DNA of 64,000 nucleotides from Bifidobacterium eulemuris (lineage in GTDB: Bacteria > Actinomycetota > Actinomycetes > Actinomycetales > Bifidobacteriaceae), in contig NZ_CP062938.1 of assembly GCF_014898155.1 (NCBI RefSeq), positions 1,550,001-1,614,000 on the forward strand. Reading direction: 5' to 3'. Position numbers and translations under genes: made by a program. The notes under the pieces were generated by a model. That model had not been told where the DNA came from, made no database searches, and saw only the letters and a list, made by a program, of their open reading frames with translations. Of the stretch, positions 1 to 64,000 are shown piece after piece; within the stretch, counting starts at the first letter, position 1, and every line of letters starts with the position of its first letter.

Positions 1-206
1 ATATACACGAAGACGATGCTCGGACCGGTCAGGCTGATGGATTTGCCGGGCCCCAAGAACAGGCCGGTGCCGATGGTTCCGCCGATGGCGATGAACTGCA
101 CATGGCGGTTCGTCAGCCCACGGTTCATCTCGTTGTTCTCATCCAGGCTCTCGACGGACGCGAGTTGGCCGGTGGTGTTTCCGGTGGTGTTCTTCGATGC
201 GGTCAT
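1..206 (-). CDS. Amino-acid permease, APC/AAT family, N-terminal part
   Basis: Reading leftward from an ATG at 206, the first 68 residues are visible before the window edge. They include the family signature NRHVQFIAIGGTIGTGLFLG, which spans the first membrane helix of AAT-type amino-acid/H+ symporters. About 30 polar residues precede this helix. The start has no clear Shine-Dalgarno sequence. A second permease of the same family, broken by an insertion sequence, lies at 7016. Substrate cannot be told from this fragment. Confidence 0.8.
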   Translation of the reverse strand, partial: MTASKNTTGNTTGQLASVESLDENNEMNRGLTNRHVQFIAIGGTIGTGLFLGPGKSISLTGPSIVFVY

Positions 207-239
207 AAGGAGCCAACCTACCGCGCTTATGTTACGAAC

Positions 240-403
240 CCAACACGCGGCCCATCGCACCGCCCATCTCGCTGCCCATCGCACCGCCCACCATGCGACC
301 CATCGTGCGGGCCATCGTGCGGGCCATCATGCGACACCACCCTTGGTGCCGTACTTTCCATAGTGCGGTGCCTCGAAAACGTTAGAAAACCAACCCACCG
401 CAC
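240..403. repeat. Degenerate 12-bp tract plus GTGCGGTG hairpin repeat, copy A
   Basis: Positions 240-345 hold a degenerate roughly 12-bp repeat built on CCCATCGCACCG and GGCCATCGTGCG. Positions 354-403 follow with a conserved block, in which GTGCGGTG (363-370) and CACCGCAC (396-403) can form an 8-bp stem around GCCTCGAAAACGTT. A second copy in inverted orientation lies at 37915-37963. Open reading frames through this tract are low complexity and probably not genes. Confidence 0.75.
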
Positions 404-437
404 GTCCGAGACGAATCCATTCGCTAATGTGGTGCGC

Positions 438-1661
438 ATGACCCATGATCTGATTTCGTTGACCATCATCATGGCGGTGGCGGTGATCTGCCCGATCCTC
501 GCCGAACGCATCCCCGGCAAGCCGATTCCCCAAACCGTACTGCTGCTGGTGTTCGGCATGGCGCTCGGACCCCATCTGCTGAACAAAATCTGGCTCACCG
601 ACGCGGTGGATCTGCTCAGCGAACTCGGTCTGGCGTTCCTCTTTCTGTTGGCCGGCTACGAAATCGACCCGAAGAAACTCGGCGGCCACCAGGGCAAGGT
701 GGGACTGCTCACGTGGGTGGCGACGCTGGCCATCGCATGGCTGGCCGTATTCCTGGTGCCGTTCTTCGCCGCGCACGACATGAACGGCGTCGCCGCGGTC
801 ATCACGCTCACCACCACCGCGCTCGGCACGCTGATGCCGATTCTCAAGGAACGCTCCCTCACCGGCACGCCCGTCGGCGAGGCTGTGATCGCCTACGGCA
901 CGTGGGGCGAACTGGGGCCGGTGCTGGCGATGGCCGTGCTGCTGTCGGCCCGCTCCCAATGGCAGACGATGCTGATTCTGGGACTGTTCACCCTGATCTG
1001 CGCGCTGGCGGCGCTGGTTCCCAAGGCGGCGCGCCGCGCGGGCCATTGGCTGTACCGATTCCTGACCGAGAACGCCAACACCTCGTCGCAGACGCTGATG
1101 CGTCTGACCGTGCTGCTGCTGGTCGGATTGATCACCATCTCGCGTCTGTTCGATTTGGATGTGGTGATGGGCGCGTTCGCGGCCGGTTTCATCCTGCGGT
1201 TCGTCATCCCCGACGGCAACAGGATTCTGGAGACGAAACTCGAGGGCGTGGCGTACGGGTTCCTGATTCCCGTGTTCTTCGTGGCTTCGGGCGCGTCGAT
1301 CGACGTGCGTGCGGTGGCCGCCAACCCGGCGCTGCTCATCATGTTCATCGTGATGCTGGTGCTGGTGCGGGCGGTTCCGGTGTTCACGGCGCTGACATTG
1401 GACCGCCGCGCCAATCCGCTGGAACCGCAGGACCGCCTGACCGTGGCCTTGTACTGCACCACCGCGCTGCCGGTGATCGTCGCGGTCACGTCGGTGGCCG
1501 TCAAAGCCGGCACCATGCAGCAGACCACCGCCTCCACGCTGGTGATGGCGGGCGCGGTCACCGTGTTCCTGATGCCGCTGCTCGGCGGCCTGGCCGGCAA
1601 AGTGGTTCCCGGCTCGCCGACGTGGAGACGCTCCGACTCCGCCACGCTCCGCTCAGCATGA
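438..1661 (+). CDS. Sodium/proton (CPA2-type) antiporter, membrane protein
   Basis: This 407-residue protein is almost entirely membrane segments, about twelve, and resembles the Na+/H+ exchanger domain of Kef/Nap-type CPA2 antiporters. A characteristic stretch is FLFLLAGYEIDPKKLGG. The likely role is exchange of monovalent cations for protons in ion or pH homeostasis; substrate is unknown. The longer open frame upstream runs through a low-complexity repeat, so the ATG at 438 is chosen. It has no Shine-Dalgarno sequence, but TAATGT at 425-430 is placed for a leaderless transcript. The last codons overlap a short dispersed repeat ending in CTCAGCATGACGG. There is no TrkA-N or RCK domain. Confidence 0.8.
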   Translation: MTHDLISLTIIMAVAVICPILAERIPGKPIPQTVLLLVFGMALGPHLLNKIWLTDAVDLLSELGLAFLFLLAGYEIDPKKLGGHQGKVGLLTWVATLAIAWLAVFLVPFFAAHDMNGVAAVITLTTTALGTLMPILKERSLTGTPVGEAVIAYGTWGELGPVLAMAVLLSARSQWQTMLILGLFTLICALAALVPKAARRAGHWLYRFLTENANTSSQTLMRLTVLLLVGLITISRLFDLDVVMGAFAAGFILRFVIPDGNRILETKLEGVAYGFLIPVFFVASGASIDVRAVAANPALLIMFIVMLVLVRAVPVFTALTLDRRANPLEPQDRLTVALYCTTALPVIVAVTSVAVKAGTMQQTTASTLVMAGAVTVFLMPLLGGLAGKVVPGSPTWRRSDSATLRSA

Positions 1662-1673
1662 CGGGAAAGTCCG

Positions 1674-4600
1674 CTACTCCACGGATTTGAGCGAGCTGAC
1701 CGGGTCGATGCGGTCGAGCACCGGATTGGTGAGCAGCTGCACGGCCAGAGCGAATACCAACGTCGCGGCGGCCGCGATCGCGTAGCTCCACCAGTGCACC
1801 GACACCTCGAAGTAGATGCTCGGCATGTTGAGCACGGCGGTGAGCATGCCGCCGACCACCCGGCCGAGCGGCAACCCCACCGCGATGCCACCGATGGTCA
1901 GAATCATCATCTCCTTGTTCACGTAGGTATGCACCTCGCGGTCGTAGAAACCGAGCACTTTCAGCGTGGCCATCTCGCGCACGCGTTCGGAGACGTTCGT
2001 ATTCGCCAGCGTGAACAGCACCACCAACGCGAGGCTGCCGGCGAGCGCGACGATCAGCGCCACCACCGCACCCATGAGATCGAAGGTGAAGCTGCGTTCC
2101 AGATCGTCGCAGCTGACGGCGGAGAGCACGGCCGTGTCGGTTTTCAGCTCGTCGGCGTAAGCGATCTTCTCGTCGGCCGTGCCGTCGAGTGTGGCGAGCA
2201 TGGCGTTGAGGGTGAGCGGCGCGTCCACGTCGAAGGCCTGCCGATACGCGTCCTCGCTGATGTACACGTCGGAGCCGATGAGATTGCGCGAGACCGCGGC
2301 GACCGTGACCGTGCCGTGGCGCATGTCGCCATCCACCAGAGACACCCGGTCGCCGGCTTGGATGTCGAAGGCGTTGGCGGCCGACTGCGAGACGATCACG
2401 CCGCTGTCGTCCAAAGCAAGCGTCTCGCTGGTGTTCGCCGCGTCACGCAGGGCGATCATCTCACCGAGCGCGTCCTCGTCGCCGTCCGGCACGATCATCA
2501 GCTGGATGGTTTCGCTGCCTGAGTCGGATTGCAGCTCGCCGCTTTCCACGCGCAGGCTCAGCGTCTCGCCTACCTGTGAATCGGCGGCCACACGCGACCG
2601 CAGCTCGTCGGCGGAGTCGTCGTTGGCCACCACCATCAGATCGTACTGGTAGATGTCCTCGTACTGTTTGGGACCGAGGGTGTCCACGGTGTCGTTGATC
2701 GCCAGTCCGCACACGATCAGCGCGGTGCAGCCGGCCACTCCGCCGATGGTCATGACCAGGCGGCTTTTGAAGCGGAACAGGTTGCGCACGGTGACTTTGT
2801 TGAGGAATCCGAGCCGCCGCCACAGCGGTTTGACGCGTTCGAGCAGCACACGCGCGCCGGCCTTGGGTGCCTTGGGCCGCATAAGCTCGGCGGGGGTGTG
2901 TTTGAGTTCGCCCGCGCATGCCACGGCGGTGGCCACCAGCACGCCGACGAGGAACAGGGCGATGCCGGCCGAGCCGTACAGCCAGTCGTATTCGAGCGCG
3001 ATGTCGGGGATGACGTACATATCCTCCAACACCAGCAGAAGGAAGGCGGGGATGCCGAGGAAGCCGAGCAGCAATCCCAACGCGCCGCCGACCAGGCAGG
3101 CGAGTACGGCGAACAGCAGATACCGCGAGGCGATGGCGAAACTGCCGTAGCCGAGGGCGGTGTAGGTGCCGATCAGACCGCGTTCCTCCTCCACCATGCG
3201 GGTCATGGTGGTCAGGCTCATCAGCACGGCGACGAGTAGGAACACGATGGGGAAGGCGTATCCGATGGATTGGATGGAGCTGAGGTCGGATTCGAGCGCG
3301 CTGAATCCGCCGATCGACGAGCGGGTCTGCACATACCAGCGGGCGGAGGCGATGTCGTCAATGGTCTGCTGTTGCTTGGCGAATTCGTCCTCGGCCTGTT
3401 GGCGCTGCTCGTCGAGTTCGCTTTGCGCGTCGGCGAGTTGGGTTTCACCGTCCGCGAGCTGTTCCTCGCCGTCCTCCAGCTGCTTGAGCCCCTCCTCCAA
3501 CTGCTGTTTGCCGGAGGCGAGCTGCGCGGCTTGGGCTTCGAGTTGCGCGGACTGCGTCTCAAGCTGCGCGGACTGCGATTCCAAGGTGGCCGATTGTTGG
3601 TTGAGTTCGGAGGCACCTGCCGCGGCCTCGTTCTCTTTGGCGGTCAGCTGGGCGTTTTGCTCGTCAAGCTGCGCCTGCCCCGCGTTGAGCTGGTCGAGGT
3701 TGGAGGCGAGCTGCTCGCGCTGTGTGCGCATCTGTTCCACGCTTTGCGCGAGCTGCTGTTTGAGGTCGTCCGTGCCGCCGGTCGGCGGCGTGGTGGGATC
3801 GGCGGGGATGCCGAGCGCATTGAGCATATCCGCGATCCGTTCCCAGGTGGCTTGGTCGACGCTGACTTCTGGCAGCTGGTCCAATACGGTGAGCGCCTGT
3901 TCCGCCAGCGGCAGCATCTGGTCGATTTGCGCGATGCCTTGGTTGACTTGGGTGAGATTGCTGGTCAGGGTTTGTTGGGCCGCGTCCAGCTGCGCTCGGG
4001 CGTCGGCGAGTTGCTGCTGCCCGGATTCGAGTTCCGCACGCGCCTGCGCGATTTGCTGACGGCCCTGCGAGATCTGTTGACGGCCGGATGCGATCTGCGA
4101 ACGCGCCTGCGCGATCTGGCTTTCGCTGGATGAGATCTGCGTCTGTTGGGATTCGAGTTGCGTGCGGCTTTCGGCGAGGCTGGCTTTGTTCTCCTCAAGT
4201 TGCGCGCGCTGTTCGTCAATCTGGGATTGCGCGTCGTCCAGTTGGGCGAACGCGTCCCGTTCGGCCTCGTCGAGTTGGGATTGCGCCTCGTCGACGATGC
4301 GCTGTCGGCGGGCGGTCTGCCGCTGGTCCTGCACGGTGTTTTCGATGCGGTCGACCACCTGCCGCACGATCTCCTCGTAGGAGTCGGAGAAGGAGTCCTC
4401 GTCCGCGGCACCCTCGACGGTCAGGCTGATGGCGGTGTACACGTTGCCGCTCACGCCCTCGCTTGAGGTGAAGAAGTAGTAGTCGGCGGTGGTGGGACTG
4501 CGGAAGGCGGCGGTGCTGTAGCCGGTCGGATTGGTCAGATCCTTGGGGTCGAGCACCATGCCGGTGATGGTGAGTTCCGTCGGGAACGAGGGGGCCGTCT

Positions 4601-5381
4601 CCTCGTCGGAGTCGGCGTCGGCATCGGCGTCGGCATCGGAGGAATCGGAGGAATCGGAGGAATCGGATCCGCCGGCGGAGTCCTCATCATCGGCGGGGGT
4701 GACGGTGAGGGTGTCACCGATCTCGTATCCCGAATCGACGAGGAATTTCTCCGTAACGGCCACCTCGCCGGCCTTCTCGGGCATGCGGCCTTCCTGCAGA
4801 TACGGTTGGTCGAGGCCTTCGACGCCGATTTCCGTCATCGTCACGTTCTTGTCCGTGCCGGCCACTTTGGTCATCACGCTTTGCGTGCGTTCGGCCTGCA
4901 CCGTCTCGACGCCCTCAACCCGCCTGAGGGCGGCCACATCGTCATCGGTCAGACCATAGGTGGACAGCACTTGGATGTCGTGCAGGCCCTGCGCGTCGTA
5001 CAGACGGTCGGCGGCATGGAACATGTCGCGGCAACCGGCGTAGATGCCGGTGAGCACGGCCACACCCAGCATCGAGATCACCGCGATGGAGAGGAATCGC
5101 TTCCATCCGCGCAGCCACGAGCGCACCGTGTCTTTGGCGAACGCCCCTCCCGGCATGCCGCCCGTGCGGACCGTTCTGCCGGGCATACCGCCCGCACGAG
5201 ATGCTTCGCCACCGGTCGCACGACCACCGGCACGACCATCCTTATTCAGGCGCATGCCATTGTCGCCAGCGGGAACACCACCGCGCCCAGCATGATGTTT
5301 CACAGGATGTTCCACATCCTGTCTCATGTGTTTCACGCTATGTTTCACGCCTGACGCGCGCCGGAATGCCACCGCAACCAC
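1674..5381 (-). CDS. ABC transporter permease, FtsX/MacB-like, with long coiled-coil extracellular domain
   Basis: This membrane subunit partners the ATPase encoded just upstream. It has one N-terminal helix, a long extracytoplasmic domain, three helices with the FtsX core, a second extracytoplasmic domain and three C-terminal helices. The first domain holds an Asp/Ser-rich run (DSSDSSDSSDADAD) and about 300 residues of coiled coil rich in Gln and Ala, with repeats such as LESQSAQLETQSAQLEAQ. Such permeases usually export peptides or lipids, or act in envelope stress. The 1235-residue frame begins with GTG at 5381, touching the stop of the ATPase gene. No start has a convincing ribosome site, and ATG 5255 is a real alternative. 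The first 45 codons contain VKH repeats encoded by GTGAAACAT. Co-transcription with the ATPase is very likely. Confidence 0.88.
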   Translation of the reverse strand: MVAVAFRRASGVKHSVKHMRQDVEHPVKHHAGRGGVPAGDNGMRLNKDGRAGGRATGGEASRAGGMPGRTVRTGGMPGGAFAKDTVRSWLRGWKRFLSIAVISMLGVAVLTGIYAGCRDMFHAADRLYDAQGLHDIQVLSTYGLTDDDVAALRRVEGVETVQAERTQSVMTKVAGTDKNVTMTEIGVEGLDQPYLQEGRMPEKAGEVAVTEKFLVDSGYEIGDTLTVTPADDEDSAGGSDSSDSSDSSDADADADADSDEETAPSFPTELTITGMVLDPKDLTNPTGYSTAAFRSPTTADYYFFTSSEGVSGNVYTAISLTVEGAADEDSFSDSYEEIVRQVVDRIENTVQDQRQTARRQRIVDEAQSQLDEAERDAFAQLDDAQSQIDEQRAQLEENKASLAESRTQLESQQTQISSSESQIAQARSQIASGRQQISQGRQQIAQARAELESGQQQLADARAQLDAAQQTLTSNLTQVNQGIAQIDQMLPLAEQALTVLDQLPEVSVDQATWERIADMLNALGIPADPTTPPTGGTDDLKQQLAQSVEQMRTQREQLASNLDQLNAGQAQLDEQNAQLTAKENEAAAGASELNQQSATLESQSAQLETQSAQLEAQAAQLASGKQQLEEGLKQLEDGEEQLADGETQLADAQSELDEQRQQAEDEFAKQQQTIDDIASARWYVQTRSSIGGFSALESDLSSIQSIGYAFPIVFLLVAVLMSLTTMTRMVEEERGLIGTYTALGYGSFAIASRYLLFAVLACLVGGALGLLLGFLGIPAFLLLVLEDMYVIPDIALEYDWLYGSAGIALFLVGVLVATAVACAGELKHTPAELMRPKAPKAGARVLLERVKPLWRRLGFLNKVTVRNLFRFKSRLVMTIGGVAGCTALIVCGLAINDTVDTLGPKQYEDIYQYDLMVVANDDSADELRSRVAADSQVGETLSLRVESGELQSDSGSETIQLMIVPDGDEDALGEMIALRDAANTSETLALDDSGVIVSQSAANAFDIQAGDRVSLVDGDMRHGTVTVAAVSRNLIGSDVYISEDAYRQAFDVDAPLTLNAMLATLDGTADEKIAYADELKTDTAVLSAVSCDDLERSFTFDLMGAVVALIVALAGSLALVVLFTLANTNVSERVREMATLKVLGFYDREVHTYVNKEMMILTIGGIAVGLPLGRVVGGMLTAVLNMPSIYFEVSVHWWSYAIAAAATLVFALAVQLLTNPVLDRIDPVSSLKSVE

Positions 5382-6083
5382 CTACCATTCGATATCCGCG
5401 ATAGGAGTCGGCGTGGGATGCTCCTCCTGCCCCGTCACCTTGCCGGAGCGGAAACGGACCACCTTATGCGCCATCGGTGCCAGCGCCGAATTGTGGGTGA
5501 TGATCATCACGGTCATGTTCTCGTCGCGGCAGATATCCTGCAGCAGCTGCAGCACATCCCTGCCGGTCTCGTAATCCAACGCGCCGGTCGGCTCGTCGCA
5601 CAGCAGCAGTTTCGGCTTCTTCGCGATCGCGCGCGCGATGGACACACGCTGCTGCTCGCCGCCCGACAATTGCGCGGGAAAATTGTTCAAACGGTCGCCC
5701 AATCCCACTTTGGCCAGCGTCTGGGCCGGATCGAAGTGGTCGCTGCAGATCTGCGAGGCGAGTTCCACGTTCTCCAACGCGGTGAGATTCGGCACCAGAT
5801 TGTAGAACTGGAACACGAATCCGATATCGGTGCGGCGGTAGCCGATAAGATCGCGCTTCTTCAGTTCGGTGATATCGCGGCCGCCGACGACCACCCGGCC
5901 CGAGGTGGCGGTATCCATACCGCCCAGAATGTTCAGCGCGGTGGTTTTGCCGGCACCGGACTGTCCAAGGATCACGGTGAGTTTGCCTTCGTCCGCGGTG
6001 AAGCTCGCCTCGTCGAGCGCGCGGATGGTCGTGCCGCCGGAGGGATATTCCTTGACCACCCGGTCGAATTCGATGTAGGCCAT
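5382..6083 (-). CDS. ABC transporter ATP-binding protein, LolD/MacB-like
   Basis: This 233-residue ATPase powers the neighbouring FtsX-like permease. Walker A is GQSGAGKTT, the signature is LSGGEQQR, and Walker B runs into the D-loop as [12 protein letters not shown]. The H-loop is IITHNSALA, with Asn after His as is usual in this family. The ATG at 6083 is chosen over an upstream frame because GGGAAGGCGG lies at proper distance and the protein begins exactly at the conserved [13 protein letters not shown]. The gene is divergent from a TetR-type regulator. A GAAACA/TGTTTC inverted repeat in between is probably that regulator's site. Confidence 0.92.
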
Positions 6084-6230
6084 CGCACACCGCCTTCCCA
6101 TCGCACCATTGTGTCTGCTACGATTCAGTAAAACAACACGGTGTCGGTTTCGCAACCAACAGTCGCTCCGCAGTTTGTCGGCCAGCGAAGCCGCACGTCC
6201 GGTCCGGTCCGACACCCCAGTCGGAATGTA

Positions 6231-6263
6231 CCGCGAAACATAACGATTCATACTGTTTCACGG
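6231..6263. promoter_or_regulatory. Inverted repeat, candidate TetR operator
   Basis: CCGCGAAACA (6231-6240) and TGTTTCACGG (6254-6263) form 10-bp arms with one mismatch around a 13-bp spacer. The site sits between the divergent ABC operon and the TetR gene, where a regulator of this family usually binds. The GTGAAACA half-site reappears three times at 5296-5348, at the start of the permease frame. Binding by the neighbouring regulator is inferred. Confidence 0.5.
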
Positions 6264-6302
6264 GACCTCCTGATCTTCCTCCGTCGAACGAATGGAGCCA
6301 CG

Positions 6303-6875
6303 ATGTCAGCGAAGACGTTCACCGAAAGCCGCCGCACGCGATACACTCGCCAAGCCATGCGCGACGCGCTGATGGAGCTGCTAGCCGACCGCTCGCTCGC
6401 ACAGATCTCCGTCAAGCAGCTCTGCGAACGCGCCGATGTGAACCGCTCCACTTTCTACGCGCATTACGACAGCCTCGAGGACCTGCTGCACGACATCGAG
6501 GACGACACCATCGCATGGGTGCGCGGCGCGCTCGACCAACTGCTCAACCAGAGCGACCAGGCGGGCATCGAGCACATCATCGCGCGCATCTGCCAGTACA
6601 TCGCCGACAACCGCAACCATCTGCAGGTGCTGATGAGCCCCAAGGCCGATCTCGGCTTCCAGCAGCAACTGCTGGGGCTGATCTACTCGCGGCGCGATGT
6701 GGCCTCCCAACTCCAGCCGTACAGCGACGATCCGGCCGAGGCGGAGATGCGCATGCGCTTCGCCGTCTCCGGATCCATCGGGCTGCTGCAATACTGGCTG
6801 GCCACCGATCTGGCCGCTCCGGCCGATACCATCGCCCGGACCATCTGCACGATGACGATGCCGAGCGCTTCCTAG
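6303..6875 (+). CDS. TetR/AcrR family transcriptional regulator
   Basis: This 190-residue protein has a clear N-terminal TetR helix-turn-helix (residues about 10-58), with ISVKQLCERADVNRSTFYAHYDS as recognition region, here split by the DVNRSTFYAHY signature. A helical ligand and dimer domain follows. The longer upstream frame is rejected because ATG 6303 has GGAG at the right distance and the family rarely has long N-terminal tails. It is divergent from the ABC ATPase/permease pair and probably represses that pair and itself. Confidence 0.88.
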   Translation: MSAKTFTESRRTRYTRQAMRDALMELLADRSLAQISVKQLCERADVNRSTFYAHYDSLEDLLHDIEDDTIAWVRGALDQLLNQSDQAGIEHIIARICQYIADNRNHLQVLMSPKADLGFQQQLLGLIYSRRDVASQLQPYSDDPAEAEMRMRFAVSGSIGLLQYWLATDLAAPADTIARTICTMTMPSAS

Positions 6876-7736
6876 CGCCATACGTCAAAAAGTCTCGTGA
6901 ATCATGATGGCGCACGGTGCTTCACGACGCACACCGACGCATGGCGAATGATGGGAGGCGGCAAGCGGCAGACGACCGTAGAATGGCGGGAGCATTGTTC
7001 GAGAAGAAGGTGACCATGAACGACAGCAATCCCGCCGGCGACGCACAGGCGGCACACACGAATACGGCGCACGTCGAACCGCCGGTGCCCGGCACGCTAC
7101 GCAAAAGCCTGAAGAACCGCCATATCCAGCTCATCGCCTTGGGAGGCGCCATCGGCACCGGCTTGTTCTACGGCTCCAGCGAATCGATCGCGCTGGCGGG
7201 CCCGTCGATTCTGCTGGCGTATCTGATCGGCGGCATCGCGATCTTCATGATCGTGCGCGCGCTGAGCGAGATGTCGGTGGAGGATCCGAAGGCCGGCGCG
7301 TTCAGCTACTACGCGACGCAATACTGGTCGAAGCGCGCGGGATTCGTGTCTGGCTGGAACTATTGGTTCAACTACATCCTCGTCTCCATGGTGGAGCTGA
7401 GCGTGGTCGGGTCGTTCGTGAACTACTGGTTCCCCGCGATTCCGCAATGGGTGTCGGCGGCGGTGTTCCTCGTCGTCATCACGGCCGCGAATCTGTTGGG
7501 CGTGAGCAAGTTCGGCGAATTCGAGTTCTGGTTCGCGATCATCAAAATCGTGGCCGTGGTGGCCATGATCATCGGCGGCCTCGCCGTGCTGGTGTTTGCG
7601 CTGCCCACCGCCTCGGGCGTGCGCGCCTCGTTCGCCAACTGGTTCACCGTGGGCGGGGGATTCCTGCCGAACGGCCTGATGTCGCGCGCGGACGACGGCT
7701 CGTGGACCGGTCTGCTCATGGCGCTGGTGGTGGTGA

Positions 7737-9211
7737 CGACGTTCGTCGTAATGTTTGAGCGCGAAATTGGATTCCGTTCGTCATAAATAATGAGCGCGAA
7801 ATCCCGCGCGGCCCGCGTCGTTCGCGGGGATGCTTGCCTTATGGAAGGCAGACTGGACATGGCCACGAGAAAACGGCTGACGAACAGGTTCAAGGCGGAG
7901 TACGCCAAGGGCGACAAGAAACAGAAGGGCGAGATCCTCGACCGCCTCGAGGCCGTCGGGATGGGCAGGTCCACCGCCCGGCGGCTGCTCACGCAGGCGG
8001 AGAGGGAGAAACCCGTGAAAGGCGCGGCGCGGGGCAGGCGGCCGAAGTACGACGCGGGCGCGCAGCGGCTGCTGGAGCGCCTGTGGCTGCTCATGGGCAT
8101 GCCGTGCGGCCCGTACATGAAGGCCATGTTCGACCAGTGGATTCCCGCGCTCCTGGCGAACGGCGAGCTCGACGGCATCGACGGCGACGCGCTGGACCAG
8201 GTGCTGGCGATGAGTCCGTCGACCATCGACCGGCGGCTCAGACCGCTCAAACAGGCCGCCATGCCGAAGGGCGCGTCGCTGACCCGGCCGGCCGCGGAGC
8301 ACATGCGCAACTCGATCAGGATCCGCAAATGCACCGACGAGACAATCCGCGTTCCCGGCCTGGCCGAGGCAGACACCGTGGCCCACTGCGGGCCCAGCAT
8401 GAAGGGCGAGTTCGCCCGCACCCTGACGATGGTGGACTACGCGACGAACTGGACCGTGAACGTCACCGCCCGCAACAATGCCAAATCCAACATCAAGGCA
8501 GCGGTCGCCACCGCCCTGCCGCTCTTCCCGTTTCCCGTCACCTGCTTCGACTCCGACAACGGCGTCGAGTTCATCAACGACGAGCTCGTCGACTGGCTGC
8601 TCGAACAGGACATCGAACAGACCCGCAGCCGCCCGTACAGGAAGAACGACCAGGCCACCGTCGAGTCGCGCAACAACCACGTCGTCAGGAAATACGCGTT
8701 CCACTGGCGCTACGACACCGCGCAGCAGCGCGAGCTGCTCAACCGGCTGTGGGCGAAGACCTACGTGCTGCTGAACCTGTTCACGCCCACCCGCAAGCCC
8801 GTGCGCGTCGACCAGGGGCGCGACGGGCGCAGGAAGACCGTGTACGACGAGCCCCGCACCCCGTGGGCGCGCGTGCTGGAGCACGACGCCGCCGACCGCG
8901 CCGCCGGGGGCGGCGGATACGTCGTCGACGACGCCCGCCGCCGCATCGAGGGGATCATCGCCGCCACCAACCCCGCCCGCCTCAACCGCGAGATCGCCGT
9001 CATCCAGGACGAACTCGAACGCGTCAGCCGGGACCGCACCGAGGCGATGGCCCGCCGCGCCGGCCTGGACATGGGATACTTGGGAAAGGCGATCGAACGC
9101 ATGCGCGCCGACGCCGGACAAAACGACAAATAGATCGCAGGCACCGTTTCGCGCTCACCCATTACGACAAACGAACAACGATTACGCGCTCACTTATTAA
9201 TGACGAACCTC
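7737..9211 (+). mobile_element. Intact insertion sequence, 1475 bp, DDE transposase, doubled terminal repeats
   Basis: The element is bounded by the direct repeat GGTGA (7732-7736 and 9212-9216). Its ends are imperfect inverted repeats beginning CGACGTTCGTC on the left and GAGGTTCGTC on the right. Each end holds two copies of a roughly 27-bp block made of GTTCGTC, eight or nine A/T-rich bases, and TGAGCGCGAAAT. The blocks are 35 bp apart at both ends (TGAGCGCGAAAT at 7756 and 7791; its complement at 9146 and 9181). Only a transposase gene is inside. The exact family is not certain. Confidence 0.85.
7859..9133 (+). CDS. IS transposase with integrase (rve) catalytic core
   Basis: This 424-residue transposase has an N-terminal helix-turn-helix region (IRs of MGRSTARRLLTQAE type, about residues 30-50). 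An RNase H-like core follows, with the DDE residues Asp193 (VDYATNW), Asp233 (FDSDNGVEF) and Glu269 (ATVESRNN). The 36-residue gap between the last two is typical. A basic and then helical C-terminal tail follows. ATG 7859 is chosen because GGAAGG lies just upstream; earlier in-frame codons fall in the terminal repeats. The frame is intact, so the element may be active. It could belong to the IS481 or IS1202-like groups, which cannot be separated by eye. Confidence 0.88.
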   Translation: MATRKRLTNRFKAEYAKGDKKQKGEILDRLEAVGMGRSTARRLLTQAEREKPVKGAARGRRPKYDAGAQRLLERLWLLMGMPCGPYMKAMFDQWIPALLANGELDGIDGDALDQVLAMSPSTIDRRLRPLKQAAMPKGASLTRPAAEHMRNSIRIRKCTDETIRVPGLAEADTVAHCGPSMKGEFARTLTMVDYATNWTVNVTARNNAKSNIKAAVATALPLFPFPVTCFDSDNGVEFINDELVDWLLEQDIEQTRSRPYRKNDQATVESRNNHVVRKYAFHWRYDTAQQRELLNRLWAKTYVLLNLFTPTRKPVRVDQGRDGRRKTVYDEPRTPWARVLEHDAADRAAGGGGYVVDDARRRIEGIIAATNPARLNREIAVIQDELERVSRDRTEAMARRAGLDMGYLGKAIERMRADAGQNDK

Positions 9212-10058
9212 GGTGATGTTCAGCTTCGGCGGCACCGAGCTGATCGGCATCACCGCGGGCGAGACGGAGAATCCGCGCGTCACGATTCCGAAGGCCACCA
9301 ACGGCATCGTCTGGCGCATCCTCGTGTTCTACATCGTCGCGCTCGGCGTGATCATGGCCGTGGTGCCGTGGAACACCATCGACGGGCAGACCAGCCCGTT
9401 CGTGCAGATCTTCGATTCGGTGGGCATCCACGCGGCCGCCGGCATCCTCAACTTCGTGTGCCTGACCGCCGTGATGAGCGTCTACAACTCCGGCTTGTAC
9501 GCCAACTCGCGCATGCTGTATTCGCTGGCCCGCCAAGGCAACGCGCCCGCCTTCCTCGGCAGGCTCAACAAGCGCGGCGTGCCGGTGGCCGGAGTGCTCG
9601 CCTCCGCGGCGATCACCGCGGCGGCCGTGGTGGTGGTGTTCCTGTGGCCCACGTTCGCGTTCAACTATCTCATGTCCATCGCCACCATCGCCGGCATCAT
9701 CAACTGGACGATGATCATGATCACCGAAATGCGCTTCCGCAAGGTGGTCGCCGAGGGCCTCTCGCCCACCGACTCCGCGCTGGCGGGCAAGTCCGGGCAA
9801 GAGGCGTTGGACGCCATCCACTTCAAGCTGCCGTTCGCGCACGTGACCCCGTGGGTGGTGCTCGCGTTCCTCGCGCTGGTCGTGGTGCTGATGTGCTTCT
9901 CGGCGAGCTATCGCATCGCCGTCATCGCCGGCGTGATCTGGCTGGCCATCCTGCTGACCGCCTACCAGCTCACGCAGGCCAAGCGCAAGTAAGGATCGCC
10001 CTCCTCCGCGGATACGGATGTGACAACGCATACCCAGCAAGCAATTGCTATGCACTAG

Positions 10059-10258
10059 GACTATCTGCGTTACAGGTAGTGGATTTTCAGCCTTGCGGAC
10101 ATCGATCTGCGTTACGGGTAGTGCCGGTCTGGCTCTTCCTGAACTATCAACATTGATATTCCGCGACTCATACTCGGCATAGCAGCAAAAGGGCACTACC
10201 CGTAACGCAGATCGATGTCCGCGGGCAGCCGAATCCACTACCCGTAACGCAGATAGTC
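10059..10258. repeat. Palindromic element E1 with doubled ATCTGCGTTAC motif
   Basis: This 200-bp element fills part of the 687-bp gap before lacZ. Two arms of about 67 bp (10059-10125 and 10192-10258) are inverted copies with nine mismatches, eight in one internal block. Each arm carries the motif ATCTGCGTTACGGGTAGTG twice, 42 bp apart, and the loop is about 66 bp. A second member with the same geometry but altered motif is at 42962-43154. No reading frame is convincing. Confidence 0.85.
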
Positions 10259-10336
10259 GTCAACATGGCCCCGGACGAGGCCACTCAGCAGTCGCATCGC
10301 AATGCGGCTGAGCAGGACATGCGACCAGACATGCGG

Positions 10337-10423
10337 TATCCTGAGCGGAGCGCAGCAGGACCAGGGCGCAAGGATTTCAGACATGGCGCGTCTGAGATAC
10401 CTCGACTCCGCTCGGCATGACGG
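10337..10423. repeat. Dispersed inverted repeat of the CCTGAGCGGAGCGCAG type
   Basis: TATCCTGAGCGGAGCGCAG (from 10337) and CTCGACTCCGCTCGGCATGACGG (to 10423, here described in two parts) are the two ends of a dispersed intergenic repeat. Relatives are at 14321, 33633, 47345-47604 and 48690-48785. It is probably a mobile hairpin repeat rather than a gene. Confidence 0.6.
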
Positions 10424-10486
10424 AAACGGAACAGCGACACATTGAGCGCAGCACCCCCTCAACTGCCACATTCATACGCGAATTCT

Positions 10487-10582
10487 TATTTGACTCGCAG
10501 CTTGGAAAAATATCAAACACATCCATACAACGGCTATTTTCCAACGATTCTTTATTTGACTGGTATTTGATTCCTATTTGGC
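10487..10582 (+). promoter_or_regulatory. A/T-rich lacZ upstream region with phased TATTTGAC repeats
   Basis: This is an unusually A/T-rich stretch for the window. TATTTGAC occurs at 10487 and 10553, followed by TATTTGAT at 10564 and TATTTGGC at 10575. All offsets are multiples of 11 bp, about one helical turn. TTGGAAAA (10502-10509) and TTTTCCAA (10537-10544) form a perfect inverted repeat between them. The region probably holds the lacZ promoter and a regulator site; which protein binds is unknown. Confidence 0.45.
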
Positions 10583-10664
10583 TGGCGCGCCTTGCGCATA
10601 CGTCGACCGAGGCCTTGCCATAATGGAACGCGGCGGCCGACATGCGCGCGCCACGGGAACCTAA

Positions 10665-14297
<3,633 letters not shown>

Positions 14298-14320
14298 ACG
14301 CCTGACGTTTATCCCGTGGG

Positions 14321-14358
14321 GATCCCTCGACTACGCTGCGCTTCGCTCGGCATGACGG
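14321..14358. repeat. Short dispersed repeat (CCTCGACTACGCTGCGC... CATGACGG)
   Basis: The stretch from CCTCGACTACGCTGCG to GCTCGGCATGACGG matches one arm of the dispersed intergenic repeats seen at 10394-10423 and 47345-47604. It stands alone here, without its inverted partner. Confidence 0.5.
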
Positions 14359-14412
14359 AGCAGCCCGCAGCTCAACAAGGTGGCCCGCTCGACGCGCGGC
14401 ACGCGAATATCT

Positions 14413-14469
14413 GAATCTACGAAAGGCCGCCGCTCCGAACGAATCGGGGCGGCGGCCTTTCGTAGATTC
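14413..14469. terminator. Bidirectional terminator between lacZ and ilvC
   Basis: A very long stem begins GAATCTACGAAAGGCCGCCG and closes around a short loop at about 14440, with its complement ending at 14469. The stem is more than 20 bp with one mismatch. It separates two convergent genes and has A-rich and T-rich flanks inside the stem, so it can serve both directions. Confidence 0.85.
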
Positions 14470-14511
14470 TCAGCTAGCGGGCGGGTCGAGCCGCGCGGCT
14501 AGCGAACGCAA

Positions 14512-15564
14512 TCACTGCACCTGGGCGCGGGCGATCTTGCCGGTGAAGGAGTTGGCCTCGTCGGCATCCTTCGCGGCCTCGTTGTTCCAGGAGAACATGG
14601 CGCGCAGCTTCGGACCGACGGTCTCAATGCGCACGTTGGAGTACTCCTCCTGCAGGGCCTTGAACTTCGGAGCACCGGCGTCCTGATCGTCGATGAACTC
14701 CTTGGCGAAGGAGCCGTCCTGGATGCGCTTGAGGTGGTACTCCATGCGCTTGCGGCAGTCCTCGCCGATGACGGTGTTGACGTAATCGCCGTACTGGGCG
14801 GTGTCGGAGCAGGACCAACGATCCTTGTTCAGGCCACCCTCGTTCATCAGGTCGACGATCATCTTCAGCTCGTGGCACACCTCGAAGTAGGCGATCTCCG
14901 GCTGGTAGCCGGCGTCGGTCAGCACCTCGAAGCCCATCTCGACGAGCTTGTTCACGCCGCCGAGGAGCACATTCTGCTCGCCGAAGAGATCGGTTTCGGT
15001 CTCCTCCTTGAAGGTGGTCTTGATGGCGCCGGCGCGCAGGGCGCCCAGGGCCTTCGCGTAGGCCAGGGTCAGCGCCCAGCCGTCACCGCGGGGATCCTGC
15101 TCGACGGCCACGACGACCGGCACGCCACGGCCGGCGGCGTACTCGCGACGCACGATGTGGCCCGGGCCCTTCGGGGCGACCATGAACACCGGGTGATCCT
15201 CGGTGGGCTTGATGTAGCCGTAGTGGATGTTGAAGCCGTGAGCGAAGGCCAGAGCGGCGCCCGGCTTGATGTTGGGCTCGATGTCGTTGGCCCAGATGGT
15301 GCGCTGGTACTGGTCGGGAGCCAGGATCATGATCACGTCGGCTTCGGCGGAGGCCTCGGCCACGGACTTGACCTCAAGGCCCTGCTCCTTGGCGAACTCG
15401 ACGGACTTCGAGGTCGGACGCAGGCCGACGACGACGTCGACGCCGGAGTCACGCAGGTTCAGCGCGTGGGCGTGGCCCTGGGAGCCGTAGCCGACGATCG
15501 CGACCTTCTTGCCGGCGAGCACGGACAGATCGCCATCGTTCTCGTACCAGATTGTTGCTGCCAT
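14512..15564 (-). CDS. ilvC: Ketol-acid reductoisomerase (NADP+), class I
   Basis: This 350-residue enzyme carries out the second step of valine and isoleucine synthesis, converting 2-acetolactate or 2-aceto-2-hydroxybutyrate to the dihydroxy acid with NADPH and Mg2+. The N-terminal Rossmann domain has [17 protein letters not shown], and the C-terminal knotted domain carries the Mg ligands around [11 protein letters not shown]. Length fits class I. Start ATG 15564 is preceded by AAAGGAG; an 17-codon longer frame has no such site. Two CAAACCGAT direct repeats (15633 and 15671) upstream may be regulatory. The MHS transporter with an Ile leader lies upstream on the same strand. Confidence 0.96.
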
Positions 15565-15746
15565 TCTTGGCACTCCTTTGAATTGTTGTGTGGACGGCAA
15601 TCTGCCGCCCGACAAATGTTAGTTCAGTTTTACAAACCGATGGTCACAAGCATAGAGGGATTTTGTCCCTCAAACCGATGCCTATCCTACCTTCAGCCCC
15701 GTATGGACGCGAATCCCGTCCAAAAGGTGAACCGCGTCGCGGCGGC

Positions 15747-15949
15747 GTGAAGCGGGCAGTCCAGTGGACTGCCCGTAGCCGACGCCCGAGAGAGGCGACA
15801 GCCGAACGAGGGAAACAAGACAGCCATTGACGCCAGTCAATGACCACCGGTGCGTGAAGCGAACAGTCCAGTGGACTGTTCGTAGCCGACGCCCGAGAGA
15901 GGCGACAGCCGAACGAGGGAAACAAGACAGCCATTGACGCCAGTCAATG
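15747..15949. repeat. 107-bp tandem duplication, each unit with two palindromes
   Basis: Two units start with GTGAAGCG at 15747 and 15854, and each ends with ATTGACGCCAGTCAAT, itself a hairpin. The first palindrome in each unit has 10-bp arms: GGGCAGTCCA/TGGACTGCCC at 15754-15774 and GAACAGTCCA/TGGACTGTTC at 15861-15881. The GG to AA change is matched by CC to TT in the other arm. It lies between the MHS transporter gene and ilvC. Confidence 0.85.
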
Positions 15950-15961
15950 TCCATGCAGGCC

Positions 15962-17314
15962 TCACTTGGTGAAATCCACGTCCTTTGTCTCCCTACACGT
16001 GATCACGGCGATCAGGCAGCACACGGCCATCACACCGAGATACAGGCCCACGGAGCGTACGCCCCAGTTGGCGGACAGCCACGTGGCGATGGTCGGCACG
16101 AAGGCCGCGCCCACGATGGCGGCGAGGTTGTAGCTGATGCCGGAGCCGGAGTAGCGCACATTCGCCTCGAACAGCTCGGGCAGGGTGGCGCCGATCGGAC
16201 CGAAGGCGATGCCCATCAGCGCGAAGCCGACGCACAGGAACACCATCACGGCCACGAAGTCGCGCTTGCCCTCGCCCATCAGCAGGTAGGGGAACGCGAA
16301 GGCGAACACCACCAGCGCCACGGACGAGAACATCAGCACGCGGCGGCGTCCGATTTTGTCGGCGTACAGGCAGGAGAGCACGATGAACAGCGCGAACACG
16401 CACACCGCGGCCATCAGCATCAGCAGATACTCGCGGTTGGCGAAGCCGAGTCCGCCGCCGCCGTTCTCGACATCCTTGGTGCCCCAGGCGAGCGACCAGG
16501 TGGCCAGCGTGTAGAACAGCGTGTAGGTGACGGCCACGAGGAAGGTGCCCTGCAGCACCTGCTTCCAGCTCTTGCGGAACACCTCGACCAGCGGGGCCTT
16601 GACGACCTCCTGACGCTCCTGCGCCATACGGAAGATCGGAGTCTCCTCCATATGCACGCGCACCAGCAGGCCCACGACCACGAGCACGGCGCTCAGCAGG
16701 AACGGCACGCGCCATCCCCACGAAAGCATCGCGGCGTCGTCGTTAAAGGTCTCCAGCAGGAAGTAGGTGCCGTTCGACAGGAAGAAGCCGATCGGGGCGC
16801 CCAGCTCGGGGAAGGAGCCGTACAGCGCGCGCTTGTTCTCGGGCGCGTTCTCGGTGGCGACCAGCGCCGCGCCGGACCATTCGCCGCCCAGGCCGATGCC
16901 TTGCGCGAAACGGCACAGGCACAGGATGACGACCGCCCAGATGCCGATCGTCTCATAGGAGGGCAGGCAGCCGATCAGGAAGGTCGAGACGCCCATGGTG
17001 AGCAGTGAGACGACCAGCGTGGTTTTGCGGCCCATGCGGTCGCCGAAGTGGCCGAAGATGAGCGAGCCGACCGGGCGGGCGATGAACGCGACCGCGAAGG
17101 TCAGCAGCGCGCCGATGGAGGCGGCCAGGCCGGTGCCGCCGAAGAACACGGTCGGGAAGTAGCTGGCCGCGGCGGTGCCGTAGGCGTAGAAGTCGTAGAA
17201 TTCGATGGCGGTGCCGACCATGGAGGCGGCGATGACGGTTTTCACCGAGTCGCGTGCCATGTCTTGAACGTTGCCGCCGGCGGTGGTTCCAGTCGTGGGT
17301 TCGACTGTGGTCAT
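15962..17314 (-). CDS. MFS transporter, metabolite:H+ symporter (MHS) family
   Basis: This 450-residue inner-membrane protein has 12 predicted helices. It shows MHS marks: IEFYDFYAYGTAAA in helix 1, the loop GHFGDRMGRKTTLV between helices 2 and 3, and RFAQGIGLGGEWSGAALV in helix 4. MHS members carry organic acids, betaine, proline or shikimate. Its mRNA appears to start with an Ile-rich leader peptide and an attenuator (17547-17690), and ilvC follows, so a branched-chain amino or keto acid substrate is a reasonable inference. GGAG precedes ATG 17314. Confidence 0.88.
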   Translation of the reverse strand: MTTVEPTTGTTAGGNVQDMARDSVKTVIAASMVGTAIEFYDFYAYGTAAASYFPTVFFGGTGLAASIGALLTFAVAFIARPVGSLIFGHFGDRMGRKTTLVVSLLTMGVSTFLIGCLPSYETIGIWAVVILCLCRFAQGIGLGGEWSGAALVATENAPENKRALYGSFPELGAPIGFFLSNGTYFLLETFNDDAAMLSWGWRVPFLLSAVLVVVGLLVRVHMEETPIFRMAQERQEVVKAPLVEVFRKSWKQVLQGTFLVAVTYTLFYTLATWSLAWGTKDVENGGGGLGFANREYLLMLMAAVCVFALFIVLSCLYADKIGRRRVLMFSSVALVVFAFAFPYLLMGEGKRDFVAVMVFLCVGFALMGIAFGPIGATLPELFEANVRYSGSGISYNLAAIVGAAFVPTIATWLSANWGVRSVGLYLGVMAVCCLIAVITCRETKDVDFTK

Positions 17315-17375
17315 GAGGTTCTCCTGAAACGTCTGTGTGCTGTGTTGCGTGCGATGCGCGCGGATGCGTGGTCAG

Positions 17376-17456
17376 TGGTCAGTGCGGTCAGTGTGGTCAG
17401 TGCGTGGCGTCGCGTTGCGTACGCGATTGGCGTCGCGTACGCTGTTGGCGTCGCGC
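17376..17456. repeat. Short direct repeats in the MHS leader
   Basis: GTGGTCAGTG/GCGGTCAGTG units repeat four times to about 17404. Two copies of TTGGCGTCGCGTACGC-like sequence follow to about 17456. They lie between the putative attenuator and the MHS start codon. No function is apparent. Confidence 0.4.
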
Positions 17457-17546
17457 CGGCGCACGTCGCCTGCGTCGGCGCGTGCCGGCGCGGGACCTCG
17501 CATCCGATCTGGTTTCCGTTTCGCCCTGCTCCTTGTGGGAGGCGCG

Positions 17547-17573
17547 AAAAAGCCCCGCACCATGTGCAGGGCT
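17547..17573 (-). terminator. Attenuator terminator upstream of the MHS gene
   Basis: On the minus strand AGCCCTGCA and TGCGGGGCT form a 9-bp stem (one G-U pair) with a 5-nt loop, followed by TTTTT. An alternative partner for its 5' arm, GCAGGG, lies upstream at 17595-17600. Further upstream CCGCCAAC (17606-17613) can pair with GCTGGCGG at the end of the leader ORF. This gives the usual mutually exclusive hairpins of an attenuator. Confidence 0.7.
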
Positions 17574-17633
17574 TCGCCGATTGTGTCGGTCACACCCTGC
17601 CTTCGTTGGCGGGGCGTGATTGGATGCTCGAAA

Positions 17634-17690
17634 TCAGTCCGCCAGCGAGGACGGAATAATAATTCGTGCGGACACAAAACGTTCCATCAT
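17634..17690 (-). CDS. Ile-rich leader peptide for attenuation
   Basis: The 18-residue frame MMERFVSARIIIPSSLAD starts at ATG 17690, with a strong AAGGAGG seven to ten bases upstream. It contains three consecutive ATT isoleucine codons (17655-17663), striking in DNA this rich in GC. The stop at 17634 lies just before the paired segments and terminator at 17547-17613. A ribosome stalled on the Ile codons would cover the GCTGGCGG segment and favour the anti-terminator. A GTG start one codon upstream is also possible. Confidence 0.7.
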   Translation of the reverse strand: MMERFVSARIIIPSSLAD

Positions 17691-17821
17691 CACGGCGAAC
17701 CTCCTTCCTTTCGCGTCTGTCGTAGCGGGCATGCGCCCGAACTAGGCAACGAACTTAAGCGCGCGGTCGCGCCAACTCCAGCAGGGGTTCACTATGTGGG
17801 CACGCGATGCTCAAAACAACG

Positions 17822-18859
17822 CTATCGTGTGGTTTTTCCAGGCACGAATTCCACGGGCACGATGGTGTCTTCGACTTCTTGAACAGGTGATTCGACATCG
17901 CCGCCGCCACGCGACGCGCTTCCCGCGACGGCCTGCTCCATCAGTTGCGCGACCCGACGGGCAAGCGTCGCCGTGTCCTGCCTGATGCACGACAGAGGCA
18001 GGCCGGCCGCGTCGGCCATATACGTGCCATCATAGGCGACGATCTGCAGATCCCCGGGCACGCGGATACCCCGACGCAACGCCTCCTGCACCACATAGGA
18101 GGCCACGAGATCCGAGCCCACGACGGCGTCCACGTCGGGGAAGCGGTCGAGAATCGCACGGGCCGTCCGCGCATGCGAGTCCAGATCGGCGACCACGCCG
18201 GCATCCACGTAATCCCACCGAATGCCGCGCCGCTCCACCAACCGTTCAAGCGTGAGATGGTAGCGCACCGTGGGGAACGTGATGCCGTTGCCCGATCCTT
18301 CGAACTGCTTGCGGGGACCGCCGACCGTCACCACATGGCGGATACCGCCGGCGATGAGACGCTCGGCGATCAGCCGCCCGCCCTGCTCATGGTCCGAGCC
18401 GACGGAGGGGATGCCGGCCCCCAGCCGCCGGTCGAAGGCGACCACCGGCCGGCCGATCGACGTCCAGTAATCCTCCGCGTGTTCGGTGTGCGCGGCCATA
18501 ACGATGCCGTCCATCATATGGCGGCGCAGCATGTCGACGTATTCGGCCTCGCCGGTGGACGCGTCGGCGGTGGAGCAGAGCAGCGTGCGCAGGCCGCGCG
18601 AGGCGAACTCGCATTGCAGGGCGGCCATCAGCGTGGCGAAGAACGGATGGCTGATGGTCGGCACGATCACGCCGATGGTGTTGGTGCGGTCATGGTAGAG
18701 GTTGCGGGCTAGCTCGTTGGGAATATAGTTGAGCGCCCGCATCGCGTCCTCGATTTTGGCCCGCATATCGGCGGAGACATAGCCGGTGTCATTCACTACC
18801 AATGAGACGGTGCTCAGCGAAACGCCGGCCCGTTTCGCCACATCGCGCATGCCTACCAC
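17822..18859 (-). CDS. LacI-family transcriptional regulator (LacI-1)
   Basis: This 345-residue regulator has an N-terminal LacI helix-turn-helix (MRDVAKRAGVSLSTVSLVV) and the hinge IPNELARNLY. A periplasmic-binding-protein-like ligand domain follows, with DYVDAGV and SDLVASY segments. The start is set at GTG 18859 because GGAGG lies upstream and the close paralogue at 21710 starts at the matching codon. The paralogue is very similar, including the DNA-reading helix, so both may share GAACCGGTT operators. It is downstream of an MFS transporter on the same strand and may be its regulator. Effector sugar unknown. Confidence 0.9.
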   Translation of the reverse strand: MVGMRDVAKRAGVSLSTVSLVVNDTGYVSADMRAKIEDAMRALNYIPNELARNLYHDRTNTIGVIVPTISHPFFATLMAALQCEFASRGLRTLLCSTADASTGEAEYVDMLRRHMMDGIVMAAHTEHAEDYWTSIGRPVVAFDRRLGAGIPSVGSDHEQGGRLIAERLIAGGIRHVVTVGGPRKQFEGSGNGITFPTVRYHLTLERLVERRGIRWDYVDAGVVADLDSHARTARAILDRFPDVDAVVGSDLVASYVVQEALRRGIRVPGDLQIVAYDGTYMADAAGLPLSCIRQDTATLARRVAQLMEQAVAGSASRGGGDVESPVQEVEDTIVPVEFVPGKTTR

Positions 18860-18885
18860 AGTCGTCACCTCCGCTGGGCTTCCGG

Positions 18886-18905
18886 TATCGAACAGGTATC
18901 GAACA
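18886..18905. promoter_or_regulatory. Candidate LacI operator half-sites before LacI-1
   Basis: ATCGAAC occurs twice 13 bp apart (TATCGAACAGG then TATCGAACA), matching the half-site of the three strong operators at 25110, 25148 and 29200. This could be an autoregulatory site. The match is weaker than at the other operators. Confidence 0.35.
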
Positions 18906-18944
18906 CTTTCTCCCAGTGTAGCTGAAATGCGGCGGCGACGGCGA

Positions 18945-20561
18945 TTATCGGGCGAGGGATATGACCAGCGCGCCCGCGCCCGCCACGCATACCACCGCCG
19001 CGGGGAACAGGACCGCCAGACCGAAGGCCGAGACCAGGCATGCGCCCGCGACGGCGGCCACAATCAGCCCCAACGTGTTGGACACATTGAACGCGGCCAG
19101 ATCACGACCGGCGCGACGCGGATCGGGCAGGGACTCCATCACCAGCGTCTGGCTGAGCGCGTCGTACAGGCCGAAGGCGAATCCGGCGAGCAGCGCGAAC
19201 AGACACAGCCCGATGAGGTTCGGCAGCGCCAGCGGCAGGGCGAGCGCCACCACGTAGAGCGCGCAGGCCGCAGCCGCCGGACGGCGCGCGTCGTCGTAGC
19301 GCTCGTTGATCGGCCCGGCCAGGCGGGCGGCGACCGCCGCGCCGATCGCGGTGGCCAGGGCGAGCGCGCCGATACCCACGCCGGCGGCGAGGGTCATCGG
19401 CGCGGAGGCACCCGCCTGCCGCGACGCGGCGTCCTCGTTGTAGTAGCGCACGATAAGCCACAAAAACACGCCGGTCAATCCCACGCCGGCCATCATCAGC
19501 AGGCGGACCCAGAACATGCGGATGAAACGCGGGGCGTTGCGCGGCGGGCGTAGCTGGCCCCACAGCGCTTCGCCACGCAGTCGCTCGCGCGGCAGGGATT
19601 CGCTGGAAGGCTCGCGCGGCCAGACCAGCGCCACGACGATGCCGGACAGGGCGAGCACCAGCGCGGACAGGACGAACGGCAGATATCCGCCCCACCCGTC
19701 GGCGATGATGCCGGCCGCGCCCAGCCACGCGCCCAGCAGTTGGCCGAGCAACTGGCCGATGCCGCGCCACCGCACCAACGAGACGCGGAATTTGTCGGGC
19801 ACCCGTTCGCTGAACGCGGCGACCAGCGGCACGGTGAGCATGGCATAGGAGATGTTGAGCAGCATCCAGAAGAACCCCAGCGCGACGATGCCGTCCACCG
19901 CGCCAAGAATCAGCGTGAGCAGCGCGCTGAGCACGCCGCCGACCACCATCCACGGCGTGCGGCGGCCGAGCCCCACGCGCGTGCGGTCGGAGAACGCGGA
20001 CACGAATGGGGAGGCGATCAGCGAGACGATCGCGCCGAGAGCGACGATCACGCCCAACGGCACCGCGACGGATTGGCCGGCGGCCTGCCCCAGCGCGGCA
20101 TCGTCGAACGCGGGATTAAGCCCCGTCACACGGCCGGCCGCAACGGGCAGGGCCACCATCGTCAGCGCGGCCCACGGCATCGTGGCAAGCACGGCCGCGA
20201 GCGCGAAGCCCCACTTGAAACGCGCGACCTGCGCGGCGGTGGGTTTCTCGCCATCCGCCGCCACCATGGGATCGCGCATATCGAGGAAGGCCGAGGTCAG
20301 ATCGGGCACGGCCGCGTCGACGGAGGCGGCGGCCGAGGCGGGGGATCCCGCGGCGGCCAGCTGCGAGGCCTGCGCCTCGGCCTGCACGGATGAGGCCTCG
20401 GGCGCCCGACGCCGGTCGCGGATGGCAAGCCGCGCCAACGCCTCCTTTTCCGCCGGGGTCAACACCTTCTCGTAATCCGGCCGGTCGTCGATGCCGGGAC
20501 GGACGAACACCGCGCCCGGCAGAGGCGGCGGGGTGGGTTGGCTATGCTGCTCATCGCTCAT
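18945..20561 (-). CDS. MFS sugar transporter (probable sucrose or glycoside permease)
   Basis: This 538-residue protein has 12 membrane helices after an unusual soluble N-terminal tail of about 105 residues rich in Ala, Ser and Pro. The loop between helices 2 and 3 contains SDRTRVGLGRRTPWMV, a motif also seen in GPH/SUC-type sugar porters. It lies between two LacI regulators and within 8 kb of sucrose phosphorylase, so sucrose uptake is plausible but not shown. GAGGAG precedes ATG 20561. Its end is close to the LacI-1 promoter. Confidence 0.78.
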   Translation of the reverse strand: MSDEQHSQPTPPPLPGAVFVRPGIDDRPDYEKVLTPAEKEALARLAIRDRRRAPEASSVQAEAQASQLAAAGSPASAAASVDAAVPDLTSAFLDMRDPMVAADGEKPTAAQVARFKWGFALAAVLATMPWAALTMVALPVAAGRVTGLNPAFDDAALGQAAGQSVAVPLGVIVALGAIVSLIASPFVSAFSDRTRVGLGRRTPWMVVGGVLSALLTLILGAVDGIVALGFFWMLLNISYAMLTVPLVAAFSERVPDKFRVSLVRWRGIGQLLGQLLGAWLGAAGIIADGWGGYLPFVLSALVLALSGIVVALVWPREPSSESLPRERLRGEALWGQLRPPRNAPRFIRMFWVRLLMMAGVGLTGVFLWLIVRYYNEDAASRQAGASAPMTLAAGVGIGALALATAIGAAVAARLAGPINERYDDARRPAAAACALYVVALALPLALPNLIGLCLFALLAGFAFGLYDALSQTLVMESLPDPRRAGRDLAAFNVSNTLGLIVAAVAGACLVSAFGLAVLFPAAVVCVAGAGALVISLAR

Positions 20562-20608
20562 GGTGGCTCCTCACGCATCGCAAATTCAGATTCATACTTC
20601 ATATACGT

Positions 20609-20658
20609 GAGAGGCCGCCCGCGACGCACGTGCATCCACGCATCGCAGGCGGCCTCTC
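20609..20658 (-). terminator. Terminator-like hairpin after LacI-2
   Basis: GAGAGGCCGCC (20609-20619) pairs with GGCGGCCTCTC (20648-20658) around a loop of about 28 bases that can fold further. It lies between the LacI-2 stop and the MFS gene start, so it probably ends the LacI-2 transcript. Confidence 0.65.
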
Positions 20659-20693
20659 ATCCTTGCCTCTAGGCTACGCCGAACCCGGCACAA

Positions 20694-21710
20694 TCATCGC
20701 GTGGTGTCTCCGGGAACGAACCGCACCGGCACCACGTCGAGCTCATCGTCCACCGGGGTCTCTTCGATAAGCTGCATCATACGGATGACGACCCGTTCGG
20801 CCAGTCCGTCCATATCCTGCCGCACGCAGGTCAGTCGCAGGCCCGCGGCGTCGGCCATGAAGGTGCCGTCGTAGGCGATGACCTGCAGATCCTCGGGCAC
20901 GCGCAACCCGCGATGACGGGCCTCCTGCACGCAGTACGCGGCCACCAGATCCGACCCCACCACGGCGTCCACGTCGGGGAAACGCTCGAACACCTCGTGC
21001 GCGGCCTGCGCATGGTCGCCGAGCGACGACACCTCGCCGGCCTCCACATAGTCGCACGGGATGCCCTGCTCCCCCATCATCCGCTCCAGCATCATGTGGT
21101 AGCGCACCGAGGGGAAGGTGGTGCGGTTCTCGATGCCGGCCGGCAGATCCTCGAACTGCGAGCGCGGGCCGCCGACGCTGACCACGTGGCGCGCGCCGGT
21201 GGCGATGAGATGCTCGGCGATCAGGCGGCCGCCCTGCTCGTGGTTCGAGCACACCGAGGGGATGCCGAGGCCGAGATAGCGGTCGAGCGAAACCACCGGC
21301 CGGCCGATCGAAACCCAGAAGTCCTCCTGCCATTGCGTGTGCGCGGCCATGACGATGCCGTCCATCATGCGCCGCTGCACCATGTCGATGTATTCCTTTT
21401 CGGTTTTCTCCGCTCCCGAGGTCGAGCACAGCATGGCGTGCATGCCGCGGGCCGCGAACGACCGCTGCAGCGCGGAGACGAAGGACGAGAAGAACGGGTG
21501 GCGGACGGTGGGCACGATAATGCCGATGATATTCGTCCGGTTGCGGTACAGGTTGCGGGCCAGCTCGTTGGGAATGTAGTCCAGCGAGCGCATCGCATCG
21601 GTGACCCGGGCGCGCATCGCGTCGGACACGTACCCGGTGCCGTTGGCCACCAGAGACACCGTGCTCAGGGACACGCCCGCCTTCTTCGCCACATCGCGCA
21701 TACCGACCAT
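20694..21710 (-). CDS. LacI-family transcriptional regulator (LacI-2)
   Basis: This 338-residue regulator is a close paralogue of the protein encoded at 17822. The helix-turn-helix is MRDVAKKAGVSLSTVSLVA and the hinge region DYIPNELARNLYRN. A sugar-binding domain follows. GGAGGTGAGCCC lies directly before ATG 21710. It lies just downstream of the CUT1 ABC transporter genes on the same strand and probably controls that operon through the GAACCGGTT operators at 25110 and 25148. The effector is probably the transported sugar. Confidence 0.92.
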   Translation of the reverse strand: MVGMRDVAKKAGVSLSTVSLVANGTGYVSDAMRARVTDAMRSLDYIPNELARNLYRNRTNIIGIIVPTVRHPFFSSFVSALQRSFAARGMHAMLCSTSGAEKTEKEYIDMVQRRMMDGIVMAAHTQWQEDFWVSIGRPVVSLDRYLGLGIPSVCSNHEQGGRLIAEHLIATGARHVVSVGGPRSQFEDLPAGIENRTTFPSVRYHMMLERMMGEQGIPCDYVEAGEVSSLGDHAQAAHEVFERFPDVDAVVGSDLVAAYCVQEARHRGLRVPEDLQVIAYDGTFMADAAGLRLTCVRQDMDGLAERVVIRMMQLIEETPVDDELDVVPVRFVPGDTTR

Positions 21711-21796
21711 GGGCTCACCTCCGTTTGGGTTCGGCCGCCCTGCCCCGGCGTGGCCCGTCATGGACCGGCCGCGGCGGGGAAGGGCGGCATGGAAAT

Positions 21797-21834
21797 GCCC
21801 GGAACATGGCATCATGGCATTCCATGTTCCGGGC
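21797..21834 (-). terminator. Terminator-like hairpin after the ABC operon
   Basis: GCCCGGAACATGG (21797-21809) and CCATGTTCCGGGC (21822-21834) form a perfect 13-bp stem. It lies 35 bp beyond the stop of the second permease gene. There is no long T-run, so it may also act as an mRNA 3'-end stabiliser. Confidence 0.6.
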
Positions 21835-21868
21835 GGTTATTCATGCAAGCGATGCGTGCATACGGCCA

Positions 21869-22753
21869 TCAGCCCTTGACCGCGCCCGAGGTCACGCCGG
21901 CGACGACGTAACGCTGCAGGAACAGGTACAGGATCAGGATCGGCAGCATCGCCAGAAGCAGCGCCGCCATGACCAGACCGATATCCGTGGAATAGGTTCC
22001 GTAGAACACACGCGTGGCGATCGGGATTGTGTAGAGTTCCCTGCGACCCAGCACCAGCGAGGGGAGCAGGTAGTCGTTCCAGAACGCCATCGCGTTGATG
22101 ATGGCGACGGTGGCCGTGGTCGGCTTGAGCAGCGGGAACACGATCTGCCAGAACGTGCGCCACTTGGTGCAGCCGTCGATGGACGCGGCCTCCTCCAGTT
22201 CGGCGGGGACGTTCGTTTTGATCGCGCCGTGGTACATGAAGGTGGTCAGCGACACGGAGAAGCCGACATGCATCAGAATCAACGTGACACGACTGTTGAG
22301 CACGTCAAGAATGCCACCGTAGACGGAAACCAGCGGCACCATGAGCACCTGGAACGGGATGACCATGGAGGCGACCATCGCGGCGAACAACAGGCTGCCG
22401 ACCTTCCACCCCGGATTGCGCACGATCACATACGCAGCCATCGCGGAGAACACCACGGTCAACAGCGTGGCCGAGACGGTCACGATCAGGGAATTTCCGA
22501 ACACGGTCCAGAAATTCATCTTGTCCATCGCGTTGGGGAAGTTGTCCAACGTGAACCCATGCTCGCCGATCAGGGCCAGCGGGTCGGAGTTGATATCACC
22601 CTTGGTTTTGAACACATTGATCAGCACCAGGATGAACGGGGCGATGAACAGCAGCAGCAGAACAATCAGCACGGCGATGGTGACGCCATGCGCGATTTTG
22701 GTTCCGGTGCTGGTGGGCGCTTTGGGCGCCGCCATTGCCTGAGACTTCGTCAT
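21869..22753 (-). CDS. Carbohydrate ABC transporter permease, MalG-like (CUT1)
   Basis: This 294-residue membrane subunit has six helices. The cytoplasmic EAA loop, which contacts the ATPase, reads LEEAASIDGCTKWRTFWQIV. Its ATG overlaps the stop of the MalF-like gene by 4 bp (22750-22753), so translation is coupled. No ATPase gene is in the cluster; CUT1 systems often share an MsmK-type ATPase from elsewhere. Sugar specificity is unknown, but the divergent GH13 gene suggests an alpha-glucoside. Confidence 0.93.
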   Translation of the reverse strand: MTKSQAMAAPKAPTSTGTKIAHGVTIAVLIVLLLLFIAPFILVLINVFKTKGDINSDPLALIGEHGFTLDNFPNAMDKMNFWTVFGNSLIVTVSATLLTVVFSAMAAYVIVRNPGWKVGSLLFAAMVASMVIPFQVLMVPLVSVYGGILDVLNSRVTLILMHVGFSVSLTTFMYHGAIKTNVPAELEEAASIDGCTKWRTFWQIVFPLLKPTTATVAIINAMAFWNDYLLPSLVLGRRELYTIPIATRVFYGTYSTDIGLVMAALLLAMLPILILYLFLQRYVVAGVTSGAVKG

Positions 22754-23628
22754 GCTGCCACCTCACCCTTCTTGCCGAAGTAGACCTGCAGCGCGCCGAT
22801 GACCGCGCAGATCACGAACAGGACCAACGCTTCGGTCTGGCCCATGCCATAGTTCTTGTAGACGAACGCCTGGTTGTACACGTGCATGGCGGCCATCACC
22901 GACGAGCTGAACGGTTCGCCGTTCGTCAACGAGAGGTTCAGATCGTAGACCATGAAGCAGCGGGTGGTGCTCAGGAAGATGCACTGTACGAAGGAGGCGC
23001 GCATCAGCGGGATCACCACGTGCCACATCGCACGCGTGGAGTTGCACCCGTCAATCAGGGCGGCTTCCTTGAGACTGTTGTCGACGCCCATGAAACCGGC
23101 GACGTAGATCAGCATCATATATCCCGCGTATTGCCAGACCGATACCAGGATCAGACAGAACATGGCACCGTTGGTGGTGGAGAGCAGGGATCCCGGCGCG
23201 GTGCCGGAAAGCGCCTCTCCAATGGAGACGAACGCGCGGTTGAAGACGAACTTCCACACATAACCCAGGACGATGCCGCCGATCAGATTCGGAATGAAGA
23301 AGCCGGCACGGAAGAAGTTCTGCCCTTTGATGCCGCTGGTCACCAAATAGGCGAGGAAGAACGCGACGACATTGACGAGAATCACCGAGATCACCGAGTA
23401 CACCACAGTGCGCCCGAGCGAGGACCAGTAGGCGGTATCCGCGAACGCCGCGGCGTAGTTGTCCAGTCCGACGAACGGTTTTTCAAGCGAAACGCCGTCC
23501 CAGCTGGTAAAGGTGAGATACAGACCGTAGAAGAACGGCACGATCACAACGGCGCAGAACAAGATGCCAGCCGGACCGGCGAACATCAGGAACTGCCCCA
23601 TCTTATAGGAGAGCTTGTTTGTTTTCAT
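22750..23628 (-). CDS. Carbohydrate ABC transporter permease, MalF-like (CUT1)
   Basis: This 292-residue permease has six helices and the EAA motif LKEAALIDGCNSTRAMWHVV. It pairs with the MalG-like protein of the next gene. It begins 85 bp after the binding-protein gene, across a perfect hairpin at 23651-23685, and ends overlapping the next gene. The arrangement binding protein, MalF, MalG is normal for CUT1 uptake systems. Confidence 0.93.
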   Translation of the reverse strand: MKTNKLSYKMGQFLMFAGPAGILFCAVVIVPFFYGLYLTFTSWDGVSLEKPFVGLDNYAAAFADTAYWSSLGRTVVYSVISVILVNVVAFFLAYLVTSGIKGQNFFRAGFFIPNLIGGIVLGYVWKFVFNRAFVSIGEALSGTAPGSLLSTTNGAMFCLILVSVWQYAGYMMLIYVAGFMGVDNSLKEAALIDGCNSTRAMWHVVIPLMRASFVQCIFLSTTRCFMVYDLNLSLTNGEPFSSSVMAAMHVYNQAFVYKNYGMGQTEALVLFVICAVIGALQVYFGKKGEVAA

Positions 23629-23650
23629 GGTTTCCCCACCTCATGTCCGG

Positions 23651-23685
23651 GGTTGTGGATGCCTCAAAACGAGGCATCCACAACC
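23651..23685. terminator. Intra-operon hairpin after the binding-protein gene
   Basis: GGTTGTGGATGCCTC and its exact complement form a 15-bp stem with a 5-nt loop. No T-run follows on the minus strand. In binding-protein operons such stem-loops often stabilise the upstream mRNA or partly stop transcription, so more binding protein than permease is made. Confidence 0.75.
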
Positions 23686-23713
23686 ATCGACATTATTGCG
23701 TTTCAGGCTCGGA

Positions 23714-24988
23714 TCACTTGCCCGAGAGGGTGGCGGTCTTCCAGTAGTCCTCGTAAGCCGTGGCGAACGCGGCGCGATCCTCCTCGCCGGCGAGGTACTT
23801 CTGCATTTCGGCGCCCATCACGGTGATGTAGTCATCCGGGTTGTAGTCGTAGTTCGGGATCAGATTGCCGCTATCGGCGTATTCCTTGATGGACTTGCCG
23901 AGCGGGTCGGAGACCTCGAGGGTGTTGGATTTGAACGGGGAGACGAGGTTGGCGGTTTCCACGATGAAGGACTTGCCTTCGTCATCCTCGGCCAGCCACT
24001 TCAGGAACTCCTTGGCGGCCTCACGCTGCTCGTCGGTGGTGGCGTCGGAATTGTCGATGAACAGCATCTTGGCGCCGCCGCCGAGAAGCTTCTCGTTGGT
24101 GCCGTCCTCGGTGTCTTCCGGAATCGGCATGATGCCCATGTTCTCGGTGTAGTCGTAGGCGTTGATGACGGACCAATCCCAGTTGCCGCCGAACATGAAG
24201 GCGATCTCACCTTCGGCCAGCTTCTGCTCGGTCACCTCGCGCTCAGCGGAGATGGCGTTGTTCTTCGCGTAGTTGTTGTCCTTGAGCACGTCGAAGGCGT
24301 CGAAGAGCTGGTTGAACTTCTCATTGTTGGCCACGTCCGCGGTGCCGGCCTGCAACTGCTCGACGAAGGCATCAGCGTCAGGCTGCTGCTCGACGACCTC
24401 GCTCAGGAAGTGGGCGGCAAGCGACCAGTCTTCCTTCATGATGCCGACCGGGGATTCCATGCCGCCATCCTTGAGCTCGTCGATAAGGCCCTCGAACGCC
24501 TCAAGGGTCTTGTAGTCGGCGGGATCGAATTCCTCGCCGGTGATGTTTTCGATGGCGTCGGCGTTATAGATGATGCCGCGGCCTTCGACGCACAGCGGGA
24601 AGCCGTAGACCTTGCCGTTCACGCTCACCGCGTAGTCGGTGTCGGACACCCAGGATTCGTCGGACAGGTCGACGGCGTGCTCCTCGGCCAGGGAGTAAAC
24701 GTCCTTGGCATCAACCATCGAGATGGTGTAGGGGTCGTTGGAGGCGTACTTGGTGGCGAGGTGGGCGGCCACCACGTCGCCGCTGTAGATGACTTCGAGA
24801 TCGACGCCCTTTTCCTCGCTGTACTTCTCAGCCATCTCCTCAAGCTGGGTTTCAATCTCAACTTTGGAGTTGAACAGCGTGATCTTGGTGCCGCTGCTGG
24901 CAGAGCCGCCCCCACCGCAAGCCGTCAGCATGCCGAGCGCCACGACGGACGCGAGAATAGTGGAGCCGATCCTCTTCCATGACTTCAT
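23714..24988 (-). CDS. Sugar ABC transporter substrate-binding lipoprotein (CUT1)
   Basis: This 424-residue lipoprotein captures a sugar outside the cell. The signal peptide ends in a lipobox LTAC with Cys24, followed by a Gly/Ser linker. Fold marks of family 1 binding proteins include YGFPLCVEGRGIIYN and FMFGGNWDWSVINAY, whose aromatic residues usually stack on sugar rings. ATG 24988 is chosen because GAAAGGGAAAG precedes it; the longer frame runs into the operator region. Two LacI-type operators are 120-180 bp upstream, shared with the divergent GH13 gene. Confidence 0.93.
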   Translation of the reverse strand: MKSWKRIGSTILASVVALGMLTACGGGGSASSGTKITLFNSKVEIETQLEEMAEKYSEEKGVDLEVIYSGDVVAAHLATKYASNDPYTISMVDAKDVYSLAEEHAVDLSDESWVSDTDYAVSVNGKVYGFPLCVEGRGIIYNADAIENITGEEFDPADYKTLEAFEGLIDELKDGGMESPVGIMKEDWSLAAHFLSEVVEQQPDADAFVEQLQAGTADVANNEKFNQLFDAFDVLKDNNYAKNNAISAEREVTEQKLAEGEIAFMFGGNWDWSVINAYDYTENMGIMPIPEDTEDGTNEKLLGGGAKMLFIDNSDATTDEQREAAKEFLKWLAEDDEGKSFIVETANLVSPFKSNTLEVSDPLGKSIKEYADSGNLIPNYDYNPDDYITVMGAEMQKYLAGEEDRAAFATAYEDYWKTATLSGK

Positions 24989-25109
24989 GTGCTTTCCCTT
25001 TCTATTCCAGTTGTAGGAGGCTACCTTGCTTCCTTCTGGCGTGAAGACCAACGTCCGAACAGCCATGTGATGGACGTCGCCCTTCCTTGTGGACATCTCC
25101 GGCTCTTAC

Positions 25110-25125
25110 ATCGAACCGGTTTGAT
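25110..25125. promoter_or_regulatory. LacI-type operator O1
   Basis: ATCGAACCGGTTTGAT is a near-perfect palindrome around the central CG typical of LacI-family sites. It lies between the binding-protein gene and the divergent GH13 gene. It matches the complement of the site at 29200 exactly, which links the two loci in one regulon. Confidence 0.75.
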
Positions 25126-25147
25126 AACCGACATGTTCGATGATAAA

Positions 25148-25163
25148 GTCGAACCGGTTCGAC
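25148..25163. promoter_or_regulatory. LacI-type operator O2
   Basis: GTCGAACCGGTTCGAC is a perfect 16-bp palindrome, 38 bp from O1. Two sites in this shared promoter would allow repression of both divergent transcripts by LacI-1 or LacI-2. Confidence 0.75.
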
Positions 25164-25275
25164 GTCAACCGGGCAAACGACGTCGGCGTGTCCCCGCCCA
25201 TCGGAGGGCATCCGCCGCCACCGGTTCCGCACGGCCGCACATCCCACGCGCAGGGCTTACGACAAGGAGGTTCCC

Positions 25276-26829
25276 ATGGCCCATTGGCTTGACGACGCGG
25301 TGTTCTACGAGATCTACCCACAGTCGTTCCAGGACTGCGACGGCGATGGCATCGGCGACTTCGCCGGCATCGTCTCCCGCCTCGACTACATCCGCGAGCT
25401 CGGCTGCAACGCCGTATGGATCAACCCCTGTTTCGACTCCTCGTTCTACGACGCCGGCTACGACGTGCGCGACTACTACCGCACCGCCGAACGCTACGGC
25501 ACCAACGAGGATCTCAAGCGCCTGTTCGACGAGGCCCACCGGCGCGGCATCAGGGTGCTGCTCGACCTCGTCCCCGGGCACACCGCCATCGACAGCCCCT
25601 GGTTCCAGGAATCCTGCCGCGACGAACGCAACGCATGGACCGACCGCTACATCTGGGCGCCGATGAACCAGGCGCCCGATCTCAACTCGCGCTACGACTC
25701 GATCAAAGGCTTCCTCGGCGGCATCTCCGAACGCCCCGACCGCGCCGCCGTCAACTGCTTCTCCACACAGGTGTGCCTGAACTACGGCTTCGGCACCGTG
25801 ACCGAGGACTGGCAGTTCGCCGCCGACTCCCCCGAGGCCGAGGCGGGCCGCCTGCTCATCCAAGACATCATGGCGTTCTGGCTGGGGCTCGGCTGCGACG
25901 GATTCCGCGTCGATATGGCGGCCAGTCTGGTCAAGGAGGATCCCGACCACCGCTGGACCTCGCTGCTGTGGCGCAAGGTGCGTACCTTCCTCGACGAGCG
26001 CTTCCCCGATGCGGTGCTCGTCTCCGAATGGGGCAACCCGGCCGAAGCGCTCAACGCCGGCTTCGACATGGACTTCCTGCTGCATTTCGGCCCCTCGCAC
26101 TATCTGGATCTCTTCCGCGAGAATCCCTGGTTCCGCGCGGGCGGCGACGGCGACGTCAGCGCCTTCGTCAGCACCTATCAGGCCATGGCCGACGGCGTGC
26201 AGGGGCGGGGGCTTATCTGCATCCCCTCCGGCAACCACGACATGATCCGCATGCGCGACACCCTCACCCCGGACGAGATGAAGCTGGCCTTCGCGTTCCT
26301 GATGACCATGCCCGGCTGTCCGTTCGTCTATTACGGCGACGAGATCGGCATGCGGTATGTGCACGGGCTCAAATCCAAAGAGGGCGGCTACGAGCGCACC
26401 GGCTCGCGCACGCCCATGCAGTGGAGCGGCGACACCAACGCCGGATTCTCCGCGGCGCCCGCCGAAGACCTGTATCTTCCGCTTGACGCGGCCGAAGACC
26501 GCCCTACGGTGAGCGCGCAGCGGGGCGACGACGCCTCATTGTGGACCGCGGTGCGCGACCTGATCGCCCTGCGGCACGACCACGACTGCCTGTACGCCGG
26601 CGCTCCGATCGAATTCCTCCACGTGCCCGACCATGCCTGTCCGCTGGTCTACCGGCGCGTGGGCGAGGGCGAGACGATTACCGTGGCGATCAACCCGTCG
26701 GCCGACGCCGTCTCCTGTCCGCTGACCGACGATCCCGGTGCCGTGCTGCATACGATCGGCGAGGCGGCCGTCTGGAAGGACGGCACGCTCGACGCGCCCG
26801 CGGGCGGCGTCACGCTGTTCGTCCGCTGA
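25276..26829 (+). CDS. GH13 alpha-glucosidase-type glycoside hydrolase
   Basis: This 517-residue cytoplasmic enzyme begins with DDAVFYEIYPQSFQDCDGDGIGD, here described in parts: the VFYEIYPQSF and DGDGIGD motifs of GH13 alpha-glucosidases. The catalytic residues are Asp213 (GFRVDMAAS, nucleophile), Glu251 (SEWGNP, acid/base) and Asp322 (GNHDM). A C-terminal beta domain follows. It is divergent from the sugar ABC operon and shares its two operators, so it probably cleaves the imported alpha-glucoside. AAGGAGG precedes ATG 25276. Trehalose-6-phosphate hydrolase or oligo-1,6-glucosidase activity cannot be distinguished. Confidence 0.9.
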   Translation: MAHWLDDAVFYEIYPQSFQDCDGDGIGDFAGIVSRLDYIRELGCNAVWINPCFDSSFYDAGYDVRDYYRTAERYGTNEDLKRLFDEAHRRGIRVLLDLVPGHTAIDSPWFQESCRDERNAWTDRYIWAPMNQAPDLNSRYDSIKGFLGGISERPDRAAVNCFSTQVCLNYGFGTVTEDWQFAADSPEAEAGRLLIQDIMAFWLGLGCDGFRVDMAASLVKEDPDHRWTSLLWRKVRTFLDERFPDAVLVSEWGNPAEALNAGFDMDFLLHFGPSHYLDLFRENPWFRAGGDGDVSAFVSTYQAMADGVQGRGLICIPSGNHDMIRMRDTLTPDEMKLAFAFLMTMPGCPFVYYGDEIGMRYVHGLKSKEGGYERTGSRTPMQWSGDTNAGFSAAPAEDLYLPLDAAEDRPTVSAQRGDDASLWTAVRDLIALRHDHDCLYAGAPIEFLHVPDHACPLVYRRVGEGETITVAINPSADAVSCPLTDDPGAVLHTIGEAAVWKDGTLDAPAGGVTLFVR

Positions 26830-26867
26830 CGCGGGCCTCGCCAGCTGGGAAGCAGGGGCGCGGGCGG

Positions 26868-27524
26868 TCACACAAACGTCGATTTGACGAGCTTGCCGTC
26901 CGCGTCCACATCGTTGTCGAGCCTGCGGAAAATCGGATCGTACAGCCACGCGCAGCAGTACTGCGGCAGCGTGACGCCCAACAGCAGGATCAGCGGCACC
27001 ACATAGCCCAGATATTGCAGGTACGCGAGCGCGAACGCCACCATAATCACCAGCATCCCCAGCGTGCGGGGAAAGAAGCCGAACGCCAGCTTCGCCGCGT
27101 TCCGCACATGCCCCATCACGCTGTTCTCATAACGCGACAGCATCACGAAATAGTATTGGCCCACCACAAGCACCAGGCAGGCGGTGATGGCCAGCGCGCC
27201 CTCCAGCAGAACGCGCACCGGGCCGTCCATGCCCGAAAGAATCCACACATCCCCCAAGCCGATGGCGAGCAATGCCAGCACCACCAGCCAGAACGCCGTC
27301 GCCTGCTTGAAATTGCGTTTGAACGCTTCGAAGAACTGGCGGGAGATGTAGTTCTCCTCGCGACGCACCATGCGCCACAGCACCGAATGCATCGCCGTGA
27401 ACGAGGCGCCGGCCGTCACGATGGGGATGCTGCACAGCAGCGTCAGCACGTTCAGCACGATCAGATCGAACAGGACGTTCATGATTCTGAAGAACGGATT
27501 GTTCTGGTCGAATAGCTTGCCCAT
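26868..27524 (-). CDS. DUF624 (YesL-like) membrane protein
   Basis: This 218-residue protein has about five membrane helices. It begins MGKLFDQNNPFFRIMNVLFD, the usual start of the YesL/DUF624 family, whose genes commonly sit with CUT1 sugar transporters. Function is unknown. It starts 104 bp after the sucrose phosphorylase stop on the same strand, so they may be co-transcribed. It converges on the GH13 gene. Confidence 0.85.
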   Translation of the reverse strand: MGKLFDQNNPFFRIMNVLFDLIVLNVLTLLCSIPIVTAGASFTAMHSVLWRMVRREENYISRQFFEAFKRNFKQATAFWLVVLALLAIGLGDVWILSGMDGPVRVLLEGALAITACLVLVVGQYYFVMLSRYENSVMGHVRNAAKLAFGFFPRTLGMLVIMVAFALAYLQYLGYVVPLILLLGVTLPQYCCAWLYDPIFRRLDNDVDADGKLVKSTFV

Positions 27525-27628
27525 GGTCCACCATCCTAATGCCTGCGGGTGTGATTGCGGCGGCGATGGGCGGGAGGGCCGAGGCCACTCTCCCGCCCGC
27601 AGCCGGCGTCGTCGCGCCGTCGGCCCTC

Positions 27629-29143
27629 TCAGGCCACGACCGGCGGGTTGTTCAGCAGATCGTCGGTGGCATGCTCACCGGCGGCGTCGGTCCAGACGAG
27701 CGAGGCGACCGGGGTCGTGTTGTCGACGCCGAGGCCGCGCTTGGGCTCGAAGGTGAGCGAGGCGGCGGTGGACGCGCCCTTCCACGTGAAGGTGATCGAC
27801 TCGTCACCGTCGGCCGCGTAGCTGAACTCGCCGTCGAAGGCGTCGAGTTCGTTGCGGAACTTGGCCAGCGTGCTCAGGGCCTTGACCACAGGGCGGGCGA
27901 GCTGCTCGTCGATTTCGGCGGTCGAATAGTAGTGGCGGTTGATGTCGCGGCCGTTGTTGGTGCGGCGCAGCAGCTCCATGTCGTTCACGCCGGCGAGCGC
28001 GCCCACATAGTAGACCTGCGGCACGCCCGGCAGGAAGAACTGCACGGCGCGGGCGGCCAGATAGTGCTGGTCGTTGCGGCCGAGGGCCGAATAGTAGGTG
28101 GAGTTGACCTGATACAGGTCGAGGTTGCTGGCGGCCGCGCCGGTGGCGGACTGCGATTCGCCGTGGGTGTTGGCGTGGATGGTGTTGACCAGGTTGTCGA
28201 CGTCCTCGTCGGGCACGAGGCCCTTCAGGGAGCGGTCGAGCTGGTCGGAGCCGATGTCGATCACGCCGATGCCGTCGTGCGTGTCGAGCACGGTGACGGC
28301 GTTGTTCGGGCGGATCTCGGTCCAGCGGGCGACGGGCGCCACATGGCCGGTGAACAGGCTGTGCAGCAGCAGCGGAGGCAGGGCGAAGTCGTAGACGCGG
28401 TCCACCTTGGAGGCGATCTCCACCTGCTTCTTGTAGTAGGAGTGCACTTCGATGAGGATCTCAAGGCCGCGCTTGACGCCCTCCTCGCGCAGGCGGGAGA
28501 TGAGCTGGAAGGTTTTGGGCGTCATGAAGCAGCTGGTGCCGGCCTCCTTGGCGCCGTAGCCCACGGCGTCGAGGCGGATGTAGCTCACATGGCTGGCGGC
28601 CATCTGGTCGAAAATCGACATGAGGTATTCCCAACCCTTGTCGGAGTCGGTGTCGATGTCGACCTGCTGCGGGGTGAAACTCACCCACACGAGACGGGTT
28701 TTGCCGGCGAACTTGTAGTGCGTGAACGGCAGGCCCGGACGCGGGCGGTAGATGCCGGCGAGATCCTCTTCGGTGGCGCCGTTCGGGAAGACGGAGCTCA
28801 TGGTCAGGAACATCGGGTAGTACTCGGAGTCCTCGCCGTTGGCGAGCACGTCCTGGAACTGCTCGGACTCCCAGCTCATGTGGTTGACGATCGCGTCGAC
28901 CATGATGTCGTGGGTGGTGGAGAGCTCGGCCACGTCGTCCCATCCGCCGAGGCGCGGGTCGACTTTGGTGTGGTCGATGGGGTCGAAGCCGGCGTCCGCG
29001 CCGTCGAACGGGGTGAAGAACGGCAGGATGTGCACGCCGTCGTACACGCCGTCGAAGCGGGTGCGCAGGATGTCGGTCATCGATGCGAGGGTGCCGTCGC
29101 CGAGGCGGTCGGCGTAGGTGATGAGTTGCACCTTGTTTTTCAA
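27629..29143 (-). CDS. scrP: Sucrose phosphorylase (GH13_18)
   Basis: The enzyme converts sucrose and phosphate to glucose 1-phosphate and fructose in the cytoplasm, saving ATP and feeding the bifid shunt. At 504 residues it has the length of the B. adolescentis enzyme. Asp192 (RLDAVGYG, nucleophile), Glu232 (LIEVHSYY, acid/base) and Asp290 (LDTHDG) fall at the positions known for that enzyme. The start codon is TTG at 29143, after AAGGAGG with normal spacing; no ATG fits the conserved MKNKVQLITY start. A LacI operator at 29200 controls it, the same type as the ABC/GH13 sites. Confidence 0.97.
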   Translation of the reverse strand: MKNKVQLITYADRLGDGTLASMTDILRTRFDGVYDGVHILPFFTPFDGADAGFDPIDHTKVDPRLGGWDDVAELSTTHDIMVDAIVNHMSWESEQFQDVLANGEDSEYYPMFLTMSSVFPNGATEEDLAGIYRPRPGLPFTHYKFAGKTRLVWVSFTPQQVDIDTDSDKGWEYLMSIFDQMAASHVSYIRLDAVGYGAKEAGTSCFMTPKTFQLISRLREEGVKRGLEILIEVHSYYKKQVEIASKVDRVYDFALPPLLLHSLFTGHVAPVARWTEIRPNNAVTVLDTHDGIGVIDIGSDQLDRSLKGLVPDEDVDNLVNTIHANTHGESQSATGAAASNLDLYQVNSTYYSALGRNDQHYLAARAVQFFLPGVPQVYYVGALAGVNDMELLRRTNNGRDINRHYYSTAEIDEQLARPVVKALSTLAKFRNELDAFDGEFSYAADGDESITFTWKGASTAASLTFEPKRGLGVDNTTPVASLVWTDAAGEHATDDLLNNPPVVA

Positions 29144-29199
29144 CGTGATCCTCCTTTATTGACGAAACGGCGGCGGCGAGCAGCGCTGCCGCCACCTGT

Positions 29200-29215
29200 A
29201 TCAAACCGGTTCGAT
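29200..29215. promoter_or_regulatory. LacI-type operator O3 before sucrose phosphorylase
   Basis: ATCAAACCGGTTCGAT lies 57 bp upstream of the scrP start codon. It is the exact reverse complement of operator O1 at 25110. It is well placed to block the scrP promoter. Confidence 0.75.
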
Positions 29216-29272
29216 ACTAGCGCCTTTCGCTCCCAACGTCCAATTCACCATAGGTTGCGACGCGTTATCGAA

Positions 29273-29644
29273 TCAGGCGCAGGCTTCGCCGACCCACCAG
29301 CCACAGGCCACGCAGACGATCGGCACGACCACGGTGACCAGCAGATACAGGCCGGCGGTCGCGAAGCGTTCGCGACGCGCCAACGACACCATCTCATTGA
29401 TGGCGGTGGAGAATGTGGAGAATCCGCCGAGAAAGCCGGTCACGAACAGCAGATAGGTCGATTCGGGCACGGCCTGGTTCACCCAGGTCGCGGCGGCCAA
29501 TCCCGCGCAGAATGTGGCGATCGCGTTGATCACGAACGTCGCCAAGGGGAACGCGCGATCCCACCAGCGTTGGATCGACGTGTTGCATACGAACCGCGTC
29601 ACGGCGCCAAGACCGCCGCACAGACACACCAGCAGAAAGGTCAT
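29273..29644 (-). CDS. crcB: CrcB/Fluc fluoride channel, short subunit
   Basis: This 123-residue, four-helix membrane protein exports fluoride. The family motif is GFLGGFSTFST, and the N-terminal GGLGAVTRFV is also typical. Its ATG overlaps the stop of the larger CrcB gene by 4 bp. Fluc channels work as antiparallel dimers, and paired crcB genes usually encode the two orientations of a heterodimer. Confidence 0.92.
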   Translation of the reverse strand: MTFLLVCLCGGLGAVTRFVCNTSIQRWWDRAFPLATFVINAIATFCAGLAAATWVNQAVPESTYLLFVTGFLGGFSTFSTAINEMVSLARRERFATAGLYLLVTVVVPIVCVACGWWVGEACA

Positions 29645-30711
29645 CCTCGCACCTCCCCCGTGGTCGGATCGCCGGTCAACGGAATCTCATCGGTGATGGG
29701 GTCCGGCTCATATGCGGGCGGAACGGCGAAAGCAGCAGCGGAAGCGACGTCTTGGGAGGCCACGGCGGCGGCCTCATCCTGCGGCGACACCAAAGGCTGA
29801 CCGTAGTCGCCGGTCGGAGGGCCGGAAACCGGCAGCTGCTCGACCACCTCGACCCGATGGGAATGGATGATCACCGTGCCTGCGGACACGTCGATGGGCT
29901 GCCCATCGCCGCCCGGCGAAGCAGCCGCGTGACGGGCGCTTTGGCTCTGATGCTTGGCCAGCGTCTCGGCCACGGCCCTCGCCGCGCGTCGCGACGACAT
30001 CCGCAATCCCAACACCGCGCCGATCCACGACACCACCAAACCGCCCACGAAACTGGCGGCCCAATAGAACGCGAAACCCGCGTAATGGCCATCCTGCAAG
30101 GCGAGCAGCCCCTCGACGGCCATCGCGGACAGAGTGGAGAACCCGCCGCACATGCCCATGCCCACGCCGCGCGAGGTGAGCTGACGCGCGCGCTTGCGAA
30201 TCCACGTGGCCTGCGAGACATACGAGGTCAGCAGCGCGAAGACGAAGCAGGCAATCATATTGGCCAGAAAAGTGGCGGGATGGAAGGCGCTCCAGAAACC
30301 ATTTTCGGAGGCTGCGCCGGGCATGGCGAGCCCCAATCCGTAACGCATGGCCGTGCCGACGCATCCGCCGAGGAACACCACCAGATAGATCATGCCGTCG
30401 GCAAGCGGATTGAACCGCGCCTGCACGCGCTTGATCGGCGCCAGCGGAATCTGCGGCGGCGTGGGCGCGGCGGCGGCACCGGTCGGACGGGGATTCACAT
30501 GCGCGGCGGAGATCTCCATGGTGCTGGGCGCCGGATCGACGGCCGGCGAGGCGGCGGATTCATGGGCGGATTCGCCGTCGGTCACGCCAGAAGGCTCCCC
30601 GACGCCGAAAAACGAAGACGAAACCGTCGGACGGACCGCGGAATCCGCCCCATCCGACGGATCAGCAAGATCCACGGGGGGGTAGTTCGGGGACTTGAAG
30701 CGGGGAATCAC
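29641..30711 (-). CDS. crcB: CrcB/Fluc fluoride channel, long subunit with N- and C-terminal extensions
   Basis: The central 120 residues (about 105-230) form the four-helix CrcB fold, with GGCVGTAMRYGLG and GMCGGFSTLS. This core is flanked by roughly 100 disordered N-terminal residues rich in Pro, Ala and Ser, and about 120 C-terminal residues. Ordinary CrcB proteins are about 125 residues, so the 356-residue length is unusual. The start is GTG 30711. It lies 51 bp after purA and overlaps the second crcB by 4 bp. No fluoride riboswitch is visible upstream. Confidence 0.87.
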   Translation of the reverse strand: MIPRFKSPNYPPVDLADPSDGADSAVRPTVSSSFFGVGEPSGVTDGESAHESAASPAVDPAPSTMEISAAHVNPRPTGAAAAPTPPQIPLAPIKRVQARFNPLADGMIYLVVFLGGCVGTAMRYGLGLAMPGAASENGFWSAFHPATFLANMIACFVFALLTSYVSQATWIRKRARQLTSRGVGMGMCGGFSTLSAMAVEGLLALQDGHYAGFAFYWAASFVGGLVVSWIGAVLGLRMSSRRAARAVAETLAKHQSQSARHAAASPGGDGQPIDVSAGTVIIHSHRVEVVEQLPVSGPPTGDYGQPLVSPQDEAAAVASQDVASAAAFAVPPAYEPDPITDEIPLTGDPTTGEVRG

Positions 30712-30762
30712 CGTGTCGCATAAGGAACAACTATCGTGACAAGCGGGCCGTAAGGCTTCGCC

Positions 30763-32088
<1,326 letters not shown>

Positions 32089-32144
32089 TCACATCTCCCG
32101 CCGCCAATACCCTACCTTGAGCCCTAAACCGGGACGCCCCGGAA

Positions 32145-33242
32145 CTACTTGAGCGCGCGGCCTGCGGAGCCGAGCTGCCTGCACGCCTCGACCACGCGGG
32201 CAGCCATCGCGGATTCCGCCTCGCGCCCCCACGAACGCGGGTCGTAAAGCTTCTTATCGCCCACTTCGCCGTCGATTTTGAGCACGGAATCGTAATTGGC
32301 GAACATATGCCCGGCCACGGCGCGCGAGAATGCATATTGGGTGTCGGTGTCGATGTTCATCTTCACCACGCCGTGCCCCACCGCCTCGGCGATCTCTTCC
32401 GGGCTGGAGCCGGAGCCGCCGTGGAACACCAACGAGAACGGCTTGCCTTCGGGCATATCCGGCAGCGCGCACGACGAGACGGCGGAGGCGGCGAAACTGC
32501 CCAGACGCCCGTCGTGCATGGCGTCCCACACCTCGCGCTGGATCTCGCCCAGCAACTCGGGACGCAGTTTGACCACGCCCGGCTTGTACGCGCCGTGCAC
32601 GTTGCCGAAGGTGAAGGCCGCCATGTAGCGGCCGTGCTCGCCCACGCCCAGCCGCTCGGCCACACGCAAACCGTCGGCCGGGGTGGAGTACAGCTTTTCG
32701 TTGATCTCCGCGGAATGGCCGTCCTCCTCGCCGCCGACCGCGCCGATTTCGATCTCCAGCACGGTGTGCGCCTTCACCGACTTCTCCAGCAGTTCGGCCG
32801 CGATGTCGAGGTTCTCCTCCAGCGGCACGGTGGAACCGTCCCACATATGCGATTGGAAGGTGGGCTCCTTGCCGCGCGCCACCTCGGCCGCCTCATGCGC
32901 GAGCAGCGGCCGCACCCATTCGTCGAGGTACTGCTTGGCGCAGTGGTCGGTGTGCAGGGCGACCGTGATGTGCGGATAATGCGCCGCGACCTCGTGCGCG
33001 AACGCCGCGAACGCCAGCGAGCCGACCACGCGGTCGTTCACCGACTGGCCGGAAAGATAGGCGGAACCGCCCACCGACACTTGGATGATGCCGTCGGATT
33101 CCGCTTCGGCGAAGCCCTGCAGCGCGGCGTTCAGCGTCTGCGTGCTGGTCACATTGATGGCGGGATACGCATAGCCGCCGCGTCGGGCGGCGTCGAGCAT
33201 TTCGGCATAGCGTTCGGAAGTTGCGATCGTCATGACTCCCAT
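32145..33242 (-). CDS. fba: Fructose-bisphosphate aldolase, class II
   Basis: This zinc-dependent enzyme cleaves fructose 1,6-bisphosphate in glycolysis or works in reverse in gluconeogenesis. The 365 residues show the class II marks LHTDHCAKQYLDEW (Zn/proton residues), EIEIGAVGGEEDG and the phosphate site VFHGGSGSSPEEI and KMNIDTDTQYAFSR. Two starts are possible: ATG 33242 or ATG 33233. GGGAGG lies closest to the first but at short spacing, so the second may be used. It is a single gene upstream of purA. Confidence 0.96.
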   Translation of the reverse strand: MGVMTIATSERYAEMLDAARRGGYAYPAINVTSTQTLNAALQGFAEAESDGIIQVSVGGSAYLSGQSVNDRVVGSLAFAAFAHEVAAHYPHITVALHTDHCAKQYLDEWVRPLLAHEAAEVARGKEPTFQSHMWDGSTVPLEENLDIAAELLEKSVKAHTVLEIEIGAVGGEEDGHSAEINEKLYSTPADGLRVAERLGVGEHGRYMAAFTFGNVHGAYKPGVVKLRPELLGEIQREVWDAMHDGRLGSFAASAVSSCALPDMPEGKPFSLVFHGGSGSSPEEIAEAVGHGVVKMNIDTDTQYAFSRAVAGHMFANYDSVLKIDGEVGDKKLYDPRSWGREAESAMAARVVEACRQLGSAGRALK

Positions 33243-33330
33243 TATCCTCCCGCGAGGCGATGGTCGCGATGGAACCGCCCGCCGATCCGCCCGTTTGTGC
33301 GCGAATTCACATTCATATTGAGGCGGTTTG

Positions 33331-33437
33331 CGAGTTTGGTGTGTCGGGCTGGAAAGCCTTGCTCAGGTAAAACGATTGATTCTCGAGTTTGGTGTGGAAA
33401 ATTGGCCGTCTCTGTCGAATCCGACACACCAAACTCG
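33331..33437. repeat. Palindromic element E2 with GAGTTTGGTGTG motif
   Basis: GAGTTTGGTGTGTCGG at 33332-33347 is followed by a shorter direct copy, GAGTTTGGTGTG (33385-33396), and an exact inverted copy, CCGACACACCAAACTC (33421-33436). CCTTGC lies between the direct copies, as in the elements at 10059 and 42962. It occupies the 475-bp gap between fba and kdpE. Confidence 0.65.
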
Positions 33438-33632
33438 ATGTGGCGTGTATCGGAGAGGGGCATCGACCGTAGTTGGGGCCGCCCTGCCGACGAATCCATA
33501 TTGCGCGAGCAATAGAAAATCCGCGGAGACCCCGAGAAATGGAGGGAACAGGACTTCCGCGGAACAGTTGGGTTGGCTCAGGTGGAGCGTATGCCGCGCA
33601 TCATCCCGAGAGAAGGCGAGCCGCCCACTCGT

Positions 33633-33727
33633 GTCATCCTGAGCGGAACGTAGTGGAGTCGAAGGATCTCGTAACGGCAAGCACCACGAGATCCTTCGAC
33701 TCCAGCTCCGCCTCCGCTCAGGATGAC
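33633..33727. repeat. Dispersed GTCATCCTGAGCGG inverted repeat
   Basis: GTCATCCTGAGCGGAACGTAG starts the left arm and its complement CTCCGCTCAGGATGAC ends the right arm near 33727. The loop lies around 33675-33690, where ATCTCGT and ACGAGAT face each other. It lies directly against the end of kdpE and may end its transcript. Confidence 0.75.
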
Positions 33728-34674
33728 GAGACGGGGGGAAGGTCGAGACGGTAGCCCATGCCGGGGTCGGTGTGGAGGTACCGCGGGTGGGCGGGGTCGG
33801 GTTCGATTTTGCGGCGCAGCTGGGAGATGTAGAGGCGCAGGTATCCGGAGTCGCTGACGTGCTCGGAACCCCAGATCTCGGTGAGCAAATCCTGTCGCGT
33901 GACCAGACGGCCGGCGTTGCGCACCAGCATCTCCAGCACCTTCCATTCGGTGGGGGTCAGCCGCACACGCACCTGACGGCTGGCCAGTCCGTCAGTCGGG
34001 CGGCCATCCACCCCAGCGCGCGGACGACCATCTGGCCCGCCGTCGGGACCGTCGACCAAACGACCGCCCATCCCGACATCCGGTCCGTCAGCCAAACGAC
34101 CGCCCGAGCCATCGGCAAGACGACCATCCGAACCATCACTCAGATGACCGTCCGGCCCACCGCCCGAACCGTCAGCCGGGTGGCCGTCCAACCCGCCATC
34201 CGAGCCAGCGACAGCCCCACCCATGCTGCGGAACACGGCGTGCGCGGCCAGATCCACGGTCACATCGCCCAGCACAACCTGCGGGGACTGGGCTTCCTGC
34301 GAACCTTCCGACTCCTGCGGGATGCGCCGCCCCAGCGCGCGGATGCGGGCGAGCAGTTCGTCGATGGAGACGGGCTTGGTCACGTAATCATCGGCCCCCG
34401 CGTCGAGCGCGGCGACCTTCTCGCGCGCGTCGGTGCGGCCGGACACCACGAGAATCGGCGCGTCGGTCCAGCCGCGCACGCCTTGGATCACGCCCATGCC
34501 GTCCATTTTCGGCATGCCGAGGTCGAGTACGAACAGGTCGGGATGCTCCTCGACCGCGACCTGGATGCATTGCACGCCGTCCGCCGCCGTGACGATCTGA
34601 TACCCCTGCGAGCGCAGGGTGATCCGCAGTGCTTTGAGGAACTGCGGATCGTCGTCGGCCACTAGGATTTTCAT
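33718..34674 (-). CDS. kdpE: KDP operon response regulator KdpE with large repeat insert
   Basis: This regulator activates the kdp potassium-pump genes when phosphorylated by KdpD. The receiver domain has Asp51 (VLDLGMPKMDG) and Lys100 of the active site. An OmpR-type winged-helix domain follows. An insert of about 80 residues (roughly 153-233), made of degenerate DGxxDGxPADG repeats, splits the N-terminal sheet of the DNA-binding domain between VFRS and VRLTPTEW. Typical KdpE is about 230 residues; this one has 318. The ATG at 34674 has AAGGAGG and overlaps the kdpD stop (34671). Confidence 0.93.
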   Translation of the reverse strand: MKILVADDDPQFLKALRITLRSQGYQIVTAADGVQCIQVAVEEHPDLFVLDLGMPKMDGMGVIQGVRGWTDAPILVVSGRTDAREKVAALDAGADDYVTKPVSIDELLARIRALGRRIPQESEGSQEAQSPQVVLGDVTVDLAAHAVFRSMGGAVAGSDGGLDGHPADGSGGGPDGHLSDGSDGRLADGSGGRLADGPDVGMGGRLVDGPDGGPDGRPRAGVDGRPTDGLASRQVRVRLTPTEWKVLEMLVRNAGRLVTRQDLLTEIWGSEHVSDSGYLRLYISQLRRKIEPDPAHPRYLHTDPGMGYRLDLPPVSSS

Positions 34675-37600
34675 CTTGCCTCCTTCGGGTCGTCCCGACT
34701 CGTCCCCACGATAGTCGTGTAGCTGTTGGTGGGGTTCGCACAATCAGCATCGTCCGTTCCGTCTGTGCGACCCTCGACACCCACGATATTCACACCGCCC
34801 ACACGATTCGTGCCGTTTTGCTTATTCTCGTGGCCCGAGAGGTTCGCACGCCCCGCACTCTTCACGACGTCCGTGTGACCGCCCGTAACATCCTCATGAC
34901 CGCCCGTAGTTTCCGGGCGGTCATCCGACCCATCCGGACGACCGTCCGACACGTCTGGCCCACCGCCCATAACGTCCTTACGACCGCCCAACCTATCCGG
35001 ACGACCGCCCATAACGCCCGGACCGCCGCCCAACCCGTCCGGACCGCCGCCCGACCCATTCAGCGCACGTCCCATCAGCCCCTCGAGCACGTCGGCCGAA
35101 GCCTCGCCGCGCAACGGCAGCATCACGTCGGACACCATGCCCGACACGGCCATAGTCGCAGCCTCGACCCGCTCCGCCGAGGCCGGGATGTCGGCCGGCG
35201 GGATGGGCTGCCCCAGCCGCAGCGCGGGATCGGCCGCATGCAGGCCGATCACCATGGTCAGTCCGCCGCCCGGAGTGTCCTCCGCCTCGATCGAACCGCC
35301 CATCGATTCGATGAAACCCTTCGACAGCGCCATCCCCAACCCCAGCCCAGTGGTGTTGTCGGTGTCGCCTAGGCGATGGAAAGGCACGAAAATGTCGGCC
35401 TTGCGCTCGTCGGGCACGCCCGGCCCGCGGTCAGCCACGCGGATCTCCACCATGCCGTTGAACGCGGACGCCGAAATGCGGATGCGTGCGCCCTCCGGCG
35501 AAAACCGCATCGCATTCGTCACCACATTGGCCAGCGCACGCCGCAGCAGCGGTGGGTCGGCCATTACCAGCGGCAGTTGCGCGTCGAGCTCGAGGTCGAC
35601 TTTGCCTGGCCCGATACGCTGCTCGTCGAGTACGGGCACAATGGCCGCGCCCACGTCGGAGGCGACCAGCGACAGCGGCAGCGCGCCTTCGCGGATGCGT
35701 GAGACGTCCAGCAGATCCGTGACCAGTTTGGTCAGTTGTCCCAACGATTCGTCCGCCACCGCCAGCAGCTCGTCGCGATCCTCCCCGCTCATCGTGTCGC
35801 CCATGCGCCGCAGTCCGGACACCGCCGCGGTGGCCGAGGCCAGCGGACGGCGCAGGTCGTGGCTCACCGCGTTGAGCAGGGCCGTACGCATCTTCTCCGC
35901 CGCGGCCAGAGGCTCGACCTCCTGCGCTTTTTGGGCCAGCACGTTGTGTTCGAGCACCGTGAGGATCTGCGAGGCGACCGCCATGAGCAGCCGTTGGTCG
36001 GAGGCTTCGATGGCGCGACCGTACAGTTCCAGCGTCACACCGTCATCGCCGATGGCGATGGTGCCCGGAGTGGCGCCCGATACGCCACCGTCCGATTCAT
36101 CGCCGTCCGATGCCAGCACCTCGCCGCCTTTCACCACACGCACGCAAGTGAATCCGAACGCCTCGCGCGTGCGCGACACAATCGCCTCCAGCGGGTCGCC
36201 GCTGCGCAGTACAGCACCGGAGATGGCGGCCAGCATCTCCGATTCGGCGGAGGCGCGCTGCGCCTGCCGCGCCCGTTCGCCGGCACGGTCCACGACGAAC
36301 GAGACGATCACGCCCACCGCCACGTACAGCAGCATGGTCAGCCAATCCTGCCAGTGCGGCATATGCAGGCTGCCGGTCGGCGCGACGTACAGGTAGTCGA
36401 GCGCCAGTCCGGAGAGCACGGCGGCCATGGTTGCGGGCGCGACGCCGCCGATCAGCGCGGACGCGACCACGATCAGCTGCAACACCAGCGCGTCTCGCGC
36501 GGCGAACAGAGGATCGGAAGCCAGCGCCAGCAGCCCAGCCACTACCGGCACGGCAAGGCAGGCGAACAGGAATCCCAACGCGATGCGCGGCGTGGTCATC
36601 GTGCGGCGGCGGCGCGGCAGGCGCAGACGAGACAGCATCCGCCGGTGCGCGAAGGCGTGGGTGACCACATGCACATCGATATCGCCTGATTTGGAGATGA
36701 TCTCGTTGGTCGAGGAGGGGCGTCCCAGCCAACGGGAGATCGCGGAGCGGCGCGAGACGCCGACGATGATCTGCGTGGCGTTGTTGGCGCGCGCGAACTG
36801 CAGCAGCGAGTCGGCGATGCTTTCGCCGGTGATCTGGTGGTAGGAGCCGCCCAGCTGCTCCACCAGGTCGCGCTGTTGCTCCAGCAGAACGGGGTCGGAG
36901 CCACGCAGCCCGTCCTCGCTGGTCACATGCACGGCCATAAGGTCGCCGCCGCCGGATGCCCGGGCCACGCGCGCGCCACGACGCAGCAGCTGCTCCCCCT
37001 CGGGGCCGCCCGACAAGGCGACGACCACGCGTTCGCGCGTCTCCCATTTGGCGCTGATGTGATGCTCGCTGCGGTAGGCTTTGAGCGCCTCGTCCACGCG
37101 CCCGGCCAGCCACAGCAGCGCCAGTTCGCGCAGGGCCGTGAGATTGCCGAGGCGGAAATAGTTGGACAAGGCGGCGTCCACCCGGTCCGGCTGATACACC
37201 AATCCGGCGGAAAGCCGCTCGCGCAGACCCTCCGGCGGCAGATCCACCAGCTCAATCTGCGTGGCGGCGCGCAACACCTTGTCGGGCACCGTCTCACGCT
37301 GCTCGCTGCCTGTGATGCCGCGCACCACGTCGTTCAGCGATTCGATATGCTGCACGTTGATGGTGGTGATCACGTCGATGCCCGCGTCGAGCAGATCCTC
37401 CACGTCCTGCCAGCGTTTGGCGTGCACGGAGCCGGGCGCGTTGCTGTGGGCGAATTCGTCGACCAGCGCCACTTGGGGGTCGCGTTCGACGACTTTGAAC
37501 AGGTCCATCTCGTCGAGCCACATGCCGCGGTATCGCACGCGTCGGCGCGGCACCTGCTCGAGTCCCTCGGCGGCCTGCGCGGTGGCCCGCCGCCCGTGGG

Positions 37601-37733
37601 TTTCCAACAGGGCGATGACCACGTCCTTGCCTTCGTCGCGCAGCCGCCGCCCCTCCTGCAGCATCGCGTAGGTTTTACCCACGCCGGGAGCCGCGCCCAG
37701 CAGCACCCGCAACGATCCCCGTGTGTTCGCCAT
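34671..37733 (-). CDS. kdpD: Potassium-responsive sensor histidine kinase KdpD
   Basis: This inner-membrane sensor has the KdpD domain with Walker A GAAPGVGKT (13-21) and VDEFAHSNAPGS, a universal-stress domain (about 230-360), four membrane helices (about 385-480), a GAF-like region, and a HisKA/HATPase kinase with His625 (AVSHDLRRPL). Of 1020 residues, about the last 150 are unusual: Gly/Asp-rich repeats such as GGGPDGLGGGPGVMGGRPDR after the kinase domain. The stop overlaps the kdpE start. The usual family length is about 850-900. Confidence 0.95.
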   Translation of the reverse strand: MANTRGSLRVLLGAAPGVGKTYAMLQEGRRLRDEGKDVVIALLETHGRRATAQAAEGLEQVPRRRVRYRGMWLDEMDLFKVVERDPQVALVDEFAHSNAPGSVHAKRWQDVEDLLDAGIDVITTINVQHIESLNDVVRGITGSEQRETVPDKVLRAATQIELVDLPPEGLRERLSAGLVYQPDRVDAALSNYFRLGNLTALRELALLWLAGRVDEALKAYRSEHHISAKWETRERVVVALSGGPEGEQLLRRGARVARASGGGDLMAVHVTSEDGLRGSDPVLLEQQRDLVEQLGGSYHQITGESIADSLLQFARANNATQIIVGVSRRSAISRWLGRPSSTNEIISKSGDIDVHVVTHAFAHRRMLSRLRLPRRRRTMTTPRIALGFLFACLAVPVVAGLLALASDPLFAARDALVLQLIVVASALIGGVAPATMAAVLSGLALDYLYVAPTGSLHMPHWQDWLTMLLYVAVGVIVSFVVDRAGERARQAQRASAESEMLAAISGAVLRSGDPLEAIVSRTREAFGFTCVRVVKGGEVLASDGDESDGGVSGATPGTIAIGDDGVTLELYGRAIEASDQRLLMAVASQILTVLEHNVLAQKAQEVEPLAAAEKMRTALLNAVSHDLRRPLASATAAVSGLRRMGDTMSGEDRDELLAVADESLGQLTKLVTDLLDVSRIREGALPLSLVASDVGAAIVPVLDEQRIGPGKVDLELDAQLPLVMADPPLLRRALANVVTNAMRFSPEGARIRISASAFNGMVEIRVADRGPGVPDERKADIFVPFHRLGDTDNTTGLGLGMALSKGFIESMGGSIEAEDTPGGGLTMVIGLHAADPALRLGQPIPPADIPASAERVEAATMAVSGMVSDVMLPLRGEASADVLEGLMGRALNGSGGGPDGLGGGPGVMGGRPDRLGGRKDVMGGGPDVSDGRPDGSDDRPETTGGHEDVTGGHTDVVKSAGRANLSGHENKQNGTNRVGGVNIVGVEGRTDGTDDADCANPTNSYTTIVGTSRDDPKEAR

Positions 37734-37769
37734 CGTCCCGTCCGCCTCACTCGTTCATATCTTCCCCGA

Positions 37770-38065
37770 CTGTACCGCATCGCACGGCGCGGTATTCCGC
37801 ACGGCACCGCCCTATCGCACGGCCACTGTGCAACTCCTCGCGCAACACCGCGCCATCGTGCAGCACATCGCGCGGCACATGGTGCGGTGTTGCCCATCGT
37901 GCGGCGCCCACATGGTGCGGTGGGGTGGAATTGCAACGTTTTCGAGGCACCGCACCATGGAAAGCACAACACCATGGGCACCACCGCGCGATGGACCGCA
38001 AGATGAACCGCACGATGGCCTACCGCTTATGCCCGACACCACACGCTGTACGACCACGACACCAT
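37770..38065. repeat. Degenerate repeat tract with GTGCGGTG hairpin, copy B
   Basis: The gap between kdpC and kdpD is filled with degenerate repeats of CATCGTGCGG type. Within it, 37915-37963 is an inverted copy of the hairpin block at 354-403: GTGCGGTG and CACCGCAC arms around AACGTTTTCGAGG, then ATGGAAAG. No gene is supported. The tract separates the pump operon from its two regulators. Confidence 0.75.
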
Positions 38066-38079
38066 GGGCTCGCGGCCCG

Positions 38080-38688
38080 CTACGCCAGCTCGTCGAGCGC
38101 GAGGTTGAGGGTGACCACGTTCACCACCGGCTCGCCGATGAATCCCAATCCGCGGCCGGTGGTGTTCAGCCGCACCAATTCCTCCACCTGGTCCACGCTC
38201 AGCCCGCGCGCCTCGGCCACACGCTCCACCTGGATGGCCGCGTATTCGGGGCTGATATGCGGGTCGAGCCCAGAGGCCGAAGCGGTGACGGCGTCGGCCG
38301 GCACGTCGTCGACGTCCACGCCCTCACGTTCGGCGATGGCGGCCCTCCGCTCCTCGACGGAGGAGATAAGCTCCTCGTCCTGATGCCCCTTATTGGTCGC
38401 GCCGGAGGCGGACGCGTCGTAGCCGTCGCCGGCCGCGGAGGGGCGCGACTGGAAGTATTGGGGCAGCGCGCGGCCGTTCGCATCGGTGAAAGACTGGCCG
38501 ATCAGCGATGAGCCGACCACCTCGCCCTCGCCGTTGGTGAGCATCGAGCCGTTGGCCTGGGAGGGGAATCCCAGCTGGCCGATGCCGACCATCAGCAGCG
38601 TGTAGGCGATCGCGATCGCGGTGAACACGACCACCGCCTTGAATCCCGCCCAACAGGTGCGCATACGCAGCGCCAGCGCGTTCTTCAT
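38080..38688 (-). CDS. kdpC: Potassium-transporting ATPase subunit C
   Basis: This 202-residue subunit anchors in the membrane by one N-terminal helix and aids ATP binding by KdpB. Family marks are ANGSMLTN, LIGQSF, and the C-terminal VERVAEARGLSVDQVEELVR and LGFIGEPVVNVVTLN blocks. ATG 38688 has GGAAAGGAAAC upstream and is preferred to a longer frame. It starts 29 bp after kdpB. Confidence 0.95.
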   Translation of the reverse strand: MKNALALRMRTCWAGFKAVVVFTAIAIAYTLLMVGIGQLGFPSQANGSMLTNGEGEVVGSSLIGQSFTDANGRALPQYFQSRPSAAGDGYDASASGATNKGHQDEELISSVEERRAAIAEREGVDVDDVPADAVTASASGLDPHISPEYAAIQVERVAEARGLSVDQVEELVRLNTTGRGLGFIGEPVVNVVTLNLALDELA

Positions 38689-38717
38689 ATCAGTGTTTCC
38701 TTTCCAAAACGCCGGGC

Positions 38718-40832
38718 TCACAGACCGGGGATCAGACGAACGAACAGATCGATGGCCCAGATGCCGACGAATGGCGCGATAATGCCGCCCAACCCATAGA
38801 CCTTGAGGTTGCGCCCCAGCAGCCGCTCGCCGCTTTCGGCGCGATAGTCCACGCCTTTGAGCGCGAGCGGGATGAGCGCCACGATGATGACCGCGTTGAA
38901 GATCACCGCGGACAGCACAGCGGACAGCGACGAATGCAGACCCATGACGTTCAACGCCGACAGTCCCGGGAACCGGTCCATGAACATGGCCGGGATAATC
39001 GCGAAGTATTTCGCGATGTCGTTGGCGATGGAGAAAGTGGTCAGCGCGCCGCGCGTGATGAGCAGCTGCTTGCCGATGCGCACGATATCGATGAGCTTGG
39101 TCGGGTCGGAGTCGAGATCGACCATATTGCCGGCCTCCTTCGCGGCGGAGGTGCCGGAGTTCATCGCCACGCCCACGTCGGATTGGGCGAGCGCGGGCGC
39201 GTCGTTGGTGCCGTCGCCGGTCATCGCCACCAGCTGCCCCTTGGCCTGCTCCGCCTTGATATAGGCGAGTTTGTCCTCCGGCTTGGCTTCGGCGATGAAA
39301 TCGTCGACCCCGGCCTCGTTAGCGATGGCCTTCGCGGTCAGCGGGTTGTCGCCGGTGACCATCACCGTGCGGATGCCCATGGCGCGCAGGTCGTCGAACC
39401 GTTCGCGCAGCCCCTCTTTGACCACGTCCTTGAGCTGCACGACGCCGAGCACGCGCACCGCACGGTCGGCGGCCTGTTCGGCCACGACCAGCGGGGTGCC
39501 GCCCTGACTGGAGACCGCGTCGACCCGGTCTCGCATCGCGTCGATCACGCCCTGTTCGACCGCCGCGCCCTCGGCCGCGATCCACGCCTCGATGGCGGAG
39601 GTCGCGCCCTTGCGGATGCGCTCCCCGCCCGGCAGATCCAGTCCGGACATGCGGGTTTCGGCCGTGAACGCCACCGGCTGCGCGCCGGGTGCCTCGCCGA
39701 TGCGCACGCCCATGCGTTCGGCGAGCGCCACGATGGACTGGCCTTCGGGCGTGGAGTCGGCCAGCGAGCTCAACGCGGCCGCACGCACGAGAGCGTCCTG
39801 TTCCACGCCCGGCAGCGGATGGAAGGCCGAGGCCTGGCGGTTGCCGTAGGTGATGGTGCCGGTTTTGTCGAGCAGTAGGGTGGTCACATCGCCGGCGGCC
39901 TCAATGGCGCGGCCGGAGGTGGCGAGCACGTTGCGCTGCACCAGCCGGTCCATGCCGGCGATACCGATGGCGCTCAACAGCGCGCCGATGGTGGTCGGGA
40001 TCAGGCATACCAGCAAGGCGAGCAGCACGGTCAGGCTGACGGACGCGCCCACCGCTCCGGCCTGCGCGTTGAGGCTGAGCACCACGACGAGGAAGATGAT
40101 GGTCAGCGAGCTGAGCAGCACGTTGAGCGCGATCTCGTTGGGTGTTTTCTGCCGGTTCGCGCCCTCGACCAGCGCGATCATCTTGTCGACGAAGGATTCG
40201 CCGGGTTTTTGGGTGATGCGCACGACGATGCGGTCGGAAAGCACGCGCGTGCCGCCGGTGACGGCCGAACGGTCGCCGCCCGACTCGCGGATCACGGGCG
40301 CGGATTCGCCGGTGATGGCGGATTCGTCCACCGAGGCGATGCCGGAGATGATGTCGCCGTCGCCGGGAATCAGATCTCCTTCGGCGACGACGACCACGTC
40401 GCCCAGCCGCAGGTCGGAGGACGGAATCTCCTCGATGTATGACGGGCCTTCGCCGTGTTCGGGGCCGCGCGCGTCGGGATCGGCCGTCTCGTCGTAGCCG
40501 ACGACGCGGCGGGCCGGCGTGGTGGTGCGGGTTTTGCGCAGCGCATCGGCCTGCGCTTTGCCGCGGCCTTCGGCCACGGATTCGGCGAGGTTGGCGAACA
40601 GGACGGTCGCCCACAAGCAGGCCGCGACCAGCCAAGTGAAGTAGATCGGCTCGCCCTGGCGCATCTCCACGTCGAATATCTGCGCGATGCCGACCAGTGT
40701 GAGGAACGCGGCCCCCACCCAGACGATGAACATCACGGGATTGCGCCACATGGCGCGCGGGTCGAATTTGCGCAGCGCGCCCGGCAAGGCGGCCGCCAAC
40801 ATGGCGCCGAACTTCGAATATGCGGATGTCAT
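38718..40832 (-). CDS. kdpB: Potassium-transporting ATPase ATP-binding subunit B
   Basis: This P-type ATPase subunit, 704 residues, energises potassium uptake. Asp322 in [12 protein letters not shown] is phosphorylated. [14 protein letters not shown] and [10 protein letters not shown] motifs are present, with seven membrane helices. It starts at ATG 40832, whose A is the last base of the kdpA TGA stop, so translation is coupled. Confidence 0.98.
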
Positions 40833-42505
40833 CACATCACCAAACCTTCCGCCAACGGGCCCAACGCAAGCGTGGGCAGGAACGTCAGCGCGGAAACGAT
40901 CACAATCACAAACACGAGGAGGAATACGAACAGAGCGTTGTCGGTGCGCATCGTGCCTGCAGTGCGCGGCACGATCTCCTGACGGGCGAGCGAACCCGCC
41001 AAGGCGACCACCAGCACGATCGGCACGAATCTGCCGAGCAGCATCACCACACCCAGCGCGGTGTCGAACCAGAGGGTGTCGGCGGCGAGGCCGGCGAAGG
41101 CGGAACCGTTGTTGTTGGCCGCGGAGGTGAAGGCGTAGACCACTTCGGTGAAGCCGTGGTTGCCGGAGTTGCCCAGAGAGCCGGCGACCGACTCGCGCAC
41201 GGCGGGGACGGCGAAGCTTAGGGCCACGCCCGTCACCACCAGCACCGGCATGACGAGGAAGTACAGCGAGGCCATCTTCATCTCACGCGGGCCGATCTTC
41301 TTGCCGAGGTATTCCGGCGTGCGGCCCACCATCAGGCCGGCGATGAACACGGCCACGACGGCCATCATCAGCAGGCCGTACAGGCCCGAGCCCACGCCGC
41401 CGGGACTCACTTCGCCGAGCATCATATTGAACAGCAGCATCATGCCGCCGAGCGCCGTGTACGAGTCGTGCATGGCGTTGACCGCGCCCGTGGAGGTGGA
41501 GGTCGAGACGGTGGAGAACAGGCTGGACCATACCACGCCGAAGCGGGTCTCCTTGCCCTCCATCGACCCGCCCGCCAGCAACGTGAGCGGGTCGGCCGAG
41601 AAGGATTCGAAGCACACCAGCGCCAGCAGGGACGCGGCGAACAGGGCCGCCATCGCGCACAGCAGAGCGGTTCCTTGGCGCACGTCGCCCACCATGCGGC
41701 CGAAGGTGCGGGTCAGCGCGACCGGAATCGCGAGCATGAGCAGGATCTCGACCAGATTGGTCCACATATTCGGGTTCTCATACGGGTGGGCGGCGTTTGC
41801 GTTGAAGAATCCGCCGCCGTTGGTGCCGAGCTCCTTGATGACCTCCTGGCTGGCGACCGGGCCCTGCATAATCGTCTGGGTCGAGCCGGAGACGGTGGAG
41901 GTTTCGACGAATCCTGCGAGATTCTGCACCACGCCGAGCGCGATGAGGATCGTGCCCATCACCACGCAGATCGGCAGCAGCACGCGCGTCATGCAGCGGG
42001 TCAGGTCCACCCAGAAGTTGCCGATGGTCGCGGCCTTGCGCCACGCGAAACCGCGCATCAGGGCGACGGCCACGCAAATGCCGACCGCGGCGGAGACGAG
42101 GTTTTGGGCGGTCAGGCCGGCTATCTGTACCGCATAGCCCAACGTGGCCTCGGGCGAGTAGGCCTGCCAGTTCGTGTTGGTCACGAAGGAGACGGCCGTG
42201 TTGAACGCGAGCGGCGCGGGCACGTTGCCGTTGCCGAGCGAATACGGCAGCCAGGCCTGCACGCGTTGCAGGGCGTAAAGCGCGAGCAGACCCAACAGCG
42301 AGAATGCGAGGATGGCGCGCAGGTAGGCCTTCCAGCTTTGGCTTTTCTTGGGGTCGACGCCGATGATGTGGTAGATCGCGCGTTCGGGGCGCAGATCCCG
42401 CTCGTCGGTGAAGACATGGAAGATATAGTCGCCCAGCGGGTTGACGAGCGCGGCGAGAATCGCCACGACCAGCGCGAGGGCGAGCAGAGCGTACACGAGC
42501 ATCAT
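40832..42505 (-). CDS. kdpA: Potassium-transporting ATPase subunit A (K+ channel subunit)
   Basis: This 557-residue membrane protein forms the potassium selectivity pathway. Loops resembling filter motifs include [51 protein letters not shown] and [15 protein letters not shown] 42505 is chosen, with a second ATG next to it; the longer frame overlaps kdpF. It starts 13 bp after kdpF. Confidence 0.97.
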
Positions 42506-42518
42506 GGTCGACACGCTT

Positions 42519-42614
42519 TCAGAACCGCTCCGGGCGGCACAGGGCGTAGAGCATGTAGGCGATACCCAGCACGCCCCCGACCACACCCACGGCGGTGAAT
42601 ACGGTGAGGATCAT
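42519..42614 (-). CDS. kdpF: KdpF small membrane subunit
   Basis: This 31-residue peptide, MILTVFTAVGVV through YALCRPERF, is one membrane helix ending in a short basic tail, as KdpF is. It stabilises the KdpABC complex in E. coli. It is too short for common gene callers. Its ATG at 42614 overlaps the stop of a second small ORF and it ends 13 bp before kdpA. Confidence 0.9.
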   Translation of the reverse strand: MILTVFTAVGVVGGVLGIAYMLYALCRPERF

Positions 42615-42703
42615 AGCCGGTCCACCGCCTTGCCTAACACGTCCAATACGACGAACAGCGCAATCGCGCCCACCACATAGGCCACATCAAGCCACCATGG
42701 CAT
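42611..42703 (-). CDS. 30-residue membrane peptide upstream of kdpF
   Basis: The frame MPWWLDVAYVVGAIALFVVL to the end VDRL encodes one hydrophobic helix with a charged tail. GGAGAG lies at proper distance before ATG 42703, and its stop overlaps the kdpF start (ATGA). This coupling and position as the first gene of the operon suggest it is translated and acts with the pump. I do not recognise a named family. Confidence 0.7.
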   Translation of the reverse strand: MPWWLDVAYVVGAIALFVVLDVLGKAVDRL

Positions 42704-42961
42704 TGTTCTCTCCATTCCGTCGAGCGCCCGACTATCGGGCGTTTGCGTCCTTCAGCCTAGGCGCGGAACGCGGGACGGGGAGCGAAACTAACGGAACCCA
42801 TACGGGTGCGGAGGCAACCCTAACGGTTTGCTAACGGCGGGGTGGACGGGACGGCGCGAGACGCGCGACGGGCAGGCGGAGGACAGACGGCGGCCAGGTG
42901 ACGGGCAGATGGCGGACAGGTGGAGAAAGACCACTAGCCACTACGGCGGCTCGACCAGTCC

Positions 42962-43154
42962 ATCTGCGTTAGCGGTAGTGGATTTGGGACCTTGCAAAGG
43001 TCGATCTGCGTTAGCGGTAGTGGGCTTTTACGCGATACACCGAGTATCCGGCCCGTTATTTCAACGGTCATACTTGGGATAACGTCAAACGGACACTACC
43101 GCTAACGCAGATCGACCTTTGCAGACCATCATTTCCACTACCGCTAACGCAGAT
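42962..43154. repeat. Palindromic element E3, variant of E1
   Basis: The 193-bp element has the same plan as that at 10059: arms of about 61 bp with two copies of ATCTGCGTTAGCGGTAGTG 42 bp apart, then a loop of about 70 bp and the inverted arms. Where E1 has CG in the motif, E3 has GC in all copies of both arms. It fills most of the 521-bp gap between the kdp promoter region and the DMT exporter. The rest of the gap shows only CTAACGG repeats near 42788-42836. Confidence 0.85.
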
Positions 43155-43224
43155 AGGCCACTCCCGGAGAGGGGACGGCATCGCCAACACGAACGTTCTC
43201 AACCAACACAGTGCGGCGACCGCG

Positions 43225-44307
43225 TCAGCCGCGGTTGGCGCGCCAGTTGAGCAACGAGCCGGCCACCACCAGCACGGCACCGCACCAGAACGGCACGGAA
43301 AGCGACAATCCCAGCAGCAGGGCGCTGGCGGCCACGGAAAGCAGCGGCGTGGCGTATGATGCCACGGCGAGTTTGCTCAGGCTACCGTGCAGAATGCCGT
43401 ATCCCCAGCAGGCGTATCCGCCGGCGATCACGGCGGCCGCCGCCGGCACCGCCAGCCAGGAGCCGACCTGCGGCATGGCGGCGGGCAGCCCCTCGCCCGA
43501 GGCGAAGTGGATGACCCACAGCACCACGGCCACGCAGGGGAAGAACACGGAGGTGCCGTCCTGGCCCGCGGACAGCGCGGGCGTGATCACGGCGTAGACG
43601 GCCCAGGCGAGCGCGCCCGCGAAGGCGAGCAGATAGGGCAGAGGATTCGAGGCGATGTTGGCGGCAGCAACCTGCCAATCGAGGCCGCTGTTGCCGCCGA
43701 CGGACAGCACCACGCCGCAGGTGGCGACGATCGCGCCCGGCAGCACGCGCCACACCGCGTGTTTGGTGGCGCGCTCACTGCCGTGATCACCTTTGCGTTC
43801 GCCGTTATCCTGGTTTTCGCCCTGACCGCGGGGTTTGGCGAGCGCGGCGGCGAGCAGCACCATCATCGTGGGCCACAGATAGTTGACGAGGCTCACCTCC
43901 ACGGATTGCGTGGCGGTGGAGGCCAGGCCGATGGACAGGGAGATCGCCGTCTCGTAGAACACGAACAGCGCGCCGCCGACGAGCAGATAGCGCTTGGGAT
44001 AGGCCTTGAGCGGAGCAGGGCGGTGGAAGATCATGAGCAGCACCACGCCGGTGGTATACACCATCGCCGTGCCGAGCGTGGCGCCGAAGGCGTCAGTCAC
44101 GATGCGCACCAGCGCGACCATCAGGCTCCACAGCAGAATCGCCAGCAGCCCGACCGCGGTCGCCCGCGAGGAGATCACATGACCGCGGCCGTTCGCCAGC
44201 TCGCCCAGTGACTCTGACTCCTCCATCTTGCCTGACTTGTCCGTCTTGGCCGACTCATCCATTTTGGCCGACTCGTTCACCTTGCCCAGCTCATCCACCT
44301 TGCCCAT
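43225..44307 (-). CDS. DMT superfamily transporter (EamA/YddG-like)
   Basis: This 360-residue protein has ten helices in two EamA halves, resembling YddG-type exporters of aromatic amino acids. SLVNYLWPTMMVLLAAAL is typical of that group. The first 45 residues are a charged, repetitive tail (LGKVNESAKMDESAKTDKSG) encoded by degenerate repeats, and the loop between the halves holds another charged insert. AGAGGG lies before ATG 44307. Substrate is inferred only from family likeness. Confidence 0.85.
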   Translation of the reverse strand: MGKVDELGKVNESAKMDESAKTDKSGKMEESESLGELANGRGHVISSRATAVGLLAILLWSLMVALVRIVTDAFGATLGTAMVYTTGVVLLMIFHRPAPLKAYPKRYLLVGGALFVFYETAISLSIGLASTATQSVEVSLVNYLWPTMMVLLAAALAKPRGQGENQDNGERKGDHGSERATKHAVWRVLPGAIVATCGVVLSVGGNSGLDWQVAAANIASNPLPYLLAFAGALAWAVYAVITPALSAGQDGTSVFFPCVAVVLWVIHFASGEGLPAAMPQVGSWLAVPAAAAVIAGGYACWGYGILHGSLSKLAVASYATPLLSVAASALLLGLSLSVPFWCGAVLVVAGSLLNWRANRG

Positions 44308-44334
44308 GCCGCCCTCTTCGTCGCGTCCTCACAA

Positions 44335-44517
44335 TTGCCTATACGCACGCTAGACAATCGCCACGACGCCTACGTGGCAGCCACGTCAGCTACGCTCGGC
44401 ATGATCGATGGCAAGTATTGGCCCGCGATCACCACCAGACGCGGCGACAGAATTCGCATCATATCGGTGCGAAGGTCACGGAAGAATGAGGAGGTCATCT
44501 ATGAGCAGCACCGCTAA
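44335..44517 (+). pseudogene. BrnT-like toxin, 5'-truncated remnant
   Basis: The frame encodes MIDGKYWPAITTRRGDRIRI then ISVRRSRKNEEVIYEQ, matching the C-terminal half of BrnT ribonuclease toxins. The N-terminal half is missing: upstream of 44335 lies the start of the divergent DMT gene. It overlaps the next gene by 17 bp, as toxin-antitoxin pairs often do. It probably makes no active toxin. Confidence 0.65.
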
Positions 44518-44773
44518 GACCATCAGCGGCGAGGAACTCGACCGCAAGCTCGACGACGGGGAGGACATCCTCGACTACCTTGACCTGGAGCACCCCATCG
44601 TGAAGCATCATCCTCCGCTGCAGAAGCGCGTCACCCTGACCATGCCCGCATGGATGATTGAAGGGCTGGACGCGGAGGCGGACGATCTGGCCATCAGCCG
44701 CAATGCCGTGGTCAACACGTGGATCGCAGAACGGCTACGCGCAACGCAGCGACGCGAACCCGTCGCCGCCTGA
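44501..44773 (+). CDS. Ribbon-helix-helix antitoxin-like protein (BrnA/CopG type)
   Basis: This 90-residue protein has an acidic N-terminal half and a C-terminal ribbon-helix-helix: KRVTLTMPAWMIEGLDAEAD and SRNAVVNTWIAERL. GAGGAGG lies just before ATG 44501. It follows a BrnT remnant, so it is read as the surviving antitoxin. As an orphan it may now act only as a repressor or protect against related toxins. Confidence 0.78.
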   Translation: MSSTAKTISGEELDRKLDDGEDILDYLDLEHPIVKHHPPLQKRVTLTMPAWMIEGLDAEADDLAISRNAVVNTWIAERLRATQRREPVAA

Positions 44774-44846
44774 CGCATGCGTTCGCCGAGCTTGCCCGGA
44801 GATGACAAGGAAACCCACTTCAAGACCTCGGAGTAAGCCGTAAAAC

Positions 44847-44891
44847 CTGACAAAACATTATATTGTCAATTTTGTCAGCTTTCGTTACGAT
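44847..44891 (+). promoter_or_regulatory. Promoter with overlapping CTGACAAAA inverted repeat
   Basis: CTGACAAAA (44847-44855) and TTTTGTCAG (44870-44878) are perfect 9-bp arms. They cover a promoter with -35 TTGTCA (44863-44868), 17-bp spacer, and -10 TACGAT (44886-44891). The site precedes the HTH antitoxin-like gene and is probably its autoregulatory operator. Confidence 0.6.
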
Positions 44892-44925
44892 GGAGGGGAA
44901 GCAATTGTCGACTTTGGAGGCAATC

Positions 44926-45339
44926 ATGAGCGCAGTATTGGAACATCCTCGCGCCAAAGGCACCACGGTCACCATGGGGAGCCGCGCCTTGGTCGCCGCC
45001 GACGGCGAGGTGACAGAGCTGAGCGGCGAGGCTTTCGAAGCCGCGCTGAATGCGGCAATGGGCGTCATGGGACGCCACCGGATGGTCACCACCGGCCAAG
45101 CGGCGAAACTTCTGGACTGTTCACCCCGCACCGTCGCTCGAATCCTCGACTCCGGCCGCCTGCCCTTCACCCGCAACGGTGAAGCCGGACGGCGCATGGT
45201 CGATGTGGTTGATGTCATGGACTATCAGCGCCAGGAGCGCGAACGCATGCAGGCATCCCTGTCCGCAATGCGGCAGGCCTCACAGGAGATCGCGATGGGC
45301 GACGACGAGCTGGCCTCCTACGTCGCACAGTTCGACTGA
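44926..45339 (+). CDS. HTH (excisionase-type) antitoxin-like DNA-binding protein
   Basis: This 137-residue protein has a central MerR/excisionase helix-turn-helix: MVTTGQAAKLLDCSPRTVAR and LPFTRNGEAGRRMVDVVDV. A helical C-terminus follows. ATG 44926 is chosen, with GGAGG six bases upstream; the longer frame overlaps the operator. Proteins like this are often antitoxins for PIN-domain toxins, and a broken PIN start follows 16 bp downstream. An excisionase role in a lost element next to tRNA-Gly is the alternative. Confidence 0.78.
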   Translation: MSAVLEHPRAKGTTVTMGSRALVAADGEVTELSGEAFEAALNAAMGVMGRHRMVTTGQAAKLLDCSPRTVARILDSGRLPFTRNGEAGRRMVDVVDVMDYQRQERERMQASLSAMRQASQEIAMGDDELASYVAQFD

Positions 45340-45355
45340 CAGAAAGTCGGAAATC

Positions 45356-45448
45356 ATGACCAAGCCAGTCGCACTGTTGAACACCAACGTATTCATCCCT
45401 CCATCCACCCTTGAACCACTGGAACGGAAGGAATGCCGTCACCAATAG
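45356..45448 (+). pseudogene. PIN-domain toxin remnant (first 30 residues)
   Basis: MTKPVALLNTNVFIPPS matches the opening strand of PIN ribonucleases (LLDTNVFxP), but the catalytic Asp is Asn and the frame stops after 30 residues. The rest of the domain is missing. It follows the HTH antitoxin gene by 16 bp, the normal toxin position. Confidence 0.6.
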
Positions 45449-45503
45449 CTACGGTGCTCGCCGCTCAGTCTGCCTTCATAATTACCGTGCTGATTATTCG
45501 CTT

Positions 45504-45524
45504 GGTATCTTTTTGATACCTTTT
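45504..45524. terminator. Small hairpin GGTATC-TTTTT-GATACC with T-run
   Basis: The 6-bp stem with TTTT after it (plus strand) and AAAA before it could terminate the toxin-antitoxin remnant transcript or tRNA-Gly from the other side. The stem is short, so strength is doubtful. Confidence 0.4.
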
Positions 45525-45584
45525 GCATGCCAATAAGCGACTTAAAAGCCTTGAGATCGTTGATATTCCAACGAAAAAGAGTGG

Positions 45585-45655
45585 AGCGGATGACGGGAGT
45601 CGAACCCGCCTTTAAAGCTTGGGAAGCTTTCGTTCTACCGATGAACTACATCCGC
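45585..45655 (-). tRNA. tRNA-Gly (anticodon CCC)
   Basis: The minus strand folds as a cloverleaf: acceptor GCGGATG/CATCCGC, D-arm with GTTC/GAAC, anticodon stem AAAGC/GCTTT around TTCCCAA (anticodon CCC), and T-arm CGGGT/CCCG with TTCGA. CCA is not encoded. The gene borders the toxin-antitoxin remnants, a common place for integrated elements, but no duplicated tRNA end is seen. Confidence 0.95.
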
Positions 45656-45839
45656 AGATGTCGCCAGCCACAAGTGCGGCCGCGCACAAGCAGATAGTCT
45701 ACCACGAGTTGGCGAGGCATGGCATATCCGCCCGAAGTATGTCGGAGGAGGCTAAAACGGGCCATATCAAGGAAGCCCCGAGCCTGCACATGACGCATGG
45801 ATTCCCAGCAACCCTCGCGGCCGCCACGCCACGGGCATC

Positions 45840-46110
45840 GGCCCGCACCACGAGCATCGTCAGCCCGCAGATCGACAAGCACGCCATATCCGACTCGCGG
45901 CCACCCACGCCACGGGCACCGTCGGCCCGTGAATCGACAAGTACGACATAACCGACTCGCCACCGCCCGCACCATGGGCGTCGGAGCGCGGGCACCACCA
46001 CGGCCATCGGAGCGCGGGCACCGCCACGGCCATCGGAGCGCGGGCACCGCCACGTCAGCGAAGCGACGCCACCACACCAGCGAAACGCCACCACCACGTC
46101 AGCGAAGCGA
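45840..46110. repeat. Degenerate GC-rich repeats including three 26-bp units
   Basis: TCGGAGCGCGGGCACC starts 26-bp units at 45981, 46007 and 46033. Before them, two longer related segments (about 45835-45910 and 45911-45975) both contain GGCCCG, ATCGACAAG and CCGACTCGC. After them CACGTCAGCGAAGCGAC occurs twice. The 639-bp gap from tRNA-Gly to the aldo/keto reductase gene shows no credible gene. Confidence 0.65.
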
Positions 46111-46294
46111 CACCACGGACAATCCCGCGCGTCGAGCGGGGATTCGACGTGGGTAGGGGTCACAATGGAGGACGACAACAGTCAACAAGCAACAAACAGC
46201 AAGAGATGAACGGCGCGTGACGCCGGACCGTGGCGAACGGCGCGAAACGACCCAAACACGCTGAACGACATACGACTTTCGAGGAGCGACGACG

Positions 46295-47308
46295 ATGTTC
46301 GAACCCACCAACGAATACCATCCCAACCCTGGCCGCTACGACGGCATGACCTACAACCGCTGCGGCGAATCCGGCCTCAAACTGCCGGCCATCTCGCTCG
46401 GGTGCTGGCACAACTTCGGCGACATCACGCCATACGAGCGCATGAAGGAGCTCACGTTCACCGCCTTCGACCACGGCATCACCCACTTCGATCTGGCCAA
46501 CAACTACGGTCCGGAGCCGGGCAGCGCCGAGAAGAACGTGGGCCGCCTGATCCGCGAGTATTTCAAGCCGTACCGCGACGAGCTCATCATCAGCACCAAG
46601 GCGGGCTACGAGATGTGGGCCGGCCCTTACGGCGATTTGGGCTCGCGCAAGTATCTGCTCGCCTCGCTCGACCAGAGTCTGACCCGCCTCGGGCTCGACT
46701 ATGTGGACATCTTCTACCACCACCGCCCCGACCCCGAAACCCCGCTCGAGGAGACGATGGGCGCGCTGGCGAGCGCCGTGACCAGCGGCAAGGCGCTGTA
46801 CGTGGGCCTGTCGAACTACGACGGCGAGCGGCTGGAACAGGCGGCGGCGATCCTCGCCGACCTGCGCGTGCCGTTCGTCATCAACCAGAACTGCTACAAC
46901 ATCTTCGACCGCACGGTGGAGCGCAATGGATTGAAGGACACCGCCGCGCGGCTGGGCAAGGGCATCATCACGTTCTGCCCGTTGGCGCAGGGTATGCTCA
47001 CCAACCGCTACTTGAACGGCATTCCCACCGATTCACGCATCAAGACGGACGGACGATTCCTGCAGGCCGACGCGCTGAGCGAGTCGAAACTGGCCGCGAT
47101 CCGCGCGCTCAACGATCTGGCCGCGCAGCGCGGGCAGACGCTGGCCGAGATGTCGCTCGCCTGGCTGCTGCACGATGGCATCGTCACCTCGGTGCTGGCC
47201 GGCGCGTCGAAACCCGAGCAGATTCTCGACAATATCGGAGCGCTGAGCAACACGACGTTCACCGACGAGGAGCTGCGCCTGATCGACGAGATCTCGCAGG
47301 CCGCCTAA
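46295..47308 (+). CDS. Aldo/keto reductase, YghZ/Gpr-like
   Basis: This 337-residue NADPH-dependent enzyme resembles L-glyceraldehyde-3-phosphate reductase (YghZ). Active-site residues are in FDLANNYGP (Asp and Tyr), STKAGY (Lys) and YHHRPDP (His). A C-terminal NADPH site includes ASKPEQILDN. GAGGAGCG lies before ATG 46295. It may detoxify reactive aldehydes. Its last 22 bases, including the stop, are duplicated in tandem just downstream (47314-47340). Confidence 0.9.
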   Translation: MFEPTNEYHPNPGRYDGMTYNRCGESGLKLPAISLGCWHNFGDITPYERMKELTFTAFDHGITHFDLANNYGPEPGSAEKNVGRLIREYFKPYRDELIISTKAGYEMWAGPYGDLGSRKYLLASLDQSLTRLGLDYVDIFYHHRPDPETPLEETMGALASAVTSGKALYVGLSNYDGERLEQAAAILADLRVPFVINQNCYNIFDRTVERNGLKDTAARLGKGIITFCPLAQGMLTNRYLNGIPTDSRIKTDGRFLQADALSESKLAAIRALNDLAAQRGQTLAEMSLAWLLHDGIVTSVLAGASKPEQILDNIGALSNTTFTDEELRLIDEISQAA

Positions 47309-47340
47309 GTATACGAGATCTCGCAGGCCGCCTAAGTATA
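47287..47340. repeat. Perfect 27-bp tandem duplication covering the reductase stop
   Basis: The unit begins CGAGATCTCGCAGG and ends CGCCTAAGTATA, and occurs at 47287-47313 and 47314-47340 without mismatch. The first copy includes the aldo/keto reductase stop codon. A partial copy, CGCAGGCCGCCTAG, recurs at about 47610-47623, after the dispersed repeats. Confidence 0.85.
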
Positions 47341-47344
47341 GGAA

Positions 47345-47604
47345 ATCGGGATTCCTCGACTTCGCTCGGAATGACGCAAACATTTCGGCGGAAATGGCGC
47401 GAACGTTCCGTGCGGGATGACGCAAACATTCCGCCCGGGATGACGCCGCATCATCAACGTCATTCCGAGCGAACCGTTTGCGTCATTCCGAGCGAAACGC
47501 GACTCCACCGCCATTCCGAGCAGAGCGCGCCCCACCCGTTATTCCGAGCAGAACGTTTGCGTCATTCCGAGCGGAGCGCAGCGTAGTCGAGGAATCTCCG
47601 ACGG
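47345..47604. repeat. Cluster of CATTCCGAGCG dispersed repeats
   Basis: CATTCCGAGCG or ATTCCGAGCAGA recurs at least five times from about 47460, and GGATTCCTCGACTTCGCTCG at the left faces GCGTAGTCGAGGAATC at the right. The whole can be read as nested copies of the family at 10337 and 33633. No gene is supported in this 327-bp gap. Confidence 0.75.
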
Positions 47605-47635
47605 TAATCCGCAGGCCGCCTAGCGGCCCAGCAGT

Positions 47636-48574
47636 CTAGTAGCCGACCTGGGTGGAGTATTCCGACGATTGCACGGGCATGCCGCGCATCTCCTGCGCCA
47701 TCTGCATTAGGCGCGCGATGCGCTCTTCGGTCGGCGGGTGGGTGGAGAACAGTTTGGAGAATCCCTGCGCGGAGAAGGGGTTCGCGATCATCATCGAGGA
47801 GACCGACTGCGTGGCGGCGGTTTTGCGCATCGGCGTGGTCTGCGCTCCGTAGGAGATTTTGTTGAGCGCGGAGGCGAGGGCCTCCGGATCGCCGGTGAGT
47901 CGGCTGCCGTCCTCGTCGGCGTCGAATTCGCGGGTGCGCGAGATCGCCATCTGGATGAGCGAGGCGCCGATCGGCGCGAGGATCGCGCTGAGCAGCACGC
48001 CGATCAGTCCGAACGCGCCCGAATTGTTGTCGCGGTCGCGTGAGCCGCCGCCGAAATACATCAGCGAATAGCCCAGATAGGTGATCACCGTGGCCATGGC
48101 GGAGGCGATGGCCGAGGTGAGGATGTCGTGGTTGTAGACGTGCATGAGCTCATGTCCCAGCACGCCGCGCAGCTCGCGCCGGTTGAGGATCTGCAGGATG
48201 CCCTGCGTGCAGCAGACGGCGGCATGGCGCTCGTTGCGTCCGGTGGCGAAGGCGTTGGGGCTGGCCGTGGGAGCGATGTAGATGCGCGGCATCGGCTTGC
48301 CGGCGGTGGCGCTCAGTTCGCGCACGATGGCGTAGATTTCGGGGGCCTCCTGCTCGGACACCTCGCGCGCCCCCATCGAGGCGATGGCGAGCTTGTCCGA
48401 AAACCAGTACGAGCCGAATGTGGTGATCAATCCGATGACGATGTAGATGCTCAACGTGCTGCGCTGGCCGCCGGTGGCCCACCAAATCAGCATGATAACG
48501 CCCCACATCAACGCGAACAACAGCGTTGTTTTCAGGCCGTTGTAGTGGCCGTGCACCTGCATTTTCCCATTCAT
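47636..48574 (-). CDS. htpX: Membrane zinc metalloprotease HtpX (M48)
   Basis: This 312-residue inner-membrane protease degrades damaged membrane proteins. Two helices lead, followed by the zinc motif HELMHVYNHD and a downstream Glu in REFDADEDG; two more helices lie between. The length fits the family. It is alone, between two repeat clusters. Confidence 0.95.
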   Translation of the reverse strand: MNGKMQVHGHYNGLKTTLLFALMWGVIMLIWWATGGQRSTLSIYIVIGLITTFGSYWFSDKLAIASMGAREVSEQEAPEIYAIVRELSATAGKPMPRIYIAPTASPNAFATGRNERHAAVCCTQGILQILNRRELRGVLGHELMHVYNHDILTSAIASAMATVITYLGYSLMYFGGGSRDRDNNSGAFGLIGVLLSAILAPIGASLIQMAISRTREFDADEDGSRLTGDPEALASALNKISYGAQTTPMRKTAATQSVSSMMIANPFSAQGFSKLFSTHPPTEERIARLMQMAQEMRGMPVQSSEYSTQVGY

Positions 48575-48689
48575 AGGGCTCAGAGTAAAGAGCGCGGCTG
48601 GAAGTTATCTGAATATCAGCCCACAGCGGGAAGAGCCGTTTCCGGAGGGCCCCGTCATCCGAAGCGAAGCGTTGGCCGCCACCCCTTGT

Positions 48690-48785
48690 CATCCTGAGCG
48701 GAGGGCGCAGCCCGGAGTCGAAGAATCTAGGATCGCCTGGACGGCAGTGAGATCCTTCGGCTGCGCTACGCTACGCTCAGGATGA
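48690..48785. repeat. Dispersed GTCATCCTGAGCGGAG inverted repeat
   Basis: GTCATCCTGAGCGGAG begins the left arm at about 48689 and CGCTCAGGATGAC ends the right arm at 48785. CGAAGAATCT and GAGATCCTTCG lie inside. It is a member of the family at 33633 and sits between htpX and the reductase gene. Confidence 0.7.
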
Positions 48786-48809
48786 CGGAGGGGAATGGAG
48801 GCATCCGAA

Positions 48810-50255
48810 TCAGGCGTGGGCCAATTCGCGCATCTGGTCGGGGTCGATGACCTTCTTATGCTCGCGGCCTTCCTTCGCGCCCTCGGCACGCTCGTAGGCG
48901 TCGACCTTCTTCCAGCCGGCGAAGTCGATCGGCTTGACGCCGCGGCCCTCCAGCAGGCGGTCGATGGATTCGGGATCGCGGTCCTCGGCCACGCGGCCAC
49001 CCTCGGCGGCCTTGGCCAGGTCCTCGAGCATATTGGTCACGATGGCGAGCGCGTCGGATTTGGTCGAGCCGATCAGGCCCACCGGACCGCGCTTGGCCCA
49101 ACCGGTGGCGTACAGACGCTCGCGCACCTCGCCGCCGGCTGCTTCGGTGGTGATGCGGCCGTCGCCGTTGGCGTTGGCCAGATGCGCGCCCTTGCCGTCG
49201 TAGGCGATGCCGGGCGCTTCGGCGGGCTGGTAGCCGATGGCGTGGTACACGGCCTGCACCGGATAGTCGGTGAATTCGCCGGTGCGGCTCATCTTGCCGT
49301 CGGCGCTGGTTTCGGTGCGTTCCACGCGGATTGCGACCACCTTGCCGTCCTCGCCCAGCACCTCGGTGGGGGCGGAGTTGAAGTGCACGTAGTATTTGCG
49401 GTCGGCGGGGTTGCCTTCGAAGTCGACGTCGCCGTCGTCCTCCATATCCAAAGCCATCTCGCGGATGGTGAACAGCTCCTCGACCATCTGGCGGGTGAGC
49501 TTGTCCTTGCCGGCCACCTCGATGGTCTCCTCGTCGAGGTCGAAATCGTCCTCGTCGATGATGAGCTGCACGCCGGGCAGCTTCTCCATCTCGCGCAGCT
49601 CCTGCACGCTGAACTTGGCCTGGGCCACGCCGCGGCGGATGAACAGATGCAGCTCCTTGGCCTGGTTCTTGCCGATGCCCTCGTAGACGTTGTCGGGAAT
49701 ATCGGTTTTGGCTTTGAGGTCGTCGGCGTTGCGCACGAGTTCGCGGGCCACGTCCATGGCCACGTTGCCGCCGCCGATCACGGCGACCTGCTCGGCGGTC
49801 AGCGGCCATTCGCGCGCGCCCATGGGGTAGCCGTCGTACCATTCGACGAACTTGGCCGCGCCGTACACGCCGTCGAGGTCGGCGCCCGGCAGGTTCAGCG
49901 GCTTGTCCTTGATCGCGCCGGTGGCGAACAGCACGGCGTCATAGCGGGCGAGCAGCTCGTCCAGCGTCACGTCCTTGCCGAACTCCACGTCGCAGTACAG
50001 GTGAATGTCGGGGTTGTCGAGCGTCTTCTCGAGCGCGTCGGCGATGAATTTGATGGACGGGTGGTCGGGAGCCACACCGTAGCGGACCAGACCGAACGGC
50101 ACGGGCAGCTTCTCGAACAGGTCGATGCGCGCCTTGGTGCCCAGGCCCAGTTCCTCGCCAAGCTTGCCCAGCTGGCGCAGGAAGATATCGGAGGAGTAGA
50201 CGCCGGCGGGGCCGGCGCCGATAACGGCAATGCGAAGTTCAGTATTTTCAGTCAC
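48810..50255 (-). CDS. FAD-dependent NADP+ reductase, FprA (ferredoxin/adrenodoxin reductase type)
   Basis: This 481-residue flavoenzyme moves electrons between NADPH and ferredoxin or flavodoxin. The FAD loop is VIGAGPAGVYSSD and the NADP loop VIGGGNVAMDVARELV. The C-terminal GWAKRGPVGLIGSTKSDA is a family hallmark. The start is GTG 50255 with no ribosome site; TAGTCT seven bases upstream would suit a leaderless mRNA. It may supply reduced ferredoxin-type carriers for biosynthesis. Confidence 0.93.
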   Translation of the reverse strand: MTENTELRIAVIGAGPAGVYSSDIFLRQLGKLGEELGLGTKARIDLFEKLPVPFGLVRYGVAPDHPSIKFIADALEKTLDNPDIHLYCDVEFGKDVTLDELLARYDAVLFATGAIKDKPLNLPGADLDGVYGAAKFVEWYDGYPMGAREWPLTAEQVAVIGGGNVAMDVARELVRNADDLKAKTDIPDNVYEGIGKNQAKELHLFIRRGVAQAKFSVQELREMEKLPGVQLIIDEDDFDLDEETIEVAGKDKLTRQMVEELFTIREMALDMEDDGDVDFEGNPADRKYYVHFNSAPTEVLGEDGKVVAIRVERTETSADGKMSRTGEFTDYPVQAVYHAIGYQPAEAPGIAYDGKGAHLANANGDGRITTEAAGGEVRERLYATGWAKRGPVGLIGSTKSDALAIVTNMLEDLAKAAEGGRVAEDRDPESIDRLLEGRGVKPIDFAGWKKVDAYERAEGAKEGREHKKVIDPDQMRELAHA

Positions 50256-50365
50256 GCGTTACAGACTAACGCAAGCCGGCCCCGCTGAACAGAGGGGAAC
50301 CGCACTTCCCACAAGAAATCGCCACGCCTCGCGGCCGTCAAACGTTCATCTGCGGCATCGGTCAC

Positions 50366-50501
50366 GACGAGTTGGCACTTGGCCCTTCCAGTTGGCACCC
50401 GATTCGGGGCGTCGGCGGAGGCCGGCAACGTCATTCCGCCGTTGCGCGAACACTGGCTTCACAACGCAGTGCCAACTGGAGGCCCCAAGTGCCAACTCGT
50501 C
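50366..50501. repeat. Palindromic element E4 with AGTTGGCAC motif
   Basis: The left arm (50366-50398) begins GACGAGTTGGCACTTGG and ends CCAGTTGGCAC. The right arm (50469-50501) is its inverted copy with three mismatches. AGTTGGCAC therefore occurs twice directly, 20 bp apart, and twice inverted. The loop is 70 bp. It lies in the 270-bp gap between the reductase and the metal ATPase; no gene is seen there. Confidence 0.85.
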
Positions 50502-50525
50502 AGAAACTGCCTCCGCCGCAACCGG

Positions 50526-52943
50526 TCAGTCGCGGTCGATGAGCACGGTCAACGCCCATAGAATGCTCACCACATCGATGGCCTCCTGCAGGAACGCGCC
50601 AAGCACCACCGGAATCAGGTTGAACGCGGCGGCGATCATACCGACCAGCGCCAGACCAAGCCCGAGCAGCACGGCTTGCAGCATCACGCGGCGGGTACGG
50701 CGGGCGATGGCGATGGCCCGCGGCACGGAGGCGATATCGTCGTTCATAATCACGACCTGGGCGGATTCGGAGGCGGCGGTCGACGTGCCGTCGGTGATGG
50801 CCATGCCGATATCGGCGGCGGCGAGCACGGGAGCGTCATTGACGCCATCGCCCACCATCATCGTCACCGTATGCCGCGAACCGGGCTCCGTCATCGCCGT
50901 AGCCTTGCGCACCGCGTTGACCTTATCTTCGGGGAAGAGTTCGGCTTGCACATCGTCGATGCCCACCTCGTCGGCGATGATGCGCGCCGAAGCGGCCTTG
51001 TCGCCGGTGAGCATGGTGAGCGCGCCCACGCCCAGCTCGCGCAGCTGCGCCAACGCCCGGCTCGCGTTGGCGCGCGGCACGTCACGCAACACGATGCGCG
51101 CGACCAGCTGCCCGTCGACGGACACGTAGGTGGCCATCTCGTCGGGAGCGAGCGCACCGAAGCGCGCACGTATGGATGCGGACGGCATCTCGTGGAGTTC
51201 AGACCGCGCCACACGGCCCGCTTCCGCACTGACGTCCGACGGCATATCCGCCGAGGTGACCGCCGTGGAATTCGCCGACATGTCGACGCCCGCCGCATCG
51301 CCCGATATGGATCCGACCGCAACGTTCGGCCGCGCCGACTGATCGTCATGCGTCACGGGCTGGAACCCGTCCTGGGATTCGTTGGCGAAAGCCAGCCGCC
51401 CCACACGCACCCGATGCCCGTTGACCTCGCCGCTCACGCCTTTGCCGGCGTCCTCCACGATGTTGTTGACCACCGGATGCTCGCGGCCATGGCCGGGAAA
51501 GTCGCGTTCCGGACAGCTGCGCTGCCCGTCGGCGAAACGCTGGTCGAGACGCGCCAACGCCTCCAAACCGGCTTTGGCGATGCCCTTGGCGAGAATATGC
51601 ACGGAGTAGTTCTCCACCACGCCGGCCATCATCAGCACATGGTCCTGATTGAGGCGCGTGTCCACGCCCGGCAGCATCTCCACGCGCACCACCTGCGGCT
51701 GCTTGACGGTCAGCGTGCCAGTTTTGTCGAAGAACACATGCCCCACGCGGCCGAGCGTCTCCAGAACGTCCTGTGTTTTGATCAGCACTCCGGCTTTGGC
51801 GAGGCGGCCCGTGCCGGCCACATAGGCCACCGGTGCGGCGATCAGCAGCGGGCACGGGGTGGCGAGCACCAGCACTTGGGCGAATCGTGTGGGGTCGCCG
51901 GCCATCGCCCATGCCACGCCGGCGATGACCAGCGCGAGCACGGTGAACGGCACGGCGAGACGGTCGGCGGTTTTCACCACGGCGGGCCGTGATTCCTGGG
52001 CGGAGGCGACCAGCGACATGATCCGCTGGTATTGCGAGTCTCCGGCCACCTGCGTGGCGCGCATGGTGAGCGTGGTCGAACCGTTCACCGCGCCCGACAT
52101 CACGCGCGCGCCCGCGAAGATCTCACGCGGCACGGGTTCGCCGTTGATATTGCTCAGGTCGAGCGTGGCGGATCCGGACAGCAGCTCGCCGTCCACGGGC
52201 ACGGTTTCGCCCGGCAGCACGATCACCACATCGCCAAGCGCCACCTCGTCGACCGGCACCGTGCGAAAATGCGCGTCGCGCGCCGGAGTTTCGGAGCCTG
52301 TGGATTTCGATTCCGCACGTTCCCCTCCCCGTCTGCGCGCATCCGTCTTGAGAGCGTCGGCGACGGCGGTTTCGCAGGCCTGCGCGTCACGGTCGGTGAT
52401 CGCGCAGGTTTCGCCGCCGGGGACTACGGGGGCGACGGGGCGGAATCCGTCATGCCGCGTACCGATGTTGCGGGCCGGTTTGGCACCCGTTCCCGCACCC
52501 GCACTCACGCCCACGCCGGGCAATGTGGAGACATGCGCGGTGACCGGCGCGGCCGCCATCAGCGCGGTCAGGTTGCTTTCGGCTTTGGACTGGGCGTATT
52601 CCTCGATGGCCTCGCCGGAGGAGATCATCAGCACCACGGCCCAGCTGGCCCAGTATTCCTGCACGGCGACGGTGGAGAGGATGGCGATGACGGCGAGCAC
52701 GTCGACGCCGACGATGCCGTGCCGCAGGTCGTCCACCATGCCGATCACCGTGGTCACCACGGTGTAGGCGACCAACGCGATCACCACCCACTGCCCCAGC
52801 GAGGGGTTTACGGGGAGGATTCCAAGGAAGGGCACGGATCCGCCCCACGGACGGTAGTCCCACAGCAACAGAAGAGGAATCGCCGCCAGAATCGTGATGG
52901 GAAGCAGCGGAACGTTTTTGGCTATCTCAAATGCCTTGCGCAT
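50526..52943 (-). CDS. Heavy-metal P-type ATPase (P1B type)
   Basis: This 805-residue metal pump has the phosphorylated Asp406 in FFDKTGTLT, SNINGEPVP in the actuator domain, MLTGDKA and GDGVNDAPVL. The metal site in helix 6 reads ATPCPLLIAAPVA. No N-terminal metal-binding domain is present. The nucleotide domain has YSVHILAKGI where most P1B pumps have SEHPLA. Two low-complexity inserts (about residues 140-220 and 530-600) lengthen it. GGAGACC lies before ATG 52943. The metal is unknown. Confidence 0.88.
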   Translation of the reverse strand: MRKAFEIAKNVPLLPITILAAIPLLLLWDYRPWGGSVPFLGILPVNPSLGQWVVIALVAYTVVTTVIGMVDDLRHGIVGVDVLAVIAILSTVAVQEYWASWAVVLMISSGEAIEEYAQSKAESNLTALMAAAPVTAHVSTLPGVGVSAGAGTGAKPARNIGTRHDGFRPVAPVVPGGETCAITDRDAQACETAVADALKTDARRRGGERAESKSTGSETPARDAHFRTVPVDEVALGDVVIVLPGETVPVDGELLSGSATLDLSNINGEPVPREIFAGARVMSGAVNGSTTLTMRATQVAGDSQYQRIMSLVASAQESRPAVVKTADRLAVPFTVLALVIAGVAWAMAGDPTRFAQVLVLATPCPLLIAAPVAYVAGTGRLAKAGVLIKTQDVLETLGRVGHVFFDKTGTLTVKQPQVVRVEMLPGVDTRLNQDHVLMMAGVVENYSVHILAKGIAKAGLEALARLDQRFADGQRSCPERDFPGHGREHPVVNNIVEDAGKGVSGEVNGHRVRVGRLAFANESQDGFQPVTHDDQSARPNVAVGSISGDAAGVDMSANSTAVTSADMPSDVSAEAGRVARSELHEMPSASIRARFGALAPDEMATYVSVDGQLVARIVLRDVPRANASRALAQLRELGVGALTMLTGDKAASARIIADEVGIDDVQAELFPEDKVNAVRKATAMTEPGSRHTVTMMVGDGVNDAPVLAAADIGMAITDGTSTAASESAQVVIMNDDIASVPRAIAIARRTRRVMLQAVLLGLGLALVGMIAAAFNLIPVVLGAFLQEAIDVVSILWALTVLIDRD

Positions 52944-53161
52944 CAGGTCTCCTTACGTCGTTTTGGGGTCGTTCGCGTGCCATGCGTCGACCCCGCATGT
53001 GCACGCCTTGTTAAACCCATCGCGACTCCACGGAAAACGCGGATGCTCACGATACACGGCGTAAGAATTTATTTATGCCGAGCCAACGCTACCAGCAGTC
53101 CGCCGGCGGCGCAAGTTCCGCGGGCGGTCGCTTTGCCCCGGTCCGGCAGAGCGACGAACAT

Positions 53162-53205
53162 GCGAAAAGGCGGCCGGCGACTGAATGTCACCGACCGCCT
53201 TTCGC
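53162..53205 (-). terminator. Terminator after htrA
   Basis: GCGAAAAGGCGG (53162-53173) pairs with CCGCCTTTCGC (53195-53205), extended by CCGG/CCG inside. It begins 28 bp beyond the HtrA stop. The stem has an A/T-rich end that supplies a T-run on the minus strand. Confidence 0.75.
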
Positions 53206-53232
53206 GTGTCTAGAGGCGCCGAAGCGTCGGGT

Positions 53233-55107
53233 TTACCACAGGCCGAACGGATCGGTCAGGCCGTCGTAACCGTAGCCGTCGCTGTCGCTGTTGCCGTCGC
53301 TCTGGCCGTCCTGGCTGTCCTGATCGTTCTGGTTGCTCTGGCTGTCGGATTCGGACCTGTTGGATCCGGTCACGGTGTCCTCCTCCTGGTCGAGCGTCAC
53401 GTTCACGTCCATGGTGTTGCCGTTGCGCACGATGGTGAGCGTCACCTCGTCGCCCATGGCGGCGGCGCGAACGTATCCGAGCAGCGAGTACATATTGTTC
53501 ACCGCGTTGCCGTTGTAGGCGACGATGGCGTCGCCCTCCTGCAGGCCGGCCTGGTCGGCGGGGCCGCCGGAGACGACCGCCGACCTACCCGTGGAGGATT
53601 TGATCAGCGCGCATCCGCGGGTCACGCCGTCGGCCTCGACCGTGGACGAGGCGATGGTCACGCCCAGGGCCACGTGCGTGACCGAACCGGTTTCGAGGAT
53701 CTCCTCGGTCACGCGCTTGACCAGATTGGACGGAATCGCGAAGCCGATGCCGATCGAACCCGCGGACGAGCTGGACGAGCTGGCCGTCGCGATCGACGAG
53801 TTGATGCCGATCACCTGGCCGGCCGCGTTGAAGGTCGGGCCGCCGGAGTTGCCGGGGTTGATGGCCGCGTCGAGCTGCACCGCGTTGGTCACGATCTGGG
53901 AGTTGGTCTCGTCGTCCATCACGCTCACCGGGCGGTTCAGCGCGGAGACGATGCCGGTGGTGGCGGTGTCGTCATAGCCCAGCGGATTGCCGATGGCCAT
54001 CACGTCCTCGCCCACCGCGAGCTGGTCGGAGTCGGCGAATTCCACGCCCTTCAGATCGCTCGGCGGATTGTCGAGCTTGATCACCGCCAGATCGGTGGTG
54101 GTGTCGGAGCCGACCAATGTGGCGGAGTAGATCGCGCCGCTCGCCAGCGTCACCTGAATCTGCTGCGCGCCGGAGACCACGTGGTTGTTGGTCACGATAT
54201 TGCCTTCGGAGTCAAGGATTGCGCCGGAACCCTGCGCGCTGCCGTTTTCCGTAGCGACCTGGATGGCGACCACGGAGTCGGAGACCTCGCTGGCCACGGC
54301 CTTCCAATCGGTCGCCTCGCCGGTTTTCGCCGTGGCGGAGCCGGATCCGGACTTATTCGAGCTGACGTTCGACAGGGAATTGGACGTCGGCACGGTCACC
54401 CAGCCGTTGGTGATGGCCGCGAAGCCGAGTCCCAGGCACAGCGCGGCGGCGAGCAGCGCGGAGATCACCGCGATCGTCACGCTTTTCACCGTGCCGCTGG
54501 AGGCGTGCGGACGGGAGCCGCCCGGCTGGGCCGCGTTCTGCGGCATCCCCTGCTGCGGCGGCACCGCTCCGCCGGCCGGCGTGGCGCTCTGCTGGGCTTG
54601 CGGATTGAAGAAGGGATTGCCGTTGCCGGCGTTGGTGTACGGGTTGCGGTTGCCTTGCGCGCCGTTCTGCTGGGGCTGACCGAACCCGAAGATCGAGGTC
54701 GGGGCGCCGTTCTGCTGGGCCTGGCCGTTGGCCGGTGCGCCCTGCTGGCCGGTCGCGGCCGACTGCGTGGGCGTCGGACCGTACGCGCCGTACTCGGGCG
54801 CGGGCCGGTACTGCTGCTGGGCGGAAGCGCCCTGCGCGGCGGTATTGGTTGTCGGCGCGGAGGACACGACGGTCTGTTCGCCCGCCGCGGCGGCGTAATC
54901 CGGCGTGTCGGACGCCACCGTCGTGTCCTGCGTCTGATCCGCGGCGACCGGTGTGCCCATGGGGACGGTGTTCTCCACGGGGTCGATCGACACGGTCGCT
55001 TCGTGCTGTTCGTGCTGTTCGTTCTGCGGCGCGGCGTTCTCATTCGGCGTCTGCTGGCCATCTGACGCGCCCGCGCCGGCGTTCCAGCGCTCGTTCTCTT
55101 CAGCCAT
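53233..55107 (-). CDS. HtrA/DegP-type serine protease with PDZ domain
   Basis: This 624-residue envelope protease has a disordered N-terminal cytoplasmic part of about 210 residues rich in Gln, Asn, Pro and Ala, then one membrane helix, a trypsin-like domain, and a PDZ domain. The triad is His in NIVTNNHVVSGA, Asp in TTTDLAVIKL and Ser in NPGNSGGPTF. The C-terminal tail is Ser/Asp/Gln rich. AAGGAG precedes ATG 55107. It handles misfolded envelope proteins. Confidence 0.95.
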   Translation of the reverse strand: MAEENERWNAGAGASDGQQTPNENAAPQNEQHEQHEATVSIDPVENTVPMGTPVAADQTQDTTVASDTPDYAAAAGEQTVVSSAPTTNTAAQGASAQQQYRPAPEYGAYGPTPTQSAATGQQGAPANGQAQQNGAPTSIFGFGQPQQNGAQGNRNPYTNAGNGNPFFNPQAQQSATPAGGAVPPQQGMPQNAAQPGGSRPHASSGTVKSVTIAVISALLAAALCLGLGFAAITNGWVTVPTSNSLSNVSSNKSGSGSATAKTGEATDWKAVASEVSDSVVAIQVATENGSAQGSGAILDSEGNIVTNNHVVSGAQQIQVTLASGAIYSATLVGSDTTTDLAVIKLDNPPSDLKGVEFADSDQLAVGEDVMAIGNPLGYDDTATTGIVSALNRPVSVMDDETNSQIVTNAVQLDAAINPGNSGGPTFNAAGQVIGINSSIATASSSSSSAGSIGIGFAIPSNLVKRVTEEILETGSVTHVALGVTIASSTVEADGVTRGCALIKSSTGRSAVVSGGPADQAGLQEGDAIVAYNGNAVNNMYSLLGYVRAAAMGDEVTLTIVRNGNTMDVNVTLDQEEDTVTGSNRSESDSQSNQNDQDSQDGQSDGNSDSDGYGYDGLTDPFGLW

Positions 55108-55146
55108 ATGTGCTCCTTCATTCGTCGGCGGCAAAGTTTCCTTCAT

Positions 55147-55457
55147 TCAGCAATCGGCGCCGCCGGCTTTCGATTTGCTAATTAAGAGTTAAGATAGCCG
55201 CTCTGGAAGTTTCCTGAATGTTCATTGGGAGAAGAAACCGAAACGTCATCAAGCATTATGAGCAAGCCTGCGAAAGCCGTGCGACGCCACATCCAGCCCA
55301 ATCAAAAAGCTTGATATCATGCGGTTTTCCGCCCAACCTCAGGCCTATTGTGAGCTCGGCCACACCGGCCGCCATCATCACACATCACACACATATCACA
55401 CGCATAACACAGCGGAACGCAGCTTTTCGTACGACACGTTCGCTTAAAGTGAAGCCT
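55147..55457. other. Intergenic region before tgt with CACA-rich tract
   Basis: This 311-bp divergent gap serves both htrA and tgt. It is A/T-richer than its surroundings. A tract at 55376-55420 repeats ATCACAC and ACACAT. AATTAAGAGTTAAG near 55179-55193 may be part of the htrA promoter. Nothing gene-like is seen. Confidence 0.5.
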
Positions 55458-56747
55458 ATGACCGACTTCCTGAACCATCCCATCGGAGCCGCGGCCGGCC
55501 AGCCGGGAGACCGGGCCGCATTCTCCTTCGAAACCATCACCCGCCTGCCCGACGCCCCCGAAGGCAAGGGGCGCGGCGGCGCGCGCTACGGACGCACCGG
55601 CATCATCCACACCCCCCATGGCGACATCCGCACCCCCGCCTTCGTGCCGGTGGCGACGCAGGCGGCCATGAAGGCGGTGCTGCCCGAAACCATGCGCCAA
55701 CTCGGCGCGCAATGCCTGCTGTCCAACGCCTTCCACCTGTTCGAAAGACCGGGCGAGGACGTGCTCGACGCGGCCGGCGGCTTGGGGCGCTTTATGAACT
55801 GGAGCGGCCCCACCTTCACCGATTCGGGCGGCTTCCAGGTGCTGTCGCTCGGTTCGGGCTTCAAAAAAACGCTGGCGATGGACGTGACCGGCATGAAGTC
55901 GGACGATGTGATCGCCGCCGGCAAGGAGCGCCTCGCCTTCGTGGACGAGGACGGCGTCACGTTCAAATCACCTTTAAACGGCGACAGGCATCGCTTCTCC
56001 GCCGAGATCTCGATGGGCATCCAGCACAAAATCGGCGCGGACATCATGTTCGCCTTCGATGAGCTGACCACGCTGATGAACACGCGCGGCTACCAGGAGG
56101 AGTCGGTGGAACGCACCTACCGCTGGGCGAAGCGCTGCGTGGCCGAGCACGAGCGGCTCACCGCCGAACGTCTGGGCAAGCCGTACCAGGCGCTGTACGG
56201 CGTGGTGCAGGGCGCGAACTACGAGGACCTGCGCCGGCGGGCGGCCGGGCAGATCGCCTCGCTCGACTTCGACGGCGTGGGCATCGGCGGCGCGCTGGAG
56301 AAGCGCATCATCGGCGACATCTGCGCGTGGATCTGCGACTCGATGCCCGAAAACCGGCCGCGCCACGTGCTCGGCATCGCCTCGGTGGACGATATCTTCG
56401 CCTGCGTGGAGAACGGCGGCGACACCTTCGACTGCGTGGCGCCGGCGCGATGCGGCCGCAACGGCGCGATTTTCACGCGGCACGGACGATATAACGTCAA
56501 ACGCGCCGAATTCAAAACGGATTTCGGGCCGTTGGAGGACGGCTGCGAATGCTATACGTGCCGGAATTATTCGAAGGCGTATGTGGACCATCTGCTGCGC
56601 GCCCGCGAATTCAACGGGTTCACGTTGGCGACGATCCACAACGAGTATTTCTTCATCAAACTGCTCGACGATATTCGCGCCTCGATCGACGGCGGCTATT
56701 TCGAGGAGTTCCGCGACGAATCGTTGGCGCATTTTTACGGGGAGTAG
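55458..56747 (+). CDS. tgt: Queuine tRNA-ribosyltransferase (tRNA-guanine transglycosylase)
   Basis: This 429-residue enzyme exchanges guanine 34 of GUN anticodons for queuine or its precursor. The nucleophile-bearing motif is FTDSGGFQVLSL and the second Asp lies in MAFDELTT-like FAFDELTTL. VVQGANYEDLRRR is the substrate loop. The zinc ligands are CECYTCRNY plus a later His. ATG 55458 is chosen because the upstream frame is not conserved in character. No queuosine synthesis genes are nearby. Confidence 0.95.
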   Translation: MTDFLNHPIGAAAGQPGDRAAFSFETITRLPDAPEGKGRGGARYGRTGIIHTPHGDIRTPAFVPVATQAAMKAVLPETMRQLGAQCLLSNAFHLFERPGEDVLDAAGGLGRFMNWSGPTFTDSGGFQVLSLGSGFKKTLAMDVTGMKSDDVIAAGKERLAFVDEDGVTFKSPLNGDRHRFSAEISMGIQHKIGADIMFAFDELTTLMNTRGYQEESVERTYRWAKRCVAEHERLTAERLGKPYQALYGVVQGANYEDLRRRAAGQIASLDFDGVGIGGALEKRIIGDICAWICDSMPENRPRHVLGIASVDDIFACVENGGDTFDCVAPARCGRNGAIFTRHGRYNVKRAEFKTDFGPLEDGCECYTCRNYSKAYVDHLLRAREFNGFTLATIHNEYFFIKLLDDIRASIDGGYFEEFRDESLAHFYGE

Positions 56748-56759
56748 CGGGTCGGCCGG

Positions 56760-57080
56760 CTCGCGTCGCGCGCTTGTGATTTCCGAAGGAAATCGGCGAA
56801 TTCAAGGATGGCTCCGCCGGCACGAAAGCCCACAGGGCTTTCTCTACGGCCGGCTCGCGTCGCGCGCTCGTGATTTTCCTTTGGAAAATCGGCGCGCGAA
56901 GGATGGCTCCGTCGTCAAAGAGCCCACAGGGCTCTTCTCCTCCTCGCGTCGCGCGCTTGTGATTTTCCTTCGGAAAATCGGCGCGCAAAGGATGGCTCCG
57001 TCGTCAAAGAGCCCACAGGGCTCTTCTCCTCCTCGCGTCGCGCGCTTGTGATTTTCCTTCGGAAAATCGGCGCGCGACAC
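56760..57080. repeat. Tandem array of 89-94-bp units with two hairpins each
   Basis: Units begin with CTCGCGTCGCGCG at 56760, 56854, 56943 and 57032; the last is cut short. Each has GATTTTCCTTCGGAAAATC and AGAGCCCACAGGGCTCT hairpins. Unit 1 differs, with AAAGCCCACAGGGCTTT, another paired change. The array lies between tgt and tRNA-Leu and holds no credible gene. Confidence 0.9.
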
Positions 57081-57127
57081 GCCAAGTTGCTTCATATATT
57101 TATTGGTGGTAAATTGTCCCCTTGTCT

Positions 57128-57210
57128 GCGAGTGTGGCGGAATGGTAGACGCGCTGTCTTCAGGTGGCAGTGAGTGTATGCTCGTGGGGGTTCAAGTCCC
57201 CCCACTCGCA
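57128..57210 (+). tRNA. tRNA-Leu (anticodon CAG)
   Basis: The 83-nt sequence folds as a class II tRNA: acceptor GCGAGTG/CACTCGC, anticodon stem CTGTC/GGCAG around TTCAGGT (anticodon CAG), a long variable arm TGAGTGTATGCTCGT, and T-arm GGGGG/CCCCC with TTCAAGT. CCA is not encoded. It decodes CUG, the main Leu codon here. Confidence 0.97.
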
Positions 57211-57218
57211 CGAGGATG

Positions 57219-57262
57219 AAAACCCCTCGAACAGTTGAGATATCAACGGTTCGAGGGGTTTT
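57219..57262 (+). terminator. Terminator after tRNA-Leu
   Basis: AAAACCCCTCGAAC (57219-57232) pairs exactly with GTTCGAGGGGTTTT (57249-57262), so A- and T-runs flank a GC stem. It begins eight bases after the tRNA. Confidence 0.9.
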
Positions 57263-57422
57263 CGCTTATGCTCTCGCCCATTGCGATCCGCCACCGGCCG
57301 CGGCATTGGACCCGCGCGGCGGACGAGACGCAGAGTCTTTACATAGCCACGCTATCGTGTCCACAACGTGCCATACGGACGCTTGGCACCGCTTGTTCGC
57401 CGGCGCGCGGGAAGGAGACACC

Positions 57423-58142
57423 ATGGCCGAAATCACCCGCGACATCCTGTTTCTGCTCGTGCTGTTCGTCTCCAATATGATTCAGGCGATCACAGGATTC
57501 GCAGGCACCGTTCTGGCCATGCCGGCCTCGATGATGCTTATCGGCGCGGACGAGGCGCGGGTGGTGCTCAACGCCATGGCCCTTGTCTCCTGTCTCTGGC
57601 TGGGCATGCAGCATCGCCGGCATATTCGCTGGCGAGAACTCATCCGCATGGTTGGGCTCATGATGATCGGCATGGTCGCCGGCATGCTGCTGTATCGCGC
57701 GCTGCCCCTCGCCCCGCTGCAGCGGGCGTACGGCCTGTTCATCATCGCCGTCGCCCTCAAGAACCTGCTGTTTCCCTCCACGCGCGAGCCTCGCCCTTGG
57801 CTGATGACGGTGATTCTGCTGGCTTCGGGGGTGATTCATGGCCTATTCGTCTCGGGCGGCGCACTGCTGGTGGTGTATGCGGCCGCGCGGCTGAAGGACA
57901 AGGACGAATTCCGCGCCACCGTCGCTTGCGTCTGGGTGGTTCTGAATACGGTGATGGGAGCGCAGCAGGTCGCGGCCGGCGAGTGGACGCCGCACGCCGT
58001 GGCGATCACCGTCATAGGCCTGCCCATGCTGGCATTGGCCGTGCTCATCGGCAACCACCTGCAACGGCGCATCAGCCAGCAGGCGTTCCTGACACTGACC
58101 TACGCACTCCTCGTCGTCTCCGGGATATCGATCCTGTTCTGA
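57423..58142 (+). CDS. tauE: TauE/SafE-family sulfonate/anion exporter
   Basis: This 239-residue membrane protein has seven or eight helices. It carries TauE/SafE marks such as MIQAITGFAGTVLAMP and GVIHGLFVSGGALLVVY. In bifidobacterial taurine clusters a TauE protein is thought to export the isethionate product; that role is inferred here from the neighbours. GGAAGGAG precedes ATG 57423. The regulator gene follows after 22 bp on the same strand. Confidence 0.85.
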   Translation: MAEITRDILFLLVLFVSNMIQAITGFAGTVLAMPASMMLIGADEARVVLNAMALVSCLWLGMQHRRHIRWRELIRMVGLMMIGMVAGMLLYRALPLAPLQRAYGLFIIAVALKNLLFPSTREPRPWLMTVILLASGVIHGLFVSGGALLVVYAAARLKDKDEFRATVACVWVVLNTVMGAQQVAAGEWTPHAVAITVIGLPMLALAVLIGNHLQRRISQQAFLTLTYALLVVSGISILF

Positions 58143-58164
58143 AAAGCCCAAGAAAGGAACCCAC

Positions 58165-59391
58165 ATGTCCGTCCGACTGAAGGAATTGGTCGACCAGGCC
58201 AGAGGCCAGGGCCACGATATCGCGCTGGTCGCCGGCGCGGGTGGACTCGACCATGCCGTGCGCTGGGTGCATATGGTGGAGAACGAGGAGATCGCGGGCT
58301 TTCTGGAGGGGCAGGAGATCGCCTTCACCACAGGCATCGGCCTCGAATCGCAGGAGGATCTCGTGGGCTTGACGCACAGCGCATACGATTCCGGAGCCAG
58401 CGGCATCGTGGTGAACGTCGGCCCCTTCATCCACCAGATCAGCCCCGAAGCGGTGCGCTTCTGCAACGAACGCGACTTCCCGATGTTCCGCGTTCCATGG
58501 AGCGAGCATATGGCGCAGATCATGCACTTGTTCAGCCTGTCCATCACCATGAGCGAGAAACACAACATGGAGCTGGCCGCCGCTTTGGAGAACGCGATTT
58601 TCATGCCGACGCGCGAGGATCTGTATCTCGAGACCATGGAGCGCAGCGGATTCGGCAAGGATTGGAATTACTGCGTCGCCGTGTTCGAAGTATGTGCCGA
58701 GGACGGAGAACCGGTCCCGGACGCGCGGATGGATTCCTGCGCCGCCCGCATCGAAACACTGCTGACCAGCCGCCAATGGCATGCGGTGCAACTGACCATC
58801 GGCCACCGTATCGCGCTGGTGTTCACACGATACGACATCGGCGCGGTAAGCGATATGACCCAAGCGGCGACGGCCACATGCGCCGAGTTCTTGGGGGAAG
58901 GCACCCGCGTATTCGTCGGAGTGGGCAAGGTGACGAGATCCGCCCGATGCATCGGCAAAAGCTACCGTCAGGCGCTGGCTCTGGAACGCCTGCAATGGCT
59001 GCATGGCACGGATGGCGAACCGTTCCTGTATGACGATGCCGGCTCCGACAAGCTGCTGCTCTCCGTCAACGATCCGGAGATCCTCGCCGACTATTACGAC
59101 ACCACAATCGGCCCACTGGCCAAACACGACCAGCTCAACGGCGGGGATCTCGTGGAGACGCTGCGCAATTATCTCGCTTTTTCGGGGAGCATCAAGGAGA
59201 CCAGCGAGCGCATGTTCGTGCATCGCAATACGGTGAGCTACAAGTTGGGCAAAATACAGGATCTGCTCGGCGTGAATCTGTCGGACTTCCGCACGCGCGA
59301 GGAGATGTCGATTGGATTTCGGGTCAAGGAGCTGCTTGACTGCGTGCCTGCGGAAGGTATGGACGGCGCCTCACGCGGCACGGCCGGATAG
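58165..59391 (+). CDS. PucR-family transcriptional regulator of the taurine cluster
   Basis: This 408-residue regulator has an N-terminal PucR ligand-sensing domain (residues about 1-125), a GGDEF-related middle domain, and a C-terminal PucR helix-turn-helix: LAFSGSIKETSERMFVHRNT then VSYKLGKIQDLLG. AAAGGAA precedes ATG 58165. It probably controls the aminotransferase operon downstream, with the palindrome at 59445 as a candidate site. It may sense taurine or a nitrogen signal. Confidence 0.88.
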   Translation: MSVRLKELVDQARGQGHDIALVAGAGGLDHAVRWVHMVENEEIAGFLEGQEIAFTTGIGLESQEDLVGLTHSAYDSGASGIVVNVGPFIHQISPEAVRFCNERDFPMFRVPWSEHMAQIMHLFSLSITMSEKHNMELAAALENAIFMPTREDLYLETMERSGFGKDWNYCVAVFEVCAEDGEPVPDARMDSCAARIETLLTSRQWHAVQLTIGHRIALVFTRYDIGAVSDMTQAATATCAEFLGEGTRVFVGVGKVTRSARCIGKSYRQALALERLQWLHGTDGEPFLYDDAGSDKLLLSVNDPEILADYYDTTIGPLAKHDQLNGGDLVETLRNYLAFSGSIKETSERMFVHRNTVSYKLGKIQDLLGVNLSDFRTREEMSIGFRVKELLDCVPAEGMDGASRGTAG

Positions 59392-59444
59392 CGGCCGATC
59401 CGCCCGTCCGGCCCAGCGGCCGCCACTCCGAAACCATCCTATTG

Positions 59445-59460
59445 TTGTGCTGCAGCACAA
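59445..59460. promoter_or_regulatory. 16-bp perfect palindrome, candidate PucR operator
   Basis: TTGTGCTGCAGCACAA is perfectly symmetric. It lies in the 241-bp gap between the PucR gene and the aminotransferase operon, 173 bp before the start codon. Binding by the neighbouring regulator is an inference. Confidence 0.5.
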
Positions 59461-59632
59461 ACAACCTTAGGCGCTGAATCGTTGTCGCCACTCCCCGTCC
59501 TTCCTAGACTGCAAATCAGGTCAAGAAAATCAAGCATTTCCTTGAACGAGCAGAACCACACCGGGGACATCACAACAAGCCGAATTCTATGCATAGCGCA
59601 TATTCCGGCACCCCATCACGGAAGGAACGATT

Positions 59633-60976
59633 ATGGAAGAGCTGACGGGCGAGGAAGTCGCCGCCCTGCATCGCGATCACGTCATGCAGTCCTGGCACAA
59701 GCAGGGCGAGGCCGTCATGCCGATCAAGCGGGCCGAAGGCATCTATTTCTGGGACTACGACGGCAACCGTTACGCCGATATGAGTTCCCTGCTCGTATGC
59801 TCCAATCTCGGACATGAGCTGCCCGAAATCGTGGATGCGATCAAAAAGCAGGCCGACACGATGTGCTTCATGTCGCCCGCCTACGCCTCCGAGCCGAAAT
59901 CCCGGCTGGCCAAGATGCTCGTCGATCTCGCCGGCCCCGACTTCTACCAGCGCGTGTTCTTCACCAACGGCGGCACGGACTCCAACGAGAACGCCATCAA
60001 GATGGCTCGCATGGTCACCGGCAGGCCGAAGATCTTCTCCTGCTACCGCTCATACCACGGTTCGACCATCGGATCATCGAACGCCTCGGGGGACTGGCGT
60101 CGCTTCGCCGCCGAGATGGGCGGCACCGCGCCGGGCTTCGTGCATTTCATGAATCCGAACATGTACGAAGACGGCTACACGCGTGGCGTGGACGACGAGG
60201 CCGTCACCAAGGAGTATCTGCATCGGCTCGACGAGCAGCTGCAATATGAGGGCCCCGATACCGTGGCCGCGATCCTTATGGAGTCCATCGTAGGCGCGAA
60301 TGGCGTGATCCTGCCGCCCGAAGGCTATATGGAGGGCGTGAGGGCCCTATGCGACAAGTACGGCATCCTCATGATATGCGACGAGGTGATGGCCGGCTTC
60401 TGCCGCACCGGCAAGATGTTCGCCTGGCAGAATTTCGACCTGAAGCCCGACATCTTCACCTTCGCCAAAGGCGTGACCTGCGGCTACGTGCCCCTGGGCG
60501 GCGTCGTCGTCTCCAAGGCGGTCTCCGACTATTTCACCGACCATGTGCTGCAATGCGGACTGACCTACTCGGGACATACGCTCGCATGCGCCGCCGGCGT
60601 GGCCGCCGTCAACTACTACCTCGACCATGACATCGCCGCGCACGTCAAGCGGATGGAGGGCATCCTCAAGCCCTTCCTCGACGACATGGCGTCCAAGCAC
60701 AAGTGCGTGGGCGAGGCCCGCTGCATCGGACTGTTCGCCGCCCTGACCATCGTACGCAACAAGAAGACGCGCGAGCTCATGGCGCCGTACCACGCCTCCA
60801 ACAGCGTCATGCCGCAGATCATGGGCAGACTGATGAAGCAGGGGTTCGCCACATTCGGCCGCGAAACCAATGTGAACATCTGCCCGCCGCTGACCATCAC
60901 CGCCGAGCAGCTCAGGCAGGAGCTTCCCAAGCTCGACGAGACGCTCACCTGGGTTGACGAGAACCTGTGCGACTGA
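59633..60976 (+). CDS. toa: Class III aminotransferase, probable taurine aminotransferase
   Basis: This 447-residue PLP enzyme moves the amino group of taurine to an oxo acid, giving sulfoacetaldehyde. Lys279 (FTFAKGVTCG) should bind PLP and Asp250 (CDEVMAGF) its ring nitrogen. FTNGGTDSNENAIKMAR binds phosphate. The neighbours (Fe-ADH, TauC, TauA, TauE) point to taurine, as in B. kashiwanohense, where a taurine:2-oxoglutarate aminotransferase is known. Whether pyruvate or 2-oxoglutarate is used cannot be seen. GGAAGG is just upstream of ATG 59633. Confidence 0.85.
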   Translation: MEELTGEEVAALHRDHVMQSWHKQGEAVMPIKRAEGIYFWDYDGNRYADMSSLLVCSNLGHELPEIVDAIKKQADTMCFMSPAYASEPKSRLAKMLVDLAGPDFYQRVFFTNGGTDSNENAIKMARMVTGRPKIFSCYRSYHGSTIGSSNASGDWRRFAAEMGGTAPGFVHFMNPNMYEDGYTRGVDDEAVTKEYLHRLDEQLQYEGPDTVAAILMESIVGANGVILPPEGYMEGVRALCDKYGILMICDEVMAGFCRTGKMFAWQNFDLKPDIFTFAKGVTCGYVPLGGVVVSKAVSDYFTDHVLQCGLTYSGHTLACAAGVAAVNYYLDHDIAAHVKRMEGILKPFLDDMASKHKCVGEARCIGLFAALTIVRNKKTRELMAPYHASNSVMPQIMGRLMKQGFATFGRETNVNICPPLTITAEQLRQELPKLDETLTWVDENLCD

Positions 60977-60988
60977 CGGGAGCCGAAC

Positions 60989-62116
60989 ATGCTATGGGAT
61001 TATGAGCAGCCCGTGACCATCCGTTTCGGCTGCGGACGGGTCACCGAGATCGCTGACGTGGCGGAGTCCCACGGATGGGAGAACGGTTTGATCGTCTCCT
61101 CCGAGCATTTCGTGCGCGACGGCACGACGGACCGTCTCATCGAAGCCTCCAACGGTCGGCTGACGGCCGCGTTCAGCGACTTCTCCCCCAATCCGGACGT
61201 CGCTGAGGTGGATGACTGCGCCGCCGTCATCCGCGCGCGCGGCCACGGCTTCGTGGTGGCGATGGGCGGCGGCAGCGCCATGGATCTGGCGAAGGCCGCG
61301 GCGAGCATCGCCTTAACCGACGACTCCATCGCCGACTATCACGGCACCGGCAAAGCGATGCCGGTCGACCACCTACCGCTGATCGCGGTGCCGACCACCG
61401 CCGGGACCGGCAGCGAGGTCACCTGCGTGGCGGTGCTCACCAACCGCAAGCTCGGCAGAAAGGCGCCGATCGTCTCATCCGGATTCTTCCCGTCCGTGGC
61501 GATCGTCGACCCGGAGTTGACCGTTTCCGTACCGCCGAAAGTCACCGCCTCCTGCGGCATGGATGTGCTCAGCCAGGCGATCGAGGGATACTGGAGCAAG
61601 GGCCATCAGCCGATCTGCGACGCCTGCGCCGTGCATGCCGCCGGACTGGTGTTCGACTATCTGCCGCGCGCCGTCGCCGACGGTTCCGACCTGCAAGCGC
61701 GCGAGAAGATGTGCGAGGCGTCGCTGATCGCCGGGTTGGCGTTCACGCTGCCGAAGACCACATCCTCACACGCCTGCTCCTTCCCCCTGACCAACATCCA
61801 CGGCATCCCCCACGGCGAGGCCTGCGGGCTGACGCTTGACTGGTTCGTCCGCGTGAACAAAAACGCACAGAGCGGCCGCGTGCAGCATTTCGCCCGCACA
61901 CTGGGTTTCGCCGACGCCGACGCGATGGCCGACGCGATCCACGATCTTAAAACGCGCATCGGCATGCGCACGGGATTGGCCGACCTGCATCTGAACGACG
62001 GGCAGATAGCCGATCTGGTGCGCATCAGCCGCCATCCGAATCTGTACAACAATCCGGTGGACGTCACCGACGGCATGCTCGAGGACATGTACCGGCACCT
62101 GGCGGCCATCGCCTGA
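60989..62116 (+). CDS. tauF: Iron-type alcohol dehydrogenase, probable sulfoacetaldehyde reductase
   Basis: This 375-residue group III dehydrogenase likely reduces sulfoacetaldehyde to isethionate. GGGSAMDLAK and PTTAGTGSEVT bind the coenzyme. Metal ligands should be Asp192, His261 and His275. The fourth usual His, four residues after the Asp (DALTH in FucO), is Gln196 here (DVLSQ). It starts 12 bp after the aminotransferase, so the two are co-transcribed. GGGAG precedes ATG 60989. Phosphonoacetaldehyde reductase is an alternative family neighbour. Confidence 0.82.
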   Translation: MLWDYEQPVTIRFGCGRVTEIADVAESHGWENGLIVSSEHFVRDGTTDRLIEASNGRLTAAFSDFSPNPDVAEVDDCAAVIRARGHGFVVAMGGGSAMDLAKAAASIALTDDSIADYHGTGKAMPVDHLPLIAVPTTAGTGSEVTCVAVLTNRKLGRKAPIVSSGFFPSVAIVDPELTVSVPPKVTASCGMDVLSQAIEGYWSKGHQPICDACAVHAAGLVFDYLPRAVADGSDLQAREKMCEASLIAGLAFTLPKTTSSHACSFPLTNIHGIPHGEACGLTLDWFVRVNKNAQSGRVQHFARTLGFADADAMADAIHDLKTRIGMRTGLADLHLNDGQIADLVRISRHPNLYNNPVDVTDGMLEDMYRHLAAIA

Positions 62117-62161
62117 CCCGGACCGCCCGCACCTCACCCATTCCACAGAGAGGAACCGACC

Positions 62162-62989
62162 ATGGGCACGTTACGACTCAAAATCAAGAACACCCCGCAC
62201 GCCTTGCAGGCGCTGGCCTCGCTGGCGCTGCTCCTGCTCGTCTGGTGGGCGGCCACGGCCGCAGGGCTGGTCAATCCGCTGTATCTGCCGGGGCCCGGCG
62301 AAGTATGGAACGCCTTCGTCGAAGCGAATATCTGCCGGCCGATGTCGACGGATTCGGACCGCATCATATGCGGCGAACAGCAGTATTTCCTATGGCAACA
62401 TCTGTTGGTGAGCCTGCAGCGCATCGGCATCGGCATGGCTTTGGCGATCGTCGCGGGCATGCTCATCGGATTCGTGCTCGCCGAGGTCGAATGGATCAGC
62501 CGCATCTTTCTGCCATACATCAATTTCGTACGCGCACTGCCGCCGCTGGGCTACATCGGCCTGCTCATCGTGTGGTTCGGCATCGGCGACACCACAAAAA
62601 TCTGGCTGCTGTTCCTAGCCGCGTTCCCGCCGATCGTTCTCGCCACACTCGACGGCATCAACGGTGTGAGCAGGGACCGCGTCAACTCGGCGCGGGCATT
62701 GGGCGCAGGCACATTCCAAACCTTTATATTCGTGGTGTTTCCCAGCGCGCTGCCTTCGATCATGAACGGCATCCGGCTGGCGGTCGGGTTCGCGTGGACC
62801 ACCGTGGTCGCGGCCGAACTCAACAACGGCATTCCCGGCATCGGAGCGCTGGCCTACCTATCCGGCACCGAACTCAACACACCGCTGACCATCGCCTGCA
62901 TCTTCGTCATCGGCATCGCCGCATTGCTGCTGGACGGACTGATCCAACTCATCACCAGACTCGTCACCCCCTGGGTGGGGCAGGACTGA
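62162..62989 (+). CDS. tauC: Taurine/sulfonate ABC transporter permease, TauC/SsuC-like
   Basis: This 275-residue membrane subunit has six helices and the EAA-type loop VNSARALGAGTFQTFIFVVF. AELNNGIPGIGAL follows, typical of TauC/SsuC. A stretch with two Cys between helices 1 and 2 (EANICRPMSTDSDRIICGEQ) is longer than usual. AGAGGAA precedes ATG 62162. It works with the binding protein of the next gene; the ATPase is presumably beyond the window. Confidence 0.9.
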   Translation: MGTLRLKIKNTPHALQALASLALLLLVWWAATAAGLVNPLYLPGPGEVWNAFVEANICRPMSTDSDRIICGEQQYFLWQHLLVSLQRIGIGMALAIVAGMLIGFVLAEVEWISRIFLPYINFVRALPPLGYIGLLIVWFGIGDTTKIWLLFLAAFPPIVLATLDGINGVSRDRVNSARALGAGTFQTFIFVVFPSALPSIMNGIRLAVGFAWTTVVAAELNNGIPGIGALAYLSGTELNTPLTIACIFVIGIAALLLDGLIQLITRLVTPWVGQD

Positions 62990-63051
62990 CGGCATATCGC
63001 TCCGCACGACGCACGACATACGACGCACGACGCAGAACAGAGAGGAACATC

Positions 63052-64000
63052 ATGCGACTTGCATTCCACACCACCGCTTCGATCCGACGCATACGCCGCG
63101 CCTCGGCAGCTCTGGCCGGCGGCGCGATGCTCACCGCACTGGCCGCCTGCGGATCCATGCCCACCGCCTACGAGCTCGCCGGAGTCGATCCCAACGGCAC
63201 CGCAGACGTCGGCTGCCCGGTCGATGCCGACAACGACTTCACCGGCACGATCCGCATCGCCTGGCAGGCGATTCCGAACGCGGACCTCATCGTCAAGGAC
63301 ATGGGGCTGCTGGAGGCGTGCCTGCCGCAGGCCACCATCGAATGGAACCAGTTCAATTCGGGAGGCGATGTCGTGCAGGCGTTCGGCTCGCGCTCGATCG
63401 ACATCGGTCTGATGGGCTCCAGCCCGGCCGTACGCTCGGTGAGCGCGCCACTGGACCTGCCGGTCGCCATCGTATGGATACATGACATCATCGGCGACGC
63501 CGAATCGCTGGTCGCCAACGACGACTCGATCACGCAGGTCGCCGATCTGAAAGGCGCGAACATTGCGGTGCCGTTCGGCTCGACCTCGCATTTCAGCCTA
63601 TTGTCCGCATTGGCCGACGCGGGTTTGTCGGAAACGGACGTGCATCTCATCAACCTCGATCCCGATAAGATGGCCGCCGCTTGGACGCGCGGCGAAATAG
63701 ACGCGGCATGGGTATGGGATCCGGTGCTCTCCACGCTGCGCGCCGACGGTGGGCATATCGTCACGTCCTCAGCCCAAACCGCCCTGACGGGTGCCGCCAC
63801 CTACGATATGGAGGTCGCGTCCGAGGAGTTCATTACGGATAACCCCGACGTGATGAGGATTTGGACGGCCGTGGAGGATTACGCGGCGGGCCTGATCTCC
63901 GAGGATCCCGACGGCTCGGCCGAGATGATTTCGTCGCAGTTGGGCAACGATCCCGACGATGTCGCGGCGCAGCTTGAAGGCTACACCTATCCCCGTGCCG
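63052..64000 (+). CDS. tauA: Taurine-binding lipoprotein, TauA-like, 3' end missing
   Basis: The first 316 residues are visible. A signal peptide with twin-basic start ends in the lipobox LAAC (Cys33). The binding domain shows RIAWQAIPNADLIVKDMGLL, DIGLMGSSPAV and GEIDAAWVWDPVLS, as in TauA/SsuA proteins. GAGAGG precedes ATG 63052, 62 bp after tauC. The gene continues past the right edge. Taurine specificity is inferred from the aminotransferase and reductase genes. Confidence 0.9.
   Translation, partial: MRLAFHTTASIRRIRRASAALAGGAMLTALAACGSMPTAYELAGVDPNGTADVGCPVDADNDFTGTIRIAWQAIPNADLIVKDMGLLEACLPQATIEWNQFNSGGDVVQAFGSRSIDIGLMGSSPAVRSVSAPLDLPVAIVWIHDIIGDAESLVANDDSITQVADLKGANIAVPFGSTSHFSLLSALADAGLSETDVHLINLDPDKMAAAWTRGEIDAAWVWDPVLSTLRADGGHIVTSSAQTALTGAATYDMEVASEEFITDNPDVMRIWTAVEDYAAGLISEDPDGSAEMISSQLGNDPDDVAAQLEGYTYPRA

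Follow-up and report, generated by a model that had tools for sequence, protein, structure and literature searches.

The palindromes E1 (10063..10254, 192 bp) and E3 (42962..43154, 193 bp) of the window (the whole stretch of 64,000 nucleotides analysed) were found to belong to a set of 22 scattered, helically phased elements in the Bifidobacterium eulemuris genome (2.92 Mb), one of which sits 8 bp 3' of a predicted nuclease gene. On the reading put forward here, held at a probability of roughly 0.55, this nuclease binds the four sites of each element, and its cutting drives the copying or upkeep of the elements. Recognition of the repeats by the nuclease is likely, since bifidobacterial relatives of the enzyme adjoin their own, differently spelled versions of the element; the nuclease may also spread or maintain the repeats. 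The ensemble is best read, by analogy, as a nuclease-repeat system that would function like REPIN-RAYT with an unrelated enzyme.

Plan and distribution of the elements

The site pattern ATCTGCGTTANNGGTAGTG was matched 8 times in the window at up to 3 mismatches (0.06 expected; 8 was reached in 0/100 shuffles), and 88 sites at up to 2 mismatches, making up the 22 complete elements, were found in the genome, where a reversed-pattern control gave 0. The original prediction had named an absence of further copies as a counter-argument; the copies are present. Every element carries four 19-bp sites, two direct and 42 bp apart, then two inverted; a spacer of 23 bp separates the sites within an arm and a centre of 70 or 71 bp separates the arms (22/22; 42 + 70/71 + 42 bp; 192 or 193 bp in all), and the centres vary in sequence from copy to copy at a length of 70 or 71 bp.

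E1 (locus L042) falls outside genes on a rough ORF heuristic; the flanking plus-strand ORFs end at 9992 and start at 10680. Its outer left site ATCTGCGTTACAGGTAGTG (10063..10081) and inner left site ATCTGCGTTACGGGTAGTG (10105..10123) lie on the plus strand, followed by a centre of exactly 70 bp (10124..10193) and by the inner (10194..10212) and outer (10236..10254) right sites on the minus strand. The 16-bp block at its dyad, CATTGATATTCCGCGA (10151..10166, plus strand), resembles the family core CGTTGGAAAATGGCGG weakly (8/16). E3 (locus L043; 71-bp centre) has four GC-class sites ATCTGCGTTAGCGGTAGTG, at 42962..42980 and 43004..43022 on the plus strand and at 43094..43112 and 43136..43154 on the minus strand, with a dyad core CGTTGAAATAACGGGC (43051..43066, minus strand) that matches CGTTGGAAAATGGCGG at 10/16. 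The 42-bp motif spacing, the near-perfect arms and the single variable block first described for the two palindromes were all borne out, as was the CG-versus-GC difference between their cores. The sole mismatch of E1 (CA in the left outer site against CG in its right counterpart) is absent from the orthologous element of genome G041 (L095), and the simplest account is a change of one arm in the B. eulemuris lineage.

Spacings were measured between exact copies of TACGGGTAGTG in B. pseudolongum and in five B. oedipodis loci. Same-strand distances were 21 (39 cases), 33, 42 and 54 bp and forward-to-reverse distances were 49, 60, 70, 80-82, 101-103 and 122-124 bp, all near a whole number of helical turns (10.5 bp each); the design therefore appears to be read on double-stranded DNA. 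A 16-bp core lies at the exact dyad of the centre (27+16+27). The dyad agreed with CGTTGGAAAATGGCGG at at least 11/16 in 22/30 B. pseudolongum copies and at at least 14/16 in 18; B. eulemuris cores were weaker (8-13/16 on the better strand, with the best position at the dyad in 13/22). Helical phasing and dyad core together support a dimeric or multimeric protein on DNA, one of the options first put forward for E1.

The B. pseudolongum site (GCTACGGGTAGTG) is shorter and recurs in 21-bp steps, one to three per arm in the copies read, and the centre is mostly of 70 bp, with 49 and 38 bp also found. Three of these copies (L083, L121 and L123) seemingly lie within an open frame, where, judged by eye, the 21-bp repeat of 7 codons would give a linker rich in Ala, Thr, Gly and Ser. 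The exact site pattern was matched in 4/112 Bifidobacterium genomes and the inner-pair pattern, with one mismatch allowed, in 6/189 genomes of the family, every one within Bifidobacterium: B. eulemuris (G000), G041, B. oedipodis G053, and the B. pseudolongum subspecies genomes G033 (LMG 11569), G061 (DSM 20099) and G062 (2093B). Across 84,980 species, each represented by a single genome, in a scan that may leave out the B. eulemuris genome and very near ones, the exact 70-bp-gap pattern was found nowhere else except in one Acidobacteria MAG; this match (L145) was set aside as chance, its centre being without the family core, and was kept out of the B. pseudolongum repeat profile. A lone site on a 9.6-kb B. 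oedipodis contig (L086/L147) was rejected as an autonomous copy, with no partner site in the 3.6 kb searched.

A third palindrome of the window (50366..50501) follows the same plan and belongs to a second family, with AGTTGGCAC at 50370 and 50390 on the plus strand and inverted at 50469 and 50489; the sites are 20 bp apart and the gap between the arms is 70 bp. Three further B. eulemuris copies were located (G000:C1:130352, 1709051 and 1711715), and the centres of this family have the same kind of dyad core (e.g. CGTTGGAATATCAACG). No nuclease was found beside its copies within the 464 kb scanned.

The linked predicted nuclease and adjoining palindromes across the genus

The protein linked to the B. 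eulemuris element (gene G000:C1:1686273-1687385) is predicted to combine an AbiEi-like N-terminal domain, the modelled fold of which resembles 6y8q, with a Vsr/homing-endonuclease-like PD-(D/E)XK (DUF559) domain that has the predicted catalytic fold and the conserved acidic residues. The DUF559 score of a B. pseudolongum homolog (L129) was 28.6 bits against a cut-off of 20.6, that of the B. eulemuris protein 13.5 and thus below it; three homologs scanned against ncbifam yielded a single weak DUF559 match. Relatives of the nuclease were matched in 247/396 genomes of the order, and the nuclease profile in 81/112 Bifidobacterium genomes, with one to seven matches each.

Forty nuclease loci (the 20 best and 20 of a second tier) were examined for an adjoining palindrome, which was counted where its gapless score exceeded the maximum (36) of 17 control loci. 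Such a palindrome was observed at 30/40 loci (19/20 best, 11/20 second-tier), at most 290 bp from the gene, and, after plain repeats of one gene had been merged (L164/L166; L184/L185; L188/L191/L194; L189/L192/L195; L190/L193/L196), at 26/32; the rate expected in the B. eulemuris genome is about 15% per locus. Loci without one were L176, L184, L186, L188, L194, L201 and L203, and near misses were L185 (score 43, 663 bp away), L191 (36) and L193 (35). Among other nuclease loci within the genus a palindrome was found in 4/11 (L205, L206, L213, L219). In nearly all positive loci the palindrome lies 3' of the nuclease gene; L168 has one on both sides, and L167 a high-scoring one 5' and a second element 3'.

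Most of the 30 palindromes have the same plan with other site sequences. Many families share a frame like ATCTGC.TT and differ in the second half (GGGGTAC, GAGGCGTTA, AAGGGGCTGA), some have wholly different sites, and in some each arm bears a single site. Arms and nuclease co-vary: arm similarity tracks nuclease identity (Mantel r 0.80 over the 30/40 loci, L185 being excluded for its palindrome 663 bp off the gene). Dispersed sites of the GGGGTA type number 78 in G052, 22 in G031, 20 in G021, 18 in G068, 12 in G073 and 1-5 in eight further genomes. The pairing of nuclease and palindrome may be wider than the genus. Short palindromes (e.g. TGTGGGCATGAAATCTGCAG with its inverse) were also seen near DUF559-type genes beyond Bifidobacterium (L226, L227, L228, L232 and also L223).

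The AbiEi-like domain also admits an explanation in which the protein mainly binds and bends DNA at elements that are operators or chromosome-organising sites, its nuclease domain being of minor importance. Binding to multiple 23-bp inverted repeats is described for AbiEi-family proteins, and the AbiEi of S. agalactiae bends its own promoter (both from passages of PMC7319586); the elements are intergenic and long kept, their phasing would suit a wrapped complex, and their positions lean towards oriC (KS p 0.04; 11/22 within 30% of the half-chromosome, binomial p 0.06). This lean is weak, however, and the gene contexts of the 22 elements, by the rough ORF heuristic, are 8 convergent and 11 tandem against 3 divergent. 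Five residues of the nuclease domain (E182, D215, E226, H232 and D239) are invariant in 40 homologs with a mean column identity of 32%, and the palindrome stands 3' of the gene in nearly all positive loci and not over the promoter; unlike the AbiEi/Rv2827c antitoxin operators, with which the predicted N-terminal fold is shared, the B. eulemuris element recurs at 21 other places and the protein has a nuclease domain. A role in regulation or chromosome organisation is accordingly considered unlikely. An assignment of the elements to the replication terminus or a macrodomain was dropped as too weak, the position of dnaA (1.773 Mb) putting the element cluster near the origin.

Less probable still is a defence or addiction system, in which the nuclease would attack foreign or unmarked DNA, the palindromes would serve as sinks, self-marks or switch-off sites, and specificity would diversify together with the sites. 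Nuclease and arms do diversify jointly; the best PDB sequence relative is PvuRts1I (E 0.007); the nuclease homolog L169:1465-2451 (G052) weakly matches a PADLOC model of a methyl-directed restriction enzyme (E 7.8e-05; L164, E 0.05); and a Vsr-like DUF559 protein is required for the DNA-damage response in Caulobacter cells without a cytosine methyltransferase (from passages of PMC12907096). Judged by eye, however, the ORF upstream of the B. eulemuris nuclease is a tRNA synthetase, and no methyltransferase, toxin or transposase stands out beside the gene; 22 copies are more than a switch requires; and a phage target was not seen, because the exact inner pair of the E1 type was present in 0 viral contigs.

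Agreement between the arms and the RNA reading

The arms pair well (88% of arm cells), and covariation by pair counting over the 18/22 B. eulemuris elements of 192 bp (the four of 193 bp being omitted) was 0.130 against 0.090 in shuffles (0/500 as high) and was also above that in slid registers, as a structured RNA or a hairpin held by base pairing would have it. The signal is not specific to base-paired positions, however, and a structured RNA was rejected. The variable dinucleotide at the site core is in most cases GC or C-N, and in B. eulemuris it agreed between hairpin partners in 13/22 and 16/22 elements, between direct repeats in 15/22 and 16/22, and between the cross pairs that are unable to pair in 16/22 (outer-left/inner-right) and 17/22 (outer-right/inner-left). 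The same dinucleotide class was present at all four sites in 33/42 elements (18 all C-N, 15 all GC). Since non-pairing sites agree as well as partners, the agreement belongs to the element as a whole, which is what a single protein reading all four sites would lead one to expect; such element-wide agreement can yield hairpin covariation above shuffles and slid registers. Positions 31-41, a block present once per arm, agreed between the arms in G000 (0/2000 shuffles) and not clearly in G041 (265/2000).

Changes between orthologs were counted with the degenerate G041 element L089 (1/16) excluded from arm and ortholog counts. In 14 G000-G041 pairs there were 56 one-sided arm changes that broke or made a match, 7 one-sided changes where neither species matched and 7 two-sided changes, 3 of them exact compensations; for the 11 pairs with collinear centres these classes numbered 31, 6 and 2 (1 exact). 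All arm changes of E1 (three) and of E3 (four) against their orthologs were one-sided. The original prediction had held that pairing is kept while the sequence drifts and that every change has its counterpart in the other arm. The second statement is correct for E1 against E3 and fails across the family, several elements having unmatched cores (e.g. L034, L035, L038, L047, L049, L051); the first is contradicted by a core dinucleotide common to all four sites, hairpin partners or not, and by the mostly one-sided ortholog changes, which are the unpaired drift that had been named as refuting selection on pairing. Rfam at gathering thresholds returned two tRNAs and nothing else in the whole window, and the site spacings fall on the ladder of the DNA helix; an RNA or hairpin explanation is now barely credible.

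Copy dynamics and relation to known systems

An orthologous place in G041 was identified for 14/22 elements. In three of these pairs (L031, L033 and L034) the centre has flipped between its flanks (53, 64 and 53 of 70 positions matching in inverted orientation vs 37, 36 and 37 collinearly), and B. pseudolongum L116 and L141 likewise show centre inversion. Conversion between copies was observed as well: E3 and L044, 26 kb apart, have 69 centre bases in common, and L044 matches its own ortholog at 61/70. Gene conversion between arms, a third option first offered for E1, is supported in part by this sharing of centres and by the three inverted ones; half-element mosaicism was sought, with breakpoints not clearly concentrated at the dyad and the E3/L044 tract consisting of the centre and one arm. 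Among the 11 collinear ortholog pairs, identity was 98% for outer sites, 97% for inner sites, 96% for the spacer, 94% for the centre and 92.5% for the flanks, so that the sites are the slowest-changing part of the element. A faster evolution of centres was considered and discarded, the effect being gone after removal of the three inverted pairs.

Copies also differ between genomes. A degenerate relative of L049 (80% identical) is present in the corresponding G041 region in a different order. The genome G062 has the arrangement element-nuclease-element at a single locus, where G033 and G061 hold 190 bp of other sequence. At one site (L074) a single relic site is left in both G033 and G061, so element copies were lost there. 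Phased repeat pairs number 62 in G062, with the linked nuclease, and 21 and 15 in G033 and G061, without it, both of which do carry more distant nuclease paralogs elsewhere. Decay of sites after nuclease loss was rejected, site exactness being unchanged and only copy number differing.

Elements of this kind could also be MITE-like repeats moved by an unrelated transposase, with the nuclease gene a hitch-hiker. The copies are dispersed and intergenic, L048 and L050 are near-identical at separate genome sites, including about 80 bp of upstream sequence, and L036 and L050, which have no G041 ortholog, are close to a phage-type integrase and a piece of an ISL3 transposase. This is nevertheless highly improbable, given a palindrome at 30/40 nuclease loci genus-wide with arms that differ by nuclease clade, no target duplication at the five sites compared with absent copies, and outer repeats of varying number (1 to 3 per arm) in B. 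pseudolongum, where fixed termini of the MITE or transposon kind fail; in B. eulemuris the termini are constant. Clean transposition was rejected, no precise empty site having been found. Tn7-type ends (TnsA/TnsB) differ in the same respects, namely the lack of a defined outer terminus in B. pseudolongum and of a target duplication, and in that no transposase is seen by eye beside the B. eulemuris nuclease.

For the preferred reading, nuclease-driven copying or upkeep, we infer binding and cutting by the enzyme. The nuclease would multimerise on both arms, so that two nuclease units come to lie at the dyad. DNA nicked or broken within the centre or close to it would then be mended with a second element or the facing arm as template, and such repair could account for ectopic conversion, for inverted centres, for a constant length despite differing centre sequences, and for copies being slowly gained and lost. 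Each element family would be maintained by one nuclease lineage, much as REPINs are by their RAYT transposases. A wider proposal, tentative and at somewhat less than even odds, is that homing-endonuclease-like DUF559 nucleases with an AbiEi-type reading domain multiply and homogenise, in bifidobacterial chromosomes, their own phased landing pads, which are non-coding and two-fold symmetric, with site codes particular to each lineage and a shared dyad core, as a convergent counterpart of REPIN-RAYT acting on double-stranded DNA.

REPIN-RAYT systems (REPtrons) are alike in their dispersed, mostly intergenic palindromes of inverted repeats, one of them beside the enzyme gene, in lineage-specific repeats that track the enzyme, and in their persistence (PMC3116915, PMC3733652 and PMC8266576). 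The bifidobacterial families work like them in that each enzyme lineage has its own repeat family. In contrast, the bifidobacterial enzyme is a predicted PD-(D/E)XK nuclease (DUF559-type) and not a Y1/HUH tyrosine transposase, and its 19-bp sites, four per element of about 190 bp, are phased on the double helix, whereas the REP unit is a 20-40-bp sequence tagged GTAG; GTAG is contained in the E1 site and missing from the same-plan families GGGGTAC, GAGGCGTTA and AGTTGGCAC. Because enzyme class and REP unit both differ, the element was not filed under REPIN-RAYT. Known homing enzymes mobilise an intron or a gene. The partner here is a non-coding palindrome family, unlike that of Vsr-like/EDxHD homing endonucleases (I-Bth0305I) and DUF559 proteins. 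In the open-access literature searched (subscription journals being outside its scope) no description of DUF559-tied palindromes or of an E1-type bifidobacterial repeat was found. The dispersed palindromes of a major gut genus gain a concrete candidate partner enzyme, and their origin becomes biochemically testable; the comparison suggests that a single enzyme gene became coupled to a family of scattered palindromes on a second occasion, this time through an unrelated nuclease, and the many natural nuclease-site pairs make a DNA-recognition code readable from comparative data.

Several other repeats were noted in the same genome. Repeats of the CGTCATTCCGAGCG / TCATCCTGAGCGGAGCG kind, which have no relation to E1, are dispersed in the genome, at 47361-47579 of the window and at G000:C1:42788 and 1711503. 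Positions 15745-15953 of the window hold a near-identical (95%) direct duplication of 102 bp, 107 bp from start to start, and positions 56760-57082 hold 89-bp direct repeats (97% identical) that end just ahead of a tRNA gene at 57128. A frame of 329 aa is present three times (G000:C1:1820447, 1924158 and 2604712), each time with the same weak match to a DnaA-type ATPase; these frames are likely to be IS21 helper genes.
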